DNA of 64,000 nt from Gloeocapsopsis dulcis (lineage in GTDB: Bacteria; Cyanobacteriota; Cyanobacteriia; Cyanobacteriales; Chroococcidiopsidaceae): contig NZ_CP119968.1 in NCBI RefSeq assembly GCF_032163395.1, positions 1,721,501 through 1,785,500 of the forward strand, in the 5' to 3' direction. Positions within the stretch are counted from its first letter, which is position 1, and each line of letters opens with the position of its first letter. The notes under the pieces were generated by a model. It was not told the DNA's origin. It saw only the letters and a list, made by a program, of their open reading frames with translations, and did no database searches. A program made the translations under genes and the position numbers. Positions 1-64,000 of this stretch are shown here, in pieces.

Positions 1-677
1 ATAATGACTGGTGAAAGCGAGACACCTGCTGTCACTATTTGAATATTTGCTAAGTCACTCGTCCAAATTTGCTGTTTTGGAGTTCCAGCCCACTTAATGA
101 TTGCTACAGGAGTTTGCGGCGATCGCCTGTAGTGTAGTAATTGCTGTACAATTGCTGATAACTGCTTTCCTCCCATTAAAATCGCGAGCGTTTCTAACCG
201 CGCTAGCGCTTCCCAATCGAGTTTTTCTGGTTCGTGGGCGGTAAAAACAGCAAAACAACTACTTAAAGTTGGATCAGTTAAGGGTATGCCTGCAAGTAAG
301 GGTGCAGCTAAAGCTGAAGAGATTCCTGGTATAACTTCAAACGGGCAGTTAGGAGCAATTAAAGCATCAATTTCAGCAGCAGAACGCCCAAAAATAAATG
401 GATCGCCAGATTTTAGTCGAACTATCTGTTTCCCAAGTTGACAATATTTTACTAATAGCTGGTTAATTTCTGCTTGCGGTGTACTAGGTTTTCCCCCACG
501 CTTGCCCACATCAAGTTTGAGACAATTTTGAGGTACTAATTGCAATAGTTGATCATCGACAAGAGCATCATAAACCAAAACTTCAGCTTGCGTTAATAGT
601 TGCAGCGCTCTTACTGTAAGATAGGCTACATTACCTAACCCTGCACCGACAAGATAAACTTTGCCCTTACTAGTCAT
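1..677 (-). CDS. cobA: Uroporphyrinogen-III C-methyltransferase, 3' end outside the window
   Basis: This enzyme uses SAM to methylate uroporphyrinogen III to precorrin-2, the branch point to sirohaem and cobalamin. The 225 readable codons begin at ATG 675-677 and stay open to the left edge, so the C-terminus is missing. The tetrapyrrole methylase fold is recognised by KVYLVGAG at residues 6-13, VYDALV at 35-40, KLDVGKRGG at 54-62 and the hallmark RLKSGDPFIFGR at 87-98. The first glycine motif reads GAGLGN rather than the textbook GAGPGD. The start codon lies inside the end of the upstream TPR gene (8-bp overlap), which suggests translational coupling. No fused uroporphyrinogen-III synthase part can be seen in what is present. 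Confidence 0.93.
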   Translation of the reverse strand, partial: MTSKGKVYLVGAGLGNVAYLTVRALQLLTQAEVLVYDALVDDQLLQLVPQNCLKLDVGKRGGKPSTPQAEINQLLVKYCQLGKQIVRLKSGDPFIFGRSAAEIDALIAPNCPFEVIPGISSALAAPLLAGIPLTDPTLSSCFAVFTAHEPEKLDWEALARLETLAILMGGKQLSAIVQQLLHYRRSPQTPVAIIKWAGTPKQQIWTSDLANIQIVTAGVSLSPVI

Positions 678-1161
678 GATTTAAAGTAGGTGAACTTAAA
701 CTTTGCTGCTGACTAATTTCTTGGAGAAGTTGAGCAACAGTTTCAGCTTTTTGTGGATTGCGTTGAGCTTGAAATAAGTTTTTGGCAGTTTCAAGAGAAG
801 CGATCGCACTTTCTAATTGATTGTGCTTTAGCAATGCCATTCCTAAGCGTAAATGTGCATCAACATTTTTCGGTGCGCGAATTGTTAATTCTTGCCAAGT
901 TGCGATCGCATCTTCTACTCGATCTTGTTGTAGTAAAGTATCTCCTAGCAATAAGCGCGCTAAATCGTTACTTGGGTGACGCGCAATCACCTGATAAAAA
1001 GCGGCTTCCGCTTCTTTATAGTTTTTATCTTGATAGAGTTTGACTCCTTGTTTATAAATACTAGAGGTAATAACTCCTTCACGGATAAAGAAAATCAATA
1101 TCGTTAAACCAATACCGACGACGGTAATTGCAAATACAGTCAGTTGGGGCGTCTTAGTCAT
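670..1161 (-). CDS. TPR-repeat protein with one N-terminal membrane segment
   Basis: The reading frame is open from 1218, but ATG 1161 has GGAG four bases upstream and gives 163 residues starting MTKTPQLTVF, so I choose it. A hydrophobic helix (about residues 8-28) is followed by tetratricopeptide-like repeats, for example residues around YQDKNYKEAEAAFYQVIARH and the two following helix pairs with the alternating small/large residue spacing of TPRs. It is probably a membrane-anchored scaffold. The stop overlaps the cobA start by 8 bp, so the two form an operon. Similar small cyanobacterial TPR proteins are functionally unassigned, and I see no catalytic motif. Confidence 0.8.
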   Translation of the reverse strand: MTKTPQLTVFAITVVGIGLTILIFFIREGVITSSIYKQGVKLYQDKNYKEAEAAFYQVIARHPSNDLARLLLGDTLLQQDRVEDAIATWQELTIRAPKNVDAHLRLGMALLKHNQLESAIASLETAKNLFQAQRNPQKAETVAQLLQEISQQQSLSSPTLNHD

Positions 1162-1757
1162 TGTCTCCTGCATAGATGCACTCAAGAATAAATTTGCTGT
1201 TATATTAGCAAAATCCATGGAAATAGACTTACTAATAATATTTGAACTTAAGGTGTACAGAGGTACATTAGGTTAAGTATTCTCAATTTTACCCAAAGAT
1301 ATCTGCGATCTGTGCAAAAGATATAGTGTATTTAGACGGCTACGTTAATTTATGATATAAGAAAGCAATGGATTAACAAAAACATTCTTAAATAAGCTTT
1401 ATTTTTAATATTTAGAATTTATCAAACGTTAGTAACTGCCTTGCCTAGTTTAAGTGAAATATGCCAACAAACAACACTATTTTTTAAACAGTCCACTAAT
1501 AAAGGTGCAATAGGCATCTTGCCTAACCATTCTCAAATTTATATTCAACTTGATTATCAATTTCTAAAAATAACAGAGCATAGTGTAACTAAATAATTTT
1601 ACTACTGTGTACCTCTGTCATAAGTAGTGAGATTGATATCTATCTACAGAAGGGTTAATTTATATTTTTTTGTTTATTAAATCGGGTTCTAGAGGCTAAT
1701 ACAAAGCCTGCTTTATGGCTCAACAAACTAAAGTTGTTTAGAGAATCTGAGGGTATA
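1162..1757. other. Intergenic region with a TAGGCA hairpin and a distant inverted repeat
   Basis: AT-rich non-coding DNA between two divergently transcribed genes, so it should hold both promoters. It contains the palindrome TAGGCA-TCT-TGCCTA at 1511-1525, related to one at 26379-26399, and an 11-bp inverted repeat (1257-1267 against 1608-1618). I see no RNA gene. Confidence 0.6.
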
Positions 1758-2213
1758 ATGACTTACGCTACTGATGATAAGACAAAAAAATCTGTCCAAA
1801 CATTTCAACAATTCGATGTAGATACACAACTGGGTTTATTGTGGTTTGGTTACAAAGACATCAAAGATCAACTGCAACCAGCAAATGAAACTTCTGCCCA
1901 AGATACTGCAGAAGCATTGTTTAATCAAATTCAATCTTTGTCAAAAGAAGAGCAACTACAAGCGCAGCGCGACATTGCAAGTCGGGCAAATAATGACATC
2001 AGCGGTGCTTATAGCTCTTTGAGTTCGAGTGGTAAGCTTGACTTGTGGTTGCGCCTAGCTCAAGGGATGGATAAGGGTACAGTAATTCAAGTACCATCTG
2101 ATTATGAGTTGCCTGCTGAAACCAAAGATTTTGCGGATATGATCAAGCAACTCGATTTTGAACAACGCATCGACTTTATGCGCAGTGCTGTAGTGGAAAT
2201 GGGAGCTAAGTAG
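1758..2213 (+). CDS. Helical carotenoid protein (stand-alone OCP N-terminal domain)
   Basis: The frame opens at TTG 1734, but ATG 1758 is preceded by GAGGG with five bases of spacing, giving 151 residues. The whole protein matches the all-helical carotenoid-binding N-terminal domain of orange carotenoid protein. The carotenoid-contacting Trp and Tyr of OCP appear as W29 and Y32 in LLWFGYKDI, and the second Trp as W97 in LDLWLRLAQGMDKG; the Tyr that normally follows it is Leu here. No NTF2-like regulatory C-terminal domain is present and none is encoded next door. Family members bind a keto-carotenoid and quench singlet oxygen or phycobilisome excitation. Which HCP clade it belongs to cannot be told by eye. 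Confidence 0.88.
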   Translation: MTYATDDKTKKSVQTFQQFDVDTQLGLLWFGYKDIKDQLQPANETSAQDTAEALFNQIQSLSKEEQLQAQRDIASRANNDISGAYSSLSSSGKLDLWLRLAQGMDKGTVIQVPSDYELPAETKDFADMIKQLDFEQRIDFMRSAVVEMGAK

Positions 2214-2320
2214 AGCATTTTAGGGGCTAGTCATTCGTGGCTAGCTGCCTATTCTCAATAAATCTTACAGACATAGAGCGATCGCTACAATAGTGAAGTA
2301 TTGTTACAACACGATCGCTC

Positions 2321-3109
2321 ATGTGCCGTTTGCTTGCTTATTTAGGTTCATCAATTTTACTGGATCGGATATTAACCAAACCAGAACACTCATTGGTTGT
2401 CCAAAGTTATCAACCGCGCGAGATGAACTCTGGGCTGCTGAATGCTGACGGATTTGGGATTGGTTGGTATCATGCTCAAAAAGATACTCCGCCTTTTACT
2501 TACAAAAACGTATTACCGATCTGGAACGACACGAATCTTTCCAGTCTAGGACGCTACATAGAATCAAGATGTATATTAGGCGCAGTACGTAGTGCGACAC
2601 TAGGACAAGCGGTAGATTTAAGCAACTGTCAACCTTTTAATTATCAACAGTTATTGTGCATTCATAATGGTCGCATTGAAAATTTTAGAGAGGCATTAGC
2701 AAGACCATTACGCGATCGCCTAAGTGATGTCGCTTATAAATCGATTAAAGGTAGTACAGATTCCGAACATTTTTTCGCTTTAATTATTGAAGAACTATAT
2801 AATAACCCCACTGCTACATTAACTGAGGTACTGCAAAATGCTTTACTCACATTAGATCAGTTGGCAAAGTCATACGATATCACAGCATCTGCCAATCTGA
2901 TTATCAGTGATGGACAACAGCTTGTTGCTTCGCGGTTTGCTACTAACACCCAAAGCCCATCACTTTATTGGCTGCGAGACGATCCTACATATCCAGAATC
3001 AGTCATCATTGCTTCAGAACCATTATTCGCTGGTAACTGGCATCCCGTTTCTGAACAAAGTATTCTCAGTGTAGGAAAAGACTTGAATGTTCAAATTGCT
3101 CAACTCTAA
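2321..3109 (+). CDS. egtC: Ergothioneine biosynthesis glutamine amidohydrolase EgtC
   Basis: This 262-residue class II (Ntn) amidohydrolase is expected to remove the gamma-glutamyl group from the hercynyl-gamma-glutamylcysteine sulfoxide made by EgtB. Cys2 becomes the N-terminal nucleophile once Met1 is removed (MCRLLAYLG). NADGFGIGWY at 41-50 and IHNGRIE at 114-120 are typical of the family. The C-terminal half carries the SANLIISDG strand. It is first in an egtC-egtB-egtD run with short gaps, which strongly supports the assignment. No clear Shine-Dalgarno sequence precedes the ATG; a HIP1-like CGATCGCTC stands there instead. Confidence 0.92.
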   Translation: MCRLLAYLGSSILLDRILTKPEHSLVVQSYQPREMNSGLLNADGFGIGWYHAQKDTPPFTYKNVLPIWNDTNLSSLGRYIESRCILGAVRSATLGQAVDLSNCQPFNYQQLLCIHNGRIENFREALARPLRDRLSDVAYKSIKGSTDSEHFFALIIEELYNNPTATLTEVLQNALLTLDQLAKSYDITASANLIISDGQQLVASRFATNTQSPSLYWLRDDPTYPESVIIASEPLFAGNWHPVSEQSILSVGKDLNVQIAQL

Positions 3110-3159
3110 TGCCAAAATCTAATTTTGGTAAGTATAGTATTTAGCTGCATAGTTTTTCA

Positions 3160-4398
3160 ATGTCTCATAGATTAGCTCATCTCAACGTTATTGACCAAAA
3201 GCGACAACAAATAAAGCAAGCAATGCAACAATGCCGTCAAAGAACACTTGCTTTGTTTCAAGGAATTGATTACGATACACTTTGCCGTCAAGCACATCCC
3301 GAATTTAGCCCCGTTGGTTGGCATTTGGGTCACATTGCGTATACCGAAGCTTTATGGATACTTGAACACAACGCCAAAAAGCCACGACAGTTTTCTGAGT
3401 TTGGTCACTTATTTATTGCCGATGGCTTACCTAAAGCAGAACGCCAAAATTTACCCACATTAGCAGAAATTCAAGTCTACCTTGATACAGTGCGATCGCA
3501 AGTTCTAGATTATCTAGAAACAACCAATCTCAACCAGCAAGAACGTCTCTGGCGTTGGCTAATCCAGCATGAAAGTCAGCACAGTGAAACAATTGCTTTC
3601 GTGTTGGAGTTGCTGAAAGTTCAAGGTTCAGAAGTCATTCAAGATTTACCTAGTACGCAACATCTCTCAGAGATGATTGAGATTCCCGCAGGTTATTTTG
3701 AAATGGGAGATGATTCAATTAATGCGTTGGATAATGAACGCCCAGTACATCGAGTCTACTTAGATACTTACTGGATTGACCGCTATCCCACAACTTGTGG
3801 ACAGTACCAGAAATTTATCCATGCTGGAGGCTATCAAAATCCTGAATGGTGGTCAGATGCGGGTTGGCAATGGCAACAGCAAGCGCAAGTAACACAACCA
3901 CTTTACTGGCAAAACGCAATTCCAGATCATCCAGTGTCTGGTGTAAGTTGGTATGAAGCAGAAGCCTATGCGCGATTTGTTGGCAAGCGACTACCGACAG
4001 AAGCTGAATGGGAAAAAGCAGCAAGCTGGGATGATACACATGAATGCCGTTACACTTATCCTTGGGAAGATACAGCACTTAATCCTGGTCAATGCAATCA
4101 TGATTGTGCGATCGCTCAAACAACATCTGTAGATAGTTACCCAGATGGGCAAAGTGTATATGGGTGTTACGACATGCTGGGTAATGTTTGGGAGTGGACA
4201 GCATCGCTATTTCAGGAGTATCCAGGTTTTACTTATTACCCGTATATTGGTTATTCCCAAGTTTATTTTGACGAGCAGCATTATGTCTTGCGCGGTGGTA
4301 GTTGGGCAACTCGTCCTTGGGCGCTACGCTGTAGCTTTCGTAACTGGTATCATCCTCACATTCGGCAAATTTTTGCAGGTTTTCGTTGTGCAAAGTAA
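3160..4398 (+). CDS. egtB: Ergothioneine synthase EgtB (iron-dependent sulfoxide synthase)
   Basis: EgtB joins trimethylhistidine (hercynine) to a thiol donor with O2. The 412 residues have an N-terminal DinB-like four-helix domain with the iron ligands expected at H58 in WHLGH (54-58), and at H137 and H141 in HESQH. A C-terminal formylglycine-generating-enzyme fold starts near IEIPAGYFEMG (about 172) and ends in the conserved LRGGSWATRPWALRCSFRNW and AGFRC segments. Length is normal for the family. The presence of EgtC next door suggests the gamma-glutamylcysteine-using type, although the substrate cannot be proved from sequence. Confidence 0.93.
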   Translation: MSHRLAHLNVIDQKRQQIKQAMQQCRQRTLALFQGIDYDTLCRQAHPEFSPVGWHLGHIAYTEALWILEHNAKKPRQFSEFGHLFIADGLPKAERQNLPTLAEIQVYLDTVRSQVLDYLETTNLNQQERLWRWLIQHESQHSETIAFVLELLKVQGSEVIQDLPSTQHLSEMIEIPAGYFEMGDDSINALDNERPVHRVYLDTYWIDRYPTTCGQYQKFIHAGGYQNPEWWSDAGWQWQQQAQVTQPLYWQNAIPDHPVSGVSWYEAEAYARFVGKRLPTEAEWEKAASWDDTHECRYTYPWEDTALNPGQCNHDCAIAQTTSVDSYPDGQSVYGCYDMLGNVWEWTASLFQEYPGFTYYPYIGYSQVYFDEQHYVLRGGSWATRPWALRCSFRNWYHPHIRQIFAGFRCAK

Positions 4399-4720
4399 GT
4401 CAAATCGGTTAGTAATGGGTGATAGGTAATAAGTAATGGAAAGAGTTGTAAACATAAATTTTGCCTCAGTTTTTATTGTAGTGCCGATCTCAAGAATTTA
4501 TTTATTTGTGCGTTTACGATGACGATCAAGGAATATTGAACATTTAGCAACTCTAAGCTTGAAACATCTAGCTCAGGCGTGATTTTATATGTCATAGCTT
4601 TATGATTTACTCTCTGAGGGTAACTTACTAGTCCTGTAGCGATCGCACCCTGCAGTAAACTAGACGATGCTGCTTTTTTGTGCCTACACAATCTATCCCG
4701 CCTTGGCAAACGGAGGTTTA
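4399..4720. other. Intergenic region between egtB and egtD
   Basis: Non-coding, with a low-complexity stretch of GTAATGGGTGATAGGTAAT type at 4412-4439 that recurs at 44421-44450. A minus-strand frame here shows no family resemblance. The egtD ribosome binding site GGAGG lies at 4712-4716. Confidence 0.55.
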
Positions 4721-5749
4721 ATGTCTATGTCCAAAGCTGCAAGCAACATATCTCTTCAGTCTACAGCCGAACGCTTGCAGATAGAGTATCTTATCAACTC
4801 CACTGCACCAACAAACACAAGCGATGGCAATGACGTCATTCAAGGATTAACCAAAAAACCAAAATCTCTCCCTGCACGCTACTTTTACGATGACCGAGGT
4901 TCTCAATTATTTGAGCAAATTTGTGAGTTACCAGAATATTATCTAACTCGCACCGAAACCGCTATATTACAAAAATGTGCCACAGAAATTGCCCGAATTA
5001 CTGGCACTTGCGAATTGATAGAACTTGGTAGTGGTAGTTCGACAAAAACTCGTATTCTCTTAGATGCCTACAATCGACTCGGCTACCCTCTGCACTACTT
5101 ACCAATTGATGTCAGTGCGGGAATTTTAGAAAGCAGTGCTCAACAATTATTGACTGATTATCCATTATTGCAAGTTCATGCATTAGTTAGCACCTACGAA
5201 CTGGCACTAGAAAAACTCATGCCTTCCGAACTACCAAGTCGGATGATTTGCTTTATTGGTAGTACACTCGGAAACCTTACTCCACAAGAATGCGATCTCT
5301 TTCTCTCACAAATCACTTCTGCGTTGCTTCCTGGAGAGTATTTCTTGTTGGGAGTAGATTTACAAAAGCCAAAGGTTCTCCTTGAAGCAGCGTATAATGA
5401 CCGCCAAGGAGTGACCGCAGCCTTTAATTTGAATATGCTGCAACACTTAAACGAGCGCTTTGAGGGTAATTTCGACTTGCAGCAGTTTGCACATTGGGCA
5501 TTTTACAACGAGAGTCAGCATCAAATCGAGATGCACTTGCGGAGTTTGCGATCGCAAACTGTTTTCTTAAGCGCCCTAGATACAACTGTCGAATTTGCTC
5601 CACAAGAAACTATCTTGACTGAAATCTCGCGTAAATTGAATCTCGATGCCCTACAACAAACACTGACACAGCAAGGCTTAACAACAGTTGAAGTTTGGAC
5701 AGATCCTCAACAATGGTTTGCCTTATTACTGTGTCAGTTGCAAGCATGA
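4721..5749 (+). CDS. egtD: L-histidine N(alpha)-methyltransferase EgtD
   Basis: EgtD trimethylates histidine to hercynine with three SAM, the first step of ergothioneine synthesis. The frame opens at 4667, but ATG 4721 follows GGAGG by four bases and is the better start (342 residues). SAM-binding glycine motif ELGSGSSTKT spans 101-110, and PARYFYDDRGSQLFEQI at 51-67 and LPEYYLTRTE at 70-79 are signature segments of the family. FIGSTLGN and DLQKP further along are also family-typical. It lies downstream of egtB with a 322-bp gap, so it may have its own promoter. Confidence 0.93.
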   Translation: MSMSKAASNISLQSTAERLQIEYLINSTAPTNTSDGNDVIQGLTKKPKSLPARYFYDDRGSQLFEQICELPEYYLTRTETAILQKCATEIARITGTCELIELGSGSSTKTRILLDAYNRLGYPLHYLPIDVSAGILESSAQQLLTDYPLLQVHALVSTYELALEKLMPSELPSRMICFIGSTLGNLTPQECDLFLSQITSALLPGEYFLLGVDLQKPKVLLEAAYNDRQGVTAAFNLNMLQHLNERFEGNFDLQQFAHWAFYNESQHQIEMHLRSLRSQTVFLSALDTTVEFAPQETILTEISRKLNLDALQQTLTQQGLTTVEVWTDPQQWFALLLCQLQA

Positions 5750-5765
5750 GACAAAGGTATTTCCA

Positions 5766-6368
5766 TCAACAAATTGGGCGTTGCCCAGGGTTGACTGCAT
5801 GAATATACTCACTTCCTGCAATTGGTAGTTCGCGATTGTAAGCAGCAGATTCTGGCTGTCCCCAACCTAGTTGTAATAAAATTTCAAGAAAGTTTGCTTT
5901 CTCCCACTTACATAAATTTGCCCATTCCATGCGCTGAGCAATTTTATTTACCTGATCTAATGTAGTTAGCCGATAATCTTTACCATGGGTGACACTTCTA
6001 TAAAGATCCATTTCGATAGTGACTTCATGCCAGAAACTGACAATACTCTCTTTTGCTAGTTTTAATATTTCTAAATCTTGAGGTAACGCAATCAACTGCG
6101 AGTCTATTTCAGGATAAGAAATACTTTTACCCTTTAGTGTAAGCTGACGCCAAACAATTCCCGACACACCATATTCTTGCTGATAGCAATGAACTGCTGC
6201 TTTAAAGTCTTGGTAAGCGTCAAACTTTTGTATACCATCACTTTTGATAAATCTATCCACGATCGGATTACCAGAAGCCGTAGCCGCAATTTTGAGTCGC
6301 TCTCCCTTTAAGCAAGCCTGGCGCTCGTTTGCTAAAATTTGTATCAGCTCTGCGGTAGAGTATGCCAT
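5766..6368 (-). CDS. Conserved hypothetical protein
   Basis: I do not recognise this family. Two starts are possible: ATG 6401 (211 residues) and ATG 6368 (200 residues, MAYSTAELIQ), the latter following AGGGA closely. It is a soluble, mixed-charge protein without signal peptide or membrane segment. Visible landmarks are a helical N-terminus (ELIQILANERQACLKGERLKI), a middle region rich in aromatic residues and a tail ending GQRPIC. It converges on egtD with only 16 bp between stops and is followed by an unrelated thioredoxin-like gene upstream. Function is unknown. Confidence 0.7.
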   Translation of the reverse strand: MAYSTAELIQILANERQACLKGERLKIAATASGNPIVDRFIKSDGIQKFDAYQDFKAAVHCYQQEYGVSGIVWRQLTLKGKSISYPEIDSQLIALPQDLEILKLAKESIVSFWHEVTIEMDLYRSVTHGKDYRLTTLDQVNKIAQRMEWANLCKWEKANFLEILLQLGWGQPESAAYNRELPIAGSEYIHAVNPGQRPIC

Positions 6369-6439
6369 TTTCCCTAGGATTGGACACATGTCTAGTTGCA
6401 TCTTAAAAGCTGAGCGCCAGAGCGGTTCTGTCTCGATAG

Positions 6440-7024
6440 TTACTCAGCGAGTTCAGAACTAAATTCATTGATTGATCGTCGCTTTAACTCTACCGATTGA
6501 GAACGCGGTAATAAATCGAATAGTTCGCGAAAAACATCATCAACTTTCTCAAAAGGTACTTGCCCTGCTTCATTTAAGACAACCTCTCCCGACTGATTAA
6601 ACACGACAAGTTGCGGAACACTACCTGTATAGTAGTACCCTGCTTCTGTTGTTGCGTAGCTCTCTTTAGGTAAAATAGTATCCACGTTCGCAGGAATAAA
6701 ATCCACAGCGCGAACATAAAATGATTGTAAGCGTGTAATGACTGTAGCATACTGTTTGCAGTCACTACTGTCATCTACATAAAAGATGAGTAATGTAGGC
6801 TTATCACGTTTCAATGATTTTTCTAGCTTGACCTTGGTCGATACCAAAGAAGCGTTCCCACCATATAAAACAAACACGTTGCCTTCAAAATGATCGTCGT
6901 TGATACCAGCAAAAGCTGATGGAACAGCTAGCATAAATTGGCAACATAGAAACAATAGACAAAGGACTACAAAACGCCGCCAGGAGTAGATCGTTTTGTA
7001 GCAAAAGTGTAAGAGCAATTTCAT
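6440..7024 (-). CDS. Thioredoxin-fold lumenal protein, PSI accumulation factor-like
   Basis: The 194 residues begin with a basic stretch, a hydrophobic core and AFA at about 37-39, which looks like a Sec signal for export to the thylakoid lumen or periplasm. The remainder reads as a thioredoxin fold (PTLLIFYVDDSSDCKQYA, then GSVPQLVVFNQSGEVV with the expected cis-Pro). The CxxC pair is reduced to a single Cys in SSDCKQY, so it is not a classical oxidoreductase. Cyanobacterial proteins of this appearance are annotated as thylakoid photosystem I accumulation factors; I make that link by resemblance only. Confidence 0.65.
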   Translation of the reverse strand: MKLLLHFCYKTIYSWRRFVVLCLLFLCCQFMLAVPSAFAGINDDHFEGNVFVLYGGNASLVSTKVKLEKSLKRDKPTLLIFYVDDSSDCKQYATVITRLQSFYVRAVDFIPANVDTILPKESYATTEAGYYYTGSVPQLVVFNQSGEVVLNEAGQVPFEKVDDVFRELFDLLPRSQSVELKRRSINEFSSELAE

Positions 7025-7347
7025 TGAAACAACTGAAGTTTAACTATTTTAGGTCTTTAATATCTATAGTGATACAGATGGTGTAAGCTCTCTGATTGAA
7101 GTCGGGGCTACTAAAATAAAGCCAAGATAAATTGAGAGCAGAGTTTCCTTTGTAGAACTTATGTAACAGATAAAAACGGTAATGGGTAACATTAATTATT
7201 GCACATTCTTACTCAACACTAGCTATATGTCGTTATAGCTAAAGCTAAATTCTCCGTTTTCTCCCTATTACGTGCATCAAATCACAATTTCCACGCTCTA
7301 TCATACTTGACTCTTAGTGCCGTCTGCTCCCAACTATTTAGGACTAC
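7025..7347. other. Intergenic region
   Basis: Between the two minus-strand genes. It contains a TTGAAGTCGGGGCTAC stretch at about 7097-7112 resembling dispersed cyanobacterial repeats. No gene, hairpin terminator or RNA was identified. Confidence 0.5.
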
Positions 7348-8856
7348 TCACTTTTTCAGCAACACCTTATTAGCAGTTGCGATCGCAGCCAATGATTGTG
7401 TTTCTAGTTCTTCCTCTTCGGATTTAGGTTCTTGAAGAAAGAACAAGCAAAAAAAGGTCACAATCAAGCTAGAGATTCCTATGGTTGAAAAGAAAATTCG
7501 ATTGCCTGCATCACCTTCAGGTAAAAGGCTATAAAGAGTAAGATAAGCTACTCCGCCTACATTACCCCAAGCGCCAACACTCCCAGCAATTTGACCAGTA
7601 ATTCGATGCCTAACTAATGGCACAATTCCATAGGCAGCACCTTCTGATGCCATGACGCAGAATGATGTAGCCATAGTTATTAGGATTGCCCAAGGCAACC
7701 ACCAATTACCAGTTATACTGCTCATCACCAGATAGCCAATACCCATGCAACCGAGTAATACCACCAGTGACCATTTGCGGCTGCCGAGTGTGTCAGAGAT
7801 TAAACCACCACCAGGACGAGCCACCAAGTTCATAAAAGCATAACTGGAAGCGATCGCTCCTGCCATTGCTGGATTTAACCTAAAAGAATTCTCAAAAAAT
7901 AGCGGAATCATCGAAACAACTGCAAGTTCTGAGCCAAAACCAACAAAGTAAGCTAGTTCTAGCAGGGCTACTTGATTAAATTTGTAGCGGTCTTCTGGAG
8001 GATAGCGCTTCTCACCTGCCATCAATTCCCGATTTACATTCCAACTTAGATAGGTTTGGCACAGGTATATAGCCAGTAGCACTAACAAAATAATTACCAC
8101 TCCAGTTTGGTTTAGCACCCCAACCGCACTAAAGCGCCAAGCAACCACACCCAAGGCAGCAAATACAGGAAAGTTTGTTATACACAGCAGCCAAAAATCC
8201 TTTTTAGTTGTTACTTCTATACCTCCATCGCGTTCAGGACGCTGATATTCCTTCCCAGGGGGTGTATCTTGGACATTAAAGAAATAAATTACCCCGTAAA
8301 CAGCAGCAACAATCCCAGTCAAAGCAACTGCAAACCGCCAATTAACTTCACCACTAACCATAAAACTGGCTGCAAATGCAACTAAGGGTAAAGTCAGTGC
8401 TGCTACACCAGAGCCAAAGTTACCCCAGCCACCATAAATGCCTTCTGCAAAACCAATTTCTTTAGAAGGAAACCACTCTGCTACCATCCGAATGCCAACG
8501 ACAAACCCAGCACCAACAACGCCAATAGCTAGACGACTCCAGATTAAATGCTGAAAGTTCTGTGCTAGCGCAAACGCTATACAGGGAAAGGCTGCATAAA
8601 ATAAGATTGCCGAAAAGACAACACGAGGACCAAAACGGTCGATTAACATCCCAAAGAGGATACGTAACGGAATTGCCAAAGCTAAATTACACAAGATCAT
8701 TGTTCTGTATTGCTCTGGGCTAAGTTGAAACTCGTCGATAATGGCTGTAGCTAGGGGAGCGATGTTAAATAGAACTACAAAGGATACTAAAAAAGCCAGC
8801 CAGGTCATGTGTAAAATTTGGTATCGACCGCTGAATGACCACAATTTTTTCAGCAT
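7348..8856 (-). CDS. nrtP: Nitrate/nitrite MFS permease, NrtP/NarK family
   Basis: A 502-residue major facilitator with about 12 membrane spans. It shows the MFS loop motif GMLIDRFGPR near residue 69, and the nitrate-porter signatures GIYGGWGNFGSG (about 141-152) and, in the second half, GSVGAWGNVGGVAYL. These glycine-rich motifs in TM5 and TM11 identify the nitrate-nitrite porter family. A cytoplasmic loop near the middle and a charged C-terminal tail (PKSEEEELETQ) are also present. No nitrate or nitrite reductase gene lies nearby. Regulation by NtcA is expected from known relatives, but I could not find a GTA-N8-TAC box in the 712 bp upstream. Confidence 0.88.
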   Translation of the reverse strand: MLKKLWSFSGRYQILHMTWLAFLVSFVVLFNIAPLATAIIDEFQLSPEQYRTMILCNLALAIPLRILFGMLIDRFGPRVVFSAILFYAAFPCIAFALAQNFQHLIWSRLAIGVVGAGFVVGIRMVAEWFPSKEIGFAEGIYGGWGNFGSGVAALTLPLVAFAASFMVSGEVNWRFAVALTGIVAAVYGVIYFFNVQDTPPGKEYQRPERDGGIEVTTKKDFWLLCITNFPVFAALGVVAWRFSAVGVLNQTGVVIILLVLLAIYLCQTYLSWNVNRELMAGEKRYPPEDRYKFNQVALLELAYFVGFGSELAVVSMIPLFFENSFRLNPAMAGAIASSYAFMNLVARPGGGLISDTLGSRKWSLVVLLGCMGIGYLVMSSITGNWWLPWAILITMATSFCVMASEGAAYGIVPLVRHRITGQIAGSVGAWGNVGGVAYLTLYSLLPEGDAGNRIFFSTIGISSLIVTFFCLFFLQEPKSEEEELETQSLAAIATANKVLLKK

Positions 8857-9568
8857 TATAAATTTCCTGGTAAAAACTTTAGGTACTCAGTCTTGAAGTC
8901 GTAGCAGTAGTTCTCTATTTAAGAGCTATAAGCAGTAGTTTTATTACTTAACTTTTTAGCCAAGACAGCAGATAATAAATAAGCACAACTGGAATTAAAC
9001 GATGCTTATTTAAGACTAAATTGTTAATCAAACTAGCAAATATTCTTGTCTACTGCTATTAGCAGATATGGTTATCAATCTATGCGCCAAACAACTAATT
9101 GCGGCGCTTAAATGTCTTTTTCAGCCCAATATTAATGTCTTTTTATAAAAATAGATAATATCGGCAACTAAGTTTGTATGCATAGTTACAACTGAGAGTC
9201 AAAATAATAGAAATATTTAAAATTTGATATTGCAAATTTTGCTAGTAGTTAATAAAATATCAACGCATACATCAAAATTCTCACCCTTAACCTCTCTTCT
9301 GTACTGGTAAAAGTTTTTTGCCTTAACCTTGTGCTTTTGAAAGTATTGTTCTACAGAAATTTGGAGCCTTTGAGAATGCGAGTGCGAATGAATTCTTTGC
9401 TAAATAAACAAATTCTACCTCTGTAGACTTATTGTTAAAAATTTTGTTTTAGTGTAACAAGGTATGCTTTGCTTGAGTAGCCCAGACTTTAGGCAGCATC
9501 TGTGATTTATGCTTTTTTGGCACAAGTCCAAAGTACAGTTAAGCTAGAAATTGGTTTTCTAATTGTAG
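8857..9568. other. Long divergent intergenic region upstream of nrtP
   Basis: 712 bp of AT-rich DNA without a credible gene. It holds a small palindrome CTGCT-ATT-AGCAG at 9053-9065, two copies of AGCAGTAGTT (near 8903 and 8931) and two copies of an AATGTCTTTTT-like run (about 9111 and 9135). Promoters for both flanking divergent genes should be here. Confidence 0.5.
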
Positions 9569-10591
9569 ATGTCAGATTACTCAAATACCATAGCAGCGCT
9601 CGTCAGAGAAACTAGGGCACGCGAAAAAGCTTTACCCTTGATGAACGAAAGCTGTCACTCGCAGTTTTTATTACAAGCACAACGTACTTCTAAGGTGTGT
9701 TTGTTTTTTCATGGATTTACTGCTACTCCTGAACAGTTTCTGCCAATCGGAGAAGCCTTTTTTCAAGCTGGCTACAATGTTGTCATTCCTTTATTGCCAG
9801 GACATGGATTGGCGGGGAATTGGGATAGCGATCGTCCGCCTCCGTTACCAGAAGAACAGCAGACCTATCAAGAATTTGGCTTGTACTGGCTAGAACAAGT
9901 GCAAGCCTTAGGCGAACAAGTTGTAATTGGGGGACTATCAGGAGGAAGTACTCTATCTGCTTGGTTAGCCTTAGAACGTCCTGAATTAATTCATCGGGCG
10001 TTGCTGTTTGCACCGTATCTCAGTAACAGTAATCTTCTTGTTGACTTCATCGTTAAGATTATGCCGATCTACTTTCAATGGCGCACTGAAGAGGGAGCAA
10101 TTAGTTACGGCTACGATGGCTTTGTTATGCCTGCGTTACGCGTGTTTATGGACATGGGGCAAGATCTTCTCGAACGCGCAAAAAATAGTGTTGCCGCGGC
10201 ACCCTGCTTTATTATCGCTAGCGATCGCGATCGCGCTATTGATGATAACGAAAATAAAGAATTATACGAATCACTTGTCAAGCTACAACCTAAATGTTGG
10301 TATTACTCTTTTGATCGAGTCTTTGATATTCCCCACAACATGATGACTAAAGCTGAGGGAAACGACTATCAAGACTTAGTATTTGCAGCAACGAAAGCCT
10401 ATGTTGGTAGTGATGTAACTTGGCAAGAAGTTGAAGAAATTGCTTACCAAATGCTATTTCAAGGAAAAACTTTTGACACTGTAGTGCAAGAACTTGGTTT
10501 AACACAACGCGTCTCGCCAGATTTACAAACACTAATTTCGCTACTTGATAAACCAGCTATTGTTGCCGCGCGTAAGTCTGAATCATCATGA
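9569..10591 (+). CDS. Alpha/beta hydrolase (carboxylesterase-like)
   Basis: A 340-residue alpha/beta hydrolase. The oxyanion strand is CLFFHGFTATPEQF, followed by VIPLLPGHGLAG. The nucleophile serine sits in GGLSGGS, a likely acid is in IIASDRDRAID and the catalytic His in DIPHNMM. This resembles the carboxylesterase/monoacylglycerol lipase branch. An extra C-terminal helical part after the catalytic His (about residues 260-340) is unusual for minimal esterases. The stop codon overlaps the convergent RND gene's stop by 6 bp. Substrate is unknown. Confidence 0.82.
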   Translation: MSDYSNTIAALVRETRAREKALPLMNESCHSQFLLQAQRTSKVCLFFHGFTATPEQFLPIGEAFFQAGYNVVIPLLPGHGLAGNWDSDRPPPLPEEQQTYQEFGLYWLEQVQALGEQVVIGGLSGGSTLSAWLALERPELIHRALLFAPYLSNSNLLVDFIVKIMPIYFQWRTEEGAISYGYDGFVMPALRVFMDMGQDLLERAKNSVAAAPCFIIASDRDRAIDDNENKELYESLVKLQPKCWYYSFDRVFDIPHNMMTKAEGNDYQDLVFAATKAYVGSDVTWQEVEEIAYQMLFQGKTFDTVVQELGLTQRVSPDLQTLISLLDKPAIVAARKSESS

Positions 10592-13500
10592 AAATCTTTT
10601 ATTCAGCTTGTCTGCTAATCTTTGGAGTCTAATTTCGTGCAATATTACATAAAAGCAAGGAATAATAAATAACGTTAGCAGCGTTGCTAAAGACAAACCA
10701 GAAAATACAACAACTCCTAGCGGCTGTAGAAATTCCGAACCTTCGCCGATTCCTAAAGCCAACGGAAACATCCCTAATACCGTAGTGATTGTCGTCATCA
10801 AAATCGGACGCAGGCGTTGCGGTGCGGCTCTTAAAATGGCACTTTTGCGGTCAATGTCTTCGCGATCGCGAATTTGATTGGCAAGTTCCACCATAATAAT
10901 GGCATTATTTACAACAATTCCCACAAGCAACACTGCACCGACAAGAACAGTAGCGCCAATTGCGGTTCCGGTAATGTAAAGCCCAAAAATTCCACCAGCG
11001 AGTGCTAAAGGGACAGTGAACATAATCACTAAAGGATCAATCAGCGAGTTGTATTGTACTGCCATGACAACAAAAACTAAAAACGCTGCCAATCCGCCTA
11101 AAATTTGCAGCGATCGCTGTAATTCTTGATTGGTTTCTTGTACAGAACTTGGTAGAATACTCACGCCTGCTGGTAAATTGATATTTTCAAGTACTGTATC
11201 AACTTCTGCTAAAGCATCTCCGAGACTTGCACCCTCACTTAAGTTACCTGCGATAATAAAAACTTGGCGTTGATTGATGCGTTGAATCTCCCCAGGGGCT
11301 TGACCTTCACGAATACTCGCAACATCAAATAGGCGAATCTGACGGTTACTGTTGACAAACAAGGGTAAACGTGCAAGTTGTGATTGATTGCGGATATCGG
11401 CTTGACTAAGTTGCACTCGCACATCTACCAAGCGATCGCCACGTTGCAATTGCGTTGGTACTGATCCTTCAACCGCAGTCTGAATTGTTTGACCAATATC
11501 TTGCGTTGTCAAACCAAAACTTGCCACACGTTCCCAATCAGGAACAATCTGAAGTTCAGGCTGTCGAGAGTCAGCATCAGGGCGAAAACTAGCTAACGTT
11601 GCTTGCTGATCTAAAGCTTGCAGGATCTGTTGTCCTGCTTGGCGGAGATTTTGTTCGTTGTCACCTTGCAAAATAATGTCAATTTCTGCACCGCGCACCG
11701 GAGAATTACTCAAGATTAAACCACGTACTTGTCCAGGACTTAAGCGTAAACGAATACCAGCCAAGTTAAGCCGATTAAATTCTTGATTAACTCGATCGAC
11801 AAAAGCTTCGACGTTGCTACCAGTTTTTAACGTAATCGTACTCGAACTTCGCAACGGATTTTCTGTTGTGTTGCTGCCAAACAGAAAACCACCCGCCGTT
11901 GAGAAAACATATTCAGTTTCGGGTTGTTCTAAGAGAATGTCATCGACAGCATCCATGACTTTTCGGTTGTTTTCGACAACAGTTCCAGGAGGAAACTGTG
12001 CAAATAAAGTTGCTTGTCCTGTATTAATTCGGGGGAGAATTTCTTGTGAAATTTGTCCCATAAGAAATAAACTACCACCACCTAGAACCAGAAATGCGAT
12101 CGCAACAACAACCAAACGGTATCGCAAAAGCTTCGTTAAAAATTTTCTATATCCTTGAGTTGCCGCATCAAATCGGCGATTAAACTCTTGTAATATCCAC
12201 AATCTACCAATTTTACTTGACCAACGAATTGCGAGTAATCGCGATGTCACCATCGGTACAAAAGTGATTGCAATTAAAATTGATGCAGCCACCGCAAAGC
12301 TAATTGTCAGAATTAATTCACTAAATAATAAAGAGAAGAAACCACCAATTAGGAGAAACGGCAAAACAGCGACTAAGTTTGTACTTGTGGACGCCACTAA
12401 AGCCGATTCAACTTCTTGACTGCTACTAACTGACTGCGAAAGTAGTTGCTGCGAATTCATCCGCGTTTTGGTATCTTTGCCAGGAGTCATCCCCGCGCCC
12501 TCGGAAATATTTTCCAGCATGACAATCGAGTTATCGACGACGATACCTACGCCTAAGGCAAGCCCTCCCAAACTAAATACGTTGAGGGATAACCCAAACA
12601 GTCCCATCAAAATAATTGCCGCTAGTGCTGCTAGGGGAATCGCACAGACAATAATGATTGTTTGACGCAGCGAACCAAGAAATAAAAGAACAGCGATCGC
12701 AGCGAGTCCTGCACCAATTAAACCAGCAGTGGCGACATTAGTGATTGAGTTGCGAATAAACTGAGATTCATCCAATGTCGCAGTCAACACCATATCTGCT
12801 GGAATCACACCAGATCTTCTCAATTCTTCGATGCGTTGCTTGACTCCCTCAACAACTGTAATAGTATTAGCATCAGGCTGCTTCTGGATGCTCAACTTCA
12901 CTGCTGGCTGTTTGTTAAGGTTAACAAAGACCCGTTGATCTTCTGTACCATCAACAACTTCTGCAAAGTCGCGTAGGTAGACGCGAGGGGTGAGGGAGGA
13001 ATTATTTTCAGTACCTTGTTCTGTACTTCTTGTTACCTCAAATGAGAGGTTACGAATTTCGTCAGCACTTTGAAAGCGCCCGACTGTCCGTGTCAGGGGT
13101 TCGCCATTTTCACCGCGAATCCGTCCACCAGAAATATCTTGGTTACGGGCTTCTATTTCATTTAATACATTTGTTAAACCGACACCTAATGCTTGCAGAC
13201 GATTGAGATCGATATTGACTTGAACTTCTTCCTCAACACCACCTGCGACATCCACTGAAGCGACTCCAGGAACTACAGTCAGTTCTCGTGCTAGTTCTTC
13301 GTCGGCAAACACGCGCAAATCAACACCTTGTAACTCTGGTGATGTCAGTGCTACTTCGTATACAGGCAATTGTGAAGGATCAACTTTGAATAATCTTGGT
13401 TCTTCAACTGTAGTGGGTAATTGTCCTCGACCGCGATTCAGCGCCGCTGTTGCGTCATTCAAAGCTTGATCGATATTTCCCCCTGGCCGGAAATACAAAT

Positions 13501-13798
13501 CTAAACTGACTCGTCCTTCCCGCGTTTGCGAGTAAACCTGAACAACACCTTCTGTAGCTGATAAAGCTTCTTCTAGGGGTCGTGTAATTTCATCTATTGC
13601 GACTTCTGGTGAAATACCTGGCGCATCCAGCCGAACACCAATGCGGGGATAGGTAATAGATGGCAATAGATCTACAGGCAGTGAGGCGACAAAAAAAACT
13701 CCCATGACAATCACTGCCAAGGTGAGCATTAGTGTACCAATATGTCGTCGAATTGCGATCGCACTTACACTTAATCCTGATGCTTTCGTCTGCTGCAT
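10586..13798 (-). CDS. RND multidrug/solute efflux transporter (AcrB/HAE1 type)
   Basis: The 1070-residue inner-membrane pump has the two repeated halves of the RND family. The first transmembrane helix is near MLTLAVIVMGVFFVASLPVDLLPSI-type sequence (read in two pieces), and large periplasmic porter loops follow. Proton-relay acidic residues occur in GVGIVVDNSIVMLENI, and the matching second-half segment is GIVVNNAIIMVELAN. The sequence fits the HAE1 (hydrophobe/amphiphile) branch more than metal exporters. It lies 17 bp downstream of the adaptor gene, so they form one operon. No TolC-type outer-membrane partner is in the window. Confidence 0.93.
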   Translation of the reverse strand: MQQTKASGLSVSAIAIRRHIGTLMLTLAVIVMGVFFVASLPVDLLPSITYPRIGVRLDAPGISPEVAIDEITRPLEEALSATEGVVQVYSQTREGRVSLDLYFRPGGNIDQALNDATAALNRGRGQLPTTVEEPRLFKVDPSQLPVYEVALTSPELQGVDLRVFADEELARELTVVPGVASVDVAGGVEEEVQVNIDLNRLQALGVGLTNVLNEIEARNQDISGGRIRGENGEPLTRTVGRFQSADEIRNLSFEVTRSTEQGTENNSSLTPRVYLRDFAEVVDGTEDQRVFVNLNKQPAVKLSIQKQPDANTITVVEGVKQRIEELRRSGVIPADMVLTATLDESQFIRNSITNVATAGLIGAGLAAIAVLLFLGSLRQTIIIVCAIPLAALAAIILMGLFGLSLNVFSLGGLALGVGIVVDNSIVMLENISEGAGMTPGKDTKTRMNSQQLLSQSVSSSQEVESALVASTSTNLVAVLPFLLIGGFFSLLFSELILTISFAVAASILIAITFVPMVTSRLLAIRWSSKIGRLWILQEFNRRFDAATQGYRKFLTKLLRYRLVVVAIAFLVLGGGSLFLMGQISQEILPRINTGQATLFAQFPPGTVVENNRKVMDAVDDILLEQPETEYVFSTAGGFLFGSNTTENPLRSSSTITLKTGSNVEAFVDRVNQEFNRLNLAGIRLRLSPGQVRGLILSNSPVRGAEIDIILQGDNEQNLRQAGQQILQALDQQATLASFRPDADSRQPELQIVPDWERVASFGLTTQDIGQTIQTAVEGSVPTQLQRGDRLVDVRVQLSQADIRNQSQLARLPLFVNSNRQIRLFDVASIREGQAPGEIQRINQRQVFIIAGNLSEGASLGDALAEVDTVLENINLPAGVSILPSSVQETNQELQRSLQILGGLAAFLVFVVMAVQYNSLIDPLVIMFTVPLALAGGIFGLYITGTAIGATVLVGAVLLVGIVVNNAIIMVELANQIRDREDIDRKSAILRAAPQRLRPILMTTITTVLGMFPLALGIGEGSEFLQPLGVVVFSGLSLATLLTLFIIPCFYVILHEIRLQRLADKLNKRFS

Positions 13799-13815
13799 CC
13801 TGGTTAACTCCCTTG

Positions 13816-15123
13816 CTATGATTCAGAAAGAATGGAAAAGCGTACAGTTGCTCCATCAGTTAATGTTCCGCCGCTACGGGCAACAAATCGTTCGCCTGCT
13901 TGCAAACCTGATAAAATCTCAACTTGACCGTTTGCACTTTCTCCTAGGGTGACACTGCGGGCGGTGACAGTTCCTTCTTTTTCAGTTGCTGTGCCTTCAG
14001 CAACAACAAAAATTGTGCTTTCCTGTTCTTGACGCGTTCCTTGGGCAGCATTAGGTGAAAGCGCTGTTTGCGGTACAACAACTCGTTGTGTTACCTCACT
14101 TTCAAACTGCACCCGTGCCAAAAGTCCACTACCAATTTGTCCGTTATTGTTAGGAATTACTACTTGAATTGGAATTAATCGCGCTGTTTGATCGGCTGCA
14201 GGAGAAATTCGACTTACTTCCCCTGTAAAACTCTCATCAGGAAAAGCATCTAACCGGACTGTAACAGCTTGTCCTTGGCGAATGCTAGCAAGTTCTAATT
14301 CCGAAACTTCAACATTGACTTGAATGCGACTAAAGTCACCAATGCGGACAATTTCAGTGTTAGGTTGTACAAAATTACCAACTTCTGTCAGCCGTTGCAT
14401 GACTTTACCCGCAATTGGTGCTGTCAATCGAGCGTAAGATTGTTGCCTTCTGGCTTGCGCGACAACGGCTTGTTGCGCAGTTACTTGACTTTGGGCTGCT
14501 GCAACGGCTTGTTGTTCGGTACGGACTTGCTCTTGCGCCGCACGTAAAATTTGTACAGCTGTCTGGGCTTCGGTTCTTGCTTGTTCAGCTTGTTGTGCAG
14601 GAACTGCTCCTTCTTGCAAAAGCCGTTGCTGTCGTGCTAAATCTGCTTGTGCTTGCTGTAGCTCTAAACGCGATCGCTCGACTTGTGCTTGGGCATTACT
14701 GACTTGGTTTTGGGCACGAGCAACTGCTGCGCGTAAGCTGGCAAGTTCTGCTTCTGCTTGATTCACTGCACTGACGAGGAGTGCGTCATCGAGTCGAGCC
14801 ACAGTTTGACCTTGGTTGACTGGATCTCCAATATCAACTGTCATATTTAATACTTGCCCTGTAACTTGCGATCGCAGTGATACCTCGCGGGCTGGTGCAG
14901 TCGTGCCTGTATACTCTGGTTGTTCGGTTAATCTCCCAGTTCGCGCAGTTGCGATATCAACTGGTGTTGTTTGATTTTCACTAGACTGCCTTTGTTGGGC
15001 ACTTGCCTCAGATTCGCTTGGTAACGTGTTGCATCCTGTCAAGCTAACAATGATACCTAAGCTGAAGAACAAAACCCTAAAAAAGCTACCTTTGCTTTGT
15101 ATATCTCTAAACACTAAAAGCAC
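13816..15123 (-). CDS. RND efflux periplasmic adaptor, predicted lipoprotein
   Basis: A 435-residue HlyD/AcrA-type adaptor. The N-terminal hydrophobic segment ends in SLTGCNT, a lipobox, so Cys31 is probably lipidated after signal cleavage. A biotinyl-lipoyl-like half motif (ITGQVLNMTVDIGDPVNQGQ-like region, residues about 87-106) is followed by a long coiled coil rich in Ala, Gln and Arg (about 115-225), then the second lipoyl half (LTAPIAGKVM) and beta-barrel. The chosen start is GTG 15123; a second in-frame GTG lies nine bases on. It is cotranscribed with the RND pump. Confidence 0.92.
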   Translation of the reverse strand: MLLVFRDIQSKGSFFRVLFFSLGIIVSLTGCNTLPSESEASAQQRQSSENQTTPVDIATARTGRLTEQPEYTGTTAPAREVSLRSQVTGQVLNMTVDIGDPVNQGQTVARLDDALLVSAVNQAEAELASLRAAVARAQNQVSNAQAQVERSRLELQQAQADLARQQRLLQEGAVPAQQAEQARTEAQTAVQILRAAQEQVRTEQQAVAAAQSQVTAQQAVVAQARRQQSYARLTAPIAGKVMQRLTEVGNFVQPNTEIVRIGDFSRIQVNVEVSELELASIRQGQAVTVRLDAFPDESFTGEVSRISPAADQTARLIPIQVVIPNNNGQIGSGLLARVQFESEVTQRVVVPQTALSPNAAQGTRQEQESTIFVVAEGTATEKEGTVTARSVTLGESANGQVEILSGLQAGERFVARSGGTLTDGATVRFSILSES

Positions 15124-15488
15124 CGCCTATCAATATGATTCTTCTGCTTTGATTCATGGCAACTTCGAGTTTGGTAAAGGCAGTCATGGGTTAACTATTT
15201 ATCTATAGTAGGGATCAGGGGTCAAGGTTAAAAGTTAGTGCTAACAATGTTTTGAGCATATTTAAGGTTCTAAGCAACTTGACCATTGTTATACGTGTAA
15301 GGAATTTAACAAAGTAATTTTAATAAAGAAGCTTTGTATCTTTTATCTTTTGCACTCTCCCTATCTTTACTAAAGTATTTAAATATTGCTAATAGTTAAT
15401 TTGGCTCTGTCCTAAGTTTGAACATATATAAAATTTTGTAATTTCACTTGAGTAGAGTCTTTTAATCTATCAGTTTGACATAAAAATA
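15124..15488. other. Divergent regulatory region of the RND operon and padR
   Basis: 365 bp between the efflux operon and the PadR gene. It includes a GGGATCAGGGGTCAAGG repeat at 15211-15227 (other copies at 18101 and 44867). I see no clear ATGT-N8-ACAT PadR operator. Both promoters should be here. Confidence 0.5.
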
Positions 15489-16022
15489 ATGCTTGAGCTA
15501 GCAACCCTAGGTATATTGCAGAGCAAACCACTGCACGGTTATCGATTAAAGCAACAATTAGAACAGTTTATGAGTGGCTGTATCAGTGTTAACTATGGTG
15601 CGATTTACCCTTTGTTGAGGCGCTTGGAAGAACGCGGCGATATTGCTACTCTAATTCAAGAAGCAGGTGAGGCGGGACCTAGCCGCAAGATCTATTGCAT
15701 AACTTCTCAAGGCACGATCGCTTTTCGCCGCAAAATGCTAGAACATCCCCACGAAAGCTGGGTCAATGCGCGATCGCGTTTTACTATTAAGTACTTCTTT
15801 TTTAGTCATCTCCAATCTACCGAACGCATTAAACTTCTCGAACACCGGATTATGGTGTGTCGTCTGCGCCTCGAAACTTTAGAAGTTCAACCAATACCGA
15901 GTGACGATTTTTATGAAATTGCTGTCTGGCATAGGTTTATTGCGGTGATTCAAGAAGAACTAAACTGGTTGAATGAGCGATTAGTGCAAGAACAGCAACA
16001 TCAATTAGAATCTCGCAACTAA
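15489..16022 (+). CDS. PadR-family transcriptional regulator
   Basis: A 177-residue PadR regulator. The winged helix begins at the N-terminus (MLELATLGILQSKPLHGYRL), with recognition-helix sequence SVNYGAIYPLLRRLEERGDI and the wing SRKIYCITSQG, all typical of the family. The C-terminal half is helical and probably forms the dimer arm. It is transcribed divergently from the RND efflux operon, and PadR proteins often repress adjacent transporters, so control of the pump is the likely role. That role is inference. Confidence 0.88.
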   Translation: MLELATLGILQSKPLHGYRLKQQLEQFMSGCISVNYGAIYPLLRRLEERGDIATLIQEAGEAGPSRKIYCITSQGTIAFRRKMLEHPHESWVNARSRFTIKYFFFSHLQSTERIKLLEHRIMVCRLRLETLEVQPIPSDDFYEIAVWHRFIAVIQEELNWLNERLVQEQQHQLESRN

Positions 16023-16213
16023 TAAATATCTTACCCGCGCTGAACGGTAATATGTTTTAATATTTTTTAATAAATCAACATAATTACTGAGCATTACACT
16101 CTACTCAGTCGTCACAATATAGGAAAAGACAGTCCTTGATAAATCCAAGCACTACTGTCTTTTTCGCTGCACAATCCAAAACACAGTCATCACAGGTGAA
16201 CAAGGAAGCGGGA

Positions 16214-16510
16214 ATGCCTAATATCAAATTTGAGAAAGAAAATCGTGAAGTCATTGCTGCTGACGGTGCTAATCTTCGGCTTAAGGCAATGGAGAATGGC
16301 ATCGATATTTATAAACTCTACGGTAAGATGATGAACTGTGGTGGTTACGGTCAATGTGGCACTTGCATTGTCGAGATTACAGAAGGGATGGAAAACTTGT
16401 CACCACGGACAGAAGTTGAAAACAGAAAACTGAAAAAGAAGCCAAAAAACTACCGCCTTGCGTGCCAAGCCTTAGTTAATGGTTCTGTCAGCGTAGTCAC
16501 CAAGCCTTAA
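16214..16510 (+). CDS. 2Fe-2S ferredoxin, adrenodoxin-like cysteine spacing
   Basis: The frame opens at 16136, but ATG 16214 ([10 protein letters not shown]) fits the ferredoxin family and follows a purine-rich AAGCGGGA. The protein has 98 residues. Cluster ligands appear as [11 protein letters not shown], with C-x5-C-x2-C spacing as in adrenodoxin/Isc ferredoxins rather than the x4 spacing of photosynthetic PetF, and a fourth Cys in YRLACQALV. It is basic near the C-terminus ([12 protein letters not shown]), unlike the acidic PetF. psbM lies 132 bp downstream. It may serve biosynthetic electron transfer; the partner is unknown. Confidence 0.87.
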
Positions 16511-16642
16511 TACACTAGAGAAGCACTCAGCAACTCATTGAGACTTTTTTTAATCCTAAAAAGTTTGTTTCCTCTTCTCTGACATCAGCGATAATGTTAT
16601 TCTAAAATTGTTAGCTCACGATCTGCGAGAGGCTTTCTTTCG

Positions 16643-16759
16643 ATGCAAGTTAATGACTTAGGGTTCGTAGCGAGCATCTTGTTCGTTCTAGTTCCCGCTG
16701 TGTTTCTCATAATTCTGTATATTCAGACTGCTAGCCGCCAAGGTAGAAACGATTCATAA
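16643..16759 (+). CDS. psbM: Photosystem II reaction centre protein M
   Basis: A 38-residue single-span subunit at the PSII dimer interface. The translation begins [18 protein letters not shown], continues through a hydrophobic helix to about residue 29 and ends [11 protein letters not shown], which matches PsbM closely in length and termini. GAGAGG lies about ten bases upstream of the ATG. A strong hairpin terminator follows 26 bp after the stop, so it is a short transcript, possibly shared with the ferredoxin gene. Confidence 0.95.
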
Positions 16760-16785
16760 GAATATATGCTTTAACAAGCTTTAAC

Positions 16786-16813
16786 AAAACCCCTGCAAAT
16801 TGCAGGGGTTTTT
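16786..16813. terminator. Rho-independent terminator after psbM
   Basis: The sequence AAAACCCCTGCAA, one base, TTGCAGGGGTTTT forms a near-perfect palindrome followed by T. It sits between convergent psbM and the universal stress gene and can work in both directions because each strand ends in a T run. Confidence 0.93.
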
Positions 16814-16835
16814 GCTGACTGACGTTGAGTTGTGT

Positions 16836-17681
16836 TTAACCGACAGTTCTAGCTAACAATACTGGGCAATTCGCATTTACACGTACGTAATCGGATAAAG
16901 AAGAACCTAACAGCCGATCTAAGTCAACAAAACTTTTGGCAATTGAAGGACGGCGATCAGGAGAACCAAGCATCAACAAGTCCACATCATTTTCTTCTGC
17001 GATTTGGCAAATTGCTTCACCTGGTTTCCCTGTTGTTGAGATAGCACGCGGTTGTATACCGTATTTTTTGGCTTCGGCGATCGCCCCTGCTAAAATAGAA
17101 TCTTTTTCTGTTGGCGTGGTTGTACCCGACGAACCACTTGCACTTTTATCAACATGGGCTAAAATTAGCTGTCCTCCTTTAATGTCTCGCAGTAGAAACA
17201 GAGCTAATTGTAAACATTGTTTTGCTGCATCCGAACCATCTATTGCTACCATGATCCGGTTAATTTTTTTGACATAAATATCATCCTTAACCAACAACAT
17301 GGGTCGAGAGGATAATTGAAATACGTACTGACTTACTGAGTTAGACAAAATTGATTGCAAACGTTTGAGACCGCGTGAACCCATAATAATGAGATCCGCA
17401 TCAATCTCCTCTGCTACTTGGCATACCACATCCTTAGGTTCGCCTTGCCGAAGAATTGCCGAAACCTTAGTTGAATCTAACTGTAAGGATTGAATAGCTG
17501 TACCTAGAACCTTTCCTCCCTCTTCCCACTTAGACGTCATGATCTCAGCACTAACTTGAGAGGGAACAACATGCAAAACAGTAACAGATGCCTTTTGAAT
17601 CGATGGCAAATCCATCAATGCCTTGAGCATTTCCTCTGAATTTCCAGTTCCAGAGTCAGCTAGCAGAATTTTTTCTAACAT
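16836..17681 (-). CDS. Universal stress protein with two UspA domains
   Basis: A 281-residue tandem USP. Domain 1 (about 1-135) starts KILLADSGTGNSEE and carries the nucleotide-type motif MGSRGLKRLQSILSNSVSQY. Domain 2 (about 140-281) starts RIMVAIDGSDAAKQ and has LMLGSPDRRPSIAKS instead of the usual G-x2-G-x9-G loop, so ATP binding is more likely in domain 1. AGAGG precedes the ATG by four bases. It converges on psbM. The role is probably stress response; nothing nearby defines it. Confidence 0.9.
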   Translation of the reverse strand: MLEKILLADSGTGNSEEMLKALMDLPSIQKASVTVLHVVPSQVSAEIMTSKWEEGGKVLGTAIQSLQLDSTKVSAILRQGEPKDVVCQVAEEIDADLIIMGSRGLKRLQSILSNSVSQYVFQLSSRPMLLVKDDIYVKKINRIMVAIDGSDAAKQCLQLALFLLRDIKGGQLILAHVDKSASGSSGTTTPTEKDSILAGAIAEAKKYGIQPRAISTTGKPGEAICQIAEENDVDLLMLGSPDRRPSIAKSFVDLDRLLGSSLSDYVRVNANCPVLLARTVG

Positions 17682-18384
17682 TGAGCCTCTTTATTGTTTT
17701 GTTCACTAACTGAAGTGGCTACAGTTTATTAAGCAAAGTAACACTTTGCACTGAGCAGTAAACTTATGATTTTTATGATTAATTATATTTTACAATTTTG
17801 CTGGAAAATTTAATTCTTGATTATTCTAAATTTTAGTTTAAATATTACTTAATTAAGAGCAAATATTTTTTAACAAAATTTATAATAGTTAAGTCATTAA
17901 TAAATTTTATGCTGATCTATAATTAAATTTATAGATTTTCAATAGCCTAGAGCGCACGATTTCGAGGCTCAAATCCAAGCTATAAATCTACAAATTAAGC
18001 AGATATCAACATTATTAATAATGTTGAAGCTATGTTGAAGCTCACCTACACCTAAATTATGTAGCAGCCTTATAGCCAAATGTTATGAGGTTTTCTTAAA
18101 AGGGGTCAGGGATCGGGGATCAGCTTTACTTATAGATACAGGTTGCTGTCAAAATTTGCTCCGTTGTCCGAAAACGATAGTTTACGCGGGATTTTTTGAC
18201 TAGATATACTGAATATTGCTATTAATTTTATTAACTTGGACTTAATCAACCATTAATCGGTGTTAAACTTAAGACACCAAAGTATACCTCCTCCACAGGT
18301 GTCACTAGGCTGTTTCATCTCGTATAGTTGTGATGAGTACAGAAATTCTTTTATCTACAAAAGGTGTGAGGATAAGAGGCAAAA
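17682..18384. other. Long AT-rich leader upstream of the SLH porin
   Basis: 703 bp without a credible gene. Contains tandem ATGTTGAAGCT copies (about 18019-18040), an AGGGGTCAGGGATCGGGGATC repeat at 18101-18121 and, next to the porin, AGAGG at 18374-18378 as ribosome binding site. It must carry divergent promoters for the porin and the stress protein. No Fur-like box was convincing by eye. Confidence 0.5.
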
Positions 18385-20316
18385 ATGTCAAAGATATTGT
18401 GGAAATCACTGCTGCTTAGCCCAGCAATTCTAGGAGCAACGCTAGTTGTATCTTCTACAGCCGTTGCAGTAGAGCAGTCGCAACAAGCTGAACTAAATCA
18501 GCAAGATGCTGCTCAAGCTCCAGTGACAGATTATGTAGTTGCGATCGCAGACAATGCCATTGAGCAAAATACTACGGTAAGTGTTCAGGTAGTAAACCCA
18601 GCTGCCACTCAACCCCAAACAGTAGCAGTCACTCAAGTTAGCCCTGCTCCAATCACTGTAGCGCAAGCAACCACAGCCCCAGTAGCCCCTGCTGCCGCGC
18701 CTGAAGCAACATCGGTTGAATCTTTAGAGCAACTCAACCGCTACAGCAACGAAGGTACAGGCAACAGCAATTCAGTTGCGCAAGTCACCTCTGTTTCTCA
18801 ACTATCTGACGTACAACCGACAGATTGGGCGTTTCAAGCATTACAGTCCTTGGTAGAACGCTACGGAGTTATCGCAGGTTATCCCGATGGAACCTATCGC
18901 GGAAATCGTGCTATGACACGTTATGAGTTTGCGGCTGGTTTGAATGCGGCGTTAGACAGAGTCAACGAACTGATTGCAGCTGGTACTGCTGATATGGTTC
19001 GTCGTGAAGACCTGGCAACTCTTCAGAGATTGCAAGAAGAATTTGCGGCAGAACTCGCAACACTACGCGGTCGCGTAGACGCTTTAGAAGCACAGACAGC
19101 AGAACTTGAAGCAAATCAATTTTCTACTACAACTAAATTAGTTGGTGAAGTAGTTGCAGCAGTTACTGATACATTTGGAGATGACGTTGACGACAACACA
19201 GTACTGCAAAACCGCGTCCGTTTAGACTTCCAAACCAGTTTTGGTGGTTCTGACGTATTGCATACGCGGCTATCGACAGGTAATGCTCAACCGTTTAGCT
19301 TCAGCGCTTTTAATGGTCCTGTTCCTAATGCAACATTTGAAGGTCAACAAACCTTTAATGTATCGCCAAATTTTGAGAATGACATTTCTCTCGATTGGTT
19401 AGCTTATGACTTCCCCCTATTTGGGCAAGCTAGAGGTTATTTAGCGGCTACTGGTGGTATTCATAGCGACTATGCCGCAACTGCTAACCCCTACTTTGAA
19501 GACTACGACGGTGGTAGAGGTGCGCTATCTACCTTCGCCCAACAAAATCCAATTTATCGAATTGGAGGCGGTGCTGGTGGTGGTTTGACCTTAGGATTCG
19601 GCGGTAGTGGTGTTTTCAGACCAAGCTCTTTAACAGTGGGTTATCTGGCAGATAATGCGAGCGATCCAGGTTTGAGTGCGGGTATTGGTAACGGTGACTA
19701 TGCAGCATTAGCGCAGCTAAACTTTAACCTCGGCGATCGCGTTGCTTTAGCAGCAACTTATGTCCACGGTTATCACACCACTGGTAACGGAATTTATGAT
19801 ATCGGTGGTTCATTTGCTGGTCAATCAGCAGGTCCAGTAGTGGGTACAACCCAAGCAAACCTTGTTGATATCAGTGGCGATGGCTTCGTTGATGGCGTTC
19901 CAGGTTTATTAACTGGACCTACAGTGACCAACTCCTACGGCGTATCGGCTGCACTCCGCTTAACCGATAGAATCTCGCTGAGTGGCTTTGGTACGTATAC
20001 AAATGCTACGCTCCTTGGTCGTGGTGGTGCTGATATCTGGACTTTTGGCGGTGGAGTTGCTTTCCCAGACTTGGGTAAAGAAGGCAACCTCTTAGGCATC
20101 TTCGCTGGTGTAGAACCTACATTAAGAGGTGTTGAGGCTCCTGGCGTAGTCGGTTTTACCCGTGACTATGGTTTACACGTTGAAGGCTTCTATAGATATC
20201 AACTGACAGACAACGTTTCGATTACACCTGGTGTGATTTGGTTAAGTTCTCCAGGTCAAAACGACGCTAACTCAGATGTCATTATCGGTACACTCCGGAC
20301 AACCTTCAACTTCTAG
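18385..20316 (+). CDS. SLH-domain outer-membrane porin (iron uptake/OprB type)
   Basis: A 643-residue cyanobacterial major outer-membrane porin. A signal peptide occupies about residues 1-28 (ends near TAVAVEQ). An Ala/Gln/Thr/Val-rich linker precedes a single SLH domain around 140-195 (TDWAFQALQSLVERYGVIAG, then PDGTYRGNRAMTRYEFAAGL). A coiled coil follows (LATLQRLQEEFAAELATLRG), and the remaining 400 residues are a beta barrel of the OprB-like class ending in LRTTFNF with terminal Phe. The SLH domain anchors such porins to peptidoglycan-linked polymer. Relatives conduct inorganic ions including iron; the cargo cannot be read from sequence. Confidence 0.92.
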   Translation: MSKILWKSLLLSPAILGATLVVSSTAVAVEQSQQAELNQQDAAQAPVTDYVVAIADNAIEQNTTVSVQVVNPAATQPQTVAVTQVSPAPITVAQATTAPVAPAAAPEATSVESLEQLNRYSNEGTGNSNSVAQVTSVSQLSDVQPTDWAFQALQSLVERYGVIAGYPDGTYRGNRAMTRYEFAAGLNAALDRVNELIAAGTADMVRREDLATLQRLQEEFAAELATLRGRVDALEAQTAELEANQFSTTTKLVGEVVAAVTDTFGDDVDDNTVLQNRVRLDFQTSFGGSDVLHTRLSTGNAQPFSFSAFNGPVPNATFEGQQTFNVSPNFENDISLDWLAYDFPLFGQARGYLAATGGIHSDYAATANPYFEDYDGGRGALSTFAQQNPIYRIGGGAGGGLTLGFGGSGVFRPSSLTVGYLADNASDPGLSAGIGNGDYAALAQLNFNLGDRVALAATYVHGYHTTGNGIYDIGGSFAGQSAGPVVGTTQANLVDISGDGFVDGVPGLLTGPTVTNSYGVSAALRLTDRISLSGFGTYTNATLLGRGGADIWTFGGGVAFPDLGKEGNLLGIFAGVEPTLRGVEAPGVVGFTRDYGLHVEGFYRYQLTDNVSITPGVIWLSSPGQNDANSDVIIGTLRTTFNF

Positions 20317-20350
20317 GTTGTTAGTACACTGTTTGAAGTAAATGAAATAC

Positions 20351-20376
20351 GAAACCCGCAATCAGCGGGTTTTTTT
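20351..20376 (+). terminator. Terminator of the SLH porin gene
   Basis: ACCCGC-AATCA-GCGGGT is followed by a run of seven T. It starts 35 bp after the porin stop. Confidence 0.92.
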
Positions 20377-20517
20377 GTCTCGAGCTACTCTGTTGAAGCT
20401 ATTTCATAAAATCCGAAGCATTAAGCTATCTAAAATAACAAACCCCAGTGGAGAACCGGAGTATAATTAAAAGAGAGTAGATAAAAGCCTAATAAACTAT
20501 CACGTTTGATGTAGCCT

Positions 20518-20955
20518 GTGGAAATTTCGTGTAAGACTGAATATGCGCTTCTTGCTCTCTTAGAGCTAGCCACTAATTACGAACTTGGCGAACCATTACA
20601 AATTCGGCAAATTGCTGCCCAACAAGACATCCCAGATCGCTATCTAGAGCAACTGTTAGCAACATTGAGGCGTGGCAGTATAGTAAAAAGCCAAAGAGGA
20701 GCAAAAGGTGGCTATGTCTTGGCACGAGAGCCTTGGAAAATTACCTTGCTAGACATTATATGTTGCTTAGAAGGTCCAGAAACTACTGCTTCTGAAGACG
20801 AGGCTCAACCAAAAACAGTAGAGAGTGCTGTTGTTCAAGAAGTCTGGCAAGAATCGCGTCAAGCAGCTCATTCTGTTTTACAAAAATATACACTGCAAAA
20901 CCTCTGCGAGCAGCGAACAGCTAGAAAGCAGTTGAACATTATGTATTACATTTAG
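20518..20955 (+). CDS. Rrf2-family transcriptional regulator
   Basis: A 145-residue Rrf2 winged-helix protein starting at GTG 20518. Typical elements are ISCKTEYALLALLELA at the N-terminus, the recognition helix IPDRYLEQLLATLRRGSIVKS and the wing RGAKGGYVLAREP. The three clustered cysteines that hold the Fe-S cluster in IscR are absent: the cysteines are C5, an adjacent pair in the DIICCLEG segment, and one near the C-terminus. It therefore resembles cluster-less members such as CymR. It lies 187 bp upstream of cysteine synthase on the same strand. Confidence 0.9.
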   Translation: MEISCKTEYALLALLELATNYELGEPLQIRQIAAQQDIPDRYLEQLLATLRRGSIVKSQRGAKGGYVLAREPWKITLLDIICCLEGPETTASEDEAQPKTVESAVVQEVWQESRQAAHSVLQKYTLQNLCEQRTARKQLNIMYYI

Positions 20956-20969
20956 GGGCGATTCGGAAG

Positions 20970-21050
20970 TTTTGAGTTTTGAGTTTTGAGTTTTGAATTA
21001 AAACTTCTTCAATTCAAAATTTGACACTTATAATTCAGAACTGAAACGAA
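20970..21050. repeat. Heptanucleotide repeat TTTTGAG x4 and associated dispersed repeat
   Basis: TTTTGAG occurs three times in tandem plus a TTTTGAA unit at 20970-20997, followed by an AATTCAAAATT stretch. Similar blocks, a TGAGTT-rich part then TTCAAAA, lie after pheA (43606-43695) and after gltB (58368-58430). Confidence 0.8.
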
Positions 21051-21142
21051 GCAGTGAGTAGTGATAGCAATTTCTGCTTGGCTGCCTTATCTTTATCCAC
21101 TTTTTTACATCTTTTTCATCCAGATTCCTCTTAACTAAAACT

Positions 21143-22105
21143 ATGCGTATTGCTCACAATATTACGGAATTAATCGGTCGCACACCTTTAGTACAACTTA
21201 ATCGCATTCCCCAAGCCGAGGAGTGTGTAGCGCGGATAGTCGTGAAGCTAGAAAGTATGAATCCCTCTGCCTCGGTCAAGGATCGTATTGGTTTTAGCAT
21301 GATCAAAGCTGCAGAAGAAGAGAAATTGATTACCCCTAGAAAGACAATTTTAGTAGAGCCAACCTCAGGCAATACAGGAATCGCCTTAGCAATGGCAGCA
21401 GCAGCTAAGGGATATCGCTTAATTTTAACAATGCCAGAAACAATGAGTGCTGAACGGCGGGCAATGCTGCGGGCTTATGGTGCAGAATTAGAACTCACAC
21501 CAGGAATTGAAGGGATGAGTGGGGCGATTCGACGGGCACAGTTAATTGTGGATAATACTCCACACGCCTACATGTTGCAACAGTTCCGCAATCCTGCGAA
21601 TGCTCAAATTCATCGAGAAACAACAGCAGAAGAACTCTGGGAAGACACCGACGGGCAAATTGATTTTATGGTCGCCGGTGTAGGAACTGGTGGCACAATT
21701 ACTGGTGTTGCTGAAGTGATCAAAGCTCGCAAACCAAGTTTTAAGACGATCGCTGTTGAACCAACAAATAGCCCAGTCCTCTCTGGCGGAAAACCAGGAC
21801 CACACAAAATTCAAGGAATTGGCGCAGGATTTATTCCTCAAGTCTTGCGCGTAGATATGATTGACGAAGTAATAACAGTAACCGACGATGAAGCGATCTC
21901 TTACGCACGTCGGTTAGCACGTGAAGAAGGGTTACTTTCAGGAATTTCTAGTGGCGCTGCTTTGTGTGCTGCAATTCGAGTAGGACAGCGCCCAGAAAGT
22001 AAAGGAAAACTGATTGTCATGATCCAACCTAGCTTTGGCGAACGATACTTGAGTACACCATTGTTTCAAGATTTAGAGTCAAAATTCCCTGCTACCGTTA
22101 GTTAA
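21143..22105 (+). CDS. cysK: Cysteine synthase (O-acetylserine sulfhydrylase), PLP-dependent
   Basis: The enzyme makes cysteine from O-acetylserine and sulfide. In 320 residues the PLP lysine is K46 in SASVKDRIG, the substrate/phosphate loops are EPTSGNTG (72-79) and GTGGTITG (181-188), and GISSGAA near the C-terminus binds the pyridine ring. [11 protein letters not shown] opens the fold. Length fits CysK; CysM cannot be fully excluded by eye. It follows the Rrf2 gene and is 16 bp ahead of a J-domain gene, so these may be cotranscribed. Confidence 0.93.
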
Positions 22106-22121
22106 CGCTACAGTAGGTGTT

Positions 22122-22817
22122 ATGGCATCTAATCACTACGACACTTTAGACGTTAATGCAGCAGCTAGCCAAGCGGAGATTAAGCAAGCCTATCGCCGCT
22201 TGGTAAAAAAGTTTCATCCCGACAGTAATCAGGATGTAGATCGCGAGGAAATTATTCGCATTAACGCAGCATATGAAGTTCTGGGAGACACCCAAAAACG
22301 GCACTCGTACGACAAACAACTATCAACTAATCAGTACAGAAAAGAGCGTCGCGAGCGACAACAGCGGACAGCCACCGTTCAAAATCAGTATCGTACCTCA
22401 CGTCAAACAGGAAGAGATGCAGACGAGGAATTAGCACATTGGCTGCACCAAGTTTATCAGCCCGTAAATCGTCTAATTTGTCGAATTCTCAATTCGTTAG
22501 AAGAACAAATTGAACAGCTAGCTGCAGATCCTTTTGATGATGAATTGTTAGAGGCTTTTGAAGATTACTTGCACAACTGTCGTGCCTGGTTAAAACAGGC
22601 GCAACTCACGTTTCGTTCACTCCCCAATCCACCTACTGTTGCTGGAGCGGCTGCGCACTTGTACTATTGTCTCAATCAAGTAGGAGATGGATTAGAAGAG
22701 TTGAGTTACTTCCCCCTCAATTATGACGATCGCTATTTACACATGGGTCAAGAATTATTCCGGATTGCTGCTGGATTGCATTGCGAAGCCCAAGAATCGC
22801 TAGAGGTAATTGCTTAG
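22122..22817 (+). CDS. J-domain (DnaJ-like) co-chaperone
   Basis: A 231-residue protein with an N-terminal J domain (residues about 4-66): YDTLDVNAAASQAEIKQAYR, then the essential HPD in KKFHPDSNQD and YEVLGDTQKRHSYD. There is no Gly/Phe region, zinc finger or DnaJ C-terminal domain. The rest is a charged linker and a helical domain of unknown fold (about 100-231). It should stimulate a DnaK ATPase with a specialised client. It begins 16 bp after cysK on the same strand. Confidence 0.9.
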   Translation: MASNHYDTLDVNAAASQAEIKQAYRRLVKKFHPDSNQDVDREEIIRINAAYEVLGDTQKRHSYDKQLSTNQYRKERRERQQRTATVQNQYRTSRQTGRDADEELAHWLHQVYQPVNRLICRILNSLEEQIEQLAADPFDDELLEAFEDYLHNCRAWLKQAQLTFRSLPNPPTVAGAAAHLYYCLNQVGDGLEELSYFPLNYDDRYLHMGQELFRIAAGLHCEAQESLEVIA

Positions 22818-22845
22818 CGATAGCTAACAGCTAATTGCTAATTGC

Positions 22846-23643
22846 TCAATCAACATAGAGGCGTTGTTGACCATATTGTTGTGCTTTTTGGAGTAAAGAG
22901 GAAAGTTCAGCATCTGGTGGGATTGAAGCAGGTGGAGTCGCAATTTGTCGTAAAAGATACCACGGTAAACCAACCGATTCACGTAAGACCAAGTAAGCTT
23001 TTTGGCGAAAACCCCATACTGCTGGTAAGCGACTTGTACGCGGAATGACTGAGAATCCATAAGCACGAAATTCAATCAGCGATCGCCACATATGAGGAGA
23101 ATCGCTAACTAGTATAATTTGCTGAATATTTCGTTGTTGTAAAATCGTTGCTGAAAAAATCGCATTCTCCTTCGTCGTCATCGAACAATTTTCACCATCA
23201 ACAACTTGTTGTGGAAGGTCTTTTGCTACCAATAAATCGATCAGAGGTAAAGCATCTCCTCTACCACTCACAAAAATAACTGGCGCTCTTTTGGCTTGCC
23301 ATAATTGAGTTGCAATTCTAGCTCGATCCATTCTCAAAGCTCTGCCTCGACCTAAAATAACAATGGCATCAGCAGAAGTTCCAGGATCAGCAGGAAGAAA
23401 CAGTCCATTTACGGCAATGACAGAGATTAAGCCAACAGTAATTAAGCTACACACTACTACAGCTACACTGGGAAATATCAATCTTTGAAACTTGCGCCGC
23501 CAAATACGGGCAATCAGCCAGAGGCTAATCAGTACTACAATAAAGCTTGCCAAGAATAACAAAAGTGGCGATCGCAACTGTTGCCAGCCAAACTCAACAG
23601 GAAACTGCGTAAACTCACGCGGACAGAAACGAGAATCAAACAT
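22846..23643 (-). CDS. YdcF/DUF218 family membrane protein
   Basis: A 265-residue protein with two N-terminal membrane helices (about 27-47 and 56-78) and a DUF218 domain: ADAIVILGRGRALRMDRARI, then PVIFVSGRGDA and the conserved TTKENAIFSATIL, IILVSDSPHMWRS. Relatives such as SanA and ElyC take part in envelope integrity, but the biochemical role is not settled. It is divergent from the PTPS gene, with 102 bp between starts. Confidence 0.87.
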   Translation of the reverse strand: MFDSRFCPREFTQFPVEFGWQQLRSPLLLFLASFIVVLISLWLIARIWRRKFQRLIFPSVAVVVCSLITVGLISVIAVNGLFLPADPGTSADAIVILGRGRALRMDRARIATQLWQAKRAPVIFVSGRGDALPLIDLLVAKDLPQQVVDGENCSMTTKENAIFSATILQQRNIQQIILVSDSPHMWRSLIEFRAYGFSVIPRTSRLPAVWGFRQKAYLVLRESVGLPWYLLRQIATPPASIPPDAELSSLLQKAQQYGQQRLYVD

Positions 23644-23745
23644 CGATTGCAGTTACAACTTAGCGTCAGGTGCAAGGCTTACGCTAATAGTTTATGCTGA
23701 TAGCAGCATCATTCAAAAAACTTTACATTAAAAACTTGTGTACTC

Positions 23746-24615
23746 ATGCAATGCATTGTCAACCGTCGCGCACAGTTTTCAGCTAGCCATAGGTATTGGC
23801 TACCCGAATTAAGTGAGGCAGAAAACACCCAGCGTTTTGGACTTTGCGCACGGACACCAGGACACGGACACAACTACGTTTTATACGTTTCCCTTGCCGG
23901 TGAACTCGATGAATATGGCATGGTACAGAATTTGTCCGAAGTTAAACAGGTGATCAAGCGGGAAGTTACTAGTCAATTAGACTTTTCTTATCTCAATGAT
24001 GTTTGGACAGAATTCCAACAAACATTACCTACCACAGAAAACATTGCCAGAGTAATTTGGCAGCGGCTAGCACCTTACTTACCTTTAGTCCGCATTCAAC
24101 TCTTTGAACATCCAGAACTTTGGGCAGAATATCAAGGAAATGATATGGAAGCTTACTTAACACTTAGTACGCACTTTAGTGCCGCACATCGGCTAGCACG
24201 TCCAGATCTCAGTTACGAAGAAAACTCAGAAATCTATGGTAAGTGCGCTCGTCCTCATGGACATGGACACAATTATCATTTAGAAATCACAGTCAAAGGT
24301 GACATTGACCAGCGTACCGGAATGCTAGTTGATTTAGGAGCATTGCAGCAAATCGTAGACGATTTAGTTGTTGAACCATTGGATCATACCTTCCTCAACA
24401 AAGATATTACCTACTTTGCCGAAGTTGTCCCCACCGCCGAAAACATTGCAGTTTACATTAGTAACCTTTTGCGATCGCCAGTCCAAGAATTAGGAGCTAC
24501 ATTACATAAAGTCAAGCTGATTGAAAGTCCCAATAATTCCTGTGAAATTTACTGCAATCAAACTGCTGAAGGAGTCAGCGATCGGGAATCAGAGGTTAGG
24601 GAACTGGTACATTAG
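23746..24615 (+). CDS. Tandem PTPS/6-carboxytetrahydropterin synthase-like protein
   Basis: The 289 residues contain two PTPS/QueD domains (about 1-130 and 133-280). Domain 2 has a complete active site: zinc ligands H147, H172 and H174, Cys166 in CARPHGHGHNY, and D212-H213 in LDHTFLN. Domain 1 keeps the zinc ligands H15, H40, H42 and C34 in CARTPGHGHNY, but its Asp-His pair reads D78-F79 (LDFSYLN), so the catalytic His is missing. CPH4 synthase activity in the 7-deazaguanine pathway is the common role, and queE at 41088 supports it. A pterin role is possible. The duplication suggests one catalytic and one structural domain. Confidence 0.85.
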   Translation: MQCIVNRRAQFSASHRYWLPELSEAENTQRFGLCARTPGHGHNYVLYVSLAGELDEYGMVQNLSEVKQVIKREVTSQLDFSYLNDVWTEFQQTLPTTENIARVIWQRLAPYLPLVRIQLFEHPELWAEYQGNDMEAYLTLSTHFSAAHRLARPDLSYEENSEIYGKCARPHGHGHNYHLEITVKGDIDQRTGMLVDLGALQQIVDDLVVEPLDHTFLNKDITYFAEVVPTAENIAVYISNLLRSPVQELGATLHKVKLIESPNNSCEIYCNQTAEGVSDRESEVRELVH

Positions 24616-24621
24616 TGCAAA

Positions 24622-24639
24622 AGCCCACCTACGTGGGCT
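24622..24639. terminator. Bidirectional hairpin between convergent genes
   Basis: AGCCCAC-CTAC-GTGGGCT, a perfect 7-bp stem with a 4-base loop, lies between the stops of the PTPS gene and the convergent methyltransferase. A near-copy is at 35800-35819. Confidence 0.8.
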
Positions 24640-24644
24640 GAATT

Positions 24645-25562
24645 TTATGTGATAGGCACTTGTGCTGTAATAGTGCGATGACGAGGAGTGTTGGGCGCGA
24701 TCGCTACATCCTTAAAACCAGCAGCCATTAATGCTTGTTCAATATCTAGGGTAAAATACTCATCGAGATACGGTTCAGTACTTTTCAGCAACGTCAAAAT
24801 ATAGGGAGGCATCTTGGCATAAATTTCTGATTGTGGATTCATATCCATAATTGCCAAATAGCCATTGGGACGAAGCAAGCGCCGTGCTTCTTGGAAAATC
24901 TGCCGCGTTGCTGACTGCGGTAGCTCGTGACACATCAAAAAGATGGAAACTAAGTCAAAAGACTCTGATTTTAGCCCAGTTGATTCTGCTGCTGCGTGAA
25001 CCCAATTCACTTGGGCATTTTGCTGCTGGGCGCGATAGTTAGCCACCGCAAGGAAATAAGGCGATAAATCCAAACCTGTAATCTTGGCTTGTGGGTAAAC
25101 TGCTTGCAGGGCAAACGTACTCATCCCTACACTACAGCCCAAATCAAGAATGTCCTGGGGTTGCGTGATTCGGCTTTTCAAAATTTCATGATACGAAGCG
25201 CGGAGTCGAGAATCACCCTCAGCCCCCGCGTCTGCCCAAATTCCTGCATGGACGGTGTGTGCTGCGACTTCTACTTCTAAAGCCGCATCCCAACTTAAAT
25301 TGCCTTGCTCGTAGGCATGAAACGAACGGTAGTAATAATCAGGATACTTTAAATCAGGGTTTTCAACTTGTGTCAGTTGAGTATCCCAATCAAGCTGTTT
25401 TAAGTCCTGTACTTGCTTCGTCCAAGGAACACCAATTTTTTCTGCACGTTTGATCATCATTTGCCGTGCTTGGTGCTTAGCTAAATTAGCTAACGGCTTA
25501 ATTGCTAGTACTCCATTCACTAAACGAGATGCTATTTCTGGAGCAGTATTTGCAGCAATCAT
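24645..25562 (-). CDS. Class I SAM-dependent methyltransferase
   Basis: A 305-residue protein with a Rossmann methyltransferase domain in the second half: motif I ILDLGCSVGMSTFAL (about 138-152), KITGLDLSPYFL with the acidic residue for SAM ribose, VHAAAESTGLKSESFDLVSIF and RRLLRPNGYLAIMDMNP. The N-terminal 130 residues are helical and not part of the core fold, perhaps substrate binding. The substrate is unknown. It is transcribed away from mscL with a 29-bp gap behind it, so it may share the mscL transcript. Confidence 0.87.
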   Translation of the reverse strand: MIAANTAPEIASRLVNGVLAIKPLANLAKHQARQMMIKRAEKIGVPWTKQVQDLKQLDWDTQLTQVENPDLKYPDYYYRSFHAYEQGNLSWDAALEVEVAAHTVHAGIWADAGAEGDSRLRASYHEILKSRITQPQDILDLGCSVGMSTFALQAVYPQAKITGLDLSPYFLAVANYRAQQQNAQVNWVHAAAESTGLKSESFDLVSIFLMCHELPQSATRQIFQEARRLLRPNGYLAIMDMNPQSEIYAKMPPYILTLLKSTEPYLDEYFTLDIEQALMAAGFKDVAIAPNTPRHRTITAQVPIT

Positions 25563-25591
25563 ATGTAAATACTAAAAATCTGATGTCTTCT

Positions 25592-26059
25592 TTAGCTTAT
25601 TATCGGGCTTTGTGGTGACAATTCTGAAGTACAAGCAGGACAACGAGACGCAGCAATATGTATTTTAGTTAAACAATAAGGACACTCTTGTTCTGTAGGT
25701 TCTGGTGGCGCCAGTTCTTCTTGGCGTTTGAATCGAGCTAAGGCACGAATAGCTGCATACAGTGCCAGCGCAATAATAATAAAATCAACGACTGAGCCTA
25801 AAAAACTGCCGATTCTTATGCCATTATTTGGACTGGTATTAATGACTAACTCCCGCCAATCTCCTGCTGGAATCAGCGGATTAACTAATGGCATGACGAT
25901 ATCTTGCGCAAACGAGGTAACAATGTTGCCAAATGCGCCACCAATAATCACTGCGATCGCCAGTTCAACGACATTTCCCTTGAGCGCAAAATCCCGAAAG
26001 TCTCTAAAAAAACCCGTTACTGCTCTACGATTCCGTCCAATAGTTCGTCCTACTGCCAT
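25592..26059 (-). CDS. mscL: Large-conductance mechanosensitive channel with C-terminal zinc ribbon
   Basis: MscL relieves turgor under hypo-osmotic shock. In 155 residues the N-terminal amphipathic helix and TM1 contain DFRDFALKGNVVELAIAVIIGGAFG, slightly over the motif and given here in outline only as FALKGNVVELAIAV and GGAFGNIV. TM2 is VDFIIIALALYAAI (about 91-104). Instead of a simple helical bundle end, residues 126-143 have C126-x2-C129-x10-C140-x2-C143, a zinc-ribbon pattern. The 155-residue length is about 20 residues over typical MscL. Gating partners are not evident from neighbours. Confidence 0.93.
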   Translation of the reverse strand: MAVGRTIGRNRRAVTGFFRDFRDFALKGNVVELAIAVIIGGAFGNIVTSFAQDIVMPLVNPLIPAGDWRELVINTSPNNGIRIGSFLGSVVDFIIIALALYAAIRALARFKRQEELAPPEPTEQECPYCLTKIHIAASRCPACTSELSPQSPIIS

Positions 26060-26633
26060 AACTGTAGTTTTTTGCTAAATAAAAGAGTAAACGCATTTTA
26101 TAATATCTAATTGGTTAAATTACATAAATAAATTATTAAAAATAATATTACTTTCCTCGCTATTTAATTAGCGAGAAAGCCATTAACTACTTTTCTGTAA
26201 TTGTCAGAGAAGTTACACACTTCTTAATTTATTAAAGGAAAATAGAAAGCCAAAGCATTTTTATTTCAATAAGAGCGGATATATCTGTTTTTATCTAACT
26301 AAAATTTATTGTTTTTTGACGTGTTACCACTGAACTTACACAGTGTTAGTAGATTAACCAAATTAAATATGAGACCTAGGATAGGCATCTTGCCTGTCCA
26401 CTGCCCACATTAGCAATGATGTTGAGTATAATTTCACACAATTAATACCGAGTTATATATGCTTTGGTGGAATCTACATGATTCACGTCAGAAAAGTTTG
26501 TTATTAATCGGCTTCTGAAGACAATCTAAAATAGTAGAAATACTAACTACAAATAACTAATAGCGTTATTCTGTAGAAATATAGCCTGGTTAGTTACCAG
26601 TAGTAACTTCTAGTTTTAAGGATAAAATTATCA
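26060..26633. other. Intergenic region with TAGGCA hairpin repeat
   Basis: 574 bp upstream of the aminopeptidase and of mscL. The palindrome at 26379-26399 (GGATAGGCA-TCT-TGCCTGTCC) shares its core with 1511-1525. No gene or recognisable RNA. Confidence 0.55.
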
Positions 26634-29237
26634 ATGTCGTCGCAGTACTTTGATACAGAAAATAGCCGCCACAGATCGTTTGAATTACCAGGGGCAAAAC
26701 CCCACTACAACCCAGATCGCCCTGGACAAGTAGAGCATATTTTCTTAGATCTAAATTTAGACATTCCTAATAAAAGTTATCAGGGAACTTGTGTTATTCA
26801 ACTTAAACCAATCCGCAATGGCATTGAAAGGTTGACGTTGGATGCAGTAAACCTCAATATCCAATCAGTACACGTTGACGAAACGCCGCAAGCTTTTGAA
26901 TATGATGGTTCGCAGTTGTCTATTCAACTTGGATCGCCAACAGTAGTCGGTGAAGTGATTAAGATTGCGATCGCCTACTCTGCAGAAAAACCCCAACGCG
27001 GTATTTATTTTATTACTCCAGAGCAACACTATCCCAATAAACCAACACAAGTTTGGACTCAGGGAGAAGATGAAGACTCGCGTTTCTGGTTTCCTTGCTT
27101 CGACTACCCAGGACAACTATCAACATCAGAAATTCGTGTCCGCGTTTCCAAACCTTATATTGCCATTTCCAACGGAAGGCTCATTGATACCGCAGAAGAC
27201 GGTGATACTAAAATTTACCACTGGTTACAAGAGCAAGTCCATCCTACTTATCTGATGACACTCGCGGTAGGAGATTTTGCCGAAATTCAAGACGAGTGGA
27301 ATGGTAAACCTGTCACCTACTACGTCGAAAAAGGGCGCGAAGAAGATGCACGGCGCAGCATGGGAAAAACGCCACGCATGATTGAATTTTTCAGCGAGAA
27401 GTATGGCTATCTTTACCCCTATCCGAAGTATGCGCAAGTTTGCGTTGATGACTTTATTTTCGGAGGAATGGAGAATACCTCCACAACTTTATTAACAGAT
27501 CGCTGCTTACTCGATGAACGTGCTGCACTTGATAACCGTAACACGGAAAGCTTAGTCGCCCACGAACTTGCGCATCAATGGTTTGGCGATCTTGTCGTCA
27601 TTAAGCATTGGTCCCATGCTTGGATTAAAGAAGGCATGGCTTCTTACTCTGAGGTAATGTGGACAGAACATGAGTATGATGCAGAGGAAGCGGCTTATTA
27701 CCGTTTACTCGAAGCGCGGAGTTACTTAGCAGAAGATAGCAGCCGTTATCGTCGTCCAATTGTTACCCACGTTTACCGCGAAGCCATTGAATTATACGAT
27801 CGCCACCTCTACGAAAAAGGTTCGTGTGTCTATCACATGATTCGTGCCGAATTGGGAGAAGAATTATTTTGGCAAGCAATTCATACGTTTGTTCAGGATA
27901 ATGCCCACAAAACGGTAGAAACCATTGACTTACTAAGAGCAATTGAGAAAGCATCTGGCAGAAATTTACTATTTCTCTTCGATCAATACGTCTATCGTGG
28001 TGGACATCCTGATTTTAAAGTTGCCTACGCTTGGGATGGAGACAGCAAGCTGGCTAAAGTTACAGTTACGCAAACTCAGGTAAAAGAAGGTTCAAACGGT
28101 ATTAGCAGCGATTTGTTTGATTTAAAAATTGCGATCGCATTTGGCTATCCCAATAACGAAGGATCATCTCCACAATTACAAACATTTGCTGTGAGGGTGC
28201 ATGAAAAAGAGCAGAGTTTCTACTTTCCTGTAGAACAAAAGCCGCAATTTATCAGTTTTGATCTTGGGAATAACTACTTAAAAACAGTAACCTTAGAGTA
28301 TCCATTACCAGAGTTGAAAGCACAGCTAGAATTCGATCCTGATCCAATTTCGCGAATTTACGCAGCAGAAGCTTTAGCAAAAAAAGGTGGATTAGAAGCC
28401 GTGAAAGCGCTTTCTCAAGCTTTAAAATGCGATCGTTTCTGGGGAGTCCGCGCCGAAGTTGCTAAACAACTCGCCCAAGTCAAACTCGATCAAGCTTTTG
28501 ATGGTTTAGTCGCAGGGTTAGAAGACGATCATCCCCTAGTTCGCCGTGCGGTGGTAGAAGCCCTCACTAATATCAAGACACGCGAGAGTTACAAAGCAAT
28601 CAAACCACTCGTAGAAAATGGCGATCCTAGCTACTACGTTGAAGCATCTGCGATTAAGGCGATCGGTACAATTGCAAGCGGATCGGTAGATGAGAAACCA
28701 AAAGAAGAAAAAGTGCTGAAACTGCTGAAATCGGTTTTAGAACAAAGATCAGGATGGAATGAGGTCGTTCGTGCAGGTGCGATCGCGGGTCTTAGTCAAA
28801 TGAAAACTTCTGAGTCAGCACTCGATCTCATCTTGGAATATACCAAACTAGGCGTACCCCAAGCACTACGACTCAGCTCAATTCGCTCCCTCGGTACGAT
28901 TTCCCCAGGGTTAAGCACGGTAAATCTCGAACGAGTTTTGCAGCAACTTGAAGAACTTTCCCGCGAATCATTCTTCTTAACTCAAGTCGCCGTTGTCAGC
29001 GCCCTAGGACAAATGGAAACTCCTAAAGCAATTGGAATCTTGCAAGCTTTGGCAAATCAAACTCCTGATGGACGAGTGCGGCGCATGGCTGAAGAAGCCG
29101 TATCGCGAGTACAAACTGCGGTTGGTACAGATCAAGGTGTTAAACAATTGCGTGAAGAACTCGATGCACTTAAACAACAAAATCAAGAACTCAGAAGTCG
29201 CTTAGAGAACTTGGAGGCTAAATCCTCGCAACAGTAA
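26634..29237 (+). CDS. M1-family aminopeptidase with C-terminal HEAT repeats
   Basis: An 867-residue zinc aminopeptidase. The exopeptidase motif GGMEN is near residue 279, and the zinc site is H310-E-L-A-H314 with E333 18 residues later in HAWIKEGMASYSE. The N-terminal beta domain and the catalytic thermolysin-like domain end about residue 450. From about 570 to 840 the protein has HEAT/PBS-type repeats (RIYAAEALAKKGGLEAVKAL, RAEVAKQLAQVKLDQAFDGL and others). A coiled coil at the end contains LREELDALKQQNQELRSRLE. No signal peptide is visible, so it is probably cytoplasmic and acts in peptide turnover. Confidence 0.92.
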   Translation: MSSQYFDTENSRHRSFELPGAKPHYNPDRPGQVEHIFLDLNLDIPNKSYQGTCVIQLKPIRNGIERLTLDAVNLNIQSVHVDETPQAFEYDGSQLSIQLGSPTVVGEVIKIAIAYSAEKPQRGIYFITPEQHYPNKPTQVWTQGEDEDSRFWFPCFDYPGQLSTSEIRVRVSKPYIAISNGRLIDTAEDGDTKIYHWLQEQVHPTYLMTLAVGDFAEIQDEWNGKPVTYYVEKGREEDARRSMGKTPRMIEFFSEKYGYLYPYPKYAQVCVDDFIFGGMENTSTTLLTDRCLLDERAALDNRNTESLVAHELAHQWFGDLVVIKHWSHAWIKEGMASYSEVMWTEHEYDAEEAAYYRLLEARSYLAEDSSRYRRPIVTHVYREAIELYDRHLYEKGSCVYHMIRAELGEELFWQAIHTFVQDNAHKTVETIDLLRAIEKASGRNLLFLFDQYVYRGGHPDFKVAYAWDGDSKLAKVTVTQTQVKEGSNGISSDLFDLKIAIAFGYPNNEGSSPQLQTFAVRVHEKEQSFYFPVEQKPQFISFDLGNNYLKTVTLEYPLPELKAQLEFDPDPISRIYAAEALAKKGGLEAVKALSQALKCDRFWGVRAEVAKQLAQVKLDQAFDGLVAGLEDDHPLVRRAVVEALTNIKTRESYKAIKPLVENGDPSYYVEASAIKAIGTIASGSVDEKPKEEKVLKLLKSVLEQRSGWNEVVRAGAIAGLSQMKTSESALDLILEYTKLGVPQALRLSSIRSLGTISPGLSTVNLERVLQQLEELSRESFFLTQVAVVSALGQMETPKAIGILQALANQTPDGRVRRMAEEAVSRVQTAVGTDQGVKQLREELDALKQQNQELRSRLENLEAKSSQQ

Positions 29238-29483
29238 GGAATTACATCTAAAGGGCTAAAGTCTTAACAGAGAATACTAACACCACAAACCACAAGAACT
29301 TTGTTTAATAACGAGTTAGTTGGCTTCGTTACGGGTGGTGGCAGTAATCATAGAAGATTTCTTGTGCAGCCTTCAGCCTTCCAAGCTAATTAGTTATGAG
29401 GTTTTTGTAGAGCAGTATTTCGATGCTGTCAATAGGCAATTAGAAGGTAAGTTATTGATTGGTTGTTACTCAGGGAATTGATT

Positions 29484-30014
29484 GTGGTTATCCATCAAAC
29501 CGGTTTAGCACGACGAATTTACCAAACGTCCAGAATTACTGGTTCTTTTCGCCTACGTTCAGGTGTGACTAGCCACGAGTATTTTGATAAGTATTTATTT
29601 GAGGCTGAACCCAAACTCTTACAGGATATCGCTCAAGCTCTCTTGCCATTGATTCCAAAGAATGCGGAGGTGCTTGCAGGATTAGAAATGGGCGGCATTC
29701 CTATTGCTACTGTTTTATCTCAAATGAGTGGGTTGCCAACGCTCTTTGTTCGTAAAACGGCAAAAGAGCACGGAACTTGCAAACTAGCTGAGGGAGGTTC
29801 TGTTCAGAGACGCTTGGTAATTGTCGAAGACGTTGTGACTTCTGGGGGACAAATTATAGAATCAGCGCGTGCCCTCAGACAGTCAGGTGCTGAGATTGTA
29901 GGGGTGCTGAGTGTCATTGATCGCGAAGCTGGTGGCGTGGATAATCTTTATAGGGAGAATCTGAATCTAAAGAGCTTGTTTACAATGACAGACTTGAAAA
30001 TGGCAGTGGCATAA
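29484..30014 (+). CDS. pyrE: Orotate phosphoribosyltransferase
   Basis: PyrE makes OMP from orotate and PRPP in pyrimidine synthesis. The frame opens at TTG 29463, but GTG 29484 follows AGGGA by seven bases and fits family length better (176 residues). Signature segments are LRSGVTSHEYFDKYLFEAEP and the PRPP loop LVIVEDVVTSGGQIIESA. The Lys-containing loop is VRKTAKEHGTCKLAEGG. The gene is read as stand-alone, without pyrF. Confidence 0.9.
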   Translation: MVIHQTGLARRIYQTSRITGSFRLRSGVTSHEYFDKYLFEAEPKLLQDIAQALLPLIPKNAEVLAGLEMGGIPIATVLSQMSGLPTLFVRKTAKEHGTCKLAEGGSVQRRLVIVEDVVTSGGQIIESARALRQSGAEIVGVLSVIDREAGGVDNLYRENLNLKSLFTMTDLKMAVA

Positions 30015-30151
30015 ATTCCGTTACACACTGATCGCATTAAGGATGGTTAGGTTTGAGAGGATTGCCTGCAGTGGGTGAATGGAGGCGTTAGCGAGCTTCG
30101 ATTCGGCTGGTTAGGGAGTTGTTTCGAGACGATCAGGTGGTGGTTGAACTA

Positions 30152-30823
30152 ATGGTGAAGGCAGTTCTTTTTGATTTAGATGGCACACTGCTCGATCGCG
30201 ATGCATCGATTGAACAGTTCATTACAACACAGTATGACAGGCTAACCGCTCACTTAAGTCATATTCTTAAAATCGACTACGTTACCAGATTTATCGAGCT
30301 AGACAATCGTGGTCATGTTTGGAAAGATAAGGTTTATCAAACTCTGGTTGCAGAATTTGAAATTGAAGGAATGAGTTGGCAGACGTTACTTGAGGATTAC
30401 GAAACACAGTTTCAGCTTCATTGCGTTCCATTTGATTTCCTCGTTGAGATGCTCAAGATGTTAAAACAGCAAGGCTACTTATTGGGTATCGTGACGAATG
30501 GATTGGGACAGTTTCAAACTCGTTCAATTGAAGGGCTAGGAATTCGAGATTACTTTGATGTCATTCTCATTTCTGAACTCGAGCAAGTTAGGAAACCGCA
30601 AGCAGAAATTTTTCAGAGAGCCATGACTCGGTTGGATGTATCAGCCTCGGATAGCGTTTTTGTTGGCGATCATCCTGAAGCGGACATTATGGGAGCAAAG
30701 AGGGCAAAGATGAGGGCAATTTGGAAACGCAGTTTGCATTGGCTGGAAGTCAATGAGGCAGATGCAATCATCAACGAACTGAGTGAAATACCTTTGATCC
30801 TTGAACAGTTCAGGGGTAATTGA
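30152..30823 (+). CDS. HAD-superfamily phosphatase
   Basis: The frame opens at 30119; I choose ATG 30152 so that the protein begins directly with the HAD motif MVKAVLFDLDGTLLDRD (223 residues). Motif II is IVTNG, motif III includes the Lys of VRKPQAEIF, and motif IV is FVGDHPEADIMGAKRA. A helical cap lies between motifs I and II. It belongs to the large class of phosphoglycolate-phosphatase-like or nucleotide-phosphatase-like enzymes, and the substrate cannot be told. Confidence 0.85.
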   Translation: MVKAVLFDLDGTLLDRDASIEQFITTQYDRLTAHLSHILKIDYVTRFIELDNRGHVWKDKVYQTLVAEFEIEGMSWQTLLEDYETQFQLHCVPFDFLVEMLKMLKQQGYLLGIVTNGLGQFQTRSIEGLGIRDYFDVILISELEQVRKPQAEIFQRAMTRLDVSASDSVFVGDHPEADIMGAKRAKMRAIWKRSLHWLEVNEADAIINELSEIPLILEQFRGN

Positions 30824-30878
30824 CAGCCAGCTAACAAGTCATTGGGCTGCAACTTCAAATTAGTCATAGGATCGCAGA

Positions 30879-31010
30879 TTACAATTCTAGCTCCCATGTT
30901 TCTCCTATCAAAGGATGAACAAAGCTGTCATGTTCTTGTTGATGAACTAGGTGAAACCCAACGACTTCATAGATACGCCGAGCAGCCAGCAACACATTTC
31001 CTTTTTTGAG
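30879..31010 (-). pseudogene. Remnant of a GNAT acetyltransferase C-terminus
   Basis: On the minus strand a frame ending at a TAA (30879-30881) reads ARRIYEVVGFHLVHQQEHDS and then FVHPLIGETWELEL. This closely resembles the end of GNAT acetyltransferases fused to MarR (the family ends in sequences such as GFRLVEEEPHHSFG with LVGQTWEL). Nothing upstream continues the acetyl-CoA-binding domain, and the frame then enters the neighbouring plus-strand gene. I read it as a decayed fragment. Confidence 0.6.
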
Positions 31011-31018
31011 TCGTATGA

Positions 31019-31363
31019 ATGTATTATCAGGGCATGAGCATCGATTTTGTGTTTGAGTCCGCGATTTTAGAAGTTGCTATCCTTGATGTTAAACCTGGTT
31101 TAGCCTCTGAATTTGAAACTGCTTTCAAAACAGCTTCAGCTATTATTGCTACTATGCCAGGATACATTTCTCACGAACTTCAACGCTGCCTGGAAACTGC
31201 GAACCGTTACATTCTATTGGTACGCTGGCAAACCTTAGAAGATCACACAGTTGGATTTCGACAATCCTCTCAATATCAAGAGTGGCGTTCCTTGCTGCAT
31301 CACTTCTATGAACCATTTCCAGTCGTAGAACACTACGCTGCCGTTCTACAAGTGGTAAGCTGA
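31019..31363 (+). CDS. Antibiotic biosynthesis monooxygenase (ABM)-domain protein
   Basis: A small 114-residue protein with a ferredoxin-like ABM fold: [21 protein letters not shown], the middle FQ/SSQYQEW-type helices and a closing [11 protein letters not shown] strand. ABM domains are found in haem-degrading or quinone-oxidising enzymes and in unknown dimers. Two starts in frame are possible, ATG 31019 and ATG 31034 (MSIDFVF). Its neighbours are remnants, so the context gives no functional clue. Confidence 0.75.
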
Positions 31364-31391
31364 TAGTATAACTTTAAGTTATACCATTGCG

Positions 31392-31640
31392 ATGAAAACA
31401 GCTATCTCAATACCAAATAACCTCTTTGAGGCTGCTGAACACTTTGCAAAACGAATGGGACTATCCCGTAGCGAACTGTACGCTGTAGCGCTACGAGAGT
31501 ACTTACAAGCGCATCGCAGCGATCGCATTACACAGTTAGATGCTGTGTACACTGACATGGCAGCGGACGGCGAGGATGAGCGACTTGATCCGTTTTTTGT
31601 TCAACTACAAGCCCATACGTTACCAAAGGAAACTTGGTAA
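31392..31640 (+). CDS. CopG/RHH-type antitoxin (MazE-like)
   Basis: An 82-residue ribbon-helix-helix protein: KTAISIPNNLFEAAEHFAKR forms the strand and first helix, SRSELYAVALREYLQAHR the second. The acidic C-terminal tail (AADGEDERLDPFF) is typical of the toxin-wrapping part. It overlaps the following mazF-like start by one base (TAATG), the usual antitoxin-toxin arrangement, but the toxin is broken, so this antitoxin is orphaned. Confidence 0.85.
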   Translation: MKTAISIPNNLFEAAEHFAKRMGLSRSELYAVALREYLQAHRSDRITQLDAVYTDMAADGEDERLDPFFVQLQAHTLPKETW

Positions 31641-31770
31641 TGCAACGAGGTGAAATTTGGTGGGCAGAGTTACCAAAGATAAATCGTTTTTGATTGAACA
31701 GGTGAGTCAGATGAACAACGATATCATGTCAATGGTTGACGACAGTCTGCGGCTAGTTCTAGCATTATGA
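31640..31770 (+). pseudogene. Internally deleted MazF-type toxin gene
   Basis: ATG 31640 starts MQRGEIWWAELPKINRF and stops at TGA 31691. The reading frame changes there and the +2 frame continues as LIEQVSQMNNDIMSMVDDSL and ends RLVLAL at TGA 31768. These are the expected N-terminal strand and C-terminal helix of a MazF (RGEIWWA and VDDGLRLVL-type segments). About 65-75 central codons are missing. It is therefore a deletion-plus-frameshift remnant and should not be toxic. Confidence 0.88.
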
Positions 31771-32055
31771 GCTTCATGACAGCAGCCTAGCAAATCTTAG
31801 AAATGCATTATGAACTTCTTTAAGTCGCTAATCCACCTCTACCTGCTGGACTCTACCAAAGGCAAGATTGTAACCTTTCTTATTATTTATTTGTAGTTTT
31901 ATATACTATAGTTAAGAAAAAGATAAAGTTTAATGGTCAGTCTCAAAGTTAAATAACTGGCGGGCTTACCGGAAATCCTTATCTATAAATTGATTGATCT
32001 AAAAACACAATAATTAGGTCGCGTTAGCAACTACCGTAACTAGTATTACTAAAAG

Positions 32056-33807
32056 TTGCAACAATCAGTGATTCCAGTAAGAGAGGCAAATAAAGGCGTG
32101 GGTCAGTATCAACTTGCTCAGAATAACCGCCGTTACGATCCAGAAGCGATCGCACGTTACTATCGTTACCGCCCTTGGTTAGTATTTTGGCGGGCTTGTA
32201 CTATCATCTGGTGTTTTGCGGGATTTATCCTTGGTCTTTATTGGGACAAGTGGCAAAACAGAGAAGAACAGAACAAGTTTAAACGAGCAACGCAGTTACG
32301 GCAAATTCTGACTCACCTAGGACCTACATTCATTAAAGTTGGTCAAGCGCTTTCAACAAGACCTGACTTGATTCGTAAAGATTTTCTCGACGAACTGACC
32401 AAGCTGCAAGACCAGTTACCGCCCTTTGATAATGCGATCGCTTTCCGTACAATTGAAACTGAGTTAAATCGCTCAGTCCAAGACGTATACAGTGAAATTT
32501 CGCCACATCCTGTAGCAGCGGCAAGTCTTGGTCAAGTGTATCGCGCGCGGTTGCACAGTGGAGAAGAAGTCGCAGTTAAAGTACAACGTCCCAACCTCCG
32601 TCCTGTTCTGACGCTAGATCTTTACTTAATGCGATGGACAGCTGGTTGGATATCTCCTTGGCTACCACTAAATCTCGGTCACGATCTCAAAATGATTGTA
32701 GACGAGTTCGGCATCAAGTTATTTGAAGAAATTGATTATCTCAACGAAGCGCGTAACGCCGAAAAATTTGCCACAAATTTCCGTAACGATCTCCGCGTTA
32801 AAGTACCAGCCATCTACTGGCGGTTTACTGCTACTCGTGTCTTAACGCTTGAATGGATTCATGGATTTAAACTAACAGATACCCAAAGCATTCGCGAAGC
32901 AGGTTTAGACACAGACACATTAATCGAAATTGGCGTCACCGCAAGTTTACAGCAACTATTAGAGCATGGTTTCTTTCATGCCGATCCGCATCCAGGAAAC
33001 TTGTTTGCAATGCCTGATGGTCGGATGGCATACATCGACTTTGGCATGATGGATCAGTTGAGCGAACTTACGAAAGAAACTTTAGTTGATGCGATCATAC
33101 ATCTCATTAATAAAGACTATACAGAGTTAGCTGCTGATTTTGTCAAATTAGGATTTTTAACTCCAGATACGAATATTTGCCCAATTGTCCCAGCGCTAGA
33201 AACAGTACTTGGCGAAGCAATTGGTCAAAGTGTAGGAGACTTTAACTTCAAATCAGTTACCGATTCATTTTCGGAGTTGATGTATGATTATCCCTTCCGC
33301 ATTCCTGCACAGTTTGCCTTAATTATTCGTTCTTTGGTGACGCAAGAAGGAATCGCGCTGAGTCTGAACCCGAATTTTAAGATCGTCGAGGTATCGTATC
33401 CTTACGTCGCACGGCGACTACTCACGGGAGAAACACCACAACTGCGGCGACGGCTACTTAATGTATTGTTTAAAAATGGTAAATTCCAGTGGGAGCGACT
33501 AGAAGATCTAATTGCGATCGCCCAAGCTGACAAAAGATTTGACTTGCTACCAACTGCACAACTGAGTTTACAATACCTCCTCTCAGAAGAAGGCAAATTT
33601 CTGCGACAGCAACTACTAATAGCTTTAACTGAAGACGATCGTCTGCACACAGAAGAAGTTCAACGAATTTGGAATTTAGTCAAAGGTGAATTGCAGCCAA
33701 ATCGCATCTTAAATGTTGCGTTAGATGCGTTAACAGAGATCTCAAAAGAGAGAACAGCAGCAATCTTACCTGTAGTCAGTTTCGCCATTTTTCCTAAGAA
33801 AAAATAA
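32056..33807 (+). CDS. ABC1/AarF/UbiB-family atypical kinase
   Basis: A 583-residue ABC1 kinase. The family-specific KxGQ motif is in FIKVGQALSTRPDL; the Ala-rich loop is AAASLGQVYRA; the invariant lysine is VAVKVQRP. The catalytic site is HADPHPGNLF and YIDFGMM. An N-terminal membrane helix (FWRACTIIWCFAGFILGLY, about 38-56) suggests attachment to membrane. Cyanobacterial and plastid members regulate prenyl-lipids and plastoquinone. The first in-frame codon is TTG 32056; GTG 32068 or 32098 are alternatives and no ribosome site decides between them. Confidence 0.9.
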   Translation: MQQSVIPVREANKGVGQYQLAQNNRRYDPEAIARYYRYRPWLVFWRACTIIWCFAGFILGLYWDKWQNREEQNKFKRATQLRQILTHLGPTFIKVGQALSTRPDLIRKDFLDELTKLQDQLPPFDNAIAFRTIETELNRSVQDVYSEISPHPVAAASLGQVYRARLHSGEEVAVKVQRPNLRPVLTLDLYLMRWTAGWISPWLPLNLGHDLKMIVDEFGIKLFEEIDYLNEARNAEKFATNFRNDLRVKVPAIYWRFTATRVLTLEWIHGFKLTDTQSIREAGLDTDTLIEIGVTASLQQLLEHGFFHADPHPGNLFAMPDGRMAYIDFGMMDQLSELTKETLVDAIIHLINKDYTELAADFVKLGFLTPDTNICPIVPALETVLGEAIGQSVGDFNFKSVTDSFSELMYDYPFRIPAQFALIIRSLVTQEGIALSLNPNFKIVEVSYPYVARRLLTGETPQLRRRLLNVLFKNGKFQWERLEDLIAIAQADKRFDLLPTAQLSLQYLLSEEGKFLRQQLLIALTEDDRLHTEEVQRIWNLVKGELQPNRILNVALDALTEISKERTAAILPVVSFAIFPKKK

Positions 33808-33821
33808 ACTCGGAGTTTTTC

Positions 33822-34193
33822 ATGTACTATTTGCCAGAGCCACCATATTTTCTTATGATTGCAGGTTTATTCGTCTCACTGACTTCTGGTGCTGCTTTTG
33901 GTGCGACTTTAAAGCAAATTGTGCAAAACTGGTCAAGCGATCGCATTAGCAGTATGAGTTCGCAGTTACCCACCGTGTCGTTAGTTGTCCCATTTGTAGG
34001 CATCACTATGGGTGTGTACTTATTTCTATCTGCGGGTTTGGAAGTATTTGGCTTTCCAGGCTTGATGGCTTATGCAGTTGCTTTTCCGTTAACTTTGTTT
34101 GTTGGTATACTAATTTGGCGACAGTTGGGCAGTATGTTGACACTAGCCGAAAAAGAAGGCTTTGCAGCGATCGACATTGACAGTTGGCGTTAA
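33822..34193 (+). CDS. Small conserved membrane protein
   Basis: A 123-residue protein of unknown family with three hydrophobic segments (about 9-30, 50-72 and 78-98). The C-terminus EKEGFAAIDIDSWR is soluble. It lies 14 bp behind the ABC1 kinase stop, and GGAG precedes its ATG, so cotranscription is likely and it may be a membrane partner of the kinase. This is a guess from context. Confidence 0.75.
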   Translation: MYYLPEPPYFLMIAGLFVSLTSGAAFGATLKQIVQNWSSDRISSMSSQLPTVSLVVPFVGITMGVYLFLSAGLEVFGFPGLMAYAVAFPLTLFVGILIWRQLGSMLTLAEKEGFAAIDIDSWR

Positions 34194-34215
34194 TAATTTA
34201 AGGAGCGAGGAGTGT

Positions 34216-34268
34216 AGGGCTTTGCCCTTGAAGATAGGTTTTGTCTGTGTAGCTGCGGTTTCAACCGC
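34216..34268. repeat. Two adjacent hairpin repeats
   Basis: AGGGC-TTT-GCCCT (34216-34228) and GCGGTT-TC-AACCGC (34255-34268) form two short palindromes. Similar GCGGTTTCAACCGC units are a familiar dispersed type in cyanobacteria. They could act as a terminator for the small membrane protein. Confidence 0.65.
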
Positions 34269-34287
34269 TAAGCTATTTTCGATAACG

Positions 34288-35643
34288 TTAATTCAAGTGT
34301 TGGCTCAACTCTTGACGCAGGCGATAAAGAATCGTATTTGGTTCTACTTGCTCTAGTATTTCTTGAATAACGGTACTAGTTCCGAGTTGTCCCCAAGTGC
34401 AGCCGCGTTCTAAGTAAACTTGGGCAGCGTGTCCGACAATGTAAGAACCGTAACCTGCAATACTGCCTTGGGTGATCGCCGCACCAAAATAAGCAGTTAA
34501 GTTACCAGGGTTCTCACTACTAGTAACAGCAGCGGTACTTTTTCCCAAACCCAAAAATAAACCACTTCCGAGTTCAGCTAAGAGTAAACCTCCAGAACTT
34601 AATAAAATAGTTCGCAACAGCTTTGCGGCTTCATAGCCTGTCATCGGTAAACCATACACCTTTGCCAAAGAGCGAATCAACGCCAAGTCAGCAACAACAC
34701 CACCGAGTAAATCTAAAAACGCAATCGGATTAAGTGCCACTGCTAATGCTTTGTACTTGGTAAATTTCCAGATTAAATCTTCAGCTTCCTTTTGACGCAG
34801 TTCTACAGATTTGTGCGCAATTTCTGCTGTCGCTTCGCGGGCTTGGATTAAGGCATTTAAGGCTAAAAGCGATCGCCCTTCGCGATTGAGAATCCTTAAA
34901 ATTGCTTGCTGAAGTTCACTAATCTGTGGTGTTGGCGTTTCTAGTTCATGCGTCACCTTGCCATCAGCCCACTCTACACGAACTTCCATCGCTGCTGGTT
35001 CTGCTGCTACCATGACAATTTCATCAGGAGACATGACTTCGTGTCCCTGTGTTGCCAATTGCCGCAAATTGTGGTGAATTGCTTCGCGATCAGTATCAGG
35101 ATACAAATCAATTTTATTGAATACCAATATTAAAGGTTTTTGAGCTTGCCGCAACTTGCACAAAGCTTGATATTCAGTCCTAGTAATATCACCTGCAACG
35201 ACAAACAAAATCAAATCAGCTTGATGTGCGACATCCCGTGCCATTTGCGCGCGTATTTGTCCTTCAATTTCGTCTAATCCTGGCGTATCAATTAACTCGA
35301 CTTGGACTTTACCTTTCTCACTCGGAGTCCATCGCACCGAACGCGGGTATTGAGTTACACCATGCAGTGGCCCTGTTTGGAGAATTTTTTCTCCTATTAA
35401 TGCATTTAAAACCGCTGATTTACCCCGACTGACTAAACCAAACACCGCAATCCGAATGACATTTGAATCTAGCTTACTCAGTGCGGAATTTAATACTTCA
35501 ATTTCTGGTTTAACTAATCCTGAAAGTTCCCAACTTGCAGGCGATCGCCCTCCCAACTTACGCAAATGTGAATACCACGATAGCGCTTGCCGTAAGCTTG
35601 CCTTGGCACGGTTTAAATGAGACTCTTGTTGACTAGTACGCAC
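34288..35643 (-). CDS. Era/dynamin-like GTPase with DUF697-type membrane domain
   Basis: The 451-residue protein has all core GTPase motifs: G1 GLVSRGKSAV (a GxxxxGKS P-loop), G3 DTPGLDE in VQVELIDTPGLDEIEG and G4 NKID in LVFNKIDLY. A hydrophobic C-terminal half (LALIRSLAKVYGLPM, AKLLRTILLSSGGLLLAEL) resembles DUF697, which anchors GTPases to membranes. Such paired cyanobacterial GTPases are unnamed. A similar protein is next to it (35851-37368). Confidence 0.85.
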   Translation of the reverse strand: MRTSQQESHLNRAKASLRQALSWYSHLRKLGGRSPASWELSGLVKPEIEVLNSALSKLDSNVIRIAVFGLVSRGKSAVLNALIGEKILQTGPLHGVTQYPRSVRWTPSEKGKVQVELIDTPGLDEIEGQIRAQMARDVAHQADLILFVVAGDITRTEYQALCKLRQAQKPLILVFNKIDLYPDTDREAIHHNLRQLATQGHEVMSPDEIVMVAAEPAAMEVRVEWADGKVTHELETPTPQISELQQAILRILNREGRSLLALNALIQAREATAEIAHKSVELRQKEAEDLIWKFTKYKALAVALNPIAFLDLLGGVVADLALIRSLAKVYGLPMTGYEAAKLLRTILLSSGGLLLAELGSGLFLGLGKSTAAVTSSENPGNLTAYFGAAITQGSIAGYGSYIVGHAAQVYLERGCTWGQLGTSTVIQEILEQVEPNTILYRLRQELSQHLN

Positions 35644-35799
35644 TATAATTGATGACTCAGAGTGAGAACGAACGCGGCGAATCCATTTTTAATGAGAATT
35701 GACATGCTTCCGCTTTTTCTATCGTAAGCGATGTTCTAATTAACATCAGCTTGCAAGCAAAGCGCTTCTATCAAAAAGAATTTTATTAGCAATATTAGT

Positions 35800-35819
35800 A
35801 AGCCCACCTCCGTGGACTT
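35800..35819 (-). terminator. Terminator-like hairpin, near-copy of the one at 24622
   Basis: AAGCCCAC-CTCC-GTGGACTT can fold on the minus strand with one U:G pair. It lies downstream of the minus-strand GTPase gene ending at 35851, so it may end that transcript. Its sequence matches 24622-24639 at most positions. Confidence 0.65.
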
Positions 35820-35850
35820 AGTTTAGCTAGCAGCGAATTCATTTGCCAAG

Positions 35851-37368
35851 CTAGGATTCAGCAAGTTGTGATTGAGATTGTTTTGGTAATAAACGTTCGA
35901 CACCCTGTTTGACAAAGCCTTGTAGAAAAGCCACTTGCTGGTTTTGCTGAAATACCTTTTGTAAGGTTTGACTTAACTTGTCCAAATTTAGCCCTTCAGA
36001 TTCAACAGCAACTTCCTGTAACTGAAAATACTCAATCAAACTTAAACCAGCTAAACGAGTTAGATACGCGGCACTCACGCCCTGTACTGCCCCGCCAGCA
36101 ACAAAGGTAACTGCATTACTTTTTAGCACTGTGCTAACAGCTTTTGTCGAGAGTTCGACTAAACCCAGCTTTACCATTAAACTTCCCATTGTTCCAGCGA
36201 CAGTTTGGGCTTGCTGGAGAGAGAATTTCTGTTGGTAAATCGTGCCTAGTTCGGTGACTAGCTGAGCATTAATTGCCGCAGTTGCCAACAAATCAAGTGC
36301 GGGAACTGGGTTTGCAAAAGCAGCAGCAGCAGCAATCCACTGATATTGTTCGATAATTGGAATAGCGCGATCGCGTCTGACATTATTTAGTAATGTTTTC
36401 GCTGCAGCTTTTAGCGTTAAAGCTTGGCGTTGTGTTGTTGCCCAAATAAGTTGTTGTCTTTCTTGGGTTGCAATAGTTGTTAGGCGATCGCTAAGTTGTA
36501 CAATGACAGGTTGAGATTGTTCTAGCCATTCTTGGATTGCCCCATCCGCTGCGTGTTGGCGTACTTTCGTTTGATTGGGAGATGCAGCGATCGCAACAAC
36601 ATCTTCTGCTTTTAATAAAGCCTGCATCCGCTGTTGTAGTGCATGTAACACGACAGCGCGTTCTTCAGCTATGTGATGATCTTGCTTATTAAATACGAGT
36701 ACAGTACGTTGCCGATTTAACTGCTGCAACGTTTGAAATTCGGTTTCTGTTAAATCGCCGTTTGTTACAAATAACACTAAATCTGCGGTATTTGCTTGTG
36801 CAAGTGCAGCTATTTCAGCCTGGCGATCGCTATCAACACTTGTAAATAATGCAGGTGTTTCGTCAAAACTTAGCTTCTGCCCCAAGAGCATTTGACTAGT
36901 CAACACTTGGATCAAAGTTGATTTACCAACTGATTTACCACCAGTAACGACTACTCGTAATTCCTGTCGTTCAGATTCGTTTTTGAGTTGGGCTAGTTCT
37001 TGGCGTAGTTGAATAGGATTGCTCTCAGTTTCCACTGTCAACTGTTCAATCACACTTGCTGCTTGTGCGATCATTTTTTCTACCGTTTCTCGCGTGACAG
37101 GTGAGTTATTTACACTTTGTGTCTTTGGACTTCTTTGCTGCCATAACCACAAAGTTCCACCCACTGCGATCGCCCCTAAAATGCCATACTCACCTAGCAC
37201 AATAGAGTGATGCCAGCTTTGCAATACCCACAAAGAGAAGGATAAACCTACACCACCCACTAAAATCGGTCGCCGCAACTGAACAGCCATGATTAAATGC
37301 AAATACTTTGGATGCTTTCTCTTCCAGCATAGAACAAAATTTCTATGAAAGCGATTAGCATTTAGCAT
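35851..37368 (-). CDS. Second DUF697-type GTPase with altered switch II motif
   Basis: A 505-residue relative of the gene downstream. Two N-terminal membrane helices (about 38-54 and 57-73) are followed by the P-loop TGGKSVGKSTLIQVL and G4 NKQD in VLVFNKQDHH. The G3 region reads DETPALFTS where the paralogue has DTPGLDE, so the switch II Gly appears to be Ala. The C-terminal half is DUF697-like (AAAAAFANPVPALDLLATAA). Function is unknown; membrane remodelling or stress is a common guess for this class. Confidence 0.82.
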   Translation of the reverse strand: MLNANRFHRNFVLCWKRKHPKYLHLIMAVQLRRPILVGGVGLSFSLWVLQSWHHSIVLGEYGILGAIAVGGTLWLWQQRSPKTQSVNNSPVTRETVEKMIAQAASVIEQLTVETESNPIQLRQELAQLKNESERQELRVVVTGGKSVGKSTLIQVLTSQMLLGQKLSFDETPALFTSVDSDRQAEIAALAQANTADLVLFVTNGDLTETEFQTLQQLNRQRTVLVFNKQDHHIAEERAVVLHALQQRMQALLKAEDVVAIAASPNQTKVRQHAADGAIQEWLEQSQPVIVQLSDRLTTIATQERQQLIWATTQRQALTLKAAAKTLLNNVRRDRAIPIIEQYQWIAAAAAFANPVPALDLLATAAINAQLVTELGTIYQQKFSLQQAQTVAGTMGSLMVKLGLVELSTKAVSTVLKSNAVTFVAGGAVQGVSAAYLTRLAGLSLIEYFQLQEVAVESEGLNLDKLSQTLQKVFQQNQQVAFLQGFVKQGVERLLPKQSQSQLAES

Positions 37369-37393
37369 TTAGCTATTAGCGCTAGGAGAACCG

Positions 37394-38146
37394 ATGATCG
37401 ATCTACACAACAAAGTTATTTTAGTTACAGGAGGATCGCGAGGAATTGGTGCAGCAACGGTGTTGACACTTGCTCAAGCGGGAGCTTATGTTATTTTACA
37501 TTACAGTCGTGCGCGATCCTCTGCCCAAGCTATTGCTCAAGAAATCGGTAGCGATCGCTGTTACTTAGTACAAGCCGATCTTGCTGTTGCAAATGCGAGT
37601 CATAAATTATGGCAAGAAGCGATCGCATGGCGAGGGCGAATTGATGTTTTAGTCAATAATGCAGGCATTATCCAATCAGCTGGAATTGATGATGAGATGT
37701 GGGATAGTGCATGGCAAACAACTTTACAAGTTAACTTAATCGCGGCTGCTGATTTGTGCCGTGAAGCTATTAAGCATTTCCGCGATCGCGCTGGTGGAAT
37801 TATTATCAACGTTGCTAGTCGTGCTGCTTTTCGCGGTGATGCCCCAGATTATATGCATTATGCTGCTTCAAAAGGAGGTGTTATTGCCTTAACGCGTAGT
37901 ATTGCGCGCGGGTTTGCTGCTGATAATATTCTTGCTTTTGCTGTTGCACCTGGTTTTGTCAAAACCGAGATGGCAGATGAGGTTATTCAAACATACGGTG
38001 AAGCTGCTGTGACTCGCGATATTCCTCTGGGTAAAATTGCTCCACCCCAAGATGTTGCTAATGTTATTGCCTTTTTAGCTTCTGGGTTAGCGCCACACGC
38101 TACAGGGACAACGATTGATATTAATGGCGCATCTTATGTCCACTAA
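37394..38146 (+). CDS. Short-chain dehydrogenase/reductase
   Basis: A 250-residue classical SDR. The cofactor motif is TGGSRGIGAA (12-21), NNAG follows in VLVNNAGIIQS, the active-site Ser is in INVASRAAFRG, and Tyr/Lys are in YMHYAASKGG (Y-x3-K). The end segment has PGFVKTEMADEV and ATGTTIDINGA as in FabG-like enzymes. The gene starts 25 bases upstream of the divergent GTPase's ATG; the substrate is unknown. Confidence 0.88.
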   Translation: MIDLHNKVILVTGGSRGIGAATVLTLAQAGAYVILHYSRARSSAQAIAQEIGSDRCYLVQADLAVANASHKLWQEAIAWRGRIDVLVNNAGIIQSAGIDDEMWDSAWQTTLQVNLIAAADLCREAIKHFRDRAGGIIINVASRAAFRGDAPDYMHYAASKGGVIALTRSIARGFAADNILAFAVAPGFVKTEMADEVIQTYGEAAVTRDIPLGKIAPPQDVANVIAFLASGLAPHATGTTIDINGASYVH

Positions 38147-38160
38147 GTCGGCATAAAGAA

Positions 38161-38190
38161 AACCCCGTAACCGCTATGAATTACGAGGTT
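38161..38190 (-). terminator. Terminator of the initiator tRNA gene, bidirectional
   Basis: On the minus strand AACCTCGTAA and TTACGGGGTT form a 10-bp stem (one U:G pair) followed by TTTTCTTTAT. It lies directly 3' of the tRNA and also faces the SDR gene. Confidence 0.8.
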
Positions 38191-38197
38191 CTTTATA

Positions 38198-38274
<77 letters not shown>

Positions 38275-38314
38275 TCAACTTATCTAATATAACTCGTTAT
38301 CAAAATTTTAGCAA

Positions 38315-39268
38315 CTACAACATGGATAATTCTCCAACAACTTCTAGGCGCTTGTATTTTCCTAGTGTCATAAACGATTCTGCTAAAGTTTCTGCCACAC
38401 TAGGGCTAATCCAACCCATTTGCTGGAGTAGATAAATAGCAACAGCATATTTAGCCCGCTTTGCCCCATCCATGACTTTAATTGCCAACCCCATACCCTC
38501 GCCAATGCGACCAATACATTGAATGCCTTCTGCACCAGCTTTACTCACTAACTCTCCTTGAGTTAAGCGCATGAGTTCGGTATCAAATTCCCCATCTCCA
38601 GCAACCATCTTGGGGTGATGCGTCATAGCACGCACAATTCTTTCCATATCAAGGTTATTGCCAGAGGCAAGCTGCGCATACAATGACGCAATTTGCCCCA
38701 TTTGCATCAAATAAGTAGGAGCGCCACAATCATCATGGGCACTGATAAATTCATCAGCTGGCATCCGCAGCAATTCGGCAATTTTACCAAAAATCAGTTG
38801 CTGCACAGGGTGAGTACGCTGTAAGTAATTATTAAGCGGCCAACGCCGTTGCTGACAAACAGCAAGCATTCCAGCGTGCTTTCCTGAACAGTTGTGCTGC
38901 AGCGAACTGCGTTTACCTTCAGGAATAGGACACTGTAAGACTGCCGGATCAATATCCGCCCGCCAGAAAATATTAAATACTTGACGTACTTGCTCTATTG
39001 TGCCTTTATGCGAACTACAGATAATTGCTAAATCTCGATCCGTCAGGTTATAGCGTTCGAGTGTCCCTGTCGTAGTGACACCTAATGCTTGAAATGGCTT
39101 GAGTGCAGAACGGATAAATGTCGCAGTCTCTGCATTTCCAGCAACAGACAAAACTCGTCCTCGGTCGTCACACACAACAGCCTGGACTAAATGTCTTGAT
39201 TCGATAATACCTTCGCGCAGTAACCTCACTTCGAGTTCTGCGGCTTGAGTTCGTTTTCCCCTTGTCAT
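38315..39268 (-). CDS. L-asparaginase, Rhizobium etli AII-type family
   Basis: A 317-residue protein of the asparaginase II-type family, distinct from the E. coli fold. Two Ser-x2-Lys motifs expected in the active site are seen as RSALKPFQ (about 51-58) and CSSHKGT (about 85-91). HNCSGKHAGM and FISAHDDCGAPTYLM (zinc-type Cys residues in relatives) follow. It should hydrolyse asparagine to aspartate and ammonia. The substrate is assumed from the family. Confidence 0.85.
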   Translation of the reverse strand: MTRGKRTQAAELEVRLLREGIIESRHLVQAVVCDDRGRVLSVAGNAETATFIRSALKPFQALGVTTTGTLERYNLTDRDLAIICSSHKGTIEQVRQVFNIFWRADIDPAVLQCPIPEGKRSSLQHNCSGKHAGMLAVCQQRRWPLNNYLQRTHPVQQLIFGKIAELLRMPADEFISAHDDCGAPTYLMQMGQIASLYAQLASGNNLDMERIVRAMTHHPKMVAGDGEFDTELMRLTQGELVSKAGAEGIQCIGRIGEGMGLAIKVMDGAKRAKYAVAIYLLQQMGWISPSVAETLAESFMTLGKYKRLEVVGELSML

Positions 39269-39329
39269 GGGTAAACTCTATCATTTAGCGGGACGTAAAA
39301 GTAGATCTGAGATTGATGAATTGAGAGAA

Positions 39330-39830
39330 TTACAAAAAATACCAAAACAACTCACCCAACAATACAATTAGTGCTATAACGCCTAGTGTCTGTTGTAAGC
39401 GGTGGATAATTGGTTTCACTTGATAACTGACAATCAAGCGATCGCGCGTCAGGATCTCTTGTGGCTTTGTCCACGTTTGTCCGTCATACCAACCTGACTC
39501 TTCATAAAAAATCGTTGGACTTGTCAGGCGATCGCATACGTAAGACCAACCTAAATACCACCGGACTACAGTAAAAATGACTCCAACAGTTGCTAATCCT
39601 GCTCCACAAAGCATAAATTGGACAATATGCTTTTGGGGAGAAAAACTTGCGGCGGCGACTGGGCCTGCAATTACCCAAGAGAATACCCATACCCAAGCCA
39701 ACTTACTGAGATACTTTTGCCATTCTGAAGTACAGGTACTAAAGAAGTTTGATGCTTTTAGCGCCTCATATTCGTTGAGTGGCTGTTGTTCCGCAGGGAC
39801 AGGACAATCAGAAACTGAAAAATCCATCAT
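39330..39830 (-). CDS. CGLD27/DUF1230 family membrane protein
   Basis: The frame opens at 39875, overlapping rsfS, but ATG 39830 lies after the rsfS stop and follows GGGG by nine bases, giving 166 residues starting MMDFSVSDCPVPAEQQP. Family signatures are that CPVPxEQQPxxEY segment and YEESGWYDGQTWTKP near the end. Two or three membrane helices (about 45-65, 75-95 and the last 20 residues) are present. CGLD27 homologues in algae are linked to low-iron acclimation; function here is inferred by family only. Confidence 0.83.
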   Translation of the reverse strand: MMDFSVSDCPVPAEQQPLNEYEALKASNFFSTCTSEWQKYLSKLAWVWVFSWVIAGPVAAASFSPQKHIVQFMLCGAGLATVGVIFTVVRWYLGWSYVCDRLTSPTIFYEESGWYDGQTWTKPQEILTRDRLIVSYQVKPIIHRLQQTLGVIALIVLLGELFWYFL

Positions 39831-39834
39831 GGTG

Positions 39835-40281
39835 CTAAGCCCCATCGGCAGTGGTAAACTCGATTTGTTCTGCATGACCCCAAAAAGCTTCTAAATTGTA
39901 AAACTCACGCTCTTTAGGCATCATGACGTGAACTATGACATCACCGTAGTCTTGTAAAACCCAACTTGCATCCGCTTTTCCCTCGGTGCGTATTGGTTGT
40001 CGCTGCCACTCTTGTTCCACTGAGTCTGCAATTGCAGAAGCGATCGCACGTACCTGGACATGTGAGTACCCAGTGGCAATGATAAAATAGTCTGCCATAT
40101 AGGATACGTCTGTAACCCGCAGCACTATAATGTCTCCTGCTTTACGTTCTGAAGCTGCTTGAGCAGCAGCAAGGGCTAATTCTTTACCACTATCATCTAC
40201 CTTGGCTTGTGCTGATTTGACGGCACTCGATGCTATGGATACAGACTGTGATTGTGAATTTACTGGCGAATATTCAGTCAT
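39835..40281 (-). CDS. rsfS: Ribosome silencing factor RsfS
   Basis: RsfS binds ribosomal protein L14 and blocks subunit joining when nutrients are scarce. In 148 residues the conserved block runs from [20 protein letters not shown] to [13 protein letters not shown], and [20 protein letters not shown] to [11 protein letters not shown]. An extra Ser/Gln-rich N-terminal extension of about 30 residues precedes it. GAGG stands four bases upstream of ATG 40281. It lies between yqeK and CGLD27 in the usual order. Confidence 0.93.
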
Positions 40282-40382
40282 TAAACCTCAGATAATTTGA
40301 TAAATTTTATTAAACATTTTTAAAAAAATATTTTGCACAATTGCGGCTGTGTTTTTTTTGCATACTAACAAAAAACAACAGA

Positions 40383-41018
40383 TCATGCCGTCTTATCAAC
40401 TACTCGCTGCGAATTTTTTACTTTTTGCAAAAACCAGTTACGGGTAGCAACTGTTCGAGGATGAATGAGACGATGTGTTTCAACTAATAATTTCAAGGAG
40501 TAGTCGCAAGTTAACCAAACGGCTTGCTCAAGGTTGTGATAACTCGTTTTTCTTAATTCTGCTAACTCTGGAGTATCTCCGCGCCCTGGTTCTAAGCTGT
40601 CTGCCAAAAATACAATACAGCTAAGTGTACTCATGCCAGGTTGACCGCAAGTATGATTGGCAATTGCTTGCAAAACTTCTGCATCGTCTACATTAAAGGT
40701 ATCTCTAGCAACTAGTGCCCCAACATCAGCGTGCAATAAGTGAGGATTAACTTCGCTGATAGGATCGATTGCTAATCCTTCGGCTTGTGCCATTGCCAAA
40801 AGTTTTTGCGATTTGAAATTCTTCGCTAGATCGTGCATTAACGCAGCCTTGGCGGCTTTTTCTACATCAATTTGATGATGTTCTGCCAACGCGATCGCCA
40901 TCTGTTCTACTCTGAGGATATGTTGGATGCGGGATTGCGGAACGTTGTCTGCTAACCAAGCTAAAACGCGATCGCGTTCGATACTTTTCAACTCCAAATT
41001 TTGGTTGGAAGGTAGCAC
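40383..41018 (-). CDS. yqeK: YqeK-type HD-domain diadenosine tetraphosphatase
   Basis: A 211-residue HD phosphohydrolase of the YqeK family, which hydrolyses Ap4A symmetrically. HD motif residues are H in RIQHILRVEQMA and HD in LMHDLAKNFK, with further His in HADVGA and the NHTCGQPGMS loop. It is the first gene of yqeK-rsfS-CGLD27 on the minus strand; yqeK next to rsfS is a widely conserved arrangement. Confidence 0.9.
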   Translation of the reverse strand: MLPSNQNLELKSIERDRVLAWLADNVPQSRIQHILRVEQMAIALAEHHQIDVEKAAKAALMHDLAKNFKSQKLLAMAQAEGLAIDPISEVNPHLLHADVGALVARDTFNVDDAEVLQAIANHTCGQPGMSTLSCIVFLADSLEPGRGDTPELAELRKTSYHNLEQAVWLTCDYSLKLLVETHRLIHPRTVATRNWFLQKVKNSQRVVDKTA

Positions 41019-41087
41019 AATAGATTAAGAGGGTACTTCACAATGAATCACAACTTTATTGTAACGAAGTGTTAGTAATGAAATTAA

Positions 41088-41879
41088 ATGACAACTGCTA
41101 CACTGACTACGGCACGCCTCATTGAGGTTTTCTCTGCAATCCAAGGAGAAGGACTCAATGTTGGTACGCGACAGATTTTTATTCGCTTTGCCTTGTGTGA
41201 CTTACGCTGTCACTTTTGTGATAGTGCGCATACCTGGAGTGTGCCCCCAACGTGTCGGATTGAGCGATCGCCTGGATTACGGGACTTTGAAGTTCATGAT
41301 AATCCAGTTTCTCTAGATTTACTATTGCAGTGGGTGCAACAACTTAATGTACCTGGTTTACACGACAGTATTAGTCTTACTGGTGGTGAACCTCTGCTGC
41401 ATAGTGCCTTTTTATTGCAGTTTCTGCCCCAAGCACAAAAACGTACTGGATTACCTATTTACCTAGAAACAGGTGGACATCGTCCTCAACAGCTAGCTAT
41501 GGTATTACCACATCTTGACTCTGTAGGAATGGATTTGAAGTTACCTAGCGTCAGCGGTGAAAGCCACTGGCAAGAACACGCAGAATTCTTACAGCATTGT
41601 CATCAAGCAAGTGTAGAGGTGTTTGTTAAAGTGATTGTTTCTAGAGAAACTGATATTGCTGAACTACACCAGGCTGCTGAATTAGTTGCAAATGTTAGTC
41701 CAGAAATTCCCCTATACCTACAACCTGTAACGCCTTTAGATGCCACACAAAAATTTAGCCAAGTTCTATTTTCCGCCCCTACTCCGGCGCAGGTTTTAAC
41801 TTGGCAAGCCAAAATGAAGCAACTACTCAAATCTGTGCGTGTGGTTCCGCAAACGCACAAAATGCTCAATCAGCTATAG
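41088..41879 (+). CDS. queE: 7-carboxy-7-deazaguanine synthase QueE (radical SAM)
   Basis: QueE converts 6-carboxytetrahydropterin to 7-carboxy-7-deazaguanine on the queuosine path. In 263 residues the family opening is EVFSAIQGEGLNVGTRQIFI, followed by the radical SAM cluster C-x3-C-x2-C in CDLRCHFCDS. LTGGEPLL, DLKLPSV, FVKVIVS and YLQPVTP are typical. The gene is separated by 69 bases from divergent yqeK. Confidence 0.93.
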   Translation: MTTATLTTARLIEVFSAIQGEGLNVGTRQIFIRFALCDLRCHFCDSAHTWSVPPTCRIERSPGLRDFEVHDNPVSLDLLLQWVQQLNVPGLHDSISLTGGEPLLHSAFLLQFLPQAQKRTGLPIYLETGGHRPQQLAMVLPHLDSVGMDLKLPSVSGESHWQEHAEFLQHCHQASVEVFVKVIVSRETDIAELHQAAELVANVSPEIPLYLQPVTPLDATQKFSQVLFSAPTPAQVLTWQAKMKQLLKSVRVVPQTHKMLNQL

Positions 41880-41902
41880 GTATTATTGACACACAGGCGC
41901 TT

Positions 41903-42553
41903 CTAATCGTCATAAACGACTTCTTGAGAAGCCTTTGTTCGTGATTTAGCTTTATTTGCACTGCGTTTGAGGGCTTGTAGTCTAGATTCATATTTTGCCC
42001 GTTGACGCTTACTCGGTGATTGTTCAATTAAAGTTTTTAGCGCACTACCAAGACTCTTATAGGCATTGGGGAGAGTGTAGTTGAAGCGAGTAGCAAGTGC
42101 GATCGCTTTTTCATCAGCATCGATTGCTTCTTGTAGCTGCTTTTGCCCATTGTTTTTGACGAATAGTCTATAGCCAGACACGCCGCATAGTCCTAGGGCT
42201 AGCAGCAGTAGTAATCCATCTTGCACCCAAAGTTCACCAACAGCACCTCCTAAACCAATTGCTAGGGCTGCCATTTCCCATCCATCTTTGGGGATGGTAT
42301 CATTTTGAATTCGGGCAACTTCATGCCAAAATAGCAAATTGCGCTGGTCAATTGCAAGTTGATCCCATTTCACCAGATCGATAAGAACTTCGACTTGATC
42401 TCTGCCGATTTCTTCTGTGGTGATTAAAGGGGGATTAACTTCGGTAGTCCCTTCTACGCTCACCCAGCTTTGTAATTCTGGTGGGAGTAAGTTTCTTAAG
42501 CGGCGCAGTTCGCTCATTTCTGCTTTGGCAGAGGTTGTTGCGTAGGATGTCAT
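41903..42553 (-). CDS. DUF3318 domain protein
   Basis: A 216-residue cyanobacterial protein with DUF3318. The order is an N-terminal helix (MSELRRLRNLLPPELQSWVS), an aspartate-rich soluble part, then a hydrophobic pair of helices in GLGGAVGELWVQDGLLLLLA (about 108-127) and a basic tail (KRSANKAKSRTKA). It is converged upon by queE (24-bp gap). Function is unknown in the family. Confidence 0.82.
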   Translation of the reverse strand: MTSYATTSAKAEMSELRRLRNLLPPELQSWVSVEGTTEVNPPLITTEEIGRDQVEVLIDLVKWDQLAIDQRNLLFWHEVARIQNDTIPKDGWEMAALAIGLGGAVGELWVQDGLLLLLALGLCGVSGYRLFVKNNGQKQLQEAIDADEKAIALATRFNYTLPNAYKSLGSALKTLIEQSPSKRQRAKYESRLQALKRSANKAKSRTKASQEVVYDD

Positions 42554-42737
42554 AGACTCAGTGTTATTGCAAATTACAAGTAAAGCTACTATCTCTCATA
42601 TTGAAGTATACCGTGTCCTTTAATGGTAGCAATATGTCATCAAGATTGCTGCACGACTAAGCTGATTGTTTCCTAGCAAAAATCATTCCATACCAGTGCA
42701 AGATATGAGTAGGAGTTATGGCAAAAGGCGAAACGCG

Positions 42738-43601
42738 ATGGCAATGTCGATTGCACACTTAGGACCTACTGGCACTTATGCAGAACAAGCAGCTTTAGCT
42801 TATCTTAATCAGCTCAAAGATGCAGAACAAACAATACTATGTCCCTATCCGAGTATTGCTCAGACTTTAAAGACCGTAGCGCGAGGAAAAGCAGATGTTG
42901 CCGTTGTTCCTGTCGAAAACTCAATTGAAGGTAGTGTCACAATTACACTAGATACGCTTTGGCAGTTAGAACAATTACAAATTCAACTAGCATTAGTCTT
43001 ACCGATTACTCATGCTTTACTTTCACACGCAGTGAACTTAGATGCTATCGTAACAGTGTACTCGCATCCGCAAGCCCTAGCGCAGTGTCAAGGCTGGCTA
43101 GAGCAGTTTTTGCCTAATGTTGAGTTAATTCCCACAAATTCTACAACCGAAGCTCTCCAACATCTTGACCAAGAAAGTCGCTCTGGGGCAATATCTTCCT
43201 TGCGTGCAGCTCAAATCTACAATTTACCTATTCTTGCTCATGCAATTAATGACTATCCCGATAACTGTACGCGCTTTTGGGTAGTCAGTCAGCGTTCGGT
43301 TAATCGAGTCTCTTCTGTAGAAAATACTCACACGTCACTTGCTTTTAGTTTACCAGCTAACGTTCCTGGAGCTTTGGTCAAACCCCTGCAAATATTTGCT
43401 GAACGCGGTATTAATCTCAGTCGCATTGAGTCCCGTCCAACTAAGCGATCGCTTGGTGAATATCTTTTTTTCCTCGATTTAGAAGCAGATGCCAATTCTA
43501 CTTTAGTTCAATCAGCGATCGCGGAGCTTGCTACCTATACAGAAATTCTCAAACTCTTCGGTAGCTACAACGTAATACAGACTCAGGAAAGAGAGTGTTG
43601 A
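42738..43601 (+). CDS. pheA: Prephenate dehydratase
   Basis: PheA makes phenylpyruvate from prephenate in phenylalanine synthesis. The frame opens at TTG 42666, but ATG 42738 (MAMSIAHLGPTG) fits best, with AAAAGG upstream; ATG 42705 is another candidate. Family motifs are HLGPTGTYAEQAA, VPVENSIEGSV and NCTRFWVVSQ. A C-terminal ACT domain contains VPGALVKPLQ and IESRPTKRSLGEYLFFLD (feedback by Phe). No chorismate mutase part is present. Length is 287 residues. Confidence 0.92.
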   Translation: MAMSIAHLGPTGTYAEQAALAYLNQLKDAEQTILCPYPSIAQTLKTVARGKADVAVVPVENSIEGSVTITLDTLWQLEQLQIQLALVLPITHALLSHAVNLDAIVTVYSHPQALAQCQGWLEQFLPNVELIPTNSTTEALQHLDQESRSGAISSLRAAQIYNLPILAHAINDYPDNCTRFWVVSQRSVNRVSSVENTHTSLAFSLPANVPGALVKPLQIFAERGINLSRIESRPTKRSLGEYLFFLDLEADANSTLVQSAIAELATYTEILKLFGSYNVIQTQEREC

Positions 43602-43605
43602 GCTT

Positions 43606-43695
43606 AAGAGAGTTATGAGTTCTCAGTGTTGAGTGTTGAGTTAAGAAAATTCTTTATAATTCAAAACTCTTTAGGATTCAAAACTAGTCACTAGC
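43606..43695. repeat. TGAGTT-rich dispersed repeat after pheA
   Basis: The block contains GAGTTATGAGTT, GTGTTGAGTGTTGAGTT and two TTCAAAAC copies. It belongs with 20970-21050 and 58368-58430. Confidence 0.7.
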
Positions 43696-43704
43696 CACTC
43701 ATTC

Positions 43705-44346
43705 CTAGTTAAAAGTATCTTTTAGTACAGTCCGCGCTGCTAGATGATTGCGAGTAGAAGTCAAAATCTCTGCTTCGCGTTCTAAACGAGCCGCAGTGTC
43801 CTGCATTTCGAGTAAGCTTTGTTGCTCTGCTGCAACACCATAAAGATTACTAGCCACCCAGTAAGATAGCTCTGTTGGCAAGTCAGGGATATCTTTCGGT
43901 ACTTCAATACTCTGTTCAGTTAGCTTTGCTGAGAGGCGCACTACGTCATGGAGTAGTTGTTCGACTTCCTTTGCTAAAAGCTTGAGATCCTTTTGTGGTG
44001 GATTGTCTTCAATCCACTCAACTAAACCCACTTTGTAAGGCTTTTCTCGAACATATTCTAAAACACGAAAGCGCTGCTGCCCCAAAGTCAAAATGTTCAT
44101 GCGATCGTCTGGTAGGCGCTGATACTGAATCACTTCAGCACAACAGCCAACCGTCGCAGGTTGATTTTGGACTGGGTCCCACAGCAAGACACCAAATCGG
44201 CGATCGCTCTCTAGAATCGTGTTCATCATGATCCGGTAGCGAAATTCAAATATATGTAGGGGTAGAGGTCTACCGGGAAAGAGAACTACTTCAGGTAGAG
44301 GAAACAGGGACAGTTCTCGAACCGCAATTTTGGAAGAGGATGCCAT
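43705..44346 (-). CDS. LON-peptidase N-terminal-domain protein
   Basis: A 213-residue protein with the LON substrate-binding domain and no ATPase or protease part. It begins with RELSLFPLPEVVLFPGRPLP and LHIFEFRYRIMM, then FGVLLWDPVQ and a C-terminal helical part with KDIPDLPTELSYWVAS. Such stand-alone proteins are widespread in cyanobacteria and may be adaptor-like. The role is unproved. Confidence 0.88.
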   Translation of the reverse strand: MASSSKIAVRELSLFPLPEVVLFPGRPLPLHIFEFRYRIMMNTILESDRRFGVLLWDPVQNQPATVGCCAEVIQYQRLPDDRMNILTLGQQRFRVLEYVREKPYKVGLVEWIEDNPPQKDLKLLAKEVEQLLHDVVRLSAKLTEQSIEVPKDIPDLPTELSYWVASNLYGVAAEQQSLLEMQDTAARLEREAEILTSTRNHLAARTVLKDTFN

Positions 44347-44510
44347 TTTCGCTCAGTAAAAACCGTAACTGCGCAATATATACCTACTTTAGCCTATTTA
44401 TTAAGGAAAATTACTAAAACTAATAAGTAATGGGTAATTGGTAATAGGTACATTTAGCACTTAGCAATTCAACAAAGGCTAATAGCCAATCGCTAATAGC
44501 CAATTACTTT

Positions 44511-44828
44511 TTAGAGTTTAACTTCGATATCCACACCGGAGGGTAAATCAAGTTTCATCAGAGCATCGATAGTTTTGGAAGAGGGCTGATAAATATCAAT
44601 AATCCGGCGGTGAGTCCGTGTTTCAAAGTGTTCGCGTGAATCTTTATCAACGTGAGGAGAACGCAGCACGCAATAAATTTTCTTTTTAGTCGGTAAAGGA
44701 ATTGGACCAATAGCTGTAGCGTTAGTTCGATTTGCCGTATCTACAATCTTTTCACATGAAGTATCAAGTAAGCGGCGATCAAAAGCCTGCAAGCGAATCC
44801 GAATCTTTTGCTGTTGAAGAGTTGCCAT
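44511..44828 (-). CDS. rpsJ: 30S ribosomal protein S10
   Basis: S10 (105 residues) lies in the 30S head and also acts as transcription antitermination partner Nus[28 protein letters not shown] and [13 protein letters not shown] are typical. It closes the str gene run after tuf. The gap to tuf is 239 bp and contains a hairpin at 45005-45048. Confidence 0.96.
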
Positions 44829-44866
44829 TTCTTTAATTTTCCTGGTTCAGTTTAACTTGGTAATTT

Positions 44867-44891
44867 AGGGGTCAGAGATCAGGGGTCAGAG
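44867..44891. repeat. AGGGGTCAGAGATCAGGGGTCAG repeat
   Basis: Tandem AGGGGTCAG halves between rpsJ and tuf. Related tracts occur at 15211 and 18101. Confidence 0.65.
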
Positions 44892-45004
44892 GCGCTAGCG
44901 TAGACCTACAGTTTAGAGTTAAAGATAGTTGGAGTAATGGCTTTGAGCCTTTATAAAGCCCTAACCATATTGACCATTGCTATACGAATGCTTTCGACAT
45001 TAAA

Positions 45005-45048
45005 AGAGCAGAAAAGCATTTTACCGCATAGCGTTGCCTTTCTGCTCT
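45005..45048 (-). terminator. Hairpin downstream of tuf, possible attenuator
   Basis: AGAGCAGAAA and TTTCTGCTCT form a perfect 10-bp stem around a 24-base loop. On the minus strand it is followed by TTTTAATG. It lies 20 bp after tuf stop and before rpsJ, so it may reduce read-through into rpsJ. Confidence 0.75.
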
Positions 45049-45067
45049 CAATCCATTCACAAACGTG

Positions 45068-46297
45068 TTACTTCACGATTTTAGAAACAACACCTGCACC
45101 AATAGTCCGACCGCCTTCGCGAATCGCAAAGCGCATTCCTTGCTCAATCGCAATGGGGCTAATCAATTCTACAGTCATTTTGACGCGATCGCCTGGCATG
45201 ACCATTTCAGCTTCGCTACCATCATCAGAAGTGAAAGCTGTAATTGTACCAGTTACGTCAGTTGTCCGTACATAGAATTGAGGACGATAGCCTGAGAAGA
45301 ACGGTGTCTTCCGACCACCTTCTTTGTCTGTGAGAACATAAACTTCAGACTCAAATTGGGTGTGTGGGGTAATGCTACCAGGCTTAGCTAGTACCATTCC
45401 TCGCTCAATATCCTCTTTCTTCAAACCCCGAAGTAGGACACCAACGTTGTCTCCAGCCATACCTTCATCCAAGGTTTTCTGGAACATTTCTACACCCGTT
45501 ACAGTGGTACTGCGAGTATTTCTGATACCCACCAGTTCCACAGTTTCGCCTACCTTGACCTTACCGCGCTCAATTCTACCCGTAGCTACAGTACCACGAC
45601 CAGAAATTGAGAACACATCTTCTACTGCCATCAAGAAAGGCTTATCGACATCGCGCTCTGGTGTTGGGATGTATGCATCTACAGCATCCATCAATTCATA
45701 GATTTTATCAACCCACTCATTACTGCCTTTTTGGGTCGTAGGTGCACCTACCATTGCTTCGAGAGCTAGCAATGCACTGCCAGAGACGATGGGAATATCA
45801 TCACCAGGGAAGTCGTAGGAGCTAAGAAGTTCGCGGACTTCTAGTTCTACAAGCTCTAGCAGTTCTTCGTCATCTACCATGTCCTTCTTGTTTAAGAAGA
45901 CAACAATGTTAGGAACCCCTACTTGCTTCGCTAACAAGATGTGTTCGCGAGTTTGAGGCATGGGACCATCAGCAGCAGAGACAACGAGGATAGCTCCATC
46001 CATTTGTGCTGCACCAGTGATCATATTTTTCACATAGTCAGCGTGTCCTGGGCAGTCTACGTGAGCATAGTGCCGTTTTGCGGTTTCATACTCCACGTGA
46101 GCTGTGTTGATTGTGATCCCACGAGCCTTTTCTTCTGGAGCGGCATCAATATCATCATACTTACGAGCTTTCGCCTGACCCATAGCAGCCAGAGTCATGG
46201 TGATTGCTGCTGTTAGTGTGGTTTTGCCGTGGTCAACGTGACCAATCGTACCGATGTTAACGTGGGGTTTAGTTCTTTCAAACTTTGCGCGTGCCAT
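45068..46297 (-). CDS. tuf: Elongation factor Tu
   Basis: EF-Tu delivers aminoacyl-tRNA to the ribosome. 409 residues is normal for cyanobacteria. [10 protein letters not shown] (G1), [12 protein letters not shown] (G3) and [10 protein letters not shown] (G4) are intact, followed by domains II and III ending in [15 protein letters not shown]. It follows fusA by 22 bp in the operon. Confidence 0.97.
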
Positions 46298-46319
46298 GAA
46301 TGATCGGTTCCTTTTTTAG

Positions 46320-48395
46320 TTATGCGTTCCCTTTACTTTTAGCGATAATTGCTTCAGCCACGTTGCGAGGTACTTCCTCGTAGTTACTAAACTCCATCGT
46401 GAAGATACCCCGACCTTGTGTCTTCGAGCGGATATCTGTAGCATAGCCAAACATTTCTGCTAATGGAACTTTAGCAGTGACTTTAGCAATGCCTTGATCA
46501 GATCCCATACCTTCGATTTGACCGCGACGAGAATTGAGATCGCCCATCACATCCCCTAGGAAGTTTTCGGGTACTTCTACCTCTACTTTCATCATAGGTT
46601 CTAAGAGCACGGGTGAAGCTTTCATCACAGCTTCTTTCATCGCCATCGAACCAGCGATTTTAAACGCCATTTCCGAGGAGTCAACTTCGTGGTAAGAGCC
46701 ATCTACTAAAGTTGCTTTGACATCAATGACTGGATATCCAGCCAAAATACCTGATTCACAGGTTTCTTTCATCCCTTGTTCAACAGGGGAAATATACTCT
46801 TTGGGTACTGTACCACCCACAATTTTGGAGACAAACTCAAACCCCGTGCCAGGTTCACCTGGTGCCAATTCAACAACAACGTGTCCATATTGACCTTTAC
46901 CACCACTTTGACGAATGAACTTGCCTTCCGCTTTGACAGGTTTGCGCACAGTTTCGCGGTAAGCAACTTGCGGCGCACCCACATTAGCTTCTACCTTAAA
47001 TTCTCGCAACATTCGATCTACAAGAATTTCTAGGTGCAGCTCTCCCATACCGGAAATAACGGTTTGGTTTGTTTCTGGGTCAACACTAACACGGAATGTA
47101 GGATCTTCTTCAGACAAGGATTGCAGTGCTTTGGACAGCTTATCCATGTCTTGCTTAGTTTTTGGTTCAACCGCAACAGAGATCACAGGCTCTGGAATAT
47201 ACAGCGACTCTAGTATAACTGGAGCACTATCATCGCAGAGTGTATCACCCGTAAAAGTATCCTTGAGTCCTAACGCTGCTCCCAAATCTCCAGCACGGAG
47301 TTCATCTACGTCAGTTCTGTCATCTGCCTTCAATATCACAAGGCGCGATACCCGCTCTTTCTTACCCTTAGTGGAGTTCAGAACATAGCTGCCTTTTTTT
47401 AGGATTCCAGAGTAGACGCGGATAAACGTCAGTCGCCCATAAGGATCTGCCATGATCTTGAAAGCCAAAGCTGAGAAGGGTTCTTCATCACTAGCTTGGC
47501 GCTCAACTGTATCTCCTGAGGGTAGAGTACCTTGAATAGCTGGTACATCAATCGGTGCTGGTAAGTAATCTACTACTGCATCTAACAGTAACTGGACGCC
47601 TTTGTTCTTGAAAGCTGAACCACACAACAAAGGCACAATCGTTCCGGCTATTGTTCCTTGGCGTAAACCCTTACGAATTTCTGCTTCGGTTAGTTCTTCG
47701 CCCTCTAGATACTTTTCGATTAGTTCTTCGTCTGTCTCTGCTACCGCTTCAATTAACTTATTACGGTACTCTACTGCTTGCTCTTGCATTTCTGCAGGAA
47801 TGTCAGCTTCTTGAATGTCTGTTCCTTTATCATTTGTATAAATAAAAGCCCGCATTCGCACCAAGTCTACAATTCCACTCAGGGTGTCTTCGCTACCAAT
47901 AGGAAGCTGCACGGGTACTGCATTGGCACGTAAGCGATCGCGGATTTGGTCATAAACTTTGTAGAAGTTTGCTCCTGTGCGATCCATTTTGTTAATGAAG
48001 GCAATTCTTGGTACTTTGTACCGATCTGCCTGTCTCCATACAGTCTCTGATTGAGGCTGTACGCCGCCAACTGAGCAAAACACGGCAATCACACCGTCCA
48101 ATACCCGCATGGATCGCTCAACCTCAATTGTGAAGTCTACGTGTCCAGGCGTATCAATGATGTTGATTTGGTGATCCTTCCAACTAGTAGTAATAGCAGC
48201 AGCAGTAATCGTAATTCCCCGCTCCCGCTCTTGTGCCATCCAGTCGGTTACTGCTGTTCCTTCGTGAACTTCTCCGATTTTATGAACAATACCGGAGTAG
48301 AAGAGAATTCGCTCTGTTGTTGTTGTCTTGCCCGCATCAATGTGGGCCGCAATCCCGATATTGCGTACTTTTTCCAGCGGGACTGTACGTGCCAC
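46320..48395 (-). CDS. fusA: Elongation factor G
   Basis: EF-G promotes translocation. The 691-residue protein has [40 protein letters not shown] and NKMDRTGA. Domain IV has [13 protein letters not shown] and the C-terminal [13 protein letters not shown]. It is the third gene of the str run. Confidence 0.97.
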
Positions 48396-48499
48396 AGCTA
48401 CCTCCTTGAATTGTGTTGCCGCAGGTATCTTGATATTACTCTCTGTTAAGATTCTATACGTTTAGGGAAATCCGTTCTACATTTGTGCTGATTTCCTCT

Positions 48500-48970
48500 C
48501 TAGTAGCGATAGTGAGCAAATGCTTTGTTCGCTTCTGCCATACGGTGGGTTTCTTCCCGCTTCCGAATTGTGCTTCCTGTCTCATTGGCGGCGTCCATTA
48601 GTTCATTAGCAAGCTTACTTGCCATTGTGCGACCTGAACGTTGTCTAGCGTACTGAATTAACCAACGGAGTGCTAGGGTAGTTCCCCGATCTGTCCGTAC
48701 TTCCATCGGTACTTGATATGTTGCACCTCCAACACGACGCGCTTTTACTTCAACAAGAGGAGTCGCATTGCGGACTGCTCTTTCAAAGATTTCTATCGGA
48801 TCAGAACCAGTGCGTTCTTCGATAGTTTTCATTGCGTCATACATGAGTCTTGCGGCTAGGGATTTTTTTCCGCTACGCATCACCCGCCGCATCATCATGC
48901 TAATGAGGCGACTGTTATATACTGAATCTGGTGGAACTGGACGTTTTTGAATAACAGTACGACGAGACAT
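48500..48970 (-). CDS. rpsG: 30S ribosomal protein S7
   Basis: A 156-residue primary 16S-binding protein of the 30S head. [31 protein letters not shown] and [18 protein letters not shown] are typical, and the C-terminus has the AFAHYRY end. It is followed by fusA after 104 bp. Confidence 0.96.
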
Positions 48971-49257
48971 ACGTAAGCCTTTAAACTATTGGGCAACAAC
49001 GACATTAGGAGCGGTCTTAACTTCTTTTTACTATGCGCTAGATAAACTAGCTTTAATGGAGTCACAAATAACAGCGCAGGACAAGACCAGTCCTCACTTT
49101 AATGTTTAAGCTGGAGTCTTATACTTTACTTAACACTTTGGAATTGTACCTTCACTGATAAAACTTAAGTGGAGGTACAAGCTTTGCTAATTTAACATTT
49201 TTTGTTTAAGACTTGTAGCAAGCGTGAGATTTGCTACATTTATATTTCCCAAATATG

Positions 49258-49629
49258 CTATTTGGGACGCTTTGTTCCATATTTGGAACGACCTTGTTTG
49301 CGGTCTTTTACACCAGCAGTATCTAAAGTACCCCGAATAATGTGGTATCGCACTCCAGGTAGGTCTTTTACACGACCACCTCTAATCATCACAACTGAGT
49401 GTTCTTGCAAGTTATGACCAATACCAGGAATGTATGCTGTGACTTCAAAGCCAGAGGTAAGGCGTACTCTTGCTACTTTACGTAGGGCAGAGTTGGGTTT
49501 TTTGGGGGTCGTTGTATAAACCCTTGTACATACACCTCGGCGCTGTGGGCATTCCTTCAGTGCTGGTGACTTTGTTTTCTTGGTTGTTAGTTGACGTTCG
49601 CTACGAATAAGTTGCTGTATGGTTGGCAT
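49258..49629 (-). CDS. rpsL: 30S ribosomal protein S12
   Basis: S12 (123 residues) sits at the decoding centre. [19 protein letters not shown] and [20 protein letters not shown] with [15 protein letters not shown] are typical. It is the first str gene. The 287-bp gap to rpsG is larger than in most bacteria, though a gap there is common in cyanobacteria. Confidence 0.97.
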
Positions 49630-49781
49630 GGGTTACAGCACGTAAAGTTTTTTACTGCTTCTAAGATTTAACAAATTCTGAGTATAACAAATATATTAAC
49701 GGTGTGTCAAATAGATGAGGTCAGAGCTTGTGTAATGTCTTAACTATTGCTGTTCCTCACCTCCGAACTCTAACTCAAAAG

Positions 49782-50108
49782 TTAGCCATTTAAAGCAAAT
49801 GAAATACCGCAACTACAGGTACTACTCGCATTAGGATTATGAAAGCGAAAACCTCCTCCCATTAAATCTTCGGAGTAATCAAGGAGGAGGTTGTTAACGT
49901 AGTCTAGGCTTTGGGCATCAACCACTACTGTTAGTCCGCAACATTCATAAATGCGATCGCTGGGCGCAATCTCAGTGTCAAATGCCATTTCATATATCAA
50001 GCTAGAGCAGCCACCAGCTTCGACTTTTAACCGAAAGAAAACATCTTGTTGCTGTTTTGATTTAAGACGCTGAATTTCGTTAGCGGCAGACGTACTGAGA
50101 CGAACCAT
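49782..50108 (-). CDS. HesB/IscA/SufA-type iron-sulfur carrier
   Basis: The frame opens at 50180, but ATG 50108 gives MVRLSTSAANEIQRL, a normal start for the family (108 residues). Conserved cysteines are in EAGGCSSLIYEM, and the CxC of STCSCGIS near the end. These three bind iron or the cluster. It acts in delivery of Fe-S clusters. A gene of a different pathway lies on each side. Confidence 0.9.
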   Translation of the reverse strand: MVRLSTSAANEIQRLKSKQQQDVFFRLKVEAGGCSSLIYEMAFDTEIAPSDRIYECCGLTVVVDAQSLDYVNNLLLDYSEDLMGGGFRFHNPNASSTCSCGISFALNG

Positions 50109-50226
50109 GATATCCAAAAAATAGGGAGTAGTTGTGTCGTCTTGTAGACAAATATTCAAGACATAGGAATCAGGTCGCACATTTGACCTGCTTCCCTACA
50201 AAGCATTTTATCGGTTTTCTTGATAC

Positions 50227-50643
50227 TTATTTTGTCCGAGAGTAGTCATCTTGAAAGCGAACAATGTCATCTTCTCCTAAGTACTCGCCATTTTGCACTT
50301 CGATAATAACGAGTGGAATGACACCAGGGTTTTCCAAGCGGTGGTTCGTACACTGAGGAACGTAGGTTGATTGATTATTTGTCAATAAAATTTCTGCGTC
50401 ACCACAAGTTACTCTTGCTGTACCTGAAACAACAATCCAATGTTCGCTGCGGTGGTGATGCATTTGCAGGCTCAGACGATGCCCTGGTTTAACTTCAATT
50501 CGCTTAATTTTATATCCGCGTCCCTCTTCTAGAACTGTAAATGCTCCCCAGGGTCTGAGTTCAGTAGCTGCAATGCCTTTGTGACTTACAGACGGTAGAG
50601 GTACTGCTGTAGGCTCGTGGACTGTTTCTTGAGCCTGGACCAT
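50227..50643 (-). CDS. Cupin, mannose-6-phosphate isomerase type II-like
   Basis: The 138-residue protein matches the C-terminal cupin of bifunctional mannose-1-phosphate guanylyltransferase/phosphomannose isomerases: RPWGAFTVLEEGRGYKIKRI, the metal site in LSLQMHHHRSEHWIVVSGTA, and STYVPQCTNHRLENPG. The guanylyltransferase domain is absent. It may interconvert mannose-6-P and fructose-6-P or be a sugar-binding relative. Confidence 0.85.
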   Translation of the reverse strand: MVQAQETVHEPTAVPLPSVSHKGIAATELRPWGAFTVLEEGRGYKIKRIEVKPGHRLSLQMHHHRSEHWIVVSGTARVTCGDAEILLTNNQSTYVPQCTNHRLENPGVIPLVIIEVQNGEYLGEDDIVRFQDDYSRTK

Positions 50644-50908
50644 AAATATTTCTCCTTAGATATAGAACGAAGCTGTACGATGAATAAAAAATAGGAAACT
50701 GACTTTGTGTTTAAGATGTTCAAATGGCAAATATAGCCCAAGATAGCAAACTCTGGCTAGCAACTGTCACTACAAAATGTGGCAGTTTTATATGTTTATA
50801 ACAACTCTTCATCAGTTGTGGGATATGTTTAAGTAATCTTTAACTTTGGTAGCCATTAGCTTTTAATTCAGCCGAATACCAAGCACTAAATGCTCGCTGT
50901 TGACTATA

Positions 50909-52834
50909 CTAACTGCGAGGTTGAAGGAAAATACCAAGTCCATTGTGGATGCGAGCAGCGGTACGAGGCGAACGATCGAGTAGTTGTCCTCCCAAATAAA
51001 GACTTGTTGAACTACCACCATCAAGATTTAAAGCATCAACACAGCCGAGGTGTTGCATAATTTGGGCAATTTCAGTCAAGCTAGGACCAGCCCCACCAGC
51101 GCGATTATGGACAGCAGCAATGAGGAGGTTTCCTGTTGTCGTTGTACCGATCGCACTACGTGAAGCTTTTTGACGGCTAAAAGCTTGACTAAAACCCTCA
51201 GCTTCGGCATTAAGAACAATTTGGCGATTTTGTAATAGAAGTGGTCCACCACCCAAAATGTGGGGGTAGTTAGAGAAGTCAGCAGGAGTTGTGGAGTTTT
51301 CTGTGCGGATGATTGACCCTACAGGAAGTAAACTGGCAATCTGTGGGTTTGCTCTTAAAGTGAGTAAAAAGCCATTAGGAGGAATGGGAATTGTTGTTTC
51401 ACCAGCTACACCTCCAGGAACTTGTCCTGTCACTTGATTATTTTGGACAACGACAATAATTTCATCATCAATCAAAGGTGTGTACGTAGCACCCCAAGTA
51501 CTTGTATAGTGTGCAATACCAGATTTGACATAACCACTATTAAAAGTCACAACAGGTAGGCGCTGTCCAGCAGCAGTAATAATTGTTTCTTGAAGTTGTA
51601 GTCGTCCAAATTTGAATTTGCCAGAGTCATTCCACGCGATCGCTCCTCGATTGAGAATTGGACCTGATAACCATTGTCCATCACGCCGAATAGCACCCAA
51701 AGGTAGCTGATTCTTACGATTAAAAAAGCCAGCATTAATTGCAGCTGCAGCCTTTAATTGTTGGGCAGTGGTGATGATTGGTGCAGTACCAGTCAGAGAG
51801 TTTGGCACGCTCGAAATCGGCTTGAGTGATAATTCGGTTGTCTGGGGATTAATTTCGAGTAAGACAACAGGAAAGCGCGAATTCCCTAAAGTCACAAATT
51901 GCTGTCGCCAACGTACTCCCGTAGCCCATTGAATATCACGCTCAACCATCGGATCGGGGCGCAAATCGATGACTAAGCGATTGGGGTTTGGCAACGTACT
52001 CAATTGCGGAGATAACCCAGCAGGGACACTCAAGCGAATTGTTGTCAGATTTGACGCAGTTTCTACCTGGAGGACTGAAGTTTGATTGGTGGCTGGAGTA
52101 CTGGTAAGCTGCTCAGGTAGACTTGGTTGGAATTGTTGCGTTAGCGATTGATCGGTAGCAGCGTCAATGGTGATTAACCATTCTTGATTGGGGGGCTGAT
52201 CGTCATCGTTTGCTGGTGATGGTGATGGTGATTGAGGTTTTGCTGCAACTGGTTGAGATGTGACTTGCCAAAATGTAGGGCGGTTTAAATCAATGACAAT
52301 GCGATCGCCCCACGCTTGTTTTCCCTGGCGAATGTTTTGGATCTTTGCCGCTGGCGTATTAATTCGGAGTATGTTGCCGTGCACTTGCAACTGCCAACCA
52401 ACTTTGGTGGCTAACTGGGTTATATCGAGATAGCGATAACCATCACGGTGCCAAGCATCTAATTCAAATGCTGAAGTTGTCGGTGGAGAAAACCATTGCA
52501 CTGATTGCTTGGTGACATTTTTGGTATTTAACAACTCTACACCGAGCAATTGCATGAGTCCCGTGTCGCTCATTGCTGTCGCAATTCCTGATTTGGTTGG
52601 CTGCTGCCACTGACTCCACGCAGCTGGTAATGTACGATTGTTAATTGAAACTTGTGTACCTGTCGCAACTAAACGTGGTGTAGAGCTTTGCGCAATTAGT
52701 AATTTTGAGTCTGAGGATGAAGGTAGTTCCAACGATTGCTGAGCATCACTGTTGGCGATTGGTGTTAGCCATAAGGCGATCGTCAGTAAAGGAAATAAAG
52801 TACTTGTTACAAAAAATGTGCGAGATATCGGCAT
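50909..52834 (-). CDS. Phosphodiester glycosidase family protein (NAGPA-like), exported
   Basis: The frame opens at 52990, but ATG 52834 (MPISRTFFVTSTLFPLLTIA) gives a clear signal peptide and follows AAGGTGGG by a few bases; ATG 52876 is another option. The N-terminal part holds AMIN-like beta sequence (GDRIVIDLNRPTFWQV). From about residue 300 of the 641-residue form the NAGPA domain shows AINAGFFNRK, GAIRRDGQWL, HILGGGPLLL and DALNLDGGSST. Family members cleave sugar phosphodiesters or act on cell-wall polymers. Substrate is unknown. Confidence 0.8.
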   Translation of the reverse strand: MPISRTFFVTSTLFPLLTIALWLTPIANSDAQQSLELPSSSDSKLLIAQSSTPRLVATGTQVSINNRTLPAAWSQWQQPTKSGIATAMSDTGLMQLLGVELLNTKNVTKQSVQWFSPPTTSAFELDAWHRDGYRYLDITQLATKVGWQLQVHGNILRINTPAAKIQNIRQGKQAWGDRIVIDLNRPTFWQVTSQPVAAKPQSPSPSPANDDDQPPNQEWLITIDAATDQSLTQQFQPSLPEQLTSTPATNQTSVLQVETASNLTTIRLSVPAGLSPQLSTLPNPNRLVIDLRPDPMVERDIQWATGVRWRQQFVTLGNSRFPVVLLEINPQTTELSLKPISSVPNSLTGTAPIITTAQQLKAAAAINAGFFNRKNQLPLGAIRRDGQWLSGPILNRGAIAWNDSGKFKFGRLQLQETIITAAGQRLPVVTFNSGYVKSGIAHYTSTWGATYTPLIDDEIIVVVQNNQVTGQVPGGVAGETTIPIPPNGFLLTLRANPQIASLLPVGSIIRTENSTTPADFSNYPHILGGGPLLLQNRQIVLNAEAEGFSQAFSRQKASRSAIGTTTTGNLLIAAVHNRAGGAGPSLTEIAQIMQHLGCVDALNLDGGSSTSLYLGGQLLDRSPRTAARIHNGLGIFLQPRS

Positions 52835-52990
52835 TACCCACCTTAGCGATTGATGTGATTGAACAGGAGTCAACATGTCACAGCAGCGGCAATCAGTGCA
52901 GAAGTTTGGTAGTTTTACAGGCAATGACTTTTCCGACGTTTGGTGTCGTCTTGCTGCATTCTTGACTCCTGAATGGAGAATTTGACTCAA

Positions 52991-53628
52991 ATATTAAAAA
53001 TTACTGACTTCTATTTCGAGCCTTAACGTCATAATGTATAAAAGTGGCTTGAGTGTGTTTGCCAAAAAAACTAGCAGTATTCAAGTCCTACCCATTCATT
53101 GAGCGTACCACTAGGCTCGACTTGAATTGGGTATCGCTACCAAATTGGTTGGTAAGTGCTTAGCAGTAGCATTTCCCAAGCTTGCAATTAAATTTAATTG
53201 CATTGTGGAATTGTCAAATCTAGGCATTTGATCATAACCTTACTCTGTACTTTATGATAAAGATCAATGGTTGATGCAGGTTTATTGGCATTTGTCAATA
53301 CAGCGTCTACCGAGATTAAATCTGAGCTAGTACTTTTCAAGGAGTTGCTTGAGTAGCGACAAAATCATAACTCTAAGACATTCACCCACAGATTAGAGTT
53401 CCGAAAGCAATAAAGTGTTAAATCCGTTATAGATGAAATGACAAGCACTGAAAGCAAAAGTACTGTTAAAACTCGACAAAAAGTATTGAACGTAAGTCAG
53501 ATAATTTTAAATAATTTTTATTAACTCAACCTTGTATTTTTTATCCGTCACTGTGTCTGTAGTTATAAATTACAGAATTAATCGCAATCAATTTAGGTAA
53601 ATCCCTTTTTACAGAATCCTACTCGTTT
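52991..53628 (+). promoter_or_regulatory. Palindrome-rich leader of the glutamate synthase gene
   Basis: No gene is seen in 638 bp, but five inverted repeats are. They are 53079-53087 with 53119-53127 (ATTCAAGTC type, nested GAGC/GCTC); a perfect 20-bp palindrome at 53183-53202 (TGCAATTAAA then its mirror); ATCATAA at 53231-53237 with TTATGAT at 53252-53258; AACTCTAA at 53369-53376 with TTAGAGTT at 53393-53400; and CTGTA-N9-TACAG at 53557-53575. They are candidate operators or a structured leader RNA. Confidence 0.6.
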
Positions 53629-56600
53629 ATGAATAACCAGCAAATGAATCAAAATCAACGAAACGAAGTGAGTCAAAACTCGGAAACACCTTTAAGTAGC
53701 ACTTATGTAGGACCACGCTGGTTAGTGGAAGAAAGGGATGCCTGTGGCGTGGGATTTATTGCTCATTGTGAAAATCAAGCGAGTCATGAAATTGTTGAGA
53801 AAGCACTCGCAGCGCTTGCTTGCTTAGAACACCGAGGTGGTTGTAGTGCTGACCAAGATTCAGGTGATGGTGCAGGATTAATGGCTGCAATTCCTTGGGA
53901 GTTGCTGAGTCAGTGGGTGCAACAGCAAGAACATCAGATGCCACACCCAGAAAATTGTGCGGTGGGGATGTTATTTTTACCACAAGAAGATGCCCTAGCA
54001 GACATAGTTCGTCGGACTGTAGAAAACGTAGTAGCACAAGAAGATCTCACCGTGTTGGGCTGGCGCGTTGTACCAGTAAAACCTCAGTTATTAGGAATTC
54101 AAGCAAGAGAAAATCAACCCCAAATTGAACAAGTACTCATAGCTAGCAAAAATAAAACGGGAGATGCGCTGGAACGTCAACTGTACATCACCCGCAAGAA
54201 AATAAGTAAAGCGCTAGAAGCAACAAGTGAGGTAAAAGACGGCGAGAACTTCTACGTTTGCTCCTTCTCTAGTCGCACAATTGTTTACAAGGGAATGGTG
54301 CGATCGGCAGTCCTGGGTGAATTTTATACTGATTTAAGAAATCCAGCATATCAAAGTGCGTTTGCAGTTTATCATCGCCGTTTTAGCACAAACACAATGC
54401 CGAAATGGCCTTTAGCACAACCGATGCGGCTATTAGGGCATAACGGGGAAATCAACACTTTGTTGGGAAATATCAACTGGATGATGGCACGGGAAGCCGA
54501 TTTAACACATCCAGTTTGGGAAGATCGTTTTGATGTCCTTAAACCGATTGTTGATGTTGACAATAGCGACTCAGCAACACTTGATAACGTACTTGAGTTA
54601 TTAGTCCGGTCGGGTCGTAGTCCGCTTGAGGCACTGATGATTATGGTGCCAGAAGCATATTTAAATCAGCCAGATTTAGAAAATTATCCTGACATTATTG
54701 ATTTTTACGAATATTACAGTGGTATTCAAGAAGCTTGGGATGGACCAGCGCTTCTTGTGTTTAGTGATGGTAAGAAAGTCGGCGCAACACTAGATCGGAA
54801 TGGATTGCGACCAGCACGATATAGTCTGACAAAAGATGGTTATATTGTCGTTGCCTCTGAAGCAGGTGTGATCGATTTACCTGAAGCCGACATTGTGGAA
54901 AAAGGCAGACTAGGTCCAGGACAAATGATTGCAGTGGACTTAGAAAGTCACGAAATTTTGAAAAACTGGGAGATTAAACAGCGAATTGCCCAAGAAAAGC
55001 CTTATGGTAAATGGCTGAATGAATATCGTGTCGTTGGTAATACAGATACTTTAAATCTAGATACTCAAGCAGCATTTGGTGGAGAGGAAGATACAACGAA
55101 GAACTTGTCTTCTACTCCTTTGCCACAAAACCTAAATCCGAAAACTGCATTGCTACGGAGTCAAATTGCCTTTGGCTACACCACAGAAGATGTGGAAATG
55201 GTGATTCAACCGATGGCAAGTGAAGGAAAAGAACCGACATTTTGTATGGGGGATGACATTCCCTTAGCAGTACTATCGGAACGCCCTCATTTGTTGTATG
55301 ACTACTTCAAGCAGCGGTTCGCGCAGGTAACGAATCCTCCCATCGATGCTTTGCGGGAAAGCTTGGTGATGTCCTTGAAGATGGAACTAGGCGAACGAGG
55401 AAATTTACTAGAGGTCAAACCAGAGTATGCCAAGCGCCTGAAACTTGGTTCTCCAGTATTACAAGCAGAAGATTTAATCGCAGTACAGCAATCAGGCTTT
55501 GCGTGTGCCAAGTTATCTACATTGTTTGAAATTGCCACAGGTCCGCAAGGGTTAGAAGTAGCAGTTAGAAAACTATGCGAACAAGCAGCAGCGGCGGTAA
55601 AAGATGGAAACGAAATCTTGATTTTAAGCGATCGCCCAGACAGCAAATTATCGGAAGAATTGAGTTATATTCCTCCTTTATTAGCCATTGGTGCAGTCCA
55701 CCATCACCTGATCCGTCAAGGCTTACGCATGAAAGCCTCGTTGGTAGTTGATACTGCACAGTGCTGGAGTACGCATCACTTTGCTTGCTTGATTGGTTAT
55801 GGTGCGAGTGCCGTTTGTCCGTATCTTGCTTTAGAAACTGTACGTAGTTGGTGGTCTGATCCAAAAACTCAGCAGTTCATGGAGCGCGGTAAAATTGCGG
55901 CAATTACATTAGATCAAGCACTGAATAACTATCGCAAAGCAGTAGAAGCAGGAATTCTCAAAATTTTGTCGAAAATGGGAATTTCACTGCTGACGAGTTA
56001 CCAAGGCGCGCAAATCTTTGAAGCAATTGGCATTGCGCAAGACTTATTAGAACTTGGGTTCCGTGGCACAACTTCACGCTTGGGCGGCTTGAGTACCAGC
56101 GAACTGGCGCAGGAAGTCTTATCTTTCCATCAGCGGGCTTTCCCCGAATTAACTGTTAAGAAATTAGAAAACTTTGGGTTTGTTCAGTATCGCCCAGGCG
56201 GTGAGTACCACATGAATAGCCCAGAACTCGCAAAAGCACTGCATAAAGCGATCGCCGATCAAAAAAATTACGACCACTACGAAGTTTATCGCCAACTCTT
56301 AGAACACCGACCTGTAACTGCACTACGCGATTTACTCGACTTTAGTTCAGACCGCGCGCCAATTGCTAAAGATGAAGTCGAATCGATCGCAGAAATTGTC
56401 CAACGATTCTGTACTGGTGGCATGTCTTTAGGAGCGCTATCGCGGGAAGCCCACGAAACTCTGGCGATCGCGATGAACCGTATCGGCGGTAAATCAAACT
56501 CAGGGGAAGGTGGTGAAGATCCTGTCCGCTATCACGTTCTTGATGATGTGGATGAACAAGGTCATTCGGCGCTACTACCTCACTTGAAAGGTTTGAAAAA

Positions 56601-58347
56601 TGGCGATACGGCGTCTTCAGCAATTAAGCAAGTCGCTTCAGGACGTTTTGGGGTGACACCAGAGTACTTGATGAATGCCAGGCAAATTGAAATTAAAATC
56701 GCCCAAGGAGCAAAACCAGGGGAAGGCGGTCAACTTCCTGGCAAAAAAGTCAGCTCGTACATTGCCATGCTGCGACGTTCTAAACCTGGGGTGACGCTCA
56801 TTTCTCCACCACCACACCACGATATTTATTCAATTGAAGACTTGGCACAGTTGATTTTTGACTTACACCAAATCAATCCTCAAGCTCAAGTATCTGTCAA
56901 GTTGGTTGCTGAAGTAGGTATCGGTACAGTTGCCGCAGGTGTTGCCAAAGCAAATGCAGATATCATCCAGATTTCAGGACATGACGGCGGTACAGGGGCA
57001 TCACCTTTATCTTCAATTAAACACGCAGGTGGTCCTTGGGAACTTGGATTAACCGAAGTGCATCGGGTGTTGATGGAAAATAAATTACGCGATCGCGTCG
57101 TATTGCGCGTTGACGGCGGCTTTAAGAGTGGCTGGGATGTCCTGATGGGAGCCTTAATGGGTGCTGAAGAATTCGGCTTTGGGTCGATTGCAATGATTGC
57201 GGAAGGCTGTATCATGGCACGCATTTGCCATACAAACAACTGTCCTGTTGGTGTTGCTAGTCAGAAAGAGGAACTGAGACAGCGCTTCCCTGGGATGGCA
57301 GAACACGTTGTTAATTTCTTCTACTTTATTGCGGAAGAAGTTCGCGGGCTGTTAGCAAAACTAGGCTACCGTTCGCTGACTGAAGTTATGGGACGTGCTG
57401 ATTTACTGAAAGTGCGAGAAGGCGTAAGATTGACAAAGACACAAACGCTGAACCTCGACTGTATTACACAGTTACCAGATACCAAGGAAGATCGCACTTG
57501 GCTCAGTCATGAAACAGTTCACAGTAATGGTCCTGTTCTAGATGACGAATTACTCGCCGATGCAGAAATTCAAGCAGCAATTCGCAATCAGTCTACTGTC
57601 ACCAAAAACTCAGAGATTGTGAATACAGATCGAACTGTAGGTGCAAGACTCGCAGGAGCGATCGCTGCTCAATATGGTAATACTGGCTTTGAAGGACAAA
57701 TCAATCTCAATTTCACAGGAAGCGTCGGACAAAGCTTTGGTGCATTTAACTTGCCTGGCATGATTTTGACACTTGAAGGCGAAGCTAACGATTACGTTGG
57801 TAAAGGAATGCACGGCGGGGAAATTATTATTAAACCCCCAGCAGAAGCAACTTATGCTCCCGATCAAAACGTGATTGTAGGTAATACTTGCTTGTATGGT
57901 GCCACAGGCGGAACTCTCTTTGCTAATGGCATTGCAGGCGAGCGCTTTGCGGTGCGCAATTCTAAAGGGACAGCAGTTATTGAAGGCGCAGGCGATCACT
58001 GCTGCGAATACATGACAGGTGGTGTTATTGTCGTCCTCGGTAAAGCTGGTAGAAACGTAGCTGCTGGAATGACCGGAGGTTTAGCATACTTCCTTGATGA
58101 AAATGGCAATTTCCCTGCGTTAGTTAATCCCGAAATTGTTAAACTGCAACGGGTAAGTAGCCCTGCCGGTGAGAAACAATTAAAAGATTTGATTGTCGCT
58201 CATGTGGAACGCACAAATTCACCCAAGGCAAAACAAATTCTGGAAAACTGGTCAGAGTATCTACCGCAGTTTTGGCAAGTTGTACCACCTTCGGAAGCCG
58301 ATAGCGCAGCAGCTGTTGCGGAGAAAGAGTTGAGTTCTGTGCAGTAG
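53629..58347 (+). CDS. gltB: Ferredoxin-dependent glutamate synthase, large subunit
   Basis: The enzyme converts glutamine and 2-oxoglutarate to two glutamates, completing nitrate assimilation. In 1572 residues a 38-residue propeptide precedes Cys39 ([11 protein letters not shown]), the amidotransferase nucleophile after cleavage. The central and FMN synthase domains follow, with 3Fe-4S ligands in [14 protein letters not shown] (about 1200). A C-terminal GXGXG beta-helix domain contains [14 protein letters not shown]. No small NADPH subunit gene is adjacent. Its 640-bp leader is repeat-rich. Confidence 0.96.
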
Positions 58348-58367
58348 AACTAAGCTGGGGGAGCACA

Positions 58368-58430
58368 GGGAGTTATGAGTTATGAGTGTTGAGTTATGAG
58401 TTATTTTCTTCAATTCAAAATTCAAAACTA
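58368..58430. repeat. TGAGTT-rich dispersed repeat after gltB
   Basis: GAGTTATGAGTTATGAGTGT and GAGTTATGAGTT precede CAATTCAAAATTCAAAAC. It matches the blocks after the Rrf2 and pheA genes. Confidence 0.75.
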
Positions 58431-58450
58431 ATCACTCGCCCCTCACCCCT

Positions 58451-60694
58451 TTATGTGTTTCGAGTTTGGGGTTTGTAGTAATAGTAATTGTACGGTGCAA
58501 CGTCGTAATTTTTGACACCATGGCAGACTGTACCCAAGACTGTTGCTGGAGACATTTTTAAGCGATCTAAGGCTTGTGCGAGGAGCGAACGATCTGTTTT
58601 GCCCATACGCACAACTAAGATAAGTCCTGCGGTATGGGGAGCAATAATACTACTATCCGCAAGTCCTACCATTGGTGGTGTGTCGTAGATAACGAGGTCA
58701 AATTTTTGTCGCAGTTGTGCCATAATTTGCTGCATCTTAGCAGAAGAGAGCAGCTTGACAGGATCGGGAGGAATGGGACCTGAAGTTAAGACATAGAGAT
58801 TTTCCCATAAAGGCGATCGCACAATGGCATCGTCAACAGGTAAGTTGGTTGTAATGACATTACTCAGTCCAGTCTCGTTCGCTAAACTTAGTTTGTTATG
58901 AAGTTGAGGTAGACGCAGATCTGTATCAACAAGTAAAACTCTTTGCCCCAGAGCAGCTGCAGCTTGTGCTAGGTGAACAGCTACGGTAGATTTACCATCA
59001 GCATGAGATGCTGAGCTAATGACTAAAGAATGAATTGGAGTATCAGAACCTAAAAAGTTGATATTGGTATGTAATGAGCGAAATGCCTCTAAGAAGGGAA
59101 AATAGCTTTCATTTTGAGTATTACTAAAGCTATCAAGCAATAGTTGAATACCTTCGGGTTTTTTGATGACTTCAAGTTCCGCTGCTGGTGCAACTTGTGT
59201 CAGCGATTTACGGAAAGGAATTGTCCCCAGCAAAGGTAGTTTTGTAACTTCTTTAAGATCGTCAGGAGAATGAAAAACATTATCTAAGCGTTCTGCTAGT
59301 AATGCAGCGCCCATTCCTGCTAGTAAGCCTGCAACGGTACCTAAGATGAGATTGCGTTTGATATTTGGCGAAATTGGATCTTCTTGGGTTAGCTGAGGGG
59401 CAGCGATCGTTTGCCAAGGAATTTCCTTTTGGGCAGTTTCAATTTGCAGCGACTCGCGTTTTTCTAAAAAGCGATTTAAACTTTCAGTTGCAACTTTCAA
59501 TTCGCGTTGCAAGTCGGTATATTGTCGTGCTAAAGTCGGCAGTTGTTGAATTTGTTGATTGAGATTATTATCAGCTTGGGCAATTTGAGCAGCACGGACT
59601 TCTAAACCAGAAATTTGATTTGAGACTTCAACTAATTTATTGCTTAAAACTCGCTTGGCTTCTTGACGTAAGACAGGAAGTAAGTTTGCGCGCTTTTGAC
59701 GCAAAGTTAGTAAGGCTGGGCTATCTTCTTGAAAACGAGTTGATTCAGCAGCAATTTGACTATCTACCTCTCGTAGTTGCCCGACTAAGTTTTGATATAC
59801 AGTAGATGAATTTAAAGCTTGTGATGCTTCTGATTGATCTTGCAAGTTAGTATACAAAGCTGCACTTTCAGCAAGTTGTGCACCTGCTCGACTTTGCAAT
59901 GCTGCGTATAAGGCACGAGTTTCTGCTAAGGCTTTTTGGGTTTCGAGCCGCTGTAGCTTAATAGTGCTAACTTGTTGCGATAATTGTTCGGCTTTAACTT
60001 CTGGGTCGATAAAATTGTATTCTTGACGAAATTGTTGTAGTTGTCGTTGTAAGCTGTTGACTCGCTCTTGTAATTGGGGCATTTGGTCATCAACAAATTG
60101 AATTCCTTGCCGTAAATTTGTTTGTCGTTCTTGTAAACTGTATCGCAAAAATCCTGCGGCTAATTGTTGGAGGATATATTCAATTTTTTGAGGATCGGAA
60201 TCTTGATAGCGAACGTCAAGAATTTTAGTTTCTTGAAAGCGGTTAATCCTCAGATTGTCGAGTAAAGAAGCGTAATTAGTATTAGGATAGCGCGTGGCAA
60301 TTTCCTGAATCAAGGGAGCCATTAATTCAGGACTACGTAAAACTTGAATTTGCGTGTCGTAATCCAATCCTTCTTTTTGAACTACAGTATTAACCCCAGG
60401 AATTTGAGTTAATCCGTCTAGCTTACTTTCTGCGGTTACAGGTTCAACTAAAAGTTGAAAGCCACCTTCATACTTCGGCTGACGGGTAAAAGTCCAAAAA
60501 CCTACACTAGCTGATAAGGCGATCGCAACGCTACCAAGAACGAGTGCCCGACGACGAATGAGTGCTAAAAGCTGCCGCAGATCCCATTCATCAGTTGTAT
60601 CAAGAATTGGAAAAGGAGTATTGATAATAGGTAGCAGTGGCTGTGGATGTTTACCATTACCATTCTTTCCGATTTGCTTTAATTGTTCTTCCAT
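58451..60694 (-). CDS. Wzc-type polysaccharide co-polymerase and tyrosine autokinase
   Basis: A 747-residue membrane protein that controls exopolysaccharide chain export. Two membrane helices (about 50-68 and 448-468) enclose a Wzz/coiled-coil region with very Gln-rich helices. The cytoplasmic kinase has a Walker A SSASHADGKSTVAVHLAQAA, a Walker A' in VLLVDTDLRLP and Walker B LVIYDTPPMVGLAD. A tyrosine cluster ends the protein (PYNYYYYKP). It is upstream-adjacent to glycosyltransferase genes of the same strand. Confidence 0.9.
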   Translation of the reverse strand: MEEQLKQIGKNGNGKHPQPLLPIINTPFPILDTTDEWDLRQLLALIRRRALVLGSVAIALSASVGFWTFTRQPKYEGGFQLLVEPVTAESKLDGLTQIPGVNTVVQKEGLDYDTQIQVLRSPELMAPLIQEIATRYPNTNYASLLDNLRINRFQETKILDVRYQDSDPQKIEYILQQLAAGFLRYSLQERQTNLRQGIQFVDDQMPQLQERVNSLQRQLQQFRQEYNFIDPEVKAEQLSQQVSTIKLQRLETQKALAETRALYAALQSRAGAQLAESAALYTNLQDQSEASQALNSSTVYQNLVGQLREVDSQIAAESTRFQEDSPALLTLRQKRANLLPVLRQEAKRVLSNKLVEVSNQISGLEVRAAQIAQADNNLNQQIQQLPTLARQYTDLQRELKVATESLNRFLEKRESLQIETAQKEIPWQTIAAPQLTQEDPISPNIKRNLILGTVAGLLAGMGAALLAERLDNVFHSPDDLKEVTKLPLLGTIPFRKSLTQVAPAAELEVIKKPEGIQLLLDSFSNTQNESYFPFLEAFRSLHTNINFLGSDTPIHSLVISSASHADGKSTVAVHLAQAAAALGQRVLLVDTDLRLPQLHNKLSLANETGLSNVITTNLPVDDAIVRSPLWENLYVLTSGPIPPDPVKLLSSAKMQQIMAQLRQKFDLVIYDTPPMVGLADSSIIAPHTAGLILVVRMGKTDRSLLAQALDRLKMSPATVLGTVCHGVKNYDVAPYNYYYYKPQTRNT

Positions 60695-60761
60695 AAAAAG
60701 TTAACGTCCTCTCACTAACTTGCAAAATAATTATTAGCAGTTGCTATCTTCAAATTTACTT

Positions 60762-62117
60762 TTAGCTTCTTTGACTTACGGTGTTGTATTTCTCTGCTGC
60801 TTTGTTCTTCTGTGTTTCCACTGCGTTACTCAAGACTTTTGAGTATTGTTTAGCAATAATTTCTGGGGTAAAATTAGACTGAAGATATTTTCTACCAGCA
60901 ATACCCATTTGTTCTGATAAATAACTATCGTTAGCAAGACGACGAATAAACACTGTTAAACCATCTGCATCGCCATTACTAAAAGCTGCACCACAATTCG
61001 CTTCAGAGAGAAGCGATCGCAAATAAGAATTAGACTCACAAATTGCTGCAACAGGACGCCCAGCAGCTAAAATACCATACAGCTTACTAGGAGCCACAAT
61101 TCCTTCCATACCAGGGCTAATACTAACTAGGGATAGATCGCACGCAGTCAGTGAATAAGGAAGATCTTGTTTGTCTTGATAAGGTAAAAATTGACAATTA
61201 CTTAAACCTAATTTCTTGACTTGTTCAATACAACTTTGCCTTTTAGCTCCGCCACCAATAAAAACAAACTGAATAGACTCATCTTCAAGTTGTCGAGCTG
61301 CTGCTAAAATAGTATCCATTTCATGGCAGCGTCCCATATTACCTGAGTACAAAACTGTGAATTTTTTCACTAAATCGTATTTGAGAGCAAACCAATTATT
61401 CTGCTTAGCAATCGGTATAATCCAGCTAGGATTAGCCCAGTTATGAACAATTGAAATTTTATTGCTAGCTTCAGGACATTTAGCCGTCACTCTATCTTTC
61501 ATAGTAGAACTGAGGACAATTAATCCGTCAGCTTTTTGCCAAACTTTTTTGTTGATCCAATCCCACGTTTTGACGAGCAAGTTTTTAGATGAAACTACTT
61601 GAAGCTCTACAGCTACATCTGGATATAAATCATATAACAAACAAATATAGGGAGTACCAAAGCATAGCTTAGCAATATAACCAATAATTGGTAAGAAAGG
61701 TGGCGCACTTGTGAGTAGCAAAATATCGCCGCTACCGACATGTTTAATTATATGAAGTATGCAACGAATAAAGAATAGTAACCCATTAATAGCTTTACCG
61801 CGAATGCGAGCAGGAAAAAGACGCGAAGTACGCGATCGCTGTACTGAAACTCGATTTAATCTTTCTTTTGCTGGAGCAGAGGCTTTACGAAAAGCATACC
61901 CTGGCTGTCCCGTAAAAACTTGTACCTGAATACCAAGACGTCCTAATTGAACTGCTAGTTCTTCAATTAATTGCCCTGTTGCTGCGTAATCAGGTGGGTA
62001 GAACTGTGTGAAAATTGATAGCTGGAAATTCTTCTGCAGTTCAGAGGTGTTTTCATTACCTTGCTGTAATATATTGAAGTTCCCCAGATTTAGCCCTGGT
62101 GTATATCTTTCTAACAT
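60762..62117 (-). CDS. Glycosyltransferase family 4, WcaI-like
   Basis: A 451-residue GT4 protein. FTQFYPPDYAATGQLIEELA and VQVFTGQPGYAF start the N-terminal Rossmann domain. The C-terminal domain has VLYSGNMGRCHEMDTIL and the donor-binding SPGMEGIVAPSKLYGILAAG. It probably adds a sugar, possibly fucose, to a lipid-linked exopolysaccharide. It lies 67 bp upstream of the Wzc gene. Confidence 0.88.
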   Translation of the reverse strand: MLERYTPGLNLGNFNILQQGNENTSELQKNFQLSIFTQFYPPDYAATGQLIEELAVQLGRLGIQVQVFTGQPGYAFRKASAPAKERLNRVSVQRSRTSRLFPARIRGKAINGLLFFIRCILHIIKHVGSGDILLLTSAPPFLPIIGYIAKLCFGTPYICLLYDLYPDVAVELQVVSSKNLLVKTWDWINKKVWQKADGLIVLSSTMKDRVTAKCPEASNKISIVHNWANPSWIIPIAKQNNWFALKYDLVKKFTVLYSGNMGRCHEMDTILAAARQLEDESIQFVFIGGGAKRQSCIEQVKKLGLSNCQFLPYQDKQDLPYSLTACDLSLVSISPGMEGIVAPSKLYGILAAGRPVAAICESNSYLRSLLSEANCGAAFSNGDADGLTVFIRRLANDSYLSEQMGIAGRKYLQSNFTPEIIAKQYSKVLSNAVETQKNKAAEKYNTVSQRS

Positions 62118-62602
62118 TGGTTGTATAAATCCGATGGGTAACTAAAAAAGAATTAATTGAAGAAACACAGGGCAATTTTTCTTTAAATTGTTAGATACCT
62201 GACTCATAATTGCTATATTAAAGATTGAAGGTCACAAGTAATCTAGCGCTCTAGCTGCCGTTGATTCATCGGAAACTTTACGGAAAAACCTCTCAAGAAC
62301 TAAAATTTTTCCATTCGCTTTAGGTAAATTCACGGTAGTGTAATTAAGATTTCTGCTTTGTGAAGTGCAGCTAGCAGAAAAAATGGTCTTAATTTAGATT
62401 GCTAAAACTTAATTCATCAAAACTTACGTAGATTTCAGTGACTTTTTGTGTAAACTCTATATGTGAAAATCTTGTTTTACTGAGAAAAACTAATATTTAT
62501 TTAAGCTTTAGAATTAGGAATACTGTAAGCTGTAATTAAGTGAATCCGCACTAGTAAATTTACTGAGCAGTGCAAGAATCCCCTGGCGAAGTACTTTTTT
62601 TG
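62118..62602. other. Intergenic region in the exopolysaccharide cluster
   Basis: 485 bp of AT-rich DNA. No frame with family resemblance and no strong hairpin. It should hold the promoter for the glycosyltransferase. Confidence 0.5.
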
Positions 62603-63145
62603 CTATACAATGACCCGTTGTTTGATTGGTTGGGCGGGATTACCAGCATAAATTGTCATTGGTTCGAGCGATCGCCCAGCGACACTGCCAAGAGCTAATA
62701 CAGCACCTTGACCGATAGTAACACCAGGTCCAACAACAGCACGAGCAGCAATCCAGCTACCTTCGGCAATGTAAATTGCTGCAGGGATCAGTTTGAAATC
62801 AGGATCGCGCCAATCATGATTACCTGTGCAGAGATAGACATCTTGAGAAATGCAGACATGGCTTTCGATGTTAATCGGTGCAATATTATCGAGCCAAGCA
62901 TTTTCGCCAATCCAAGTGTAATCACCCACAGTTAATCGCCAAGGAAATTTTACTCGTACTCCAGGTTTAATGCGTACTTGTTGACCGATTTTGGCACCAA
63001 ATATCCGTAGCAATAAGACTTTAAGTGCAGCAAAAGGTAGCCAATGAGTGCGAAACAGCGGTTCTCCGAGAAAATACCATAAAAGTTGTTTCCATAGCGG
63101 AGCACCAGTGGTATAAGTATCGAGAGTGTATTGATCGAGACGCAT
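62603..63145 (-). CDS. wcaF: WcaF-type acyltransferase, left-handed beta-helix
   Basis: A 180-residue O-acetyltransferase. The N-terminal MRLDQYTLDTYTTGAPLWKQ and FGAKIGQQVRIKPGVRVKFP are typical of WcaF, followed by hexapeptide repeats (IGENAWLDNIAPINIESHVC, GPGVTIGQGAVLALGS) and the catalytic His in TGNHDW. It probably acetylates exopolysaccharide precursors. Confidence 0.88.
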   Translation of the reverse strand: MRLDQYTLDTYTTGAPLWKQLLWYFLGEPLFRTHWLPFAALKVLLLRIFGAKIGQQVRIKPGVRVKFPWRLTVGDYTWIGENAWLDNIAPINIESHVCISQDVYLCTGNHDWRDPDFKLIPAAIYIAEGSWIAARAVVGPGVTIGQGAVLALGSVAGRSLEPMTIYAGNPAQPIKQRVIV

Positions 63146-63214
63146 ACTAAGTGGGTATTTGGGATAGCAGATATATTCTGACTCAAGATTTTACCAACTG
63201 CTGAACAAGGCATC

Positions 63215-63367
63215 ATGTGTGTAACCTTGTGCCAGTCTATAACTAATATGTTTACTTTGATTGCCGTTGTTCGGCTTGATGAGCGCACGGGAAACATCTT
63301 CATTTTAGCTGGCGATAATATACAAATAGAGATTTTTCGTAATGACCGTCGAAGGTTTTTGGAATGA
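63215..63367 (+). CDS. DUF6888-like small protein
   Basis: A short frame from ATG 63215 gives 50 residues: MCVTLCQSITNMFTLIAVVR, then LDERTGNIFILAGDNIQIEI and FRNDRRRFLE. I recognise RTGNIFILAG as the core of the small cyanobacterial DUF6888 family. In-frame codons upstream read PTAEQGI, a typical family N-terminus, so a non-standard start a few codons earlier is possible. Its stop overlaps the next ATG by four bases (ATGA). Function is unknown. Confidence 0.72.
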   Translation: MCVTLCQSITNMFTLIAVVRLDERTGNIFILAGDNIQIEIFRNDRRRFLE

Positions 63368-63573
63368 AACCTAGCTTTGAAAATATGTCGAAGGCAGAGT
63401 TAAGAGCTTATCTAGTTGCTCATCCTAACGATCAGGAAGCATTTTATGCCTTTGTTGACCGCTTTACATTTGATGCAACTTCTGAAATTTATGATACGCC
63501 TCAATCTTCGGTTGAGGTGGAGAAAGTAGCAGCATTGATTCGCCATAAGGTTGAACAGGCAAAAAATAGTTAG
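63364..63573 (+). CDS. DUF6887-like small protein
   Basis: A 69-residue protein: MKPSFENMSKAELRAYLVAH, NDQEAFYAFVDRF and a C-terminal helix EKVAALIRHKVEQAK. This matches the DUF6887 type, where the N-terminal helix-PxDxEAFxxxxDR pattern is conserved. It overlaps DUF6888 by 4 bp, so both are translated from one message. The function is not known; the pair has the size of a toxin-antitoxin or adaptor couple. Confidence 0.75.
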   Translation: MKPSFENMSKAELRAYLVAHPNDQEAFYAFVDRFTFDATSEIYDTPQSSVEVEKVAALIRHKVEQAKNS

Positions 63574-63662
63574 TATGCGATCGCACATTGTATAGGAATA
63601 ATACTTCTTATCCTGCTGAGGAAACTTCATTGATAGCTCATCACTCTATTTACGATGCAACT

Positions 63663-64000
63663 TCAGTGACTCCTTGAGTGCTGCTCTAACCAAGTCTGTA
63701 AGTCAGAGGCATCAGTAAAGTCTAATAAAGCTTCGCCTAATGTTTCTAACTGCACAAGTGACAAACTACGAATCTGTGCTTGTAACGTAGAATCCATCGC
63801 ACCAATACGGCGATTGAGTTGGCGGAGAATGAGTGAGATTGCTTCTTCTTGTCTACCTTCTTGTCTACCTTCTTGTTTACCTTCTTGTTTACCTTCTTGT
63901 TTACCTTCTTGTCTACCTTGTTCAATACCACGTTCCATCCAACTGGTGACAATTTCCATGACTTCCTCCTGTTGAACTGATCCCAGTGTACTCAGTTGTG
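63663..64000 (-). CDS. Rpn/PD-(D/E)XK family protein, C-terminal part, DUF4351
   Basis: The frame stays open to the right edge, so the true start is outside. Visible residues are QLSTLGSVQQEEVMEIVTSW, a hydrophilic repeat region of GKQE/GRQE units, and the DUF4351 domain (ISLILRQLNRRIGAMDSTLQ, LETLGEALLDFTDASDLQTW). The N-terminal nuclease domain of the Rpn family is expected beyond 64000. RecA-independent recombination is the role shown for Rpn relatives, not shown here. Confidence 0.82.
   Translation of the reverse strand, partial: QLSTLGSVQQEEVMEIVTSWMERGIEQGRQEGKQEGKQEGKQEGRQEGRQEEAISLILRQLNRRIGAMDSTLQAQIRSLSLVQLETLGEALLDFTDASDLQTWLEQHSRSH
63845..63916 (-). repeat. Six tandem 12-bp repeats within the Rpn-like gene
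   Basis: Units of CTTCTTGTCTAC or CTTCTTGTTTAC repeat six times in frame, encoding GKQE/GRQE. Copy-number change would not alter the frame. Confidence 0.9.

Follow-up and report, generated by a model that had tools for sequence, protein, structure and literature searches.

The closest described counterparts of the locus presented here are structured leader RNAs of cyanobacterial nitrogen genes, namely the glutamine riboswitches of type 1 (glnA RNA, RF01739) and type 2 (Downstream-peptide, RF01704), as outlined in passages of two reports (PMC2864571, PMC6316151). These passages associate glnA RNAs with glutamate synthase among other genes (PMC2864571) and describe the regulation of gifB by a glnA-type glutamine riboswitch in Synechocystis, as well as the role of glutamate synthase in closing the main nitrogen-assimilation cycle of cyanobacteria (PMC6316151). 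The gltD motif, a riboswitch candidate of Selenomonadales and Veillonellales, is also found directly upstream of a glutamate synthase gene; going by the section that describes it, this motif is set apart by occurring in another phylum, by preceding gltD and not gltB, and by a possible hairpin that follows it and hides the ribosome-binding site (PMC8632094). For gltB itself, a portion of another report lists a start site in Synechococcus elongatus and gives no leader structure (PMC6091082). Titles found in the open-access literature concern RNA control of glutamine synthetase and of its inactivating factors, and none of them concerns a gltB leader in the family studied here.

Unlike RF01739 and RF01704, the gltB leader of the DNA analysed in this study (the window, a 64,000-nt stretch of Gloeocapsopsis dulcis) has no Rfam match, and its main element, hairpin I, is one long hairpin. 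Searching the whole window with Rfam at the gathering score returned only a tRNA, searching 52850-53700 up to E 5 returned three unrelated weak hits (a snoRNA, a miRNA, and mcrA) far below gathering scores, and searching three relatives up to E 1 returned none. A glutamine riboswitch of the glnA or Downstream-peptide type was rejected, as neither covariance model matched. The stretch is best explained as a long structured 5' leader of gltB combined with a divergent promoter region, a reading held with moderate confidence, the function being predicted from the sequence. The conserved regulatory DNA can be regarded as real, a structured gltB leader RNA is likely, and the perfect palindrome discussed below is the tip of a hairpin. 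By sequence comparison, the pairing of hairpins I and II and blocks A and C are conserved.

The region 52991-53628 is the divergent intergenic region between gltB (53629-58347, plus strand) and a minus-strand gene encoding an NAGPA-domain protein (phosphodiester glycosidase; 50909-52876; PF09992, 1.9e-35) whose start codon is uncertain; the first base, 52991, lies one past the farthest possible start (52990) of that frame. The gltB gene is complete and encodes a glutamate synthase large subunit of 1572 aa (PF00310, PF04898, PF01645, and PF01493), which we take to be of the ferredoxin type. The genome belongs to Chroococcidiopsidaceae (family f1), whose genera are here labeled g1 to g7. All 19 family genomes match the NAGPA-domain protein, and one (G017) has no gltB match. 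The leader aligned at 87% with two genomes of the same genus and at 72-74% with three g3 genomes, and shorter pieces gave 12 matches in 8 further genomes of g4, g5, and g6 (60 searched). Three g2 genomes, in which gltB stands behind another gene (presumably argH, judged from residues), the NAGPA gene is located elsewhere, and block A is missing, were excluded from the block alignments. One alignment (A3) comprised 14 of the 15 remaining genomes, with L028 omitted for its much shorter segment.

Block A (61 bp, 52986-53046) is a candidate divergent promoter block for the NAGPA gene and gltB, with 26 of its 61 columns invariant in 15 genomes. It is kept in 15 of the 18 family genomes with gltB, the g2 genomes being the exceptions, and its model, R1, recovered exactly those 15 among 291 order genomes at E <= 2e-12; seven further matches were weak (E 8e-4 to 9e-3, 18.0-21.6 bits), six of them partial. 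The block A pattern also matched seven records titled Chroococcidiopsidaceae (2), Aliterella (2), Chlorogloea, Gloeocapsa, and Chroococcus. Within it, CATAAT (53030-53035, plus strand), invariant in 15/15 genomes, is a candidate -10 element of a distal gltB promoter with a predicted start near 53042, for which no matching -35 hexamer was found, and the strongly conserved TAATAT (52991-52996, minus strand) could be the -10 element of the NAGPA-domain gene. In 6 of the 15 genomes, the block A core lies 48-49 nt from an ATG of the NAGPA frame, whereas it stands anywhere from 393 to 637 nt from the gltB ATG, which favors a role for the NAGPA gene; the block may serve that gene only. In G011 (L096 and L027), a metagenome-assembled genome, the NAGPA-domain gene beside gltB is apparently split into several frames, with gltB open and block A kept; the broken frame may reflect either decay or an assembly error. 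The persistence of block A despite this apparently broken frame ties it to gltB, and the downstream hairpin I signal, stronger on the gltB strand, likewise favors a role for gltB. One divergent promoter for both genes, with start sites as predicted, would be the simplest reading.

A candidate proximal gltB promoter, TTGAAC-N18-AATAAT (53486-53515, plus strand), emerged from a promoter scan and runs into block C, which comprises an AT-rich stretch (~53503-53525) and, further downstream, a hairpin at 53556-53576. The scan gave 2 sites against 2.8 expected, so that the pattern by itself is at chance level, but it is located within a conserved stretch, and the AT-rich TAATTTTAAATAATTTTTATTAA is identical in the six g1 and g3 genomes. 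The assumption that the AT-rich block is a Fur or other site was considered and then dropped. A possible small reading frame after block A (MYKSGL..) was rejected, as by eye it is not kept in the other leaders. Another hairpin, following ATAACC, takes different forms in different genera and lacks significance in most genomes.

An earlier note on this DNA had reported a cluster of five inverted repeats, including a perfect 20-bp palindrome. The palindrome, TGCAATTAAATTTAATTGCA, is indeed found exactly at 53183-53202, upstream of a complete gltB, and it is rare: when the 638-bp stretch was dinucleotide-shuffled 1000 times, 0.1% of the shuffles contained a perfect palindrome of at least 20 bp, and the whole window holds 2 such palindromes against a mean of 0.07 in 60 shuffles. 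The cluster of five was not confirmed as reported, the repeat count being only weakly above shuffles: requiring perfect arms of 7 or more and loops of at most 20 gave 3 inverted repeats against 1.1 +/- 1.1 expected (P 0.10), and lowering the minimum arm length to 6 gave 8 against 4.2 +/- 2.1 (P 0.07); the other four repeats had been reported without coordinates. Elsewhere in the window, a longer perfect palindrome of 22 bp, TCAACATTATTAATAATGTTGA, lies at 18006-18027 between frames 16836-17681 (minus strand) and 18385-20316 (plus strand), each of at least 100 aa. An 18-bp palindrome, AGTTTGCGATCGCAAACT, lies at 5543-5560, and its core, GCGATCGC, is presumably the HIP1 repeat of cyanobacteria.

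Such a repeat count, near chance in total, is consistent with ordinary divergent intergenic DNA, in which block A and the AT-rich block would be promoters and the palindrome and hairpins chance or neutral leftovers. This alternative appears unlikely, if still credible; against it stands the consensus folding of the leader. On the plus strand, six genomes of g1 and g3 share a consensus fold of 83 nt, hairpin I (53151-53233), with a 13-bp outer stem (53151-53163 with 53220-53233; 76/76 cells paired), two middle stems within 53169-53176 and 53207-53214, and an apical stem formed in this species by the palindrome. The 3' arm of the outer stem falls within the conserved block B (GGAATTGTCAAATCT..GCATTTGATCATAACC; 53207-53248, plus strand), which is recognizable in g1, g3, g4, g5, and g7. 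An RNAalifold scan of the six leaders against column shuffles had its minimum at 53150-53247, where z was -5.9 for the gltB strand and -2.7 for its complement. For 53145-53242, the consensus energy was -38.6 against -16.1 +/- 3.2 (z -7.1), with 0/1000 column shuffles of the six genomes as low, and the minus strand gave z -3.4. Folded singly, the six genomes gave z -1.9 to -3.5 on the plus strand and -0.25 to -1.9 on the minus strand over this region. As a control, ten gltB coding windows from the same six genomes gave z -2.1 to 1.7 on both strands, and it is against these values that the gltB-strand z of hairpin I, together with that of hairpin II (-4.2), argues against neutral DNA.

The pairing within hairpin I points in the same direction. 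Among the 13 pairs of the outer stem, 5 vary on one side, 1 varies on both sides, and 7 are invariant; all six variable pairs are kept, as are 10/15 over the whole hairpin, compared with 52/208 when variable unstructured columns are given a fixed partner. Read as gltB-strand RNA with G-U pairs allowed, all 29 pairs together are formed in 165/172 cells, against 137/172 as RNA of the other strand and 135/172 as a Watson-Crick DNA dyad, and sliding the 3' partners by 1-3 columns lowers pairing from 95.9% in register to 27-44%; these figures come from two genera only, six of the 15 block A-bearing genomes of the family, and the sequences that score the pairing are the very six from which the structure was selected. 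When the 3' letters were shuffled, 10/500 shuffles reached the covariation score and 25/500 reached the count of pairs changed on both sides, so that covariation measured in this way is modest. Overall, pairing appears to be kept through sequence change, on one strand, in six genomes of two genera.

The reach of hairpin I across relatives is narrow, which favors the neutral alternative. At E 0.01, its covariance model, R2, matched 6 of 388 order genomes, exactly those used to train it (the search filters lose weak matches), and hairpin I as modeled is thus absent at this threshold from the other 382, including g4 to g7. Blocks A and C are also better conserved than most of hairpin I. Relaxing the threshold to E 1 within the family gave matches in 7 of 19 genomes, that in the seventh (G011) being weak. 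The R2 matches in L027 and L026 are weak (21.6 and 18.8 bits), in the right place and on the right strand; five outer pairs are missing from that of L027, which therefore rests largely on block B, and L026 forms another hairpin, a very strong one, immediately ahead of block B. Outside g1 and g3, nine family genomes carry block A; L026 is the only one of them to fold strongly in this region (z -3.3), the others giving z 0.2 to -1.4, and after g4 and g5 were added to the alignment, the gltB strand gave no hairpin I signal (z -0.6 to -1.7). On this comparison, hairpin I as modeled is a feature of two genera, and other hairpins perhaps replace it elsewhere in the family. A repeated mobile element was rejected, as R2 finds one place per genome with both strands searched. 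Separately, just after block A (53036-53159), the minus strand of nine genomes (g1, g3, g4, and g5) gave consensus-fold z values of -3.4 and -3.1.

Nearer to the gene, hairpin II (TCTGTAGTT-ATA-AATTACAGA; 53556-53576, plus strand) lies 53-73 nt before the gltB ATG. At 53545-53600, the g1 and g3 genomes gave the plus-strand z cited above, with -0.35 on the minus strand; in wider windows of the same genomes, the minus strand fell to -2.7, and in nine genomes (g4 and g5 added), two windows gave z -4.2 and -4.8 on the plus strand and -5.0 and -2.6 on the minus strand. Strand preference is thus mixed, and hairpin II alone does not settle the strand. In all ten of L019-L028, no single stem of the region scores better; P is 0.003-0.043 in eight of them and 0.33-0.35 in L022 and L024. 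At the matching place, 4/5 g6 genomes carry a short stem whose sequence differs (TTGCTA..TAGCAA or TAGCAG). In a 15-genome MAFFT alignment, which misplaces the g6 stems, 78.4% of cells were paired, with 0/500 shuffles as high and 28-51% when slid, and RNAalifold predicted no structure on the 15-genome alignment of hairpin II.

A proximal hairpin could extend to the gltB leaders of other families, although the stems differ and the evidence, drawn from gltB leaders only, is suggestive only. Across 58 gltB leaders of 8 families (18 of f1 and 40 others, picked non-randomly from 190 matching genomes of seven families), mean folding z was lowest (-1.18) in the -120..-40 window, six other windows averaging -0.25 to -0.63, and z was below -2 in 15 of the 58. 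Within ~130 bases before gltB, L105 (family f33) carries a perfect 10-bp inverted repeat, CTAAATTTCG..CGAAATTTAG, of which related imperfect versions were seen by eye in some relatives. In L122, L123, and L125 (family f15), a 12-bp perfect stem, CCTAGTAGCAGT..ACTGCTACTAGG, stands just before the gltB start, with folding z -4.1 to -5.8.

The rarity of a perfect 20-bp palindrome would also be consistent with operators, a dimeric DNA-binding regulator (NtcA-like or of another kind) occupying the palindrome and the other dyads; TCTGTA-N9-TACAGA is moreover common to g1 and g4. This explanation is nevertheless improbable. The symmetry of the palindrome is kept in 0/5 aligned relatives (L020-L024), the site reading GCAATTATAATTTTGTTGC and GCAATGAAATTTTGTTGC in L020 and L021 and lacking symmetry likewise in L022-L024; it is a single copy in its own genome, with no second site at up to 2 mismatches; and the changes seen in hairpin I are compatible with G-U pairing on a single strand, that of gltB. 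On these grounds, the palindrome was rejected as an operator, and as a DNA dyad it appears private to this species. The NtcA consensus is GTA-N8-TAC. The leader shares with NtcA-activated cyanobacterial nitrogen promoters a nitrogen-assimilation gene and two GTA-N9-TAC sites, and it differs in having N9 instead of N8. Searching 52801-53700 for GTA-N7..10-TAC with exact half-sites gave N9 sites at 53077-53091 and 53559-53573, one N10 site at 53597, and no N8 site, in agreement with the spacing that had been reported. NtcA was rejected, as this search gave no N8 site and the site at 53077 is not kept in g3. The one at 53559 is enclosed by hairpin II, and a change in the right half-site of that hairpin in g3, where G-U pairing keeps part of the stem, likewise speaks against operators.

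The earlier note had left the choice between operator sites and an RNA leader and had proposed aligning the gltB leaders of relatives. That alignment removes the operator half for the palindrome, whose symmetry is lost, and sustains the pairing of hairpin I (6/6 genomes, two genera); the RNA-leader half gains support from the strand-biased consensus folding of hairpin I and, with mixed strand evidence, from hairpin II. An RNA leader is therefore favored over operators, as far as the comparison of leaders can indicate.

A two-state RNA switch is a further, rather improbable, elaboration. The block B arm (CTRRGCATTT) would pair either locally, in hairpin I, or with sequence near the 5' end, the state being set by a nitrogen signal (such as glutamine or 2-oxoglutarate) or a small RNA. 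This model arises from differences among genomes in local and distal pairing of block B: folds from block A to block B were local in all three g1 genomes and in one of the three g3 genomes, and distal or split in the remaining two, with L023 and L024 preferring another partner for the 3' arm of hairpin I, and L027 folded with a distal GCCCAG:CTGGGC pairing.

The 5' stem just after block A, GGCTTGA:TCAAGTC, pairs in 83.7% of cells against 80.8% in shuffles, of which 52/500 reach its score; covariation beyond shuffles is little, and RNAalifold predicted no structure on a 14-genome alignment of this stem. A separate small RNA starting at block A and ending near 53240-53270, with hairpin I as its body, is improbable: a promoter-like conserved block followed by ~200 nt with structure, and the pairing of the 5' stem, speak for it, and against it stand the lack of any terminator-like site (0 intrinsic terminators, defined as a G+C-rich stem plus T run, in 52850-53700) and patchy conservation that runs on to the gltB start.

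With a structured gltB leader as the preferred reading, transcription would start just after block A, directed by CATAAT, and yield a leader of ~590 nt with both hairpins, while the proximal promoter would yield a short leader with hairpin II only. The hairpins would act after initiation, by altering transcript stability or processing or by being bound by a protein or small RNA. Since hairpin I stops almost 400 nt short of the ATG, it could not directly mask the ribosome site and would instead adjust the output of the distal promoter. Hairpin II, being close to the ATG, could affect translation or decay.

The gltB leader is ordinary in kind and new as an instance. It illustrates how an eye-catching palindrome can cap a drifting RNA stem instead of being an operator. 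If the leader acts as proposed, it would add an RNA layer to the control of gltB, a key enzyme of nitrogen assimilation, in these cyanobacteria.
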